Source of the DNA: an uncultured Flavobacteriales bacterium
GTDB lineage: Bacteria > Bacteroidota > Bacteroidia > Flavobacteriales_D > Crocinitomicaceae
Assembly: GCA_913056215.1 (NCBI GenBank)
Contig: CAJXMN010000018.1
Span: forward strand, 1-38,162
Direction of reading: 5' to 3'
Length of the DNA: 38,162 nucleotides
The notes under the pieces were generated by a model. That model ran no database searches and was not told the origin of the DNA. It was given only the letters and a program-made list of their open reading frames with translations. Each line of letters starts with the position of its first letter. Within the stretch, counting starts at the first letter, position 1. The position numbers and the translations under genes are program-made. Below are positions 1 through 38,162 of the stretch, one piece after another.

Positions 1-260
1 CTGTCGTCGGAGGGTTGATCAATTGTTGCTGCTGATGGGTGTTTTAGCATGAGTTGCTGATGCGTGTCCCCATCGAGGTTAATAGCTACTGAAGAAACGA
101 TTCCCTTGAGTCTGTCATATTGGCGCTGTTCCTGAAGATTAAGTTGATTGTAATAACCAAAAAGAATAAAAAATACGGTAAGCAAGATTATCGTAATATA
201 GATAATGAACATGATGCGCGTGGCAATGTTACCCAGTATTTTATTTAAAAGATTGCTCAA
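1..260 (-). CDS. N-terminal fragment of a membrane sensor-like protein (runs off left edge)
   Basis: About 86 codons of a minus-strand gene whose 3' part lies outside the window. The visible part has a short basic cytoplasmic start, one strong hydrophobic segment at about residues 17-36 (MFIIYITIILLTVFFILFG) and then a hydrophilic region with the pattern LKGIVSSVAINLDGDTHQQL. A single N-terminal membrane anchor followed by an extracytoplasmic region is the architecture of Bacteroidota sensor proteins such as histidine kinases or adenylate cyclases, but no catalytic domain is visible, so the function is not established. The start is placed at TTG 260 because it precedes a typical signal-anchor N-terminus; the first in-frame ATG (M17) would begin inside the membrane segment. 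Confidence 0.55.
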   Translation of the reverse strand, partial: MSNLLNKILGNIATRIMFIIYITIILLTVFFILFGYYNQLNLQEQRQYDRLKGIVSSVAINLDGDTHQQLMLKHPSAATIDQPSDD

Positions 261-346
261 TTGTCGTTGTTCAGTTAGTGAAATTTAATTAATATGATTG
301 TAATTAAAGTCATTGCGTTAACATTTTTATTTAAAAATATATTTTT

Positions 347-976
347 ATGTGCTACAAGGTTGAGCAAAAAGCAAGTACAAAGGTACTTACAGAGCGGTTT
401 AATGCTGCTTTTCGATTACCGGAACTGTACACCCCTCAGAAAGAAATAAATGCGTTTAATTTCCCTGAATTGCCATTACTTACTAATGAACAAGAAAATG
501 AGTTTTCTTTTCATCGCTGGGGCTTAATTCCCGATTGGGCAGAAGATATTGATATCCGTAAAAATACATTGAATGCAAAGTTGGAGTCAGTGAAGGAAAA
601 ACCTTCTTTTAAATCAGTGACTGAAAATCGGTGCATTTTGCCTGTTACCGGTTTTTATGAATGGAAGTGGTTGGATGCCAAAGGAAAGAGAAAGGAGAAG
701 TACCTCATACGAGTAAAGGAAACGGAGGTTTTTGCGCTGGCGGGATTGTTTAATAACTGGAAGCATACGCATAATACACAAAACATTAAGACTTTTACAC
801 TTTTGACAACGAAAGCTGATACAATCATGGAAGAGATTCACAACACTAAAAAAAGAATGCCCTTAATCATGAATGTTGGTCAGGCACAGCAATATTTAGA
901 AAACGGAACGATTGAGCTTAATCATGATCTTATTCCCAAATGTGTAGAGAGCGATGGTCAACTTGATTTATTTTGA
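347..976 (+). CDS. SRAP-family DNA-protein crosslink protein (YedK/HMCES-like)
   Basis: This 209-aa protein belongs to the SOS-response-associated peptidase family, which protects abasic sites in single-stranded DNA by forming a covalent thiazolidine link through Cys2. The sequence shows MCYKVEQ at the start, with Cys as residue 2 and therefore N-terminal after Met removal; this fixes the ATG at 347. Other family hallmarks are RWGLIPDWA, NAKLESVKEKPSF, CILPVTGFYEWKW (the catalytic Glu lies in FYEW), FALAGLFNNW, FTLLTTKAD and IHNTKKRMPLIM (the catalytic His). Length fits the family. It stands alone, 86 bp or more from its neighbours and divergent from the sensor fragment. It probably acts in the cytoplasm on damaged replication forks. 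No LexA-type box was recognised. Confidence 0.9.
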   Translation: MCYKVEQKASTKVLTERFNAAFRLPELYTPQKEINAFNFPELPLLTNEQENEFSFHRWGLIPDWAEDIDIRKNTLNAKLESVKEKPSFKSVTENRCILPVTGFYEWKWLDAKGKRKEKYLIRVKETEVFALAGLFNNWKHTHNTQNIKTFTLLTTKADTIMEEIHNTKKRMPLIMNVGQAQQYLENGTIELNHDLIPKCVESDGQLDLF

Positions 977-1126
977 CACTGATAGTTCTTTCTGATTACA
1001 AAAGTTTATGTTTTTGACAAAAAAAAATGCGATTGGTCTCTTGTTTCCGCTTCATACTCAAAATTGAACCGAACAATTTTAACCTAATGTTGTTTTTAAG
1101 ACAAAATCACAACAAATAAAGAACTT

Positions 1127-1552
1127 ATGTTACAGAAGACAAACGCATTTAGAAATGGCTTACTCATCTTTTTATTCATCGGGGTATATTTTGTGCTGCT
1201 CGAGCTACTGGGTTTGACAGATAATATTTTTCTAAGATTTGTGAATTTTCTGTTTGTGATCATAGGTGTTAACAATACGCTGAAAAAAGCTACGAAAGAA
1301 AACCTGGATTATCTGAAAAAATTTGCAGCTGCCCTTTTCGCTCCGTTTCTCGGCGTACTTTTAAGCGCGCTTGCCCTTTTTATCTATCTCACTGCTTTCG
1401 AAACGGACTTATCTGCTTACGCTATGACGCTTATACCTGCTAAAACCAATTTCTCCTTTGCGGCAGTCATTTTCGTGGAAGGATTCCTTTCTTCACTCAT
1501 GTTGGTTTTTATAATGATGCAGTATTGGAAGAATGTAGAGGTAAAAGATTAA
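1127..1552 (+). CDS. Small four-TM membrane protein of unknown function
   Basis: This 141-aa protein has four clear hydrophobic segments: about residues 12-30, 33-50, 65-88 and 108-127. A short charged linker, KKATKENLDYLKK, lies between the second and third, and a charged tail ends in KNVEVKD. The layout resembles the DUF4199-type membrane proteins common in Bacteroidota, but no diagnostic motif was recognised and that assignment is only a suggestion. It has its own upstream gap of 150 bp and a gap of about 115 bp before the glycosyltransferase, so it is probably a single-gene unit. It lies in the inner membrane, with substrate or partner unknown. Confidence 0.6.
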   Translation: MLQKTNAFRNGLLIFLFIGVYFVLLELLGLTDNIFLRFVNFLFVIIGVNNTLKKATKENLDYLKKFAAALFAPFLGVLLSALALFIYLTAFETDLSAYAMTLIPAKTNFSFAAVIFVEGFLSSLMLVFIMMQYWKNVEVKD

Positions 1553-1654
1553 CCATACAACACGATAAAATTATTTTCGGTTGAATAGCTATCTCATCAG
1601 CTTATAGTTGCTCCAAACTGAACAAAAACCGCGAGGTGGTTGCACACTTTTTGC

Positions 1655-1662
1655 TATTTTCG
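1655..1662 (+). promoter_or_regulatory. -7 element of a leaderless promoter before the glycosyltransferase
   Basis: TATTTTCG fits the Bacteroidota -7 consensus TAnnTTTG with one mismatch and ends 4 nt before the GTG at 1667. Transcription starting at the usual distance would begin at or within a base or two of the start codon, giving a leaderless mRNA. No convincing -33 TTTG at standard spacing was seen. Confidence 0.45.
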
Positions 1663-1666
1663 TCAC

Positions 1667-2668
1667 GTGAAGCGACTCGTATCTATATTGATTCCAGCAA
1701 AAAATGAAGCAGCTTTCATAGAAGATTTATTGTGTTCCATTCAAGTTCAGACCCATCAATATTGGGAAGCCATTATAGTAGATGATCACTCAACAGATCA
1801 AACTTGCTCGTTGGTCGAATCGTTTTCTAAGACGGATCCCAGGATTAAATGTTTAAAAAACCAAGGGAAAGGTATCATTCATGCCTTGAGAACAGCTTTC
1901 ATTTATGCTGAAGGCAATTGGATTACGCGAATGGATGCTGATGATCTTATGAAACCTCGTAAATTAGAAGTTCTCCTGGAATGTTTGTCAATTGGAGGTT
2001 CAAATGCTGTGGCTGTAGGTGGTGTTCAATACTTTTCTGAAGAGGGTGTGAAATCAGGGTATAAAAATTATGAGCAATGGTTAAATAATCTAACACAAAA
2101 AGGAACCAATTTTAAGGAAATTTTTAGAGAATGTGTTATTCCTTCACCTTCATGGATGTTGCATAGAAAAACGCTTGAAAATATCGGTGGTTTTCAGTCT
2201 GATCGTTACCCGGAAGATTATGATTTAGCGTTCCGCATGTGGCTTTACGATCTTGATGTTGTACCGAATGCTGAAATTGTTCATGAGTGGCGAGACCACC
2301 CTGCCCGTACTTCGCGTACATCAGAAGTCTACAAGGATTATACATTTACTGATTTGAAATGGTTTTATTTTTCAAATTTTTGTAGAAATAATGAGCGCGA
2401 ATTGGTAGTATTAGGCACTGGTTTTCGCGGTAAAAAATTAGCGGCACACTTGATTGAACGCAAGGTCCATTTCCGATGGATTTCTCACAATGAGAAAAAA
2501 ATCGGTAAAGACATTTACAATCAAAAAATAGAACCGTTGAATGGCGTGGATTGGAAATGTATTCAATTGATCGCTACGGTAGGGAATGAAAAAGGTCGTC
2601 GTCAGGTGAATCAAATGGCGGAAAATGCCGGCTTAGTATTATTAGAGGACTTATTTCATTTTGCTTAA
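1667..2668 (+). CDS. Family 2 glycosyltransferase with a C-terminal Rossmann-like domain
   Basis: This 333-aa protein transfers a sugar from a nucleotide-sugar donor. The GT-A fold occupies roughly residues 1-235: VSILIPAKNE at the start, DDHSTDQT at 39-46, the metal-binding motif RMDADD at 88-93, SPSWMLHRK near 160 and the PEDYDLAFR acidic motif near 182. After residue about 245 a second domain begins with VVLGTGFRGKK, a GxGxxG nucleotide-binding loop, and continues as an alternating beta/alpha region to the end. Such an addition is not part of ordinary GT2 enzymes. The start is taken as GTG 1667, not the in-frame TTG at 1640, because VSILIP should sit at the very N-terminus and a -7 element lies between the two. 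A gap of only 9 bp to the monooxygenase gene suggests an operon. Confidence 0.82.
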   Translation: MKRLVSILIPAKNEAAFIEDLLCSIQVQTHQYWEAIIVDDHSTDQTCSLVESFSKTDPRIKCLKNQGKGIIHALRTAFIYAEGNWITRMDADDLMKPRKLEVLLECLSIGGSNAVAVGGVQYFSEEGVKSGYKNYEQWLNNLTQKGTNFKEIFRECVIPSPSWMLHRKTLENIGGFQSDRYPEDYDLAFRMWLYDLDVVPNAEIVHEWRDHPARTSRTSEVYKDYTFTDLKWFYFSNFCRNNERELVVLGTGFRGKKLAAHLIERKVHFRWISHNEKKIGKDIYNQKIEPLNGVDWKCIQLIATVGNEKGRRQVNQMAENAGLVLLEDLFHFA

Positions 2669-2677
2669 GACCAATAT

Positions 2678-3745
2678 ATGAACAATAATAAAATGTATGA
2701 TTGCATTGTAATTGGCGCTGGACAGAGTGGTTTGTCCTGTGGATATTACCTGCGAAAAACGGGTCTCAAGTTTGTTTTACTGGATGATGAAGAGTGCGCC
2801 GGTGGAGCATGGCTGCACACATGGGACTCGTTAACCCTTTTCTCTGCAGCTAAACACAATGCACTACCTGGAAAAGCAATGCCGTCTAGCGAGGGAGAAT
2901 ACCCTACCCGCAACGAGGTTATAGATTATTTGCAGTCCTATGAGGAAAAGTTTAATATCCCACTTCAGAGACCTGTCAGAGTAAGTGGTATAATACGAAA
3001 TCGAAACCATTTTGAAATTATCACCAATGTTTCAACCTACTTAACAAAATCAGTTGTTGCTGCAACCGGAACCTATCGTTCCCAATTTATCCCTGACGTA
3101 CCTGGACGAAACGACTTTCGAGGAGATCAAATTCATTCGGCAGCGTATAAAAATCCAACCGATTTTATCGGCAAGCACACATTAGTGGTAGGAGGAGGGA
3201 ACTCTGGAGCGCAGATCTATGCGGAATTGAGTCAGGAAACACTTACGTTTTGGGGGGTGAAAACGGTCCCTGAATTTTTACCAGATGACGTTGACGGTAA
3301 AAAGCTGTTTGATCAGGCTACTGCGATTTATTTGGCTAAAAAGCGCGGTGAACAATTGAATAAAAAAATGTTTGACCTTGGAAATATAGTGATGGTACCG
3401 TCGGTAAAGCAAGCGCGTGACCGAGGCGTACTCGATGAATACAAAATTTTAAAAGGATTCGATAAAGACCGCGTTTTATGGGAGGATGGTTCGAGCGACT
3501 ACATTGATGCCATCGTTTGGTGCACGGGGTTTCACTACAACACGAGCTTTCTGGATGGTTTAACGCATCGTTCACCTAAAGGTAAAATCGTCACAAAAGG
3601 TACCAATGCGGAAGAAGTGCAAGGGTTGTGGTTAGTGGGGTATGGCGGATGGACGGGAATGGCGTCGGCTACGATTATTGGTGTAGGCCGAACGGCAAGG
3701 AAGACCGTCAAAGAAATTGAATCCTATTTGAAGGAATGGGGATAA
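2678..3745 (+). CDS. Flavin-dependent monooxygenase, ArsO-like
   Basis: A 355-aa NAD(P)H/FAD oxidoreductase. The FAD-binding glycine motif is IVIGAGQSGLSCG at about residues 10-22, and the NADPH-binding motif VVGGGNSGAQ lies near residues 170-180. Between them are the family signatures WDSLTLFSAA, LPGKAMP and YPTRNEVIDYLQSYEEKF, which recall the ArsO/CzcO group of small flavin monooxygenases. The C-terminus has the conserved WCTGFHYNTSFL and the VGYGGWTGMASATIIG stretch. The natural substrate is not evident: no arsenic-resistance gene (arsB, arsR, arsC) lies nearby. It follows the glycosyltransferase by 9 bp and is probably co-transcribed. The start could be either ATG at 2678 or ATG at 2693; the second puts the glycine motif closer to the N-terminus. 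Confidence 0.8.
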   Translation: MNNNKMYDCIVIGAGQSGLSCGYYLRKTGLKFVLLDDEECAGGAWLHTWDSLTLFSAAKHNALPGKAMPSSEGEYPTRNEVIDYLQSYEEKFNIPLQRPVRVSGIIRNRNHFEIITNVSTYLTKSVVAATGTYRSQFIPDVPGRNDFRGDQIHSAAYKNPTDFIGKHTLVVGGGNSGAQIYAELSQETLTFWGVKTVPEFLPDDVDGKKLFDQATAIYLAKKRGEQLNKKMFDLGNIVMVPSVKQARDRGVLDEYKILKGFDKDRVLWEDGSSDYIDAIVWCTGFHYNTSFLDGLTHRSPKGKIVTKGTNAEEVQGLWLVGYGGWTGMASATIIGVGRTARKTVKEIESYLKEWG

Positions 3746-3781
3746 TGTCAACGTGAAGTATTGGATTGTTTTATTTACGAA

Positions 3782-4537
3782 TTATTCCACTATCATTTGA
3801 CGCATTTTTTCATATAACACAATTCCAGCTGCAACTCCAACATTGTAAGAACCGAGAGTACCTAGGAGCGGAACTTTTGCACGTTGATGCGCTAGTGAAA
3901 GGAGTTCAGATGAGAGACCATCTTCTTCTGAACCCAACATCACTGCTGTCGGTCCAGATAACGTAACGTCAAATACAAAATCGCTGGTTTTTTCAGTACA
4001 GGCTACAATGCGTAAACCACTATTTTTGAGGTATTCTACTGTTGCGGGTAGGTCTTTCGTTTTGCAAACAGGTATTTTGTGCAACGCACCTGATGAAGTT
4101 TTAATCGCATCACTTGTTATAAGTGCTGAATTGCGATCAGGAACAACAATAGCGTGAACACCAGAGCATTCTGCCGTTCTTGCGATGGCACCAAAATTCC
4201 GAACGTCTGTAATACGATCCAGAACTAAAATGTTGGGTGAATCGCCATCTTCAAAAACCTGATCTACTATAGGTTCCAGATCTTGATATTCTACCGGAGA
4301 TATGAACGCAATAACTCCCTGATGATTCTTTTTAGTCAGCCGATTGAGTTTCTGAATCGGAACAAATTGAAGGGTGTACTTCTGATTGGCAAGGGCCTCT
4401 TTTAATTCTTTAAAAAGCGTCTTGTCCATTCCGCGTTGGATCATGATTTTATTGATAGTCTTTTTTGCCTTGACAGCCTCAATCACTGCACGGACACCAA
4501 AAACCAGGTCTTCAATTTCTTTGTTTGTTCTTGTCAT
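3782..4537 (-). CDS. rlmB: 23S rRNA 2'-O-methyltransferase RlmB (TrmH/SPOUT family)
   Basis: A 251-aa SPOUT methyltransferase that methylates the 2'-OH of a guanosine in 23S rRNA (G2251 in E. coli) using SAM. The N-terminal substrate-binding domain (1-75) begins with VFGVRAVIEAV. The catalytic domain has motif 1 NFGAIARTAE with the conserved Arg, then the knot residues of motif 2 VMLGSEEDGLS and motif 3 GTLGSYNVGVAAGIVLYE. Motif 3 is usually SLNVSVA, so two positions differ here, although the Asn is kept. Length is normal. It is convergent with the monooxygenase gene (36 bp between stops) and lies 87 bp downstream of the three-gene minus-strand cluster, with no recognisable terminator in between. 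Confidence 0.9.
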   Translation of the reverse strand: MTRTNKEIEDLVFGVRAVIEAVKAKKTINKIMIQRGMDKTLFKELKEALANQKYTLQFVPIQKLNRLTKKNHQGVIAFISPVEYQDLEPIVDQVFEDGDSPNILVLDRITDVRNFGAIARTAECSGVHAIVVPDRNSALITSDAIKTSSGALHKIPVCKTKDLPATVEYLKNSGLRIVACTEKTSDFVFDVTLSGPTAVMLGSEEDGLSSELLSLAHQRAKVPLLGTLGSYNVGVAAGIVLYEKMRQMIVE

Positions 4538-4624
4538 AATTTCTATTCTACTTGCAAAACTAAACAGATACCAACATAAAAGTGCGTTTTACAAGACTAA
4601 ATTTAGTTGAATGTTGAGATGCTT

Positions 4625-5032
4625 TTAATTTCCTGCATTATTTATGATCTCAATACGTTTGCTTAGCTTTTGATAAGGAGTTTTCGCTTCTATAAAATAC
4701 ATTCCGTCATCGAATTGCGTTGTGTCGAATGATACGATATTTCCACCTTTTTTCAGCATTTGATCTGTAATTTCATGGGTCGTAGCATGGTCGATACTGA
4801 AAATGGTTACTTTTAGTTCTAGCGCTTCTTCAGCTTCATAAAATAGCTGGATTTTGCCGTGTGCGGGGTCTGGATCAATAGGGTGGAAAGTGATATAACG
4901 TCCTTTTTCTAGGCGTCCTTTTTTTAATTTACGCAATAGCAGACGATATAACACTATGAAGATAATGACTGCCAATGTGACCCATGCGACATTAGCAATT
5001 GCGCGCGATATATTAATGACTAAAAATAACAT
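4625..5032 (-). CDS. Membrane-anchored small protein with a beta-rich C-terminal domain
   Basis: A 135-aa protein with one N-terminal membrane segment (about residues 11-30, ending in the basic stop-transfer sequence RLLLRKLKKGR) and a roughly 85-residue soluble domain. That domain has alternating strands (GKIQLFYEAEE, LELKVTIFSID, NIVSFDTTQFDDGMYFIEAK, LSKRIEII), and DDGMYFIEAKTP...SKRIEI resembles the fold of type IX secretion sorting domains. Being membrane-tethered and lacking a signal peptide, it is probably not a secreted cargo. No function is assigned. Its ATG overlaps the stop codon of the DUF493 gene by one base (TAATG), indicating translational coupling. Confidence 0.6.
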   Translation of the reverse strand: MLFLVINISRAIANVAWVTLAVIIFIVLYRLLLRKLKKGRLEKGRYITFHPIDPDPAHGKIQLFYEAEEALELKVTIFSIDHATTHEITDQMLKKGGNIVSFDTTQFDDGMYFIEAKTPYQKLSKRIEIINNAGN

Positions 5033-5298
5033 TATAGTGAAATTACACCTTTAATTTTTGCCGCTTTCTCGTAAAGCGCAATTACGGCCTCAGCGCTGTT
5101 CATTTCTTCTTTAACACTTATACTCGTATAATTACCTTTCCTGGAAGGACGCATAACAATATTGTCTTCATTATTGAAAAGTTGAGTAATCAATGCTATA
5201 GTTCTAGAATCACTCGGAGCAATAAATTTGAAAAAATAAACGCGCGGCCACGTCTGTTCCTTTAATTGTTCGTATAATTTTTCGAATTGTTTATCCAT
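5032..5298 (-). CDS. DUF493 family protein (YbeD-like)
   Basis: An 88-aa protein with the DUF493 pattern: WPRVYFFKFI, a region on either side of SDSRTIALITQLF, then RPSRKGNYTSISVKEEMNSAEAVIALYEKAAKIKGVISL. The family has a small ferredoxin-like alpha/beta fold. YbeD in E. coli lies near lipoate-protein genes and its role is still unsettled. Here the gene sits 2 bp after the upstream 194-aa gene and overlaps the downstream gene by one base, so the three are almost certainly one transcript. There is no lipoate ligase next to it. Confidence 0.8.
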   Translation of the reverse strand: MDKQFEKLYEQLKEQTWPRVYFFKFIAPSDSRTIALITQLFNNEDNIVMRPSRKGNYTSISVKEEMNSAEAVIALYEKAAKIKGVISL

Positions 5299-5300
5299 AA

Positions 5301-5885
5301 CTAATCTTCTGACAACAAAGTTAATCTTTTTACTTCTTTCTGGAGCATTTCTGGTAGATCATGAAATGCATTCTGTAATTCGCGAAACGTTGTAATCTTA
5401 TCTTTTTCGCTGATCGTTTTTAGAGCACCCAGTAATTCCATGGGGTCTGGTTCCTTTGAAAGGGTCACTTCCAGGTCGATAGCTTTGCTTTCTTGAAAGT
5501 ACCACAGTTCATAATAGGCACGCTCCAGTGATAGCCAGGCACTGATCACTTTTTCTAAACTTGCATAATCGGTGGCCTGTAAAACATCAGATTTGAGATC
5601 ATTACGATTCTCGTGGTAGGCATTAAATGCTTCTATCAGATCTTCGCTGAAGTTGTATTCGCGAGTTATTGAAGAAAAACTCATGATGCGGTCTTCTTGA
5701 TTTGTAATTAAGAGGTAAGCGTGATATTGTTGTTTAAGTTTTTTGAGTCGTGATTGAAAAACTTTTGCGAGTGGCGGGCGGGTCAGCAAAAATTGCTTTT
5801 GTTCAAAAAGTCGTTGCTCCCAGAGATCATCAAGATCATCCCCTGACTCATGGGGAAAAAATAATTTAGCCTCTTCTTTCTTCAT
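5301..5885 (-). CDS. Helical cytoplasmic protein of unknown function
   Basis: A 194-aa protein without signal peptide or membrane segment. It looks almost entirely alpha-helical, with an acidic N-terminus (HESGDDLDDLWEQ), a basic coiled stretch (SRLKKLKQQYHAYLLI) and an aromatic helix (WLSLERAYYELWYFQESKAIDLE). I do not recognise the family. It heads the tight three-gene cluster with the DUF493 protein and the anchored beta-rich protein, so any role is probably shared with them. The ATG at 5885 lies 4 nt downstream of a TATTTTTG element, supporting this start. Confidence 0.55.
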   Translation of the reverse strand: MKKEEAKLFFPHESGDDLDDLWEQRLFEQKQFLLTRPPLAKVFQSRLKKLKQQYHAYLLITNQEDRIMSFSSITREYNFSEDLIEAFNAYHENRNDLKSDVLQATDYASLEKVISAWLSLERAYYELWYFQESKAIDLEVTLSKEPDPMELLGALKTISEKDKITTFRELQNAFHDLPEMLQKEVKRLTLLSED

Positions 5886-5889
5886 GGCT

Positions 5890-5897
5890 CAAAAATA
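5890..5897 (-). promoter_or_regulatory. -7 element of a leaderless promoter for the 5885-4625 operon
   Basis: On the minus strand TATTTTTG is a perfect TAnnTTTG match. It is followed by the four bases AGCC and then the ATG at 5885, the same 4-nt spacing as seen upstream of upp, recR and others. A leaderless transcript is predicted. Confidence 0.5.
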
Positions 5898-5998
5898 ATT
5901 ACTCTTAATTGATATAGCCCTGAAGTTGAAATGCATTTTTTTAATTAGAGATGTTTAATGGCTTGAGTGGAAGTTTTTATTATGTTCATTTTAAATCG

Positions 5999-6006
5999 TA
6001 ATTTCG
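5999..6006 (+). promoter_or_regulatory. Putative -7 element upstream of the M1 aminopeptidase
   Basis: TAATTTCG lies 18 nt before the ATG at 6025, leaving a leader of about 14 nt. It matches TAnnTTTG with one mismatch. The intergenic region of about 140 bp also serves the divergent gene starting at 5885. Confidence 0.35.
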
Positions 6007-6024
6007 CAATAAGAATTACTTGTT

Positions 6025-8394
6025 ATGGATCGTATTAACGTACTTATTGTTTTTTCGCTATTTCTCTTCAATTTTTGCAGCGCTGATGAAAACTTGCGCA
6101 GTGATACGATCGATGTCATCCAGTATCGGATGGAACTCGATATCACAGATTTTTCAAGTCAAACTTTGAAAGGGAATTGCGTTGTGAATTTCTCAAGTAA
6201 GATGAACAACGTGAATACAATTTCATTGGATCTATTGGGCTTTCAGGTAGATTCCATTAAAAGAGGTCCAGATCTACTCAATTTTGATTACAATGATACG
6301 TTGTTGGTTGTGGATCTTCCGAATAGTCTGGATATTGGCGATACGGATTCCGTACAAGTATTTTATCAAGGCACACCGGTGCAGGACCCTTCTGGTTTCG
6401 GTGGATTTTATTTTCAAGGAGATTATGCGTACAATTTGGGTGTTGGTTTTCAGGCAGATCCACATAATTATGGACGTGTTTGGCATCCCTGTTTTGACAA
6501 CTTTGTGGAACGAGCGATGTATGACATCACAATTTCAACTTCTTCGGATAAATTTGCGTATAGCAACGGTTATATAGCCAGTGAAAATAATACGGCTACT
6601 GTCAATACCAGAAGATGGATATTGACGGAGCCTATTCCGACTTACCTGGCTTGTGTAGGGGTGGCACCATACACACATGTCGAAGATGAATATACGAGTA
6701 ACCTTACTTCAAGTCAGATTCCAGTAATGCTCATCGCTGAACCTCAAGATACGACCAGCTTCAAAAATGCTTTTGTCAATCTCAAAGGAGCAATGACAGC
6801 ATTTGAAGCCCAATTTGGACCTTATGAGTGGAATAAAGTTGCTTTCGCTTTGGTACCTTTTAACGGTGGAGCTATGGAGCATGCAACTTGCATTATGTAT
6901 CCCCGTGCAACAGCAAATGGGACGACGCAGTACGAAACTTTGATGGCGCACGAATTATCTCATCACTGGTGGGGAAACCTTGTTACTTGCCAGACTGCCG
7001 AAGATATGTGGATTAACGAAGGACTTGCTACTTATTGTGAATCCATCTTCTTAGAGCACGTTTATGATTATGATACCTATCTTGATGAGATTACTGCTGT
7101 GCACCAAGATGTATTACAATCTGCTCATTACGATGATGGAGATTTTCTTCCACTTTCCGGAGTGCCGCACAATGCAACTTATGGCACCCATAGTTACAGT
7201 AAAGGAGCAACGATGATGCATAACCTACGTACCTATCTGGGGGATACTGATTTTTTTGCAGGACTTCAGTATATTCAACAGAATTATGCCATGACGCACA
7301 TTGACGCTGAAGGATTTCAAAATGCGCTCGAGAGTGCAACCGGAAATAATTTAGAGGCTTTTTTTAATAATTACGTTTATAATCCCGGATTTAACGGGAT
7401 TGAAGTTGATTCGTTTAAAGTGGTAAATAATAATGTAGATTACGATGTGACCGTATTCCTTCAACAAAAAATATTCGAAGCTCCTGACTTATTTACGAAT
7501 GTTCCTATTACAATTACTTTTGCGGGATCTGATGGGGAGCGAGTGACACGTCAAATGATGCTTTCTGGCGTTACAGCACAAGAAAGTTTCAACATTGCTT
7601 TTCATCCTGAAATGGTCATTCTCAATGAATCATCCGAACTGTTAAACGCAGTTACGGGTGAGAATCGCCTGATTACCGAACAAGGACAGCACCAGATGAA
7701 TGATGCCAAATTTTATCTCCGCGTCAATAACGAAAGTGATTCATCCTTTTTGCGCGTAGAGCATTATCGCGTTGCTCCTGACCCCATTTTAAGCCCATAC
7801 ATCAGTCATCAATTTGTGATCTCACCAGACCGTTATTGGAAAGTGGACGGTATGTGGTCGAACTCCTTCGAGGCGGAAGGAAGAATTACTTACAATTCGA
7901 AAGATGCAGCTTCTGGAAATCTCGATAATGGCTTAATGACGAATCATGCCGGCGTCAATTTCACGGAAGACAGTCTGGTCATTTTATGGCGCCCTAACCA
8001 GTCGACACGTTGGGAAGAATATCCCTTTTACGAACAATCAACAATTGGGAGTTCCACTGATGGTTATGGTCGTTTTGAGCTACCACAATTATTGAAAGGG
8101 GAGTATGCATTTGGTTTTCGAAAGAATGTAGCAAAAAACCCTAATGAATCGAAACACAACAGCGTAAGGCTTTACCCTAACCCCTCATCTGATGAGGTGG
8201 AGGTGACTGTTGAGAACTATTCTGGAGATGGACGAATTTTCGTTTATGCACAAAATGGTGCTCAGTTGTACAATGCAAAGATGACTGAAGAAGCTACTAA
8301 GCTAGATGTATCTAGTTGGAGGAGCGGTAGTTATTACGTTATCGTTTACATGGATAATAATATATTCGGTGTGGAACAATTTGTAAAAAAATGA
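6025..8394 (+). CDS. Secreted M1-family zinc aminopeptidase with a type IX secretion sorting domain
   Basis: A 789-aa exported metallopeptidase that removes N-terminal residues from peptides. Residues 1-20 are a signal peptide. The N-terminal beta domain is followed by the exopeptidase motif GGAMEHA at 281-287 (the usual Asn of GAMEN is His here, a known Bacteroidota variant), the zinc site HELSH at 309-313 and the third ligand E332 in INEGLATY. The YSKGATMMHNLR motif supplies the transition-state Tyr. The last 75 or so residues, starting near VRLYPNPSSDEVEV and ending YMDNNIFGVEQFVKK, form a type A C-terminal sorting domain, so the enzyme should cross the outer membrane by the T9SS and be released or anchored outside. 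Its stop codon overlaps the ruvX start (ATGA). Confidence 0.9.
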   Translation: MDRINVLIVFSLFLFNFCSADENLRSDTIDVIQYRMELDITDFSSQTLKGNCVVNFSSKMNNVNTISLDLLGFQVDSIKRGPDLLNFDYNDTLLVVDLPNSLDIGDTDSVQVFYQGTPVQDPSGFGGFYFQGDYAYNLGVGFQADPHNYGRVWHPCFDNFVERAMYDITISTSSDKFAYSNGYIASENNTATVNTRRWILTEPIPTYLACVGVAPYTHVEDEYTSNLTSSQIPVMLIAEPQDTTSFKNAFVNLKGAMTAFEAQFGPYEWNKVAFALVPFNGGAMEHATCIMYPRATANGTTQYETLMAHELSHHWWGNLVTCQTAEDMWINEGLATYCESIFLEHVYDYDTYLDEITAVHQDVLQSAHYDDGDFLPLSGVPHNATYGTHSYSKGATMMHNLRTYLGDTDFFAGLQYIQQNYAMTHIDAEGFQNALESATGNNLEAFFNNYVYNPGFNGIEVDSFKVVNNNVDYDVTVFLQQKIFEAPDLFTNVPITITFAGSDGERVTRQMMLSGVTAQESFNIAFHPEMVILNESSELLNAVTGENRLITEQGQHQMNDAKFYLRVNNESDSSFLRVEHYRVAPDPILSPYISHQFVISPDRYWKVDGMWSNSFEAEGRITYNSKDAASGNLDNGLMTNHAGVNFTEDSLVILWRPNQSTRWEEYPFYEQSTIGSSTDGYGRFELPQLLKGEYAFGFRKNVAKNPNESKHNSVRLYPNPSSDEVEVTVENYSGDGRIFVYAQNGAQLYNAKMTEEATKLDVSSWRSGSYYVIVYMDNNIFGVEQFVKK

Positions 8395-8813
8395 AGAAGA
8401 AACGGATATTAGCCATTGATTTCGGGCTCAAACGAACAGGTATCGCGGTGACTGATGAAAATAACATTATCGCTTCAGGTTTAACGACGGTCCCAACGAA
8501 CGATTTAATGGACTTTTTGATGGCTACAGTGCAAGATAAAAACATTGGAACAATTGTGTTAGGGGAGCCGAAAAGATTAAATATGCAAGATTCTCACAGT
8601 TCTGAGAATGTGCGTTTATTGAGAGCTGCATTAGAGAAACAATTTCCCTCAATTGAAGTAGAATCGATGGATGAGCGTTTTACTTCTAAGATGGCTGTTC
8701 AGTCGATGGTAGCGAGTGGGGTGACAAAAAAGAAGCGGAAACAAAAAGAACTCATCGATGAGGTGAGCGCAACAATTATCCTTCAATCCTATATGCAGCG
8801 TACTCAGTTTTGA
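8391..8813 (+). CDS. ruvX: Holliday junction resolvase-like RuvX/YqgF
   Basis: A 140-aa RNase H-fold protein. The conserved acidic sites are visible: D in RILAIDFGLKRTGIAV near residue 10, E in IVLGEPKR near 59, and the C-terminal D/E pair in MDERFTSK and ELIDEVSATIIL. In E. coli YqgF processes the 5' end of pre-16S rRNA; the Holliday junction role was inferred from its fold and activity in vitro. The length is standard. It overlaps the end of the M1 peptidase gene by 4 bp (ATGA), so translation is probably coupled although the two products act in different compartments. Confidence 0.93.
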   Translation: MKKKRILAIDFGLKRTGIAVTDENNIIASGLTTVPTNDLMDFLMATVQDKNIGTIVLGEPKRLNMQDSHSSENVRLLRAALEKQFPSIEVESMDERFTSKMAVQSMVASGVTKKKRKQKELIDEVSATIILQSYMQRTQF

Positions 8814-8891
8814 TGGAGCAGTAAAAAAGCTGCTTGTTAAAGTGGCTTAAAGTAATTCTATTTGAAGTAGAAATGAATATAAAAAAAGCCT

Positions 8892-8899
8892 TATTTTTG
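8892..8899 (+). promoter_or_regulatory. -7 element of a leaderless promoter for upp
   Basis: TATTTTTG is a perfect TAnnTTTG match separated by four bases (GACC) from the ATG at 8904. No Shine-Dalgarno sequence fits in that space, so a leaderless upp mRNA is predicted. Confidence 0.5.
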
Positions 8900-8903
8900 G
8901 ACC

Positions 8904-9551
8904 ATGATAAAAGATTTTTCAGATTCAAATAGCATTTTGAATCAGTTTTTGGCTGAAATTAGAAATGTCGAAGTACAACATGACCGCATGCGATTTCGTC
9001 GCAACTTGGAGCGTATGGCTGAAATTATGGGATACGAACTATCCAAAACATTGCAGTACGAAGAGCAAGAGATCATTACCCCCCTAGGTGAAGCAAATAT
9101 GAAATTACCTAAAGATGAAGTGGTTCTCGCGACTATTTTGAGAGCAGGTTTACCCATGCACCAGGGTCTCTTGAATTATTTCGACAACGCAGATTGTGCC
9201 TTTGTTAGTGCGTACAGGAAACATACAACAGATGAAGATTTCGATATTCAAGTGGAGTATTGTGCTTCGCCAAGTCTAGTGGGCAAAGATCTTATTATTA
9301 GTGATCCAATGCTTGCTACAGGGAGTTCAATGGTGCAGGTTTATGAAGCGTTAAAGCGCTACGGTGTGCCGCGTTCTTTACATATTGTATGCGGTATAGC
9401 GACAGAAGAAGGAATAGCTTTGCTTCAAAAAAAATTACCGCAATCGACAAAGATTTGGGTTGGAGCTGTAGATGATGAATTAACAGCTCAGTCGTATATA
9501 GTACCAGGTTTAGGCGACGCAGGAGACTTGGCTTTTGGTGATAAGGTTTAA
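8904..9551 (+). CDS. upp: Uracil phosphoribosyltransferase
   Basis: This 215-aa enzyme converts uracil plus PRPP to UMP in pyrimidine salvage. The sequence shows the family's substrate loop ILRAGLPMHQGLL, the PRPP-binding motif LIISDPMLATGSSM (about residues 129-143), and the uracil-binding C-terminus YIVPGLGDAGDLAFGDK. The length is normal. It is followed after 3 bp by a small membrane protein gene and then the YjjG-like nucleotidase, so salvage of pyrimidines and dephosphorylation of nucleotides share a transcript. Confidence 0.95.
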   Translation: MIKDFSDSNSILNQFLAEIRNVEVQHDRMRFRRNLERMAEIMGYELSKTLQYEEQEIITPLGEANMKLPKDEVVLATILRAGLPMHQGLLNYFDNADCAFVSAYRKHTTDEDFDIQVEYCASPSLVGKDLIISDPMLATGSSMVQVYEALKRYGVPRSLHIVCGIATEEGIALLQKKLPQSTKIWVGAVDDELTAQSYIVPGLGDAGDLAFGDKV

Positions 9552-9554
9552 TGT

Positions 9555-10022
9555 ATGATTACATACCTTACCTTTTTTCTTTTTAGTGTCTGGAAATTTA
9601 TGTTTACTCCATTAGCCGGACCAGCTGCGGGATTGAACTTTTGGGAAACATTTTTTTCTTGTTTGGGGGGAGGCTTTTTCTCAGCCATCATTTTTTATTT
9701 CGGGAGTAGTTATTTCATGCAACGTGCCGTTCGACTCAGCGCTGAAAAAGAAAAACAGCGTGAACAATTGGGTAAAAAAGTTAAGCAGAAAAAAAAGTTT
9801 ACGCGTTCGAATCGATGGATTGTAAAAATAAAGCAGTCATTCGGAATGTATTTTGTAACCTGGGCTTTTCCATTATTTTTCTCAATACCGCTAGGCACCA
9901 TTATTACGGCAAAATTCTATAAGCACCAGAAATCGACTTTTCCGCTGATCTTGTTCTTTTTGACAATTGATTGTCTCATTATAACAGGAGGAACTTATCT
10001 CGTAAAATACTTGTGGGTATGA
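9555..10022 (+). CDS. Small multi-spanning membrane protein of unknown function
   Basis: A 155-aa protein with hydrophobic segments at about residues 4-20, 30-52, 96-118 and 125-150. Between the second and third lies a strongly basic cytoplasmic linker (RLSAEKEKQREQLGKKVK and KKKFTRSNRW). I do not recognise the family. The gene begins 3 bp after upp and its stop overlaps the next start by ATGA, so it belongs to the same transcript. A transport or membrane-organising role could be imagined from the context, but nothing in the sequence shows one. Confidence 0.6.
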   Translation: MITYLTFFLFSVWKFMFTPLAGPAAGLNFWETFFSCLGGGFFSAIIFYFGSSYFMQRAVRLSAEKEKQREQLGKKVKQKKKFTRSNRWIVKIKQSFGMYFVTWAFPLFFSIPLGTIITAKFYKHQKSTFPLILFFLTIDCLIITGGTYLVKYLWV

Positions 10023-10723
10023 GTAAAATACAACATGTTTTTTTTGATTTAGACAGAACACTTTGGGATTTTGAAAGTAATTCCAAGTGTGCACTTGAAC
10101 AGTTGTTCGAAGAATTGAAACTACACGATCACCTGGAATCATTCGAGACGTTTCATAACACGTATAAAAAAATGAATGCAGCGTGGTGGAATCAGTATCG
10201 TAAAGGTCAAGTTGAAAAAGAAGCGCTAAGAGTTGGTCGGTTTAGCGATACCCTGAAAAGCTTTGAAATTGAAAACGATTCTCTTGCTCTAAAGCTTGCT
10301 AATCGTTATGTTGAGGTTTCCCCTTACCAAACCAACTTGTTTCCTGGAACAATTGAGACCCTGGAAAGCTTAAAAAAAGAGCAACACACCTTGCATATCA
10401 TTACCAATGGATTTAAAGAGGTGCAGTTTATTAAATTGCAAAACAGTCAACTGATTCATTATTTTGATGACGTATTGTGCAGCGAAGAAGTTGGGGTCAA
10501 TAAACCTGATCCTCATGTCTTTAGAAGTGCCCTTCAACGTGCTAATGCGCACAGTGATGAATCGCTCATGGTTGGAGATGATTTTGAAGCCGATATTTTA
10601 GGAGCTGAAAAATGCGGTATTAAAGGGGTGCTTTTTGACCCTCATGACCATTTCCAGCAGAACAGTGCGGTGCGCAAAATACGTACGCTTGAGGAGATAC
10701 ATCCTATCGTAGTTGGTTTATAA
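10019..10723 (+). CDS. HAD-superfamily pyrimidine nucleotidase, YjjG-like
   Basis: A 234-aa HAD hydrolase. Motif I is FFDLDRTLWDF (nucleophile Asp near residue 9), motif II is HIITNGF, the Lys of motif III is in GVNKPDP, and motif IV is MVGDDFEADILGA. The LWDF continuation and helical cap match the YjjG group, which dephosphorylates dUMP, dTMP and non-canonical pyrimidine monophosphates and so guards the pool against mutagenic nucleotides. The start is placed at ATG 10019, overlapping the preceding stop (ATGA), because an upstream start would add about 16 residues before the usual N-terminus. The stop shares the palindrome TTATAA with the convergent Lrp gene. Confidence 0.85.
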   Translation: MSKIQHVFFDLDRTLWDFESNSKCALEQLFEELKLHDHLESFETFHNTYKKMNAAWWNQYRKGQVEKEALRVGRFSDTLKSFEIENDSLALKLANRYVEVSPYQTNLFPGTIETLESLKKEQHTLHIITNGFKEVQFIKLQNSQLIHYFDDVLCSEEVGVNKPDPHVFRSALQRANAHSDESLMVGDDFEADILGAEKCGIKGVLFDPHDHFQQNSAVRKIRTLEEIHPIVVGL

Positions 10724-11182
10724 CGTTGGTATTACAGTAGATTTTTTAACCTCGTCTAATACGAAGGTACTTTTGATCTGGCTAATATTTTCGAGTGCAG
10801 CTAATTTACCAGATGAAAAGTGATGATACGCATTGAGATCTTCAACCATTACTTTTAACAGGAAATCATTAGACCCTCCCATGAGGTAACACTCCATGAC
10901 CTCCTCAAGTTCGTAAATGGATGCCTTAAACGATTCAATATCTGATAGTTTTTGCCCTTCCAGGGATACCGAACAAAATACAGTGATTGATTCGCCTACC
11001 TGTTGGGTGTTAATTAGTGCGACATACCTGTCAATCACACCTTCTTTTTCGAGGCGCTTGATACGCTCATAAATGGGTGTTTTGGATAAATTAAGTTGTT
11101 CAGCGATGTTTTTGATGCCTATCTTGGCATCTTGCTGAAGCATACGCAATATCGAAATATCGAGGTCATCTAATGGAGGCAT
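10718..11182 (-). CDS. Lrp/AsnC-family transcriptional regulator
   Basis: A 154-aa feast/famine regulator. The N-terminal winged helix-turn-helix occupies residues 1-60 (LDDLDISILRMLQQDAKIG, then LNLSKTPIYERIKRLEKEGVIDRYVALI). The C-terminal RAM ligand-binding domain includes ITVFCSVSLEG, VMECYLMGGSNDFLLKVMVEDLNAYHHF and the final VLDEVKKSTVIPTL. It is divergent from the PLP-dependent sulfur amino acid enzyme at 11335, with a 152-bp AT-rich region between them. The likely role is therefore control of that gene, and of itself, by an amino acid such as methionine. This is inferred from position, not from a mapped operator. Confidence 0.92.
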   Translation of the reverse strand: MPPLDDLDISILRMLQQDAKIGIKNIAEQLNLSKTPIYERIKRLEKEGVIDRYVALINTQQVGESITVFCSVSLEGQKLSDIESFKASIYELEEVMECYLMGGSNDFLLKVMVEDLNAYHHFSSGKLAALENISQIKSTFVLDEVKKSTVIPTL

Positions 11183-11305
11183 AGTGAATATTCCTTAATT
11201 TGAATTTACAATGTGTTAATAAATTAAAATAATTTACAAAACTATTTATATTTAGGAAAAAATACTGAATAAATTTATTTTAATAGATATATACACTATG
11301 AATTG

Positions 11306-11313
11306 TACTTTTG
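11306..11313 (+). promoter_or_regulatory. Putative -7 element for the methionine gamma-lyase-type gene
   Basis: TACTTTTG is a perfect TAnnTTTG match ending 21 nt before the ATG at 11335. The surrounding 11183-11334 region is very AT-rich, as expected for Lrp-type regulation, but no clean inverted repeat was picked out. Confidence 0.4.
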
Positions 11314-11334
11314 TGATAAAATAAAATAGTAGAT

Positions 11335-12582
11335 ATGAGCAATAAGTTCAAACCAGAAAGTTTAATGATGAGTCACGGATACAAACCGGAACTTTCACAA
11401 GGTGCAATAAAAGCCCCCATCTTTCAAACATCAACATTTGTATTTGAATCTGCAGAGGAAGGAAAAGCCTTTTTTGAAGTTGCATACGGGCTGCGTGAAA
11501 AGGAAAAGGACGAAGAGTTAGGACTTATCTACAGTCGTATAAACAATCCGAATCTCGAAATTCTTGAAAATCGTCTTTCACTTTGGGATAAGGCGGACGA
11601 TACAGCGGTTTTTGAGAGTGGAATGTCGGCTATAAGTACGGTTTTACTGGAATTTTTGAAGCCAGGTGATCTGATTTTATATAGCTCCCCAACGTATGGT
11701 GGAACAGATCATTTTATCCAGGAGTTTTTGCCTAAAATAGGAGTGGAGTATGCTGTTTTCCATCCCGAGAATACGCAGGAAGAAATTGAAGCAATCATAG
11801 AAGCAACAGGTAAAAAGGACCGCCTTGGATTGATTTATATTGAAACACCAGCGAATCCAACCAATACCATTATTGATATTGATATGTGTCGCAGGATTGC
11901 TGATAAATATAAGAATGGCGAGGATCGTTCTTATGTGTGCGTCGATAATACCTATATGGGACCTGTATGGTCAAAGCCACTCGAAGCGGGAGCAGACCTG
12001 GTTGTCTATTCAGCTACTAAATTTATTGGAGGACACAGTGATTTGATTGCTGGAGCTGTACTCGCGAATGAAGCGTTGATGATACGAGTTAAAACATTGC
12101 GTACCTTCCTCGGCAATATGGTAAGTCCACACACGGCTTGGTTAATGCTGCGTAGTTTGGAAACGTTGAAGATCAGAATGGAGAAGCAATGTCGCAATGC
12201 ACAGAAAGTGGCTGATTTTCTCAATAATCACGATAAAGTGAAGCACGTTCACTATTTAGGAATGATTGATGAGCAGAGCCCTCAGTATGAAGTTTACAAG
12301 CGTCAATACAATTCACCAGGAGCTATGATATCTTTTGATATCAGCGGAGGAGAAAAAGCCGCCTTTAAGTTCCTCAACCATTTAAAACTCGTTAAATTGG
12401 CAGTAAGTCTGGGAAGTACAGAAAGTTTGGCGCAGCATCCACAAACGATGACACATTGTGGTATTGATCCTGAAGCGCGAGAGCGTATGGGGGGGACGGA
12501 AGATCTCGTTCGCCTTTCGATTGGAGTAGAGGATGCAGAAGATTTGATATGGGATGTAAAACAAGCCCTGAAGCAAGTTTAG
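11335..12582 (+). CDS. PLP-dependent Cys/Met metabolism enzyme (methionine gamma-lyase or cystathionine gamma-synthase type)
   Basis: A 415-aa fold-type I PLP enzyme. The cofactor Lys is K229 in VVYSATKFIGGHSDL. Other hallmarks are YSRINNPN (phosphate binding), the FESGMSAIS loop, SSPTYGGT, VDNTYMGP and the C-terminal SLGSTESLAQHPQTMTH. Compared with canonical MetB/MetC/MGL of about 390-400 aa, it has an extra charged segment near residues 45-62 (YGLREKEKDEELGL). Members of this family either split methionine into methanethiol, ammonia and 2-oxobutyrate or act in transsulfuration; the residues seen do not settle which. The adjacent divergent Lrp regulator favours a catabolic, amino-acid-induced role. 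A strong terminator follows. Confidence 0.85.
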   Translation: MSNKFKPESLMMSHGYKPELSQGAIKAPIFQTSTFVFESAEEGKAFFEVAYGLREKEKDEELGLIYSRINNPNLEILENRLSLWDKADDTAVFESGMSAISTVLLEFLKPGDLILYSSPTYGGTDHFIQEFLPKIGVEYAVFHPENTQEEIEAIIEATGKKDRLGLIYIETPANPTNTIIDIDMCRRIADKYKNGEDRSYVCVDNTYMGPVWSKPLEAGADLVVYSATKFIGGHSDLIAGAVLANEALMIRVKTLRTFLGNMVSPHTAWLMLRSLETLKIRMEKQCRNAQKVADFLNNHDKVKHVHYLGMIDEQSPQYEVYKRQYNSPGAMISFDISGGEKAAFKFLNHLKLVKLAVSLGSTESLAQHPQTMTHCGIDPEARERMGGTEDLVRLSIGVEDAEDLIWDVKQALKQV

Positions 12583-12605
12583 ACACCTACTGAATGCAAG
12601 TGAGG

Positions 12606-12635
12606 AGCCACTTCCACGAGGAAGTGGCTTTTTTT
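12606..12635 (+). terminator. Rho-independent terminator of the PLP-enzyme gene
   Basis: A perfect 10-bp stem (AGCCACTTCC / GGAAGTGGCT) with the 4-nt loop ACGA is followed directly by a run of seven T on the plus strand. It begins 24 nt after the stop codon at 12582. Confidence 0.9.
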
Positions 12636-12744
12636 ATTTTTCTTCAAATTCAAGTAGCTGATAAGGCTGCTGTAAAACGCATTTCGGACACTTGAACTCC
12701 TGATCTATAAGTTCTTTGATTGACAAAGTATTACAAATGATCAT
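12634..12744 (-). CDS. Possible 36-codon gene with a CPKC knuckle
   Basis: An open frame from ATG 12744 to TAA 12634 encodes MIICNTLSIKELIDQ followed by EFKCPKCVLQQPYQLLEFEEK. Cysteines at positions 4, 19 and 22 with a CPxC knuckle suggest half of a zinc ribbon. An in-frame stop lies immediately upstream of the ATG, so the frame cannot be longer. It is convergent with the PLP-enzyme gene, and its stop lies in the T-run of that gene's terminator. It could be a true small protein, a remnant of a longer zinc-ribbon protein, or chance. No function is proposed. Confidence 0.25.
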   Translation of the reverse strand: MIICNTLSIKELIDQEFKCPKCVLQQPYQLLEFEEK

Positions 12745-12814
12745 TCATTAAAATACAAAATGTGTATCCGTTTGTTTACCCAAGATCAATTTCTACTACA
12801 TAAAAAGGTTAGTC

Positions 12815-12878
12815 CTTTGTCTCTCCCCACTGCGACAGGCTCAGTTCAGCGCTTTGTAGGGCGTCAGGGGGATGACTA
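12815..12878. repeat. Degenerate dispersed intergenic repeat (GACAGGCTCAG type)
   Basis: This patch is GC-richer than its surroundings and contains GCGACAGGCTCAGTTCAGCG followed by TTTGTAGGGCGTCAGGGGGATGAC. GACAGGCTCAG cores and GTCAGGGGGATGAC strings are typical of dispersed non-coding repeats in many Bacteroidota chromosomes. That assignment is from memory of such genomes; copy number could not be checked here, and no second copy occurs in this window. Confidence 0.4.
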
Positions 12879-12978
12879 TTTTACTTACAAGTCAATGATC
12901 GATAAATTTTTAATCTTACTTCTACCAAAAAATGGGCTAGTTAATTCATTGACTTTTCTCTAACTATTATCCTCCTAT

Positions 12979-13009
12979 CCTCCACCTAGCCCCCTCCGAA
13001 GGGGGAAAC
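12979..13009. repeat. Short palindromic intergenic repeat (CCTAGCCCCCT..AGGGGG type)
   Basis: CCTAGCCCCCTCCGAAGGGG sits within a unit that has a perfect 6-bp stem, CCCCCT (12990-12995) and AGGGGG (13000-13005), with the 4-nt loop CCGA. Its G/C content contrasts sharply with the AT-rich flanks. Similar ACCTAGCCCCC hairpins recur in Bacteroidota intergenic regions. It lacks a T-run on either strand, so it is not read as a terminator. Confidence 0.5.
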
Positions 13010-13257
13010 GAAACCTCAATAAATAGTGAGTATTGATAAAGTTTTCGGGTTTTTTGAAGATTTTAACCAAAAAGCCAGCATTGTTAGACTCTAGTTTATA
13101 AAAAAAATGGGGTAACAAGCAGATATGTATTAAAATACAATGATTACTCCTTATCCATTTTTTAGACTTATAAAAAAAGAGAAGCAACATTTTCAGCTGG
13201 AGGGTAAGAGAAAGGAAACTGCGCACGATCTTATCAAAATCGTCATACAATAGTGAA

Positions 13258-14856
13258 CTAACTGCCTTCAGCAACCTTAAATTCGGAGGTCTTGTGAAAG
13301 GTAATATCCGGATAATCACGCTCTGCCATTTCAAGTAAAAATGGTGTTTCGGCAAGAAAAACTAAATTGTCATCTTTATCCTTGGCAATATTACCAATTT
13401 TTGCCTTTTTAAATGTTGATAGCTGATCTTGGTTATCAGATGTAATCCAACATGCTTTATGAAAATTGAGGGAGGTAAATGAACATTTAGCACCATATTC
13501 ATGCTTGAGACGATAAGCAATCACATCAAACTGAAGTTGGCCAACAGTCCCTACGATTTTTCTACTACCTGGTTCCTGGATAAAGAGTTGAGCGACCCCT
13601 TCATCCATGAGTTGTCGAATGCCTTTTTCGAGCTGTTTCGACTTCATCGGATCGTCGTTGCGCAATTCTTGAAATATTTCTGGTGAAAAGGATGGAATTC
13701 CCACAAAATTTAAGTCGCGTCCTTCTGTCATGGTGTCGCCAATCTTAAAATTTCCAGTATCATAAAGGCCAACCACGTCACCAGGAAATGCTTCGTCCAC
13801 AATACTTTTATCTCTCGCCATAAAAGAAGTGGGGTTGGGAAACTTCAGCTTTTTGCCTTTCCGAACGTGTTTATAAAAAGTATTACGTTTAAATTTACCA
13901 GAGACGATACGTAAAAAAGCGATACGATCCCGATGTTTCGGGTCGAGGTTGGCATGAATCTTAAAAACGAATCCAGAAAATTTATCTTCTTGGGGTTCTA
14001 CAAAAGTGTTATCTGTAGCGCGACCTCGGGGAGAAGGTGAGATTTCTATAAAGGCATCGAGTAATTCGCGAACCCCGAAGTTATTTACTGCGGAACCAAA
14101 AAATACGGGCGCAGTTTTTCCTTTTAAATAGTGCTCAACGTCAAAAGGATCATAAACCCCTTCAACAAGCTCCACCTCCTCGCGTAGCTCTTTGGCACTA
14201 TCTGCTCCGATGATTTCATCGAGCTGTGGATCGCTTAGATCTTTAAACTTGATCAGTTCTTCATTAATTTTTGTTTTACTGGCGTGAAACAGTGACAATT
14301 CTTCTTTATAAATATTATAGACGCCTTTGAATTGATCACCATCACCGATAGGCCAGGCGAGGGGACGAACATTTATCTTGAGCTTAGTTTCAATTTCATC
14401 GAGTAAATCCATCGGGTCCTTTCCGAAGCGATCCATTTTATTAATAAAAACAATAACGGGGGTGTTTCGCATACGGCAGACTTCCATGAGTTTCTCGGTC
14501 TGACTCTCTACACCGTTAGCGTTATCGATGACCAGGATTACACTATCTACTGCCGTCAATGTACGATAAGTATCTTCTGCAAAATCCTTGTGCCCTGGAG
14601 TATCCAGGATATTAATTTGCTTGTTTTTATACTCGAAAGCCATGACCGATGTAGCTACAGAAATCCCTCTTTGTTTTTCGATTTCCATAAAATCGGAAGT
14701 GGCGGTTTTCTTGATTTTATTGCTCTTAACGGCACCTGCGGTTTGAATTGCACCACCAAAAAGCAGCAATTTTTCTGTTAAAGTCGTTTTACCAGCATCC
14801 GGGTGAGAGATAATTCCAAATGTTCTCCTCTTTTCGATTTCGTCTTGTTCTGCCAT
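13258..14856 (-). CDS. prfC: Peptide chain release factor 3
   Basis: A 532-aa translational GTPase that ejects RF1/RF2 from the ribosome after peptide release and takes part in quality control after mis-incorporation. The GTPase motifs are clear: P-loop [13 protein letters not shown] near residue 20, the RGISV switch I element, [14 protein letters not shown] (switch II), [12 protein letters not shown] (NKxD) and a downstream [12 protein letters not shown]. The RF3-specific domains II and III follow ([32 protein letters not shown]) up to the end. The length is standard. It lies 110 bp after the FAH-family gene, perhaps as the last gene of the exonuclease-FAH-prfC unit. Confidence 0.96.
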
Positions 14857-14966
14857 TGAAGCTTAAATTCTGTGATTTGATACGAACGCCCCAAATTTAG
14901 TGCTAATTTATTTTTTAGCAGGGGTGATTCATAGTTATTACTCGAGATAATCTATGATAAATGAAT

Positions 14967-15578
14967 TTATTTAATTTTAATATCGAGCAATTGTTCATCT
15001 TCGATAAAACCACTTAATCGATCACCTATTTGGACGGGTCCAACCCCTTCAGGAGTTCCAGTAAAGATAAAATCTCCTATCTTGAGCGTCATAAATTGAG
15101 AGACATAAGCAATAAGTTGATCGACATGAAAAATCATGTTTTTGCTGTTGCCTTGTTGAACGATTTCACCATTTTTTTCTAAACGAAAATTGAGATTATC
15201 CAGGTTGTAATCTTCTAATGGAAGAAATTTTGGACCAACTGGAGCGCTGTTTTCGAATGCTTTTGCAATTTCCCAGGGTTGTCCATTCTTTTTACATTCC
15301 GCTTGCAAGTCGCGAGCAGTAAAGTCAATACCTAGTCCGACGTGGTCATAATAATCACCAGCGTATTTCTGAGCAATGTTTTTTCCGAGTTTATTGATTT
15401 TGATCACCAATTCACATTCATAATGGAGGTCATTGGTGAAATCCGGGTAGAAAAATGGATTTTTACGCGGCAAAAGTGCCGTGTCAGGTTTCATGAAAAA
15501 CATCGGACGATCGGGAATCTGAGCTTGCATTTCTTTAGCGTGATTCACGTAGTTTCTACCGATACAAATAATTTTCAT
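14967..15578 (-). CDS. Fumarylacetoacetate hydrolase-family protein
   Basis: A 203-aa protein of the short FAH family, whose members cleave or decarboxylate beta-dicarbonyl acids (acylpyruvates, oxaloacetate). The first residues MKIICIGRNYVNHAKEM and PMFFMKPDTALL are typical. The metal-binding acidic triad lies in LHYECELVIKI (two Glu) and in the downstream GLGIDFTARDLQ (Asp), followed by the FTGTPEGVGPVQIGD loop. The substrate is unknown; the short form without the N-terminal extension resembles FAHD1-type acylpyruvase/oxaloacetate decarboxylase. It is separated by 24 bp from the exonuclease gene upstream and is probably co-transcribed with it. Confidence 0.88.
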   Translation of the reverse strand: MKIICIGRNYVNHAKEMQAQIPDRPMFFMKPDTALLPRKNPFFYPDFTNDLHYECELVIKINKLGKNIAQKYAGDYYDHVGLGIDFTARDLQAECKKNGQPWEIAKAFENSAPVGPKFLPLEDYNLDNLNFRLEKNGEIVQQGNSKNMIFHVDQLIAYVSQFMTLKIGDFIFTGTPEGVGPVQIGDRLSGFIEDEQLLDIKIK

Positions 15579-15602
15579 ATGGATGAAGTCTTTTAACGTT
15601 TC

Positions 15603-16463
15603 TTACTGACCAAATTTGTTTTTCAATGCATCTATTTTGGTCTCCATTTTCTGTTGTTCTTTCTCTTTGCGTATTGCTTTTAATCGCTGCCGTTCAGCTT
15701 TAATGCGTTCCATTTCTGCCTTCAAAACGGCTTTGGTATAGCGCGGAAAATTACCATTAAGCATCCAGCCATAATATCCCGGTTCTTGATTAGCAACCTC
15801 TTCAATAGTCTTACCTTTGTGTTTACCAAAGTTGTAAATAGGCTTGCCGTCTTTATTTTTAGCCAGTCGACCTGCAAAATCAATAATTTCGTGCTTAGTA
15901 TTTTTGGAAAATTCAGAAAGGTACTCAATGTCTCCTTTTAAATCTTCGTAGCGTTCTATTTGAGCTTTAAGCACCTCGAAAGTAGCATTGGTATCTGCCG
16001 ATGCATTATGGGCATCATTCAAGTCTTTATTACAGTAAAATTTATACGCAGCGACCAAGGTTCTTTGTTCCATTTTATGGAAAATATTTTGAACGTCTAT
16101 AAATTTGCGATTAGAGACATCAAATGAGTGATCCACGCGCAGAAACTCTTCAGCTAACATCGGGATATCAAATTTGTTGGAATTAAATCCGGCTAAGTCA
16201 GCACTCCCCAAAAAAGCAGCAAGGTCATCTGCGACATCTTTAAATGTGGGGGCATTTTGAACATCCTCATCACTGATTCCGTGAATTTCTGTGCTTTCAC
16301 TTGAAATAGGCATTTGTGGGTTTAATCGTTTTACCCATTCTTCCTGTTCTCCTGACGGTGTGATTTTTAATACTGCAATCTCAACGATTCGATCAGACGA
16401 TACATCCAATCCAGTCGATTCAATATCAAAAACGGCCAGGTCATTATTAAGATTCAAATTCAT
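15603..16463 (-). CDS. DEDDh 3'-5' exonuclease (DNA polymerase III epsilon-like) with a C-terminal extension
   Basis: A 286-aa exonuclease. Exo I is LAVFDIESTG (D13 and E15), with HGISDEDV following; Exo II is AGFNSNKFDIPML; Exo III is AHNASADTNATFEVL with the catalytic His and Asp. After residue about 200 there is a domain with GRLAKNKDGKPIYNFGKHKG and GYYGWMLNGNFP, which resembles the extra domain of exonuclease X-like proteins, and then a highly charged coiled tail. The role is DNA proofreading or repair in the cytoplasm. The start is ATG 16463, not the in-frame ATG at 16493, because that upstream codon lies within the hairpin that terminates the preceding gene. Confidence 0.88.
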   Translation of the reverse strand: MNLNLNNDLAVFDIESTGLDVSSDRIVEIAVLKITPSGEQEEWVKRLNPQMPISSESTEIHGISDEDVQNAPTFKDVADDLAAFLGSADLAGFNSNKFDIPMLAEEFLRVDHSFDVSNRKFIDVQNIFHKMEQRTLVAAYKFYCNKDLNDAHNASADTNATFEVLKAQIERYEDLKGDIEYLSEFSKNTKHEIIDFAGRLAKNKDGKPIYNFGKHKGKTIEEVANQEPGYYGWMLNGNFPRYTKAVLKAEMERIKAERQRLKAIRKEKEQQKMETKIDALKNKFGQ

Positions 16464-16473
16464 ATCATAAATA

Positions 16474-16499
16474 ATAAAAAAGCGGGTTTTCACCCGCTT
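16474..16499 (-). terminator. Rho-independent terminator of the SPOR-containing envelope gene
   Basis: On the minus strand an 8-bp stem AAGCGGGT / ACCCGCTT closes a 4-nt loop (GAAA) and is followed by CTTTTTTATT. It lies 23 nt after the stop of the 18966-16522 gene and 10 nt before the exonuclease start, so it separates the two transcripts. It also rules out the longer exonuclease start. Confidence 0.85.
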
Positions 16500-16521
16500 A
16501 AAATTTCTACATGCGCAAATA

Positions 16522-18966
16522 TCACTGCTTTGTATTTAATATCCAAGAAGATTGGCTAACTTCTCTACGAGCGCGTTCAAGAAGTTCCTTTACACCGCTG
16601 ATTTTGTTGGAAGAACCGGCAGAAACAACATGCATACCATTGCGCTTACCAATGATCTTACCTTCAAATCCTTTGTCTTTTAAATTTTGGACCATGCCTT
16701 CTGCATATTTAATGCGATTGAAGACGCCAGTAATAACATGATAATTATAATCACTTTCTATCATTTGTCCAGCATGGAACTCATCCCCTTGTTCATCGAC
16801 GTACATGGTCGTGTTTTCTCTTTGTACAACTCCTTTTTTTACTTCTTCATCTTCAGACTCGAGCTGAACGATCTCATCGCCCATGCTGTTTACACCATCC
16901 AGATTAATGCTCGCAAACTGATAAGGAGCGTATTTTTCGATGTCCATCCAATCTTCCTGATATTCTGGACCAGCTACTTGAATATCATCTACAATAACAT
17001 CAACGACATTGTTTAATTCTTGTTCTTCGAAATAATTGATGAGTAGTTGTTTCAGTTCATTGGCACGTTTTTGGGCTAATACTTCATTGTTTTCGAATGT
17101 TTTTGTAGGCACTTCCGAAGCAGATGAATTGATGGTTAATTCAACACTTGATCTTCCACGGTCAATTTGCTGCTGAAGTGAGTCCAGGAATATTTTTAAG
17201 GCACCTTTTTCTGGATCTAATTGATTTTTATTATAACCAAAAAAGTGCTTCATTTTCAATGGTTCATAGGAGGCAAGCAGTTCTTTTTGATCTACAGGAG
17301 ACATGGTTGATAAATCCAACACGATGTGACGATAGATTTCTTCATATCCTTTATCACATGAAGTTGTTATGATCTCCTTGGAGATTTCTGTTTGTGCGTT
17401 ATCGTAGTGGAAGGTCACTTCGTATTCACGACAAGGGTAGAGCGAAGCGAAAAAAGTACCGTCTGAAATTCTTGGGAATAAAGAAATCTCATAAGGCTCC
17501 TCACAATTAAGACATTTAACTGTAAATGCTACATCTTCAGGAAGTGGATCGCCGGTGCTGGTTTCAATTTCACCTTTGAGTACGGCAATGTCTTCCACAC
17601 CGTGTTCTTTATTCTTGATTTCATAAATATCTTTCTCTCCTAAACCACTGGGACGAAAAGAAGTAAGATATCCCGTAAAACCATCGACGGTAGTCGTATA
17701 ATAAATGTCATCTCCAGTAGAATTTAGTGGGTAGCCTAAGTTTTCCGGCACTGACCAGGAGCCGTCCTCTTTCAATGTTGTTTTAAAAATATCGAAACCG
17801 CCCATGCTTTTAGGACCGTTATGAGCAAAATATATCGTCTCGTTATCTATTGCAATGAACGGAGCATCTTCATCATATTCTGAATTGATGGGGGCCCCCA
17901 CGTTGACGGGTTTACTCCATTTACCATTTTCTAATTTATCGATGCGATAAATATCGCGTCCTCCAAGACCACCTTTACGGTCAGAGGCAAACAATTTGAA
18001 TGTACCATCTGGTGCAACAGTCATGTGCGGTTCCCAAGCTTTTGTATTGACGCCTTTCGTCTCTAGTTTTTTAAGATCGCGAAACTGGCTTCCTTCAAAA
18101 TCAGAATAGTAGATATCACCGTTTCCGGATACATCTTTATAGGCATAAATGCGTCGTTCATCAATACTTACGGCCATGGTGGCTTCGTTGTGATCAGGAG
18201 TACAAAACTCCATCAATCGCGGTTGAATCCAGTTATCATTAAAATCTTTGTAGGACACGTAAATATCTTCTAGATAGAGATTTGTTCCTGGCTCTTTAAT
18301 CCCGGCATTACTCGAATCAGGTCGAATTCTGCGTGAAGTAAAATAAATGGCAGAACCATCGAGTGAAATCACTGGACTATAGTCTGGATATTTACTATTG
18401 ACACCATTCCCCAGGTTTTCTACTTCATAGTCAACAGGGTTGTCGATTTGCTTTTTAGCTACATTACATTGTTGAATAGCTGTTTGAGCCTTTTGATGGT
18501 ATTCGTCAGATTCGGAGCTTCTATCTAGATACTGATTGTAATAATCGAGCGCTTTATCAATTTTCTTACTATGATGATAGAGTTTTCCTAGATGGAAGAG
18601 AGCAGATACTGGTGCTCCTTTTTCTTTTGTGGAAAATAAATCGTAATTCTTCGATATTTTGGTAACCGCTTTCTCCAAATAGGGTTTTGAACGCGTAAAG
18701 TCATCCGAAGACTTCATTATTGCATACCCTTTTCGAAATAGATAATTTGCATTATTAGGTTGAAATTCGAGTAATTTATCCGCCGTGAGCAACGCATGAT
18801 AATATTCTTCATTGATATTCATCACCGTGTTGAGTTCAACAATTTCTTTTTCTGAAGCTTCAGCTATTATTTGACGGACTTCTTCTTCTGTGAAATCTTG
18901 AGCAAACGTAGCCGAACCAATGATAAAGGAAAAAATAAGTAGCGAAATTTTAACACAATTATTCAT
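16522..18966 (-). CDS. PorE-like envelope protein: TPR, PD40, CRD, OmpA-like and SPOR domains
   Basis: An 814-aa exported protein. Residues 1-22 are a signal peptide ending FA-Q. TPR-like helices span about 45-170. Repeated PD40/WD40-like beta-propeller blades run from 180 to 450 (SPVISLDGSAIYFTSRR, GGRDIYRIDKLENGKWSKP, SMGGFDIFKTTL). A carboxypeptidase-regulatory-like domain covers about 455-545 and an OmpA-like domain about 572-695. The C-terminus (741-811) is a SPOR domain (YHVITGVF, AEGMVQNLKDKGFEGKI, MHVVSAG). In T9SS organisms PorE links the secretion machine to peptidoglycan. Here the OmpA domain lacks the normal TDxxG peptidoglycan-binding Asp, while SPOR binds denuded glycan. It lies 67 bp after its paralogue. 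ATG 18966 is preferred over the in-frame GTG at 18972. Confidence 0.85.
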   Translation of the reverse strand: MNNCVKISLLIFSFIIGSATFAQDFTEEEVRQIIAEASEKEIVELNTVMNINEEYYHALLTADKLLEFQPNNANYLFRKGYAIMKSSDDFTRSKPYLEKAVTKISKNYDLFSTKEKGAPVSALFHLGKLYHHSKKIDKALDYYNQYLDRSSESDEYHQKAQTAIQQCNVAKKQIDNPVDYEVENLGNGVNSKYPDYSPVISLDGSAIYFTSRRIRPDSSNAGIKEPGTNLYLEDIYVSYKDFNDNWIQPRLMEFCTPDHNEATMAVSIDERRIYAYKDVSGNGDIYYSDFEGSQFRDLKKLETKGVNTKAWEPHMTVAPDGTFKLFASDRKGGLGGRDIYRIDKLENGKWSKPVNVGAPINSEYDEDAPFIAIDNETIYFAHNGPKSMGGFDIFKTTLKEDGSWSVPENLGYPLNSTGDDIYYTTTVDGFTGYLTSFRPSGLGEKDIYEIKNKEHGVEDIAVLKGEIETSTGDPLPEDVAFTVKCLNCEEPYEISLFPRISDGTFFASLYPCREYEVTFHYDNAQTEISKEIITTSCDKGYEEIYRHIVLDLSTMSPVDQKELLASYEPLKMKHFFGYNKNQLDPEKGALKIFLDSLQQQIDRGRSSVELTINSSASEVPTKTFENNEVLAQKRANELKQLLINYFEEQELNNVVDVIVDDIQVAGPEYQEDWMDIEKYAPYQFASINLDGVNSMGDEIVQLESEDEEVKKGVVQRENTTMYVDEQGDEFHAGQMIESDYNYHVITGVFNRIKYAEGMVQNLKDKGFEGKIIGKRNGMHVVSAGSSNKISGVKELLERARREVSQSSWILNTKQ

Positions 18967-19033
18967 AAGCACGTTATTAATCTAAGTATGTGTTTACTGA
19001 TTTTTCGCAAATAGGTTACATCAAATTGTGAAA

Positions 19034-21175
19034 TTACTGACCTTCGAGCTCTTGATCTTTAGAGTTTAATTCCTCGACCTTCTCTTCTTCCTCACCATTT
19101 ACGTGAATCTGAACATACTGGTATGGAGCGTACTTGTCTATGTTTTTGTGGGTTCCGTATACGTAACGCGGCCCATTAACACCGACTTTATTCGTTTTAA
19201 TTACTACTTTTCCACTGAGCGTTGCATCTTGATCAATAAATTTGCGGAGTTGTTTAACAGTTTTTTCAGCTCGAGCACGAGCGAGATCCATGTTCGAATC
19301 GTAAGTTCGTGTAGTCACTTTTGATGCAGAAGCGTTCACTTCAATTTCAAATGTTTCTCTTCCATTTTCTGCTTGTGCAATCATTTTATCCAAGAGCTTT
19401 TTCATACTTCCTTTTTCCGTTGAAAGCTTTGTATTGTTGTAAGCAAATATATGTTTCAGACGGATAGGGTTATATTCGTAATCGATTGAAGTTACAGTAT
19501 CTTCTGGTTCAACAACAGCCATGGTTGATAGATCTAACAAAATGGTTTTACTAATTTCTTCAAAATCTTTCGCACAATTGGTCGTGATTTTTTCTTGATG
19601 GAATTCTGTTTCACCGTCGTTGTGGTGAAAAATCATTTTGTACTCTCGACATGGTTGCAAGCTAGAAAAGAAACTTCCATCACTGAGACGAGGTCGTATC
19701 ACACGGATAGAGGGATCCCCACAATTCACACACTCTAACGTAAAGGCCACATCCTCTGGAAGCTGCTCTCCGGATGTGGTGATAATTTCACCTGTTAAAA
19801 TAGCGACATTGTTGATTCCGAGGTAGTTGTTCTTAATCTCATAAATATCTTTCTCTCCTTCTCCGTTGGGTCGAAATGAACTCAAGTAACCTGTTAACCC
19901 ATCTGCTGTTGTGGTGTAATAGATATCATCTCCCATCGAATTGAGCGGGACGCCAAGGTTAATAGGGTCACTCCACTCTTGTTCATCATTGACGATTGAG
20001 ACAAATACATCAAATCCACCCATACTCTTTTCCCCATTGTGTGAAAAGTACAATGTTTTGTTATCCACAGAGATAAACGGTGAATCTTCATCGTGCTTGG
20101 TGTTAATTTTTGGTCCTAAATTTTGGGGAGCACTCCATTCACCATTGGGTAGTTTTACTAATCGATAAATATCGCGACCACCAAAACCACCTTCTCGGTC
20201 CGAAGAAAAGTATTTATACTTTCCATCGGGACTGACTGTCATGTGGGGTTCCCAAGCATCAGTATTGACCCCCTCGGTCTCGACAGGTTGTAGTTTTTTA
20301 AATTTACTATCTTCAAATTCGGAATAGAAAATATCACCATTTCCAGCGTCATCTTTGTACAGATAAATAACCCGCTCATCAGTACTTACCGCTACGGTAG
20401 CCTCGTTGCGCTCTACACTGCAGAGATCCAGCAACTCAGGCTCACTCCAGACACCCTGTCTCTCACGATATGCAACATAAACGTCCTCTAGGTATTGATT
20501 TTTGTACGGTTCCTTGTAATCCTTATTCGAACCATCTTCCCGCAATCGTCTGGATGTAAAATACAAAGCCCCTCCATCCAGGGATACAATAGGAGAATAA
20601 TCTGGAGCTTTAGAGTTAATTGTTTCACCCAAGTTGACAATTTTATAATCGCGCGGATTTTTGAGAAACTCTTCCGCGACTTCACATTGCTTGAGCATGA
20701 GCTTTGCTTTATCGACTACTTCGGAACCTTTTGGTGGGTTTTCCAAAAATGTCTTGTAATTCGATGTAGCCTTTTCAATTTCAGCACCAAGATGATAACA
20801 CCTTCCTAAATAAAAGTAACTTTCTAAGGGACCATCATCTTCATTGGGAGAAAAGAGGTCATAATTTTTAGTAATACTTGTTTTCGCTTTTTTGAAATAA
20901 GGTATTGCTTTAGAGTAATTGCTTACAGAGTTAAATAAGGCGTAGCCTTTCCTGTAGTTGTAATTTGCATTTTCTGGTTGTTTCTTCAGAAGCTCATCGA
21001 TAACCATGAGCGATTGATGGTAATAACCATCCATAAGCATGAGTGTGTTCTTTTGCACCATTTCTCGCTCATCCGCCGTTTCTAAAAACATCTCTACTTC
21101 TTCATTGGTCATCTGAGAAAAGGTGACACTTGAGAATAAAAATGTTAATACCAGTAAAAGACTAAAATTTTTCAT
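19034..21175 (-). CDS. PorE-like envelope protein: TPR, PD40, CRD and OmpA-like domains (paralogue without SPOR)
   Basis: A 713-aa protein with a signal peptide (residues 1-20, ending TFS-Q) and the same domain order as its downstream neighbour: TPR (about 45-170), PD40 blades (180-450, for example SPIVSLDGGALYFTSRR and GGRDIYRLVKLPNGEWSAP), a carboxypeptidase-regulatory-like domain (455-545), and an OmpA-like domain (575-695). It ends in an acidic tail (EEEEKVEELNSKDQELEG) with no SPOR domain. Long blocks are identical between the two proteins, so they are a tandem duplication. Like the neighbour it has SASKVTT in place of the TDxxG motif of peptidoglycan-binding OmpA domains. It is probably periplasmic or outer-membrane-associated, and one of the two may serve the T9SS or gliding apparatus. 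Confidence 0.85.
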   Translation of the reverse strand: MKNFSLLLVLTFLFSSVTFSQMTNEEVEMFLETADEREMVQKNTLMLMDGYYHQSLMVIDELLKKQPENANYNYRKGYALFNSVSNYSKAIPYFKKAKTSITKNYDLFSPNEDDGPLESYFYLGRCYHLGAEIEKATSNYKTFLENPPKGSEVVDKAKLMLKQCEVAEEFLKNPRDYKIVNLGETINSKAPDYSPIVSLDGGALYFTSRRLREDGSNKDYKEPYKNQYLEDVYVAYRERQGVWSEPELLDLCSVERNEATVAVSTDERVIYLYKDDAGNGDIFYSEFEDSKFKKLQPVETEGVNTDAWEPHMTVSPDGKYKYFSSDREGGFGGRDIYRLVKLPNGEWSAPQNLGPKINTKHDEDSPFISVDNKTLYFSHNGEKSMGGFDVFVSIVNDEQEWSDPINLGVPLNSMGDDIYYTTTADGLTGYLSSFRPNGEGEKDIYEIKNNYLGINNVAILTGEIITTSGEQLPEDVAFTLECVNCGDPSIRVIRPRLSDGSFFSSLQPCREYKMIFHHNDGETEFHQEKITTNCAKDFEEISKTILLDLSTMAVVEPEDTVTSIDYEYNPIRLKHIFAYNNTKLSTEKGSMKKLLDKMIAQAENGRETFEIEVNASASKVTTRTYDSNMDLARARAEKTVKQLRKFIDQDATLSGKVVIKTNKVGVNGPRYVYGTHKNIDKYAPYQYVQIHVNGEEEEKVEELNSKDQELEGQ

Positions 21176-21179
21176 GCCA

Positions 21180-21187
21180 TAAAAATA
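21180..21187 (-). promoter_or_regulatory. Near-consensus -7 element before the 713-aa PorE-like gene
   Basis: On the minus strand TATTTTTA, one base off TAnnTTTG, is followed by four bases (TGGC) and the ATG at 21175. The spacing equals that of the leaderless promoters, but the mismatch is at the last and usually conserved G, and the element overlaps the T-rich end of the E2 terminator hairpin. Confidence 0.25.
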
Positions 21188-21223
21188 AATAATCTCGCTT
21201 AAAATTCATTAAACGAGATTATT
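21188..21223 (-). terminator. Hairpin terminator after the E2 acyltransferase gene
   Basis: A 10-bp stem (AATAATCTCG / CGAGATTATT) is extended inward by a TTAA/TTAA stack after one mismatch, leaving a 6-nt loop. On the minus strand it is followed by TTATTTTTA. It lies 20 nt after the stop of the E2 gene and 12 nt before the start of the 713-aa gene. Confidence 0.6.
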
Positions 21224-21243
21224 AAGTTTTGAGAAATTATATT

Positions 21244-22605
21244 TTAAAGTTGTGTCTCGGGGTCGAAAGCTTCCAAATATTCAGCGACACGTTTTACAAA
21301 CATTCCACCTAACGCACCATCTACCACGCGGTGGTCGTAAGAGTGAGAGAGGTACATTTTGTATCGAATACCGATAAAATCACCGTCTTTGGTTTCAATG
21401 ACTGCCGGAACTTTTCGAATTGCCCCTGTTGCCATAATAGCTACCTGCGGCTGGTTGATAATGGGGGTTCCCATCACATTACCGAAGGTGCCAACATTAG
21501 TAAGTGTATATGTTCCTCCTTGAATATCATCAGAAGAGAGTTTGTTTTCACGTGCATTTCTCGCAAGTTCATTGACTTTTTTGGCCAACCCATATAAGTT
21601 CAGACGATCTGCTTGTTTGATCACAGGAACAATTAAATTACCCGATGGAAGCGCTGCAGCCATACCTATATTGATATCCTTACGCTGTACGATTTTATCA
21701 CCGTCGACACTAATGTTAATGCGAGGGAAATCTTTGATTGCTTTAGCAACAGCCTGAACAAATACCGGAGTGAAGGTAAAGTTCTCTCCTTCCTTTGCTT
21801 TAAAGTCACCTTTGATTTTATTTCTCCAGTTCCAAATGTCGGTCACGTCAGCTTCCACAAATGAGGTTACGTGTGGTGAAGTCTGTTTAGAAGTGACCAT
21901 GTGATCAGCGATCATTTTACGCATGCGATCCATCTCTACAATTTCATCACCAGGCATTGCTGGGACCTTTGAAGGAGCTGGTTGTTTTTTTGCAGCTGGT
22001 TCTTCTCTTGAGGAAGTCGGTTGTTGTGGTTGCGGAGCAGCTGAAGGCTGAGCGGTTTTTCCACTTTTTCGATCTTCCAGGAATCCAAGAACATCTTTTT
22101 TGGTTACACGACTATTCTGACCAGAACCTTCAATAGATTCCAGTTCGTCCATCGTTATATTTTCTTTTGAAGCAATGCTTCGAACAAGCGGAGAATAAAA
22201 TTTACCGCTCGGTCCATTTTTATCAATATCACCCGCGTTACCGCCATCCAGCATTTCAGTACCGGGAATGTCTGAAGAATCTGCTACGGGAGCGGGAGAA
22301 CTGTTAGAGTCTTCACTCGCTTCGTTACTGGTACTTTCAGATTGATCTGATTCAGGAGCGTCTCCGTCAGTAGCAATAACGGCAATGACATCTCCAACTT
22401 GTGCAACTTCATCAACATCAAAAAGAATTTTGCTGACAGTTCCCTCCACCTCTGAAGGTAGTTCGTTGTCAACTTTATCAGTTGCAACTTCTACTAAAGG
22501 TTCGTCCATTTCTACCGTATCGCCAACATTTTTTAACCAATTGGTGATCGTGGCTTCGGTGACACTTTCCCCCATTTTAGGGAGTCGAATTTCTACTTGT
22601 GACAT
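21244..22605 (-). CDS. 2-oxoacid dehydrogenase complex E2 (dihydrolipoamide acyltransferase)
   Basis: A 453-aa acyltransferase core of a 2-oxoacid dehydrogenase complex. The lipoyl domain is residues 1-85 with the modified Lys at K44 (VEVATDKVDNEL). A Ser/Glu/Ala/Pro-rich linker leads to the E1/E3-binding domain (FYSPLVRSIASKENI and SRVTKKDVLGFL, about 136-175), a second Ala/Pro/Gln linker, and the catalytic domain ending in the active-site motif SYDHRVVDG with His425 and Asp429. The lipoyl and catalytic sequences look most like the branched-chain (BCKDH) or broad-specificity E2 of Bacteroidota rather than the pyruvate enzyme, but specificity cannot be fixed by eye. No E1 or E3 gene is adjacent. 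Confidence 0.92.
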   Translation of the reverse strand: MSQVEIRLPKMGESVTEATITNWLKNVGDTVEMDEPLVEVATDKVDNELPSEVEGTVSKILFDVDEVAQVGDVIAVIATDGDAPESDQSESTSNEASEDSNSSPAPVADSSDIPGTEMLDGGNAGDIDKNGPSGKFYSPLVRSIASKENITMDELESIEGSGQNSRVTKKDVLGFLEDRKSGKTAQPSAAPQPQQPTSSREEPAAKKQPAPSKVPAMPGDEIVEMDRMRKMIADHMVTSKQTSPHVTSFVEADVTDIWNWRNKIKGDFKAKEGENFTFTPVFVQAVAKAIKDFPRINISVDGDKIVQRKDINIGMAAALPSGNLIVPVIKQADRLNLYGLAKKVNELARNARENKLSSDDIQGGTYTLTNVGTFGNVMGTPIINQPQVAIMATGAIRKVPAVIETKDGDFIGIRYKMYLSHSYDHRVVDGALGGMFVKRVAEYLEAFDPETQL

Positions 22606-22686
22606 ATCTTTATTTACGTATTATAATCAGAATTCAGATGCACAAAAATAAGGGAAAATTCCGTTAATACAAGTGATTGATAGTGT

Positions 22687-24642
22687 TTATCGGTCTAATT
22701 TGTCCCAATTGCTATAGAGAATTTGGAGGTCTGTCAATATCGAGTAATCCCGCGCATAAATCAAATTGAGTTTTGCGTTTAAGCTTTGATCTTCACGGTC
22801 AGAATGGTGGAGCGTTGGTGTCAAAATTCCTTCTCTGATTTGAGGAAGCCTCAAATTACGAGCATCGATTCCAGCTGCATATCCAACAAAGGACTTCCGA
22901 CCGATTATTACATGCCACATATTCTTATACCACGTTGTCTTTGAACTGTATGTCCAGATTAAGAATGGACTAAATAAGAGCAATAATAAAGCTCCAACGA
23001 AATCAAAAGCTCTTTTGTTGCGCTTGTTGGGTTTTGTCGATATATTATCGATTTCCATGAGATATAAATCACCTGAATTGTCCACTGAATTACTACCAAT
23101 CAAATACATGCTCTCGGGTTGTGCGATTTTAAATTCGAGATCGTCAGACGCAATTCGCGACATCCAATGTATGATTTTCTCAGCAGTTGTGTTCTTGGCA
23201 CAGAAGATGATTTCATCAATGGCGTGAATATGTACAATTTGATCGAGCTGATTTAGCGAACCGCTGTACGATTCAGGTACATTTGCATCAGGGGCAACCT
23301 GGTGAATAACATTGACGCGCTGAGGAGTATTTTTTAAAATTTGAGTTACACGTTTCGCCTCGTCTTGTTTACCGACAATGGCAAAATTCCTGGATTTAAT
23401 TCCCGAAAGATCAAATTTCTGCTTCAATGTAAGATGAAGTAGAAGGCGCGATAATAAATAGTAGGTTAATACACCGCCCATTCCAAGTATAATGAATAAT
23501 CGCGAGAATTGAACAGTTTTTGGTAAGAGCGCATAGACAATGAGGATAATGGCCGTCCCGAAGATACTTCCTTTGACAAAAGATTTTAATTTAATCGGAT
23601 AGTCGTACCCTCCTGAAAATACGGTTGCCAGGATCCAGGTTAATACGTAGCCAGGTATTGCGTACCAAAGGACTTCCTGAGGAAATTCGATGTGTTCTTG
23701 TTTCCAGAAATATGTCAAAAAATATAATCCTGTAACCATCGCCGCAAAATCAAAAACAGGCAGCGCTAGACGCTTGATTAATCTAGCTATTAAAGCTAGC
23801 GATGCGCGAAAATAGATGGCCATGTTGATGAAAAAAGAAAATAATCGGGCTTTTTTCTGACTAAAATGTTTTTGTGCAAATATAACCATCGCACGATAAA
23901 AAACGAAGACATAGTTTATACTGCTCTTTTTCGTACTTTCCCCTTTATAGTGAATGATTTGTGTTTTAGGGAAGTAGTAATTTTTATACCCACCTTCAAT
24001 AATTCGGTAGGATAAATCGATGTCTTCTCCATACATAAAGAAAGCTTCGTCGAGCAAACCTACTTTCTTCAGTGCTTTTTTGCGCATAAACATATAAGCT
24101 CCACTGAGTATCTCAATTTCGTTCACCTCATGTTCATCCAGATATCCCATGTGATATTTCCCGAAAATTCGACTTTTCGGAAATAGCTTTGACAATCCAA
24201 ATATTTTATAGAAGGCAACCGCTGGCGTAGGTAAACCACGCTTACTTTCGGGGAGGAAATTGCCTTTACCATCAATCATTCTAACGCCAAGTCCTCCTGC
24301 ATCGGGATGCTGATCCATAAAATTGATACACTGCTGAAAAGTATCCTCTTCTACTACTGTGTCTGGGTTCAAAAGTAAAATGTACTCTCCTGTTGAACGC
24401 AACATGGCTTGATTGTTGGCCTTTGAAAAACCAACGTTCGATGTATTGGCAATTAAGTTCACAGATGGAAAGCGATCTTCAATCATATCTGTGGAACCAT
24501 CAATGGAATTATTATCTACAACGAAGACTTCACTATCAATTCCTTCTAATGCACGATATACGGAGTTGAGGCATTGCTCCAAGAAATAAGCAACATTGTA
24601 GTTGACAATTACGATTGATATTTTTTTCGACGTGGGTTGCAA
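22687..24642 (-). CDS. Family 2 glycosyltransferase fused to a phosphoglycosyltransferase-like membrane module
   Basis: A 651-aa membrane enzyme of surface-polysaccharide synthesis. Residues 1-260 are a GT2 domain similar to rhamnosyltransferases (SIVIVNYNVAYFLEQCL, DNNSIDGSTDM, LLLNPDTVVEEDTF, MYGEDIDLSYRI). Several transmembrane helices follow (about 275-400), then a Rossmann-like region (NFAIVGKQDEAKRV near 420), and a last part (549-651) with RKRAFDFVGALLLLLFSPF, IIGRKSFVGYAAG and YSILTDLQILYSNW. That order is the layout of WbaP/PglC-type sugar-phosphate transferases, but the central R-x-G and KFRTM catalytic stretch is missing. The start is TTG 24642, 2 nt after the lipoprotein stop, with no in-frame ATG close by. 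It is coupled to ridA and the lipoprotein. Confidence 0.82.
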   Translation of the reverse strand: MQPTSKKISIVIVNYNVAYFLEQCLNSVYRALEGIDSEVFVVDNNSIDGSTDMIEDRFPSVNLIANTSNVGFSKANNQAMLRSTGEYILLLNPDTVVEEDTFQQCINFMDQHPDAGGLGVRMIDGKGNFLPESKRGLPTPAVAFYKIFGLSKLFPKSRIFGKYHMGYLDEHEVNEIEILSGAYMFMRKKALKKVGLLDEAFFMYGEDIDLSYRIIEGGYKNYYFPKTQIIHYKGESTKKSSINYVFVFYRAMVIFAQKHFSQKKARLFSFFINMAIYFRASLALIARLIKRLALPVFDFAAMVTGLYFLTYFWKQEHIEFPQEVLWYAIPGYVLTWILATVFSGGYDYPIKLKSFVKGSIFGTAIILIVYALLPKTVQFSRLFIILGMGGVLTYYLLSRLLLHLTLKQKFDLSGIKSRNFAIVGKQDEAKRVTQILKNTPQRVNVIHQVAPDANVPESYSGSLNQLDQIVHIHAIDEIIFCAKNTTAEKIIHWMSRIASDDLEFKIAQPESMYLIGSNSVDNSGDLYLMEIDNISTKPNKRNKRAFDFVGALLLLLFSPFLIWTYSSKTTWYKNMWHVIIGRKSFVGYAAGIDARNLRLPQIREGILTPTLHHSDREDQSLNAKLNLIYARDYSILTDLQILYSNWDKLDR

Positions 24643-24644
24643 AC

Positions 24645-25166
24645 CTATTTGATCAGTTTTGCGTCGACGAGGAAGTTGGTGTAGACGTTGATTTCAATGT
24701 CTTCACTGATTAACTCATCCGTGGTAGCTTTCACCCGAATGGAAAATTCCTCCGCTTTGATGTATTCTTGAAGGTCGTTTTCGGTGACTTTGCAAATAAT
24801 TTCGTCATCTACGTTATCGGGAATATCGTAGCGATAAGCCACGCGCTTTTCAGGAAGAGAAGGGGACTTGATAAAAATGTCCAGCTCATTCAAAAATGAA
24901 AACGTTTTTTCAGGCGGATCCGTTATGGTCATCACTAAGTCGATCAACACAATGCTCTCGATGCGATCTTTTCTCGTATCATTGATCGCAAAAGTTTCTT
25001 CTGCGTTGGTCGTTTGTTCCGGTGTGTTGACATCAAAAGGAGTACTGATTGCAACAGAAGATGGAATGATTACTTTTGAATCATAGTCCATTTCGAACTG
25101 CGTCGCCTTGTTTTTGCAACTGAGCAGAATTATCAAAAGCATAAATAGCGAAAAGCGTTTCATCAT
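24645..25166 (-). CDS. Lipoprotein of unknown function
   Basis: A 173-aa exported lipoprotein. It has a short basic start (MMKRF), a hydrophobic stretch and the lipobox LLSCKN near residue 17. The mature part is beta-rich and acidic, with IVLIDLVMTITDPPEKTFSF and FSIRVKATTDELIS suggesting an immunoglobulin-like sandwich of the type seen in small Bacteroidota surface proteins. I do not recognise the family. The start is ATG 25166 (or 25163), because a longer in-frame start would overlap ridA and would bury the signal peptide. It lies 4 bp after ridA and 2 bp before the glycosyltransferase. Confidence 0.7.
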   Translation of the reverse strand: MMKRFSLFMLLIILLSCKNKATQFEMDYDSKVIIPSSVAISTPFDVNTPEQTTNAEETFAINDTRKDRIESIVLIDLVMTITDPPEKTFSFLNELDIFIKSPSLPEKRVAYRYDIPDNVDDEIICKVTENDLQEYIKAEEFSIRVKATTDELISEDIEINVYTNFLVDAKLIK

Positions 25167-25170
25167 AGTA

Positions 25171-25548
25171 TTAACGTTGAGCGATACAAGATATTTCCAG
25201 CGGAGCATCTAAGGGGAGCTTTTTCACTTCAATTGTTTCTCTTGCAGGGGGATCTTCTTGAAAATATGTTTCATAAATGCGATTCACAGCCGTAAAATCG
25301 TCTAACGACTTAAGAAAAATGGAACATTTAACAATATCCGTCATTTCAAACCCAGCATGCTGAACGAGCGCCTCGATATTACGCATTACCTGTTCAGTTG
25401 CAGTGCTGATATCATCAAACCGTTTTTCACTGGTGAAAGGGTCGAGTGGTATTTGACCGCTGACGTACAATGTGTCATTCTTAACGACTGCCTGACTATA
25501 GGGTCCTAAGGGTTTTGGCGCTTTCGGTATTGTTATTGTTTTTTTCAT
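25171..25548 (-). CDS. ridA: RidA/YjgF-family enamine/imine deaminase
   Basis: A 125-aa protein of the RidA family, which hydrolyses reactive 2-aminoacrylate and related enamines made by PLP enzymes. The signature residues are visible: PLGPYSQAV and LYVSGQIPLDP near the start, ATEQVMRNIEALVQHAGF, VKCSIFLKSLDDF, and the C-terminal PARETIEVKKLPLDAPLEISCIAQR, with the substrate-binding Arg in ARETIEV and the Glu near the end. ATG 25548 is chosen over an in-frame TTG at 25566 because it gives the usual family length. It is divergent from the amidotransferase at 25597 and heads the ridA-lipoprotein-glycosyltransferase run. Confidence 0.92.
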   Translation of the reverse strand: MKKTITIPKAPKPLGPYSQAVVKNDTLYVSGQIPLDPFTSEKRFDDISTATEQVMRNIEALVQHAGFEMTDIVKCSIFLKSLDDFTAVNRIYETYFQEDPPARETIEVKKLPLDAPLEISCIAQR

Positions 25549-25565
25549 TTCGTTTTCTCTTTGCA

Positions 25566-25582
25566 CAAGTTTAATAAATTTG
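25566..25582. promoter_or_regulatory. Symmetric divergent -7 elements between ridA and trpG/pabA
   Basis: The 17-bp string CAAGTTTA-A-TAAATTTG carries two -7 elements back to back around one central base. The plus element TAAATTTG (25575-25582) matches TAnnTTTG perfectly and serves the gene at 25597. The minus element TAAACTTG (25566-25573) has one mismatch and serves ridA at 25548. The two polymerases could not bind together, so transcription in the two directions should be mutually exclusive. Confidence 0.5.
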
Positions 25583-25596
25583 CATGAAAAACTAAG

Positions 25597-26169
25597 TTGA
25601 AGATCCTTTTAATCGATAACTACGATTCGTTTACCTACAATTTACTTCACTATCTAGAGGAGTGTAATGATGACGAGGTCGTTGTATGGCGCAATGATGA
25701 AATCGATTTTAATGCGATTGGTCAATTTAATGCTGTCGTCATTTCGCCGGGGCCAGGAAAACCTAAAGAGGCAGGGCAGCTTATGAAATTCATTGCTTCC
25801 TTGGATGTCAAAGTGCCCGTTTTGGCGGTCTGCCTGGGAATGCAGGCTTATGCCTTACATTCAGACGGTTCAATATACAACTTAGAATATATCCTTCATG
25901 GACGATCTGTTCAGTGTGAGGTCAATACGGGATCTCCTTTATTTCAAGGTTTACCAGAAACGATAGAAGTTGGATTGTATCACAGTTGGGCTGTGGACAG
26001 CGTTGGAAAGGAATGGCGCATTATTGCTAAATCTTCTAAAGGGGTATTGATGGGTATTCAACATAAAGAAAGACCTATTTACGCTGTGCAATTTCACCCT
26101 GAATCTGTGTTGACGCCTTACGGTCGAAAGATGGTTCAGAATTTTTTAAAATATTGTTGTACGTTCTAA
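25597..26169 (+). CDS. Glutamine amidotransferase subunit of anthranilate or aminodeoxychorismate synthase
   Basis: A 190-aa class I amidotransferase (TrpG/PabA type) that releases ammonia from glutamine for the chorismate-using partner subunit. The N-terminus is ILLIDNYDSFTYNLLHYL. The oxyanion motif is VVISPGPGKPKEAG, the nucleophile Cys is in VLAVCLGMQAYAL (most TrpG/PabA have CLGHQ), and the His/Glu pair is in AVQFHPESVLTPYG. Length is normal. It starts with TTG; the nearest upstream ATG (25584) is followed by two codons and a stop. No trpE, pabB or other tryptophan or folate gene is adjacent, so trpG versus pabA cannot be decided; the single-copy amphibolic form is possible. Confidence 0.88.
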   Translation: MKILLIDNYDSFTYNLLHYLEECNDDEVVVWRNDEIDFNAIGQFNAVVISPGPGKPKEAGQLMKFIASLDVKVPVLAVCLGMQAYALHSDGSIYNLEYILHGRSVQCEVNTGSPLFQGLPETIEVGLYHSWAVDSVGKEWRIIAKSSKGVLMGIQHKERPIYAVQFHPESVLTPYGRKMVQNFLKYCCTF

Positions 26170-26200
26170 TGAGTAAGATAAAAGTTCCGTTTATTACAAT

Positions 26201-26239
26201 AAAAAAAACGCTACTGCCTGAGCAATAGCGTTTTTTTTT
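26201..26239. terminator. Bidirectional terminator between trpG/pabA and the M16 pair
   Basis: Arms AACGCTACTGC (26207-26217) and GCAATAGCGTT (26222-26232) pair with one exception around the 4-nt loop CTGA. The exception is C-A in plus-strand RNA but a tolerated G-U in minus-strand RNA. A runs of eight on the left and T runs of nine on the right give U-tracts in both directions, so it serves the two convergent genes. Confidence 0.85.
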
Positions 26240-26254
26240 GCGTTCGGTTTTAAA

Positions 26255-28366
26255 TTATTCAACCTTAAATTTATCGTCTTCAATGTCTACATTCACCTCA
26301 ATACTCTTTACAGTTGACTCAATTGTAGTGGAACCAATGATTTGAGTGATTTTATGAGCGAAAAGTACGCGTTTATGTTTGTGAAAATCTTTGTATTTCG
26401 CGGAAATTGTTTGAACATCTTCACCGTTGACCTCTACTTTTTCGGTATGTTCTTTCATAAATGTGGATGTGTTATAAAAGGCTCGAGTAGAGGATTCCCC
26501 TTGTGTATACTGAATAACGTAGTAATCGTTGCCATTTAAGCTGTCAAGCCCGAGTAAAGTAAAATTACTTGTATCTTTCATTAGTCCCAATTCAGGTATA
26601 ATTCCAGCAGTTTTCTTTTTATCCTGAATTTTTTCATCAGTGAAGTATGTTGTATCCTTACCTCCCGTACGGTTCATTGAAATGGATATCCCTTTTTCGC
26701 CGTTGAAAACTTGTTTTTGAACCTCCATTCCACTCACCTGCATCGAGCTAAACTCCTTATTCGGTTCCGCAAAGTACTGTTTAGCCGTCATTGTCATTGG
26801 AGACCCCTTAGGTTCTACTTCAACGGTCTTTTTCAGAGTCTCAATACGACCAATTCTGCGTTTTGCTTGTCTGATATTTCTACTTTCAGTAATGGCAATC
26901 AGATGTTCTTCTAATACTTTTTGAGGGGCAATGTCAGCTGCTCTGTATTCCTTTTGTTTAGAAGGATTTCCGAATGCATCAAATATCTCAATTTCACCAT
27001 CGGCATCAAATTGTTTGATTTTGTCTAAGACCTCAGTATTGCCAACTACTATAATATTTAAATTATTCGGTGTAAAATGTTCCTGAGCAGTTTTTAATAC
27101 ATCGTTCTTATCAACTGCATTGAGTTTTTTCAAATAGGTTTGATAGTAATCAGAAGGCAGATTATTACGGAATATATTTAATGCAAAATTCGCTATTGTA
27201 CGCGGCGATTCTAGATTTCTTGCAAAACTCCCAGAGAGTGAAGCTTTATTCAGAGTCAACTCTTCGTCGTTCACTTTTGCTTCAGTAATGCGTTGAAATT
27301 CGTAGAGAAATTCTGTGATTGCTGAATCCGTAACCTCATTTCTAAAGCTACCAGAAGCGGATAACCAACTTCCCTCTCGATTGACGTTTAATCGTGAATA
27401 AGCTCCATACGTGTAGGCTTTATCCTCACGCAAGTTTTGCATCAGTCGAGTACCAAATCCGCCACCTCCGAAGAGTTTATTCAATACGCGCATTTTGATT
27501 TGGTCAGGATGTCCTGGTGTCATATCTAAAGGAAATGCCACATTAATAACAGATTGCACGGCACCTTGTTTTTCTACAAAAATAACGCGATTTCCTTTGG
27601 GTTTATACCCCATGGAATATTCTTCTTCAAAAGGTACACCGCCTTCCCAATCACCGAATTGATTGTTCGCAATTTTTTCAGCTTTTTCGCGTTCGATATC
27701 GCCAACGATAACGAGGTAGCTTCCAGCTGGTGTGAACTGCTCTTTAAAGAACTTAACTAAATCCTGACGTTTGATATTTTCCAGAGAAGATTCCGTCATG
27801 ATCTCACCATAAGGGTGCTTGTCGGGAAATATAGCTTTGTACATGGCATTTTTTGCCATTTCATTAGGGTTTGTCTTTACAGAGAGTAAGTTCGACTCGT
27901 ATTGTTTTTTAATTCGCTTAAATTCATCTTCTGGGAAATTGGCGTTTTTCATGACGTCCGTCATTAAATCGAGGCCTTTGTCCATATGCTTTGTTAAACA
28001 GCTGAGATAGATGTTTGAGCTGCTCGCTCCAAGTGAGGCTCCAATAAAATCTTTTTCCTGATCCAATTCGTCTTTGGAGCGATTGGATGTACCGGCCAGC
28101 AACATATCTCCCATGAATTCAGCTAATCCAGCTTTATTTCCTTCCAAGCGAGGATCAGAACCCATAACGAGATTAAATGAAACCTTTGGAATATCGTGAT
28201 TAGAAGAAAGTATTACTTTCATTCCATTATCAAGGTTGAAAATTTCAGGATCCGCAATATTGATTTCCGGAGCGGGACCAGGTTCGGGGACTTGCGATCG
28301 ATCAATTTGACCAAAAGCTATCAATGCCGAATAAACAAATGCTATTGATGTGATTAATTTTTTCAT
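26255..28366 (-). CDS. M16-family peptidase homologue lacking the zinc site, with a C-terminal beta-rich domain
   Basis: A 703-aa exported protein (signal peptide 1-19) with the two M16 domains of the insulinase/MPP family over about residues 35-490. Where active members have HxxEH it has AGLAEFMGDMLLAGTS, so zinc ligands are absent and it should be the non-catalytic partner. It keeps M16 signatures such as NLREDKAYTYGAYSRL. After about residue 520 comes an extra domain ending in FHKHKRVLFAHKITQ and VEVNVDIEDDKFKVE, which resembles the LolA/LolB-like lipoprotein-binding beta fold. It lies 32 bp after the catalytic M16 gene, and the two probably form a heterodimer in the periplasm. Confidence 0.85.
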   Translation of the reverse strand: MKKLITSIAFVYSALIAFGQIDRSQVPEPGPAPEINIADPEIFNLDNGMKVILSSNHDIPKVSFNLVMGSDPRLEGNKAGLAEFMGDMLLAGTSNRSKDELDQEKDFIGASLGASSSNIYLSCLTKHMDKGLDLMTDVMKNANFPEDEFKRIKKQYESNLLSVKTNPNEMAKNAMYKAIFPDKHPYGEIMTESSLENIKRQDLVKFFKEQFTPAGSYLVIVGDIEREKAEKIANNQFGDWEGGVPFEEEYSMGYKPKGNRVIFVEKQGAVQSVINVAFPLDMTPGHPDQIKMRVLNKLFGGGGFGTRLMQNLREDKAYTYGAYSRLNVNREGSWLSASGSFRNEVTDSAITEFLYEFQRITEAKVNDEELTLNKASLSGSFARNLESPRTIANFALNIFRNNLPSDYYQTYLKKLNAVDKNDVLKTAQEHFTPNNLNIIVVGNTEVLDKIKQFDADGEIEIFDAFGNPSKQKEYRAADIAPQKVLEEHLIAITESRNIRQAKRRIGRIETLKKTVEVEPKGSPMTMTAKQYFAEPNKEFSSMQVSGMEVQKQVFNGEKGISISMNRTGGKDTTYFTDEKIQDKKKTAGIIPELGLMKDTSNFTLLGLDSLNGNDYYVIQYTQGESSTRAFYNTSTFMKEHTEKVEVNGEDVQTISAKYKDFHKHKRVLFAHKITQIIGSTTIESTVKSIEVNVDIEDDKFKVE

Positions 28367-28398
28367 TATCGTAAATTTAAAATGCTTAAATATTTTAT

Positions 28399-29877
28399 CT
28401 ATTTGTTTTTCTTATCTTTTGGAAGGTAATAAAGTACAACGCGTGCATCTTTCTTGAGGTATTTTTTAGCAACTCGTTGAAGATCTTCACGTGTGATATC
28501 CTCATATTGTTTTAATTCTTCGTTAACACGATTGGTATTATTAAAGTAGACGTAGTTATTTGCGAGACTTTCTGCCTTTCCGGCAACAGAACTATTTGAG
28601 GAGTAAAAACGATTTTCAAATTGATTTTTAACCTTAGTAAATTCCATTTCACTTACCAATTCTGTTTGTACTTTTTCAATTTCCTTGTCAATAGCCATGC
28701 GTAGAGAGTCTACGGGCACATCTTTTGCGGCAATTCCCGCTATTGTAGCCATCCCTGGATCCTCTAATGGAAAAGCAAATGAAAATGCACTTACTGCAAG
28801 TTGCTGATCTTCTACGATTTCTTTATTGAGTCGTGCACTTGTACCTCCAGAAAGGATAGTGTTTAGCATTTGTAACGCTTTTGCATCTTCTGAGTCCTGA
28901 GCAGGTGAATGATAACCGAGGAACACCGCGGGCAACTGTATATCATCATAAACAGTATCTATCACTTCTTTCTCCAAAGCAGGCTCTTCAATAGAAGGAC
29001 GTGGAATCTCTACCTCTTTATTTGCGTATTTTGCAATTAAAACTTTTCCTTTATCAGAACTATTTGTGAAAAATTGGTCTTCATCGAACAACGCTTTAGA
29101 GTGATTATATTTTTCCTGAAATTCATCCTCACTTAAACTTAAGAAGTCACGATAGAGGTTGATTGCCTGTCCTTTTGGTATCGTACTGTAATACTTATCG
29201 ATCATTTTTTTTGTTTCTTCGATGTCAATATCGCCTGCAATTGAAAGCGTTGCGTTTGAAGGAACGTAGAATGTCCGATAAAAATCTACATAATCTTTTT
29301 CTTGAGCAGCATCTAAATGTTCCATATATCCTATTGGCGTCCAACTGTACGGGTGTTTTTCAAATAACCGATCAAACATCTCCGCCATAAAAGAACCATA
29401 AGGTTGATTATCCACGCGTTGACGCTTTTCTTCTTTAACAACTTCGCGTTGTGTTTCAATTCCTGTTTTGTCTACTTTGGCGTGTAACAGGCGTTCAGAC
29501 TCTAACCAAAGTCCCAATTCCAACTGATTAGAAGGGAAGATTTCGTAATAATAAGTGCGATCCTGAGAGGTGTTCGCATTCAACGTTCCACCATTGCGCT
29601 CTACGTATTTGTCATATTCACCGCGATCGATGTTTTGACTTCCTTCGAACATGAGGTGCTCAAAAAAGTGAGCAAATCCAGTCCGGTCAGGGTTTTCGTT
29701 CTTAGAACCTACATGGTACATAATGGATACAGCTACTATTGGTGTGCTTTTGTCTTCATGCAATATGACGTGCATACCATTATCGAGATCATATTCTACA
29801 AAGTCTATTTTGCGCTCTTGCGCTTGTGCTAGAAACCCACAGGATATTGTGAGTAATGCCAGGAAAATTCGTTTCAT
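28399..29877 (-). CDS. Catalytic M16-family zinc peptidase
   Basis: A 492-aa exported peptidase with a signal peptide (residues 1-20, ending AQA-Q). The inverted zinc motif HFFEH is at residues 70-74, and the third ligand Glu lies in REVVKEEKRQRVDNQPYG. Other family features are LDNGMHVILHEDKSTPIVAV, GSKNENPDRTGFAHF and NANTSQDRTYYYE; the C-terminal half has LSGGTSARLNKEIVEDQQLA. It should degrade peptides in the periplasm in cooperation with the non-catalytic M16 protein encoded next. ATG 29877 is preferred over the in-frame TTG 29883. Confidence 0.93.
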   Translation of the reverse strand: MKRIFLALLTISCGFLAQAQERKIDFVEYDLDNGMHVILHEDKSTPIVAVSIMYHVGSKNENPDRTGFAHFFEHLMFEGSQNIDRGEYDKYVERNGGTLNANTSQDRTYYYEIFPSNQLELGLWLESERLLHAKVDKTGIETQREVVKEEKRQRVDNQPYGSFMAEMFDRLFEKHPYSWTPIGYMEHLDAAQEKDYVDFYRTFYVPSNATLSIAGDIDIEETKKMIDKYYSTIPKGQAINLYRDFLSLSEDEFQEKYNHSKALFDEDQFFTNSSDKGKVLIAKYANKEVEIPRPSIEEPALEKEVIDTVYDDIQLPAVFLGYHSPAQDSEDAKALQMLNTILSGGTSARLNKEIVEDQQLAVSAFSFAFPLEDPGMATIAGIAAKDVPVDSLRMAIDKEIEKVQTELVSEMEFTKVKNQFENRFYSSNSSVAGKAESLANNYVYFNNTNRVNEELKQYEDITREDLQRVAKKYLKKDARVVLYYLPKDKKNK

Positions 29878-30144
29878 TTTCAAAATTTTTATTTGAGCAT
29901 AAAGAAACGAAAGTTTTTTTGATTGAACACACGGGAGTAGGACTAACGGAAAAAATTAGCTTTTGAAGGACATTAAGTATGGTTGAACTTGATGGTGGTA
30001 CCAAAAAAGTATTTAAAAGTCGTTGAAACTAGACGAAGTCTTATGCTTTGCGGTACGTAGTTCTGGTCTTAACTTATTAGATATACTGGTTTGAAGCTTC
30101 CAAATTAGTCATGTTTTTTTATTTTAGTAGAAAACTACATCGTA

Positions 30145-31212
30145 ATGCGAAGTATAACACTCTATTTCTTGTTGACTTTTTTAGTAAGTTTTCAACTAGG
30201 TGCTAAAGATACACTCATCGTTGGTTACAGTCAATCAGCTCCTTTTATTTTTGAAGAAAATGATAAATTACAAGGTCCACTGTTTTGGCTGTGGTCAAAT
30301 GTCAGTGATGATGCCGAAATCGTTTCCATATACAGAAAAACTGCTTCTGAAAACCTGCTGGAATCGTTGGAGAAGGGGCGTATCGATGTTGCCCTTTATC
30401 CCCTGACGATAACGAGTGAACGCGCTGAGGTCATCGATTTTACTGCGCCTTATTATCTGGCACATTCAGGGGTGTTAGAACGCGAATATGGAACTTGGGA
30501 GAAAGCAAAGCTCTTTTTGAGTTCATTCTTTTCACTTAATTTTTTTCGCGCTTTGCTGGCGTTGTTTTTCGTAATTCTGATTTTCGGATTTTTTGCATGG
30601 TTATTTGAACGTAAACAAAATAAGGAAGAGTTCGGTGGAGGTATAAGTGGTTTGTGGAGTGGGTTTTGGTGGTCTGCTGTAACCATGACGACAGTAGGTT
30701 ATGGGGATAAATCGCCTCGCACAACTGGCGGGAGAATTATTGCTCTTATTTGGATGTTTACAGCTGTGATGATTGTTTCTGGTTTTACAGCGAGTATTGC
30801 ATCTTCATTAACTCTGACTGAAATTGAAACGGATTCAAGCTCTATAGACAGTTATAAAGATAAGAAAATAGGCACTGTGCGCAACTCGAGTACGCTGAAA
30901 TGGATGAATGACAATTTTTTTAATAACCAGCAGTTGTACGACCGCAAGGAGGATCTCATCAAGGCATTTAGAAATGATGAGGTGGATGCGGTTTTTTATG
31001 ATATACCTCTTTTGAAAGAACTTATACGCCAAGACAAATCGAGTGATCTTAAAGTACTTCCAGTACGTTTTAATCCGCAGTTTTACGCATTCGCCTTAAA
31101 TCAAGATTTACCTTCCGAACTCAAAAAGAGAATAACGACAACATTGCTGGGATACACTGAAAATCTTGAGTGGGATGTTGTACTATCCGAATATGGATTG
31201 AGTCGTAAATAG
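30145..31212 (+). CDS. Prokaryotic ionotropic glutamate receptor-type ligand-gated potassium channel
   Basis: A 355-aa protein with the architecture of GluR0-like receptors. A signal peptide (1-20) is followed by the first half of a solute-binding domain (S1, 22-122). A membrane module comes next: M1 at about 132-155, a pore helix and the selectivity filter TTVGYGD (182-188), and M2 at about 197-220 with SGFTASIASSLT, reminiscent of the SYTANLAAF gate of animal iGluRs. The second half of the binding domain (S2, 228-350) ends the protein. Amino-acid ligand residues are in place: T90 and R93 in LTITSERAEVIDFTAPYY (alpha-carboxylate), and D286 in DAVFYDIPLL (amino group). It stands alone with a 260-bp upstream gap. 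Ion selectivity for K+ is inferred from the filter. Confidence 0.9.
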   Translation: MRSITLYFLLTFLVSFQLGAKDTLIVGYSQSAPFIFEENDKLQGPLFWLWSNVSDDAEIVSIYRKTASENLLESLEKGRIDVALYPLTITSERAEVIDFTAPYYLAHSGVLEREYGTWEKAKLFLSSFFSLNFFRALLALFFVILIFGFFAWLFERKQNKEEFGGGISGLWSGFWWSAVTMTTVGYGDKSPRTTGGRIIALIWMFTAVMIVSGFTASIASSLTLTEIETDSSSIDSYKDKKIGTVRNSSTLKWMNDNFFNNQQLYDRKEDLIKAFRNDEVDAVFYDIPLLKELIRQDKSSDLKVLPVRFNPQFYAFALNQDLPSELKKRITTTLLGYTENLEWDVVLSEYGLSRK

Positions 31213-31294
31213 TAATTCAGACTATAGGAATCTACAATTTTGTAATAGGGTCATTTGAATCATCCGAAATTAATGAAAGACGTTACACTTGATA

Positions 31295-32677
31295 TCAATC
31301 TTCTAACCAGTCATCCATCCCTCCAGCATAATTGAAGCTATTTTGAATCCCGTTTTTTTGCAAAATGGAGTGGGCGATGGCAGCGCGAGCTCCTGTTTGA
31401 CAATGGATGATCAGTTGTTTGTGAGTGGGTATTTGATCGATGTTTTCCTCAAGATTACCAACGAAAATATTTTTCGCACCATCAATGTGATTTTCTTTAT
31501 ATTCTGATGCACCTCTGACATCGATAACTTGGACGTCTTCGTCTTTCATCAGCTTTTTCACTTCTGATTTTTCAATAACCTTATAATTTGAAAGGTTTTC
31601 TTTCTCCCATTTCAGTAATTCATCGGGAGTGATGTAGCTCAAGTTATGATCCAAACCAATACGCATTAGTTTTCGAGCAATCTCTTTGATTTCGTCTTCT
31701 GTCGCAACTAGGGCGATGACATCATCATAATCGGCAAACCATCCCATCCAGGTAGAGAGCGATTTGTTATTGGGGATGTTAATGGTCGTTTTTAAGTGCT
31801 TTTCCCGATATTTTATGACTTTACGCGTGTCAACGATCATTTTCCCCTCTGCTTTAAGTGTGTTCCACTCTGTCTGGTTTAGGTGTTTAATCTCAGGTAT
31901 TTCGCTCAATACGGGGCGTTGCTCCTTATTGAGCTGCTTCATTTTAGCAAAATAAGTTGGCGGTTCAGGTTGGTCTTCTAAGAGTTCTTGCGTAAATTTC
32001 TTTTCATGATCGAGTAGCTGTAATGCCCAATTTCGTATCTTTTCGTAACCGATTGTAGAAGAGGGTACGGCACCTAACGCTTTTCCACAGGCTGAGCCAG
32101 ATCCATGGCCAGGCCAGACCTGCACATAATCAGGCATACTGGTAAAAACGCTCAATGATTGAAACAACGCTTTAGCTCCTTCTTCTTGAGTACCTTGAAT
32201 TCCTGCCGCCTGCTCCAACAAATCTGGACGACCAACGTCTCCAAGAAACAAATCATCTCCCGTAAAGAGCATGATTGGGGCGTCGGTAGCGGGATGATCG
32301 ATGAGCTTGTAAGAAAGATGTTCAGGAGTGTGACCAGGTGTATGAAGGGCTTCAATTGATAAGTTTCCCAAATTAATGGTGTTTCCATCTTTCAGTTTTG
32401 TACTTGAAAAGTCATATTTCCAATCTTCATCACCTTCGTCAGAAACAAAAATTTCCGCACCAGTAGCATGGGCAAGTTCCCGAGATCCACAGAGAAAATC
32501 AGCATGAATATGCGTTTCCAACACTTTGGTGATTTTCAGCTGATTTTTCTCCGCTATCTCTAAATACGTATCGATATCCCTTTTGGGGTCTATGACAGCA
32601 GCTACTCCTCCTGACTGACAACCGATAACGTAACTTGCTTGAGCTAAAGTCTCATCATAAACGCGCTCAAAAAACAT
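31295..32677 (-). CDS. MBL-fold persulfide dioxygenase-like protein with tandem rhodanese domains
   Basis: A 460-aa cytoplasmic fusion. Residues 1-250 are a metallo-beta-lactamase domain of the ETHE1/PDO type, with the iron-binding HIHADFLCGSREL, HTPGHTPEHLSY, FTGDDLFLGDVGRPDLL and VWPGHGSGSACGKALG. The family oxidises glutathione persulfide to sulfite. Two rhodanese-like domains follow: the first (about 265-355) lacks a catalytic Cys, and the second (about 372-460) has the active-site loop HCQTGARA with Cys426. Together they fit sulfide and persulfide detoxification. The gene starts 3 bp after the HPF-like gene, so the two share an operon. Confidence 0.88.
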   Translation of the reverse strand: MFFERVYDETLAQASYVIGCQSGGVAAVIDPKRDIDTYLEIAEKNQLKITKVLETHIHADFLCGSRELAHATGAEIFVSDEGDEDWKYDFSSTKLKDGNTINLGNLSIEALHTPGHTPEHLSYKLIDHPATDAPIMLFTGDDLFLGDVGRPDLLEQAAGIQGTQEEGAKALFQSLSVFTSMPDYVQVWPGHGSGSACGKALGAVPSSTIGYEKIRNWALQLLDHEKKFTQELLEDQPEPPTYFAKMKQLNKEQRPVLSEIPEIKHLNQTEWNTLKAEGKMIVDTRKVIKYREKHLKTTINIPNNKSLSTWMGWFADYDDVIALVATEDEIKEIARKLMRIGLDHNLSYITPDELLKWEKENLSNYKVIEKSEVKKLMKDEDVQVIDVRGASEYKENHIDGAKNIFVGNLEENIDQIPTHKQLIIHCQTGARAAIAHSILQKNGIQNSFNYAGGMDDWLED

Positions 32678-32680
32678 GTT

Positions 32681-32995
32681 TTAATGTTTTTGAAGTTTAC
32701 CAATCAGTTTTGTTAAACTACTTTTAAGCTTTTGTGAAGCACCGCTGATTGCTTTTTCGACAGTATCATCATAACTCGATACAACTACTGGTTTCAAGCC
32801 TTCAGGACGTGCTTCTAGTACACATTTTTTATCTCGCTCTCCAGACTTATCACCATTTTCATCTGAAAGGTGAACTTCTATCCGCGTAAGACGATCTTCA
32901 AATCGTTCTAAATCTTCGTTGAGTTTCTTGGTAAAATAGTTTTCAATACGTTCTTTACCCTCTATGTTTTTGTCTGTATTAAATTGAATTTCCAT
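32681..32995 (-). CDS. Ribosome hibernation factor, HPF/RaiA family (short form)
   Basis: A 104-aa protein with the beta-alpha-beta-beta-beta-alpha pattern of the short HPF/YfiA family: EIQFNTDKNIEG, ENYFTKKLNEDLERFEDRLTRIEVHLSDENG, KKCVLEARPEGLKPVVVSSYDDTVEKAISGASQKLKSSLTKLIG in sequence (given here in parts). Such proteins bind the A- and P-site region of idle 30S subunits during stress. The charged region SDENGDKSGERDKKC between strands is longer than usual. ATG 32995 is chosen because it begins the first beta strand; a longer start would add nine residues. It leads the operon with the MBL-rhodanese protein. Confidence 0.8.
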   Translation of the reverse strand: MEIQFNTDKNIEGKERIENYFTKKLNEDLERFEDRLTRIEVHLSDENGDKSGERDKKCVLEARPEGLKPVVVSSYDDTVEKAISGASQKLKSSLTKLIGKLQKH

Positions 32996-33169
32996 AAAGA
33001 TTATTTTTGAGTGATCTAACACTCTAATTTTGAATTTTGTTTAAATAAAGATAGTGAAATATTTCAATCTGATGGTCAGTTTAGGCGTAATTTTAAGAAA
33101 AATTAATAGATGGATATGATTATTAGGAATACTTGCTTATGACAATTGATTTTAGTAGGAATGGCAATA

Positions 33170-33197
33170 CAAAATACCTTGAATGGCACCCTTTCAA
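33170..33197 (-). promoter_or_regulatory. Possible promoter for the HPF/MBL-rhodanese operon
   Basis: On the minus strand TTGA-type -33 bases (33195-33197) and a TATTTTG -7 element (33170-33176) are separated by 18 bp, close to the Bacteroidota arrangement. It would give a leader of roughly 165 nt before the HPF start at 32995. The -7 is one base shorter than TAnnTTTG, so this is tentative. Confidence 0.3.
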
Positions 33198-33245
33198 GAT
33201 CAATCATTTAAACTCAAAAGAGTAGTTTTTTTGTAGCGTAAGACT

Positions 33246-34832
33246 TTAATCATTGTCTGAACTTTCGAGAGGCACACCTTGAAGCGTTTTAAAAATAAAA
33301 TCATAAGTTGTTCCTGTTGAAGTTTTATTTAGTTGGAAATCGCCTTCTAGTTGATCTGTGAAAATTTCAATGAGTGACGATCCGAAATAATCGCTCGATT
33401 CATTTTCTTTCCATCGACCATTGTCTGCATACGTAAGCTCAATTCCGATTTTAAGTGACTGTTTCACATCAATAGTTATGAGCGGTTGATCCTGGTCATC
33501 AAAAGCGTACTTCACACTGTTGGTAATTAATTCATTCAAAATAAGCGCCAGCGGAACAATGCGCTCCATGTTAATTAAAATACGATCTCCCGTTATTTTT
33601 ATTTGGGGTTGTTTGTCGTGTTGAAATTGGGCACAGATATCCTGATAAAGTGAATGAATGTATTCTCGTAACTGTACTTTATTAACGTCAGGAGATTTAT
33701 ATATGCGATCGTGCACGAGAGCAATGGTTTTGATTCTTTCGACGGCCTCTTTTAATGTTTTGGATGCAATTTCGTCTTTAACAACATCTGACTGTATGCG
33801 CATCATACTCGATACGATTTGCAAATTGTTCTTCACCCGATGATGAATTTCTTGAAGGAGTATTTTTTTCTCTTCATCTTTCTGTTTACTTGCTACCAGT
33901 GACTCTTTCAGTTGCTGCTCAGTCGATTTCTTGCGCTTGATGATTTTACGCATGACGTTATTCCAATAATAAAGGATACAGAGGCAAACGACGATGGCAG
34001 AGATGATAACGACTAACCAAATCATAAATTGGCGCGAGAAGGAGGTGCCACTATCTTGTGTAATCCATTTTTTACGTATCTCATGTTTTTGATGCGCGGG
34101 GATATTTATGAGAACCTTATCAATGATATCGCGAAAAGTGCTCCATTCGGGGTTTACTGCAAATCCGATTTTGGTATCGCCAAACGGTGTAACACCAGCA
34201 ATTTGAAGTTCGGAATAGCCGTGGTGATTGAAATAGTATTTTACGACATTAAGGTTTCCTATAAAAGCAGTTGTTTTTCCACTCAATACATCATCCAGGC
34301 AAGCAGCAATATTTTTTTTTCTCTTAATCTCAACATCGGGAAATTTGCGCTTAATTAATTCAATGGTGTAATAATTTTTGGAGAGTGAGATAGTTTCTCC
34401 TTTTAAGTCTTCTAGATTACCGTAATACGAACCATTCTTTTTAGTCACGATGACTAGTGGATCAGAGATGTACGGTTTGGAAAACAAGAAATCCTTCTCA
34501 CGATTTGGTGTCATGGCACATGAAGGAACTACTTTTATCGTACCATTGAGCAATCCATTCATTGATTCATTCCAAGAGAGGTCGGGAAGGGGGCGCATGT
34601 CAATACCCGTTTTTTCTTCAATAATTTTTACATATTCTCCTACAATCCCGGCATACTCACCGTCTTTGAAAACTTCATAAGGTTCCCAACGCGGTTCGTA
34701 TCCAAACTGTATCACGGGATGCTTTTCGAGCCAGTGCTGCTCTTTAGGCGTGAATTCAATAGTTTGTGCTTGAGCGCATAACCCCTGCCAGTAGATCAGA
34801 ACGAGGAAATAGTATAAAAGGTGCTTAGTCAA
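33246..34832 (-). CDS. Sensor histidine kinase with a periplasmic amino-acid-binding-type domain
   Basis: A 528-aa receptor kinase. A signal peptide (1-21) precedes a solute-binding family 3 domain (about 27-260) with the typical VPSCAMTPNREKDFLFSKPY, where the Arg-Glu-Lys-Asp stretch corresponds to the ligand Arg region, and ATTAFIG-like S2 features (KTTAFIGNLNVVKYYF). A single TM helix follows (IWLVVIISAIVVCLCILYYW, about 272-292), then a HisKA_2-type phosphoacceptor domain EIHHRVKNNLQIVSSMMRIQ, and a HATPase with LALILNELITNSVKYAF (N box) and LTYADNGRW. The G2 box is present as FGSSLIEIFTDQL. It starts with TTG. No response regulator or transporter gene is adjacent, so the output partner is unknown. 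Confidence 0.87.
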   Translation of the reverse strand: MTKHLLYYFLVLIYWQGLCAQAQTIEFTPKEQHWLEKHPVIQFGYEPRWEPYEVFKDGEYAGIVGEYVKIIEEKTGIDMRPLPDLSWNESMNGLLNGTIKVVPSCAMTPNREKDFLFSKPYISDPLVIVTKKNGSYYGNLEDLKGETISLSKNYYTIELIKRKFPDVEIKRKKNIAACLDDVLSGKTTAFIGNLNVVKYYFNHHGYSELQIAGVTPFGDTKIGFAVNPEWSTFRDIIDKVLINIPAHQKHEIRKKWITQDSGTSFSRQFMIWLVVIISAIVVCLCILYYWNNVMRKIIKRKKSTEQQLKESLVASKQKDEEKKILLQEIHHRVKNNLQIVSSMMRIQSDVVKDEIASKTLKEAVERIKTIALVHDRIYKSPDVNKVQLREYIHSLYQDICAQFQHDKQPQIKITGDRILINMERIVPLALILNELITNSVKYAFDDQDQPLITIDVKQSLKIGIELTYADNGRWKENESSDYFGSSLIEIFTDQLEGDFQLNKTSTGTTYDFIFKTLQGVPLESSDND

Positions 34833-34857
34833 TTGTTTACATGTTGTTTAGATATAC

Positions 34858-34883
34858 ATATTTACGGATAATTATGTAAATAT
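34858..34883. promoter_or_regulatory. 8-bp inverted repeat upstream of the sensor kinase
   Basis: ATATTTAC (34858-34865) and GTAAATAT (34876-34883) are perfect inverted arms with a 10-nt spacer, centred about 38 bp upstream of the kinase TTG start. The placement fits an operator in the promoter region. The arms are very AT-rich, which lowers significance. Confidence 0.3.
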
Positions 34884-35063
34884 CAAAATGATAAAATAAA
34901 AAAGTGTTTAGGCGGATACCGATCCTTGCAGTTGAGGTAGGGGAATGATATTACTTGGTGAATCGCGTTCGAATCGATGAGCAAGCCATACCTTGTCATT
35001 TTTTATAATGAGACTTTATAAATCAGCCTTAACGATAATTAGAGAAGCTTTCTTGAAGTGTTA

Positions 35064-35684
35064 TTAATCCTTATTAAAGGTGGACTCGAAAGGCAAGCGC
35101 TGAATAATTGAACGACCGAGCGTGAGCTCATCAGCGTAGTGTAATTCTGTTCCTACAGCAACTCCACGTGACAAGGTAGTGATATTGCTCACGTGAGGAG
35201 AAAGCTTTTTATACAAATAAAAATTGGTTGTGTCACCTTCCATGGTGGCGCTCAGGGCAAAGATCACTTCATCCACCTTACCTTCTTCTGCTTTTTTGAT
35301 CAAGTTGGGTACATTCAATTCATCAGGTCCCTTTCCTTCCATTGGAGAAATAACTCCTCCGAGGACGTGGTAAATACCACGATAGCTTCCTGTAGACTCT
35401 ATCGCTAATATATCGCGCATATCTTCAACCACGCAAACTAATTGATGGTCCCTGGCAGGATTTGCACATATTTTACATATTTTTTCGTCACTGATATTTC
35501 CGCAGCTCTCACAAAAACTGATGTTCATCTTCATGGTGGTAAAGGCATTTGAAAATCGTTCAATTTCCTCTGGAGATCGATGTAATAAGTCAATAGCAAG
35601 ACGCAAGGCACTGCGCTTACCAATACTGGGTAATGAGGCTAATTGCTCTACAGCTTCTGTGAGGTATTTCGAGGGTAAATCCAC
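35064..35684 (-). CDS. recR: Recombination mediator RecR
   Basis: A 206-aa component of the RecFOR pathway that helps load RecA on gapped DNA. The N-terminal helix-hairpin-helix contains LASLPSIGKRSALRLAIDLL. The zinc finger is CESCGNISDEKICKIC (four Cys, about residues 55-70). The Toprim domain begins LVCVVEDMRDILAIESTG and includes the YRGIYHVLGGVISPMEG motif, with the C-terminal LSRGVAVGTELHYADELTLG typical of RecR. It starts with GTG 35684, which is preceded by four bases and a perfect TACATTTG element. It is transcribed divergently from the 7-TM gene at 35793. Confidence 0.95.
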   Translation of the reverse strand: MDLPSKYLTEAVEQLASLPSIGKRSALRLAIDLLHRSPEEIERFSNAFTTMKMNISFCESCGNISDEKICKICANPARDHQLVCVVEDMRDILAIESTGSYRGIYHVLGGVISPMEGKGPDELNVPNLIKKAEEGKVDEVIFALSATMEGDTTNFYLYKKLSPHVSNITTLSRGVAVGTELHYADELTLGRSIIQRLPFESTFNKD

Positions 35685-35688
35685 ACTG

Positions 35689-35696
35689 CAAATGTA
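35689..35696 (-). promoter_or_regulatory. -7 element of a leaderless promoter for recR
   Basis: On the minus strand TACATTTG is a perfect TAnnTTTG match. Four bases (CAGT) separate it from the GTG at 35684. This explains the use of a GTG start with no Shine-Dalgarno sequence. Confidence 0.5.
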
Positions 35697-35780
35697 GGGT
35701 ACATATTTCGAATTTTATTATTCTTTTGTCCAGTTTTCAATGTAATTTTAATAAATTGTTACCGAGTGGAATGATTTCCT

Positions 35781-35788
35781 TAAATTTG
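35781..35788 (+). promoter_or_regulatory. -7 element of a leaderless promoter for the 7-TM/smpB operon
   Basis: TAAATTTG is a perfect TAnnTTTG match, with four bases (TATT) before the ATG at 35793. A TTG lies 22 nt upstream of the element and could be a loosely spaced -33 contact. Confidence 0.5.
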
Positions 35789-35792
35789 TATT

Positions 35793-36521
35793 ATGTTTAT
35801 TTCACTAAATAATGGGTGCAATATTCCTGCCGAGAAATTGCCTTTTGAACTTTTTGGTCTGTGTCTGCAAGAACCTATGGCATGGGTGACGAATTGGATT
35901 ATTGCTGCAACGGCTTTTTTCTTATACTTTCGTTTTAAACCTGTAGAAAATACTTTTCAAAAGCACTGGAAGCTTTTTTATCTTTATTTCGGATTGAGTA
36001 CATTTTTTAGCGCGTTTGGTCATGTGTTTTTTATGTATTTCGGTGTTTACGGGAAATATCCTACCTGGATTCTGGGAATGATAGCCGCCTATCATGTGGG
36101 GACAGCTATGATTAGTTTAAATATTCTGCCTAGTCGTGTAAAACGTACGTTTAAGTATATTTTGTCGACCAAATTGATTGTTCTGATGGTGATAGCTATT
36201 GTGATGAAAAATTTTGTTTTCGTAATGGCAGATGCGACCCTCACTTATTTGTTTTTCTGTCTAGGGTTAGGAATTCATTATTGGCGAAAAGGTATTCAAT
36301 CCTTCAAGTATACGGTGATAGCTGTATTGATTTTGTTTCCGTCCATTTTTATATTTACGCTGCAGTTTAATCCACATGTATGGTTTAACAAGGATGATTT
36401 GAGTCATGTCCTAATGGCCATGACAATTGTTTTCTTTTATTTAGGTGTTTCCAGACTCAATGAAATTGAATTGGAAAGAATTTTATCCTTAAATAAATTT
36501 AAATATGTCGGCAAACAATAA
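35793..36521 (+). CDS. Seven-TM membrane protein of unknown function
   Basis: A 242-aa protein with about seven hydrophobic helices and a short basic tail ([10 protein letters not shown]). Polar residues sit inside helices in an ordered way: [12 protein letters not shown] at the start, [28 protein letters not shown], and [13 protein letters not shown] near the end. Ser-His and His residues in such positions are a feature of CREST membrane hydrolases (ceramidase/haemolysin III-like), but the full set is not clearly present, so this is only a hint. A DUF6962-like flavobacterial family is another possibility. It overlaps the start of smpB by 17 bp and is probably co-translated with it. Confidence 0.6.
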
Positions 36522-36966
36522 TTCCATCAATATAAAAAACAAACGAGCTCGGTTCGAATACGAACTGTTGGATAAGTATGTTGCTGGTATTCAGTTAGGA
36601 GGTACTGAAATTAAAAGTATCCGTTTGGGAAAAGCAAGTATACAGGAAGCTTTTTGCGTCGTTGAAGAAGGTGAGGTCTATATACGTAACATGTATATCA
36701 AAGAATACGAGAATGCTTCTTTTTTCCAACACAACCCGAAGTCAGATCGGAAATTATTACTCAATAAAAAAGAAATCAATAAGCTTGAAAAAAAGATGAA
36801 CACGAAGGGATTCACTATTGTTCCGTTGCGCATGTTCATTAATAAAAAAGGACTGGCCAAGCTCGAAATAGCACTAGCAAAAGGTAAAAAACTCTACGAT
36901 AAGCGCCAGGACTTAAAAGAGAAAGACGATAAGCGTGCTATGGACCGCATCAAAAAATCATTTTAG
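36505..36966 (+). CDS. smpB: SsrA-binding protein SmpB
   Basis: A 153-aa partner of tmRNA in trans-translation, which rescues stalled ribosomes. The OB-fold core is recognisable: [38 protein letters not shown], the aromatic and basic [16 protein letters not shown] and [31 protein letters not shown] (in parts). The basic C-terminal tail, [14 protein letters not shown], inserts into the mRNA channel. Length is normal. It overlaps the end of the 7-TM gene by 17 bp and is followed by the BASS symporter after 14 bp. The tmRNA gene itself is not in this window. Confidence 0.95.
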
Positions 36967-36980
36967 GAAGTTACGCTTGT

Positions 36981-37862
36981 ATGGGAGATTTGCTTGACTA
37001 TTTACTTCCGATCTCTATTGGCATAATGATGTTCGGTATTGGTCTTAATTTGGAGTGGAAGGACTTTAAACGAGTTTTTATCGCACCGAAAGCTGTCTTA
37101 TTCGGATTGTTTGGACAAATAATCTTGTTGCCGCTCATAGGTTTTGTGATCGCCTTTTTATTTCCTATACCACCGATATATAAATTAGGTATTGTACTTA
37201 TATCCGCATGTCCAGGGGGCACATCCTCAAATATATTAACCTACATGCTTAAGGGAAGAGTTGCGCTTTCTGTTTCTATGACGGCATTTAATAGTTTTAT
37301 TATCGTATTGACCATTCCCATTGTTCTCGATTTAGGCTTATCTACATTTTTAGGAGAAAATCAAAAAATCAATATTTCCATTGCACAAACATTGGGGGAG
37401 GTGATTTATACTGTTTTGATACCTGTAAGTGCAGGAAGTTTGGTCCATCATTACTTTTGGGAATCAATTGAAGGCATCAAATCCTCATTGCGTTATATTC
37501 TGCCTGGATTGCTTTTTGCTGTATTTTCCTTGGTGCTGTTGGATGAACAGGGGAATGGTGATAAATCTTTAATGGAATACTGGGATTTATTTATTCCTGC
37601 TTTACTCTTGAATGTTGCCGTACTATTTATCGGTTATTTTTCTTCGGGTTGGATTGGAATTAATCACGATGGGAAGTACACCATTGCTATTGAGATGGGG
37701 TTGCAGAACTCAGCACTTGCCATCTTTTTAGCGAATAATGTAGTTAAAGTAGATGATTTATCAGTCATAGCAGTACTCTATGGTGGTTTTTCTTTCTTTA
37801 CTACATTTATGATAGCTTATATTATGAAACATTGGATGCGACCAAAAAAAGACGCCGGATAA
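36981..37862 (+). CDS. Bile acid:sodium symporter (BASS) family transporter
   Basis: A 293-aa inner-membrane transporter with about ten hydrophobic segments. The family signature is LISACPGGTSSNILTYMLKG near residues 73-92, followed by VALSVSMTAFNSFI. The second half has NHDGKYTIAIEMGLQNSALAIFLANN, the usual Na+-binding helix region of the pseudo-repeat. Members carry organic anions such as bile acids, keto acids or sulfated compounds with Na+; the substrate here is unknown. It follows smpB by 14 bp. Its last codon and stop lie inside the hairpin that terminates the convergent serA-like gene. Confidence 0.9.
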   Translation: MGDLLDYLLPISIGIMMFGIGLNLEWKDFKRVFIAPKAVLFGLFGQIILLPLIGFVIAFLFPIPPIYKLGIVLISACPGGTSSNILTYMLKGRVALSVSMTAFNSFIIVLTIPIVLDLGLSTFLGENQKINISIAQTLGEVIYTVLIPVSAGSLVHHYFWESIEGIKSSLRYILPGLLFAVFSLVLLDEQGNGDKSLMEYWDLFIPALLLNVAVLFIGYFSSGWIGINHDGKYTIAIEMGLQNSALAIFLANNVVKVDDLSVIAVLYGGFSFFTTFMIAYIMKHWMRPKKDAG

Positions 37863-37874
37863 CCATCCGACGTC
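37844..37874 (-). terminator. Terminator of the serA-like gene, embedded in the BASS coding end
   Basis: On the minus strand GACGTCGGAT / ATCCGGCGTC form a 10-bp stem with one G-U pair and the loop GGTT, followed by seven U. In plus-strand RNA that position is an A-C mismatch and there is no U-run, so it works for the minus strand. It covers the last coding bases and stop of the BASS gene. Confidence 0.8.
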
Positions 37875-37918
37875 CTAAAATGTGGAGTGTAGTTAGATGC
37901 TCTGCAAAGTTAATAGCT

Positions 37919-38162
37919 CTATTTCAGAGTAGCAATAATTTTATCAGCTAATTCAACACCAATTCTTGCTTGGGCTTCAACAGTTGCAGCACCTATATGC
38001 GGTGTACATGCAATTTGAGGATGTTGAAGTAGATCTTCCCGTGGGCTTGGTTCATGATCAAAAACATCCAAAGCAACGCTGGCTACCTTACCATCGTTGA
38101 GCGCTTTGATGAGCGCATCTTCATCAATGACACCACCTCTTGCAGCATTTACGATGCGCACG
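37919..38162 (-). CDS. serA: D-3-phosphoglycerate dehydrogenase-type 2-hydroxyacid dehydrogenase (3' end, runs off right edge)
   Basis: About 80 C-terminal residues of a D-isomer-specific 2-hydroxyacid dehydrogenase. Visible are RIVNAARGGVIDEDALIKAL, VASVALDVFDHEPS (the catalytic Glu in HEP), the catalytic His in TPHIGAATVEAQARIG and ELADKIIATL at the end. The ATVEAQ continuation after PHIG is typical of phosphoglycerate dehydrogenase, the first step of serine synthesis. It ends without an ACT domain, the short form seen in many Bacteroidota. The 5' part is outside the window, so the symbol is provisional. Confidence 0.8.
   Translation of the reverse strand, partial: VRIVNAARGGVIDEDALIKALNDGKVASVALDVFDHEPSPREDLLQHPQIACTPHIGAATVEAQARIGVELADKIIATLK

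Follow-up and report, generated by a model that had tools for sequence, protein, structure and literature searches.

According to PMC13099474 and PMC6385376, GluR0 of Synechocystis PCC 6803 (Slr1257; structures 1ii5 and 1iit) is built in the order S1-M1-P-M2-S2, carries a K+ selectivity filter, and has neither M4 nor an amino-terminal domain. In the work of Zhang et al. 2026 (PMC13099474), GluR0 is reported to rescue E. coli LB2003 under K+ limitation and, when the cells shrink after KCl upshock, to slow one phase of the shrinkage. It is also reported to have an inverted topology, with both the N and C termini outside (some fusions not being statistically significant), and to require its soluble domains. 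A 2016 review (PMC5127831) names GluR0 as the single bacterial glutamate-activated K+ channel then known, and no second one was found in the literature consulted alongside that review. Group 1 of Ger et al. 2010 (PMC2950845) comprises 12 proteins in which two binding halves surround two transmembrane helices and a K+ filter, with the S1 arginine and the S2 aspartate totally conserved. Animal AMPA and NMDA receptors share the same fold in the order S1-M1-P-M3-S2, with an amino-terminal domain and M4 and without a K+ filter.

The window analyzed here, meaning the whole 38,162-nt stretch of DNA, encodes at 30145-31212 a single-gene relative of these brain receptors in a marine-type bacterium. The reading frame starts with ATG and runs for 355 amino acids without interruption, and its product has the GluR0 order of parts with both binding-domain halves, two transmembrane helices, and the pore loop in one chain, as seen by Pfam, profile alignment, structural model, and hydropathy alike (Table 1). 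The original prediction of a solute-binding domain split by a pore module is thereby borne out, with the K+ filter and the M2 motif lying where it had placed them. In contrast to the animal receptors, the protein has a K+ filter and lacks the amino-terminal domain and M4. It shares each of the Group 1 features given above, including the filter, the S1 arginine, and the S2 aspartate, and extends a class with known cyanobacterial members without defining a new one. Five Pfam models exceed their curated cut-offs: SBP_bac_3 (residues 24-259, E 7.2e-15), Lig_chan (residues 140-241, E 8e-15), Ion_trans_2 (residues 141-222, E 1.7e-14), Ion_trans, and Lig_chan-Glu_bd (30.9 bits; cut-off, 30); a Phosphonate-bd match (PF12974) fell below its own cut-off and was set aside. 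Hydropathy shows a hydrophobic N-terminus and Lys/Arg residues between M1 and M2, a pattern compatible with a signal peptide and an inverted topology. We consider it very probable that this gene encodes a GluR0-type prokaryotic ionotropic glutamate receptor, with an exported clamshell, an inverted and tetrameric K+ pore, and gating by amino acids.

Table 1. Features of the receptor gene and of its neighbors in the window; A2 is the 77-row alignment described in the text.
Feature	Coordinates	Strand	Basis
M16-type peptidase, left neighbor, divergent from receptor	28399-29883	-	Pfam
GluR0-type ionotropic glutamate receptor homolog	30145..31212	+	Sequence, Pfam, profile alignment, predicted fold
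Putative signal peptide, residues 1-22, probable cleavage near A20	30145..30210	+	Model helix 2-16, hydropathy
S1 clamshell half, residues 23-118	30211..30498	+	SBP_bac_3 from residue 24; structural alignment to 1ii5, 2pyy
T88, equivalent of GluA2 contact threonine T480	30406..30408	+	GluA2 alignment; T 68, S 8, Y 1 of 77 rows
R93, alpha-carboxylate arginine	30421..30423	+	R in 76/77 rows of A2; 40/40 rows of second set
M1 transmembrane helix, residues 131-155	30535..30609	+	Model helix 131-155; hydropathy peak
Pore helix, residues 166-181	30640..30687	+	AlphaFold2 model (helix 166-182)
K+ selectivity filter TTVGYGD, residues 182-188	30688..30708	+	Sequence; Ion_trans_2 match 141-222
M2 pore-lining helix, residues 194-230, continuing into S2 linker	30724..30834	+	Model helix
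M2 gate-like motif SGFTASIASS, residues 212-221	30778..30807	+	Aligned with 'issytanlaafltv' of GluA2
S2 clamshell half, residues 228-355	30826..31209	+	S2 alone: best PDB match GluR0 (1iit/1ii5), E 1.2e-5
D286, alpha-amino-group aspartate	31000..31002	+	D in 77/77 rows of A2; 39/40 rows of second set
Lactamase_B + Rhodanese gene, right neighbor, convergent with receptor	31295-32677	-	Pfam
Sensor histidine kinase (HisKA_2) + SBP_bac_3, two genes from the convergent neighbor	33246-34832	-	Pfam
DUF6962 protein, overlaps smpB start	35793-36521	+	Pfam

An AlphaFold2 model built on alignment A2 has a mean pLDDT of 91.2 and a pTM of 0.76. In this model, the S1 and S2 halves form the clamshell anticipated for this protein and superpose (VIA-align 2) on the GluR0 glutamate complex 1ii5 with Z 27.0 and rmsd 2.0 over 211 residues; at 25% over the aligned clamshell, this match has the top identity among the 50 matches listed, between a Bacteroidota host on one side and a cyanobacterium on the other. 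NpGluR0 of Nostoc punctiforme (2pyy) is equally close (Z 27.1, rmsd 2.2, 209 residues, 21% identity), as are glutamine-binding proteins, of which an engineered GlnBP reaches the best Z, 27.7. Since these Z-scores are tied, the clamshell alone cannot separate a receptor from a binding protein, and it is the pore together with the whole-chain evidence that decides between the two. In a whole-chain Foldseek search, the 50 matches listed are AMPA-receptor chains aligned across both the ligand-binding and transmembrane domains (best E 9e-19, 364-388 alignment columns), at a TM-score by query of just 0.48-0.65.

For a profile of 14 relatives, the best PDB match is 6h30, a glutamine-binding protein of tandem build (E 1e-52), followed by NpGluR0 (2pyy, E 9.4e-41) with both halves aligned, and animal GluA2 and plant GLR3.4 are each aligned in one stretch (query 22-346, E 3.3e-35, and 75-354, E 5.1e-36, respectively). 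When the halves are searched separately, S2 finds Synechocystis GluR0 as its first PDB match, and the top matches of S1 are glutamine-binding proteins (6h30 at E 3.3e-8), with NpGluR0 and GluR0 further down at 2e-4 and 4.4e-4.

Conservation of the ligand site was read from alignment A2, whose 77 rows are the 30145-31212 protein and 76 of 80 fetched loci, these being the best 80 of at least 561 relatives; the four dropped loci were one at a contig end (L099), one with its frame broken after 79 residues (L114), and two with short starts (L122 and L141). Because AVTMTTVG was among the two patterns used for fetching, the invariance of the filter in A2 was not used as evidence. A second set of 40 rows was not selected on the filter and came from whole-protein or Lig_chan searches, excluding a frame with a stop (L043) and a second copy of the 30145-31212 locus (L055); here the arginine is present in 40 of 40 rows, the aspartate in 39, and a GYGD filter in 37. 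Within M2, S212, A216, and I218 are invariant in the 77 rows of A2.

The two charged anchors named in the original prediction, R93 and D286, are thus kept both in this protein and across its relatives. The third, T90, fared less well. It is indeed a threonine and conserved (73 of the 77 rows), but the classical contact threonine is T88 by alignment to GluA2, in which we take T480 to be the contact residue, five positions before R485; T88 lies five residues before R93, and T90 lies three before it. In a profile alignment, NpGluR0 has serine at the T88 position and threonine at that of T90. In all, the protein retains P86, T88, R93, S248, D286, and Y314. What it does not retain is the aromatic residue of the lid. 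The residue after the glycine that matches G44 is phenylalanine in NpGluR0 and tyrosine in GluA2, and by alignment P45 replaces this aromatic lid in the 30145-31212 protein and its closest relatives, with no aromatic residue at this column in any of the 77 rows of A2. With the anchor residues kept and the lid aromatic absent, an alpha-amino acid is likely to be the ligand, and glutamate is not assured; recognition of the side chain may differ, and the ligand may be an amino acid other than glutamate.

If the missing lid is given more weight, the protein could be a K+ channel of the receptor type that binds something other than an alpha-amino acid, or one gated without any ligand as a constitutive or tension-gated leak, the clamshell serving mainly for assembly. 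The authors of the GluR0 study suggest that the channel may respond to membrane tension (PMC13099474), and 2 relatives have lost anchor residues behind an intact K+ filter: L136 has histidine at the R93 column, and L179 (G495:C1:466464-467459) has both the arginine and aspartate columns changed. A pore of this kind can evidently persist without an amino-acid site. However, all 6 of the residues listed above are kept in the 30145-31212 protein, and the near-invariance of R93 and the invariance of D286 in A2 suggest that amino-acid binding is under selection throughout the clade, so we regard this alternative as unlikely.

In a tree of the pore module, 45 receptor-type rows, the 30145-31212 protein among them, split from 16 K-channel-type rows with support of 100/99 and in 100% of 200 bootstrap trees. 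The tree has 61 rows and as few as 110 columns, its bootstrap did not converge, and the split is one where long branches come together. The rows were picked by hand from 25 of 40 receptor loci, 19 of 80 named loci, and 16 of 20 K-channel-type loci, and the K-channel label was assigned from matches covering the pore and confirmed by Pfam for L002 and L003. The placement with receptor-type pores is the one that the original prediction had called for, and the S1/S2 architecture independently points the same way. That the gene is instead an ordinary K+ channel with an acquired, unrelated periplasmic domain, or an ABC binding protein misread as a channel, is highly improbable: Ion_trans_2 does match the pore, S1 by itself does resemble glutamine-binding proteins, and the best NCBIfam model is one for amino-acid ABC binding proteins (TIGR01096, at 60.3 bits far under its cut-off of 256.35), but the tree sets the protein apart from the 16 K-channel rows, S1 and S2 flank the pore within one reading frame, GluA2 and GLR3.4 are each aligned in one stretch, and no ABC transporter component was found among the 6-7 neighbors scanned with Pfam around 30145-31212. 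A Kch-type K+ channel is contradicted by a pore that falls outside the K channels and by the presence of S1 and S2, and a binding protein of an amino-acid ABC transporter is contradicted by the pore module inside the binding domain.

Returning to the GluR0-type receptor, the protein most likely functions as a K+ channel that is gated by amino acids and has the opposite orientation to KcsA. By analogy with GluR0 and the animal receptors, from which its tetrameric state, orientation, gating, and K+ selectivity are extrapolated, the putative signal peptide would export S1, so that the two halves, S1 and S2, could assemble into a periplasmic clamshell for amino acids. M1, the pore loop, and M2 would contribute one fourth of a K+ pore, with the filter loop inserted from the cytoplasm, the reverse of the arrangement in KcsA. 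Four subunits would make up one channel. An alpha-amino acid would be held with its carboxylate on R93 and T88 and its amino group on D286, and its binding would close the clamshell, pull on the end of M2, and open the pore to K+. The least certain step is the physiological role, which, on the model of the 2026 GluR0 study (PMC13099474), might be a fast K+ flux triggered by amino acids, either released or present in the environment, when ionic or osmotic conditions change. Such a flux might serve volume control, membrane-potential signaling, or chemosensing.

The gene neighborhood offers no constant partner. Farther to the right of the receptor lie genes for the sensor kinase, DUF6962, SmpB, and SBF (Pfam). 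In 3 genomes of the same genus (G086, G067, and G006), two peptidase genes of the M16 type lie to one side of the receptor, and genes of the HPF, RecR, DUF6962, SmpB, and SBF types lie to the other, the DUF6962 gene again adjoining smpB; HPF and RecR were named by eye, and the receptor-adjacent M16 gene, DUF6962, SmpB, and SBF by Pfam. A fourth genome (G043) retains the peptidase side alone. None of these conserved neighbors occurs in the other 12 of the 16 regions around relatives, 3 of which surround a second receptor type of the same genus and 2 of which (L155 and L162) each match a single unrelated gene from another part of the window. With gene order kept only within the genus across these 16 regions, we reject a conserved operon partner as a functional linkage. 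The sensor kinase with an SBP_bac_3 domain was likewise rejected as a constant partner, since it adjoins the receptor in G086 (55% identity) and has no match in the other 15 regions by ORF scan. In the whole genome, SBP_bac_3 is found in 4 proteins, namely this kinase, the receptor, and 2 proteins with a transglycosylase SLT domain that resemble MltF-type enzymes. No stand-alone SBP_bac_3 amino-acid ABC binding protein was found in the 192-contig assembly, and there is thus little sign that the receptor branched off from an uptake system in this genome.

Receptors of this type had been predicted to be rare in Bacteroidota, which is too strong: they are patchily distributed, not rare. Within the GTDB family, long matches (starting at query residue 23 or earlier, ending at 338 or later, E 2.6e-43 or better) occur in 12 of 100 genomes, the source genome included (G000, G086, G067, G006, G043, G042, G005, G049, G094, G056, G015, and G024), and a wider count reaches 65 of 100 by adding short matches, mostly to the pore alone. 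Identity is 47-63% across nearly the full length in 7 of the 99 other family genomes. A two-row receptor profile matches 19 of 299 genomes of the order at E 1e-20, and 34 of 395 genomes across the phylum exceed the Lig_chan cut-off (48 at E 0.001), a cut-off passed by none of 14 control genomes. A scan of GTDB representatives confirmed at least 561 relatives among at least 588 candidates. Judged by their titles, the best 80 of these include 67 from Bacteroidota, 3 from Melioribacteraceae/Ignavibacteriae, and 9 from other phyla (Idiomarina, Salinisphaera, Alcanivorax, Alteromonas, two Desulfobulbaceae, two myxobacterial, and one Planctomycetota), a list biased toward Bacteroidota because Bacteroidota led the query alignment. 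Among them are Brumimicrobium glaciale (59% identity) and B. aurantiacum (55-54%). No paper on a GluR0-type receptor in Bacteroidota appeared among the titles listed in searches of an open-access collection, and the terms Bacteroid, Cytophaga, Flavobacter, Chlorobi, and Microscilla are all absent from the main text of Ger et al. 2010 (PMC2950845).

The 30145-31212 protein by itself changes no known principle. As a well-formed example from a non-photosynthetic bacterium, it provides an independent system in which to ask what bacteria use these receptors for, and how an inverted K+ channel gave rise to the animal receptors. It is of interest chiefly because its group has received little study and varies naturally in both pore and binding site. 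It is possible, and we offer this only tentatively, that the Bacteroidota receptors are a separate, unstudied radiation of channels gated by an amino acid particular to them, as the P45 substitution in the lid might indicate, and that this radiation includes members of the same bacterial family, in two genomes, that have lost the K+ filter (VGGTDN and VGGADN). If this is the case, a single family would allow the transition from K+-selective to non-K+ receptor pores to be followed step by step.

The two family members in question, L014 (G015:C8:11405-12406) and L015 (G024:C46:3234-4238), retain the S1 arginine and S2 aspartate and carry VGGTDNKGP and VGGADNKGP, respectively, in place of the K+ filter, with GYGD present in the other 18 of the 20 loci compared. 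Both have tyrosine at the P45 column (as L165 and L164, respectively), and they pair up on long branches within the receptor side of the pore tree. They are possibly non-K+ receptor channels.

A second, more distant receptor type with a GYGD filter is represented by L012, L013, L063, and a copy at G067:C3:169388-170344. It shares 32-34% identity with the 30145-31212 protein (L012, L013, and the G067 copy), and its M2 reads MVAGIAST in the genus of that protein and MIAGIAST in L063. One genome, G067, contains both receptor types. Another receptor-like locus, L061 (G378:C62), has IGSSDGYPQSP in place of the K+ filter and sits on a very long branch of the pore tree.
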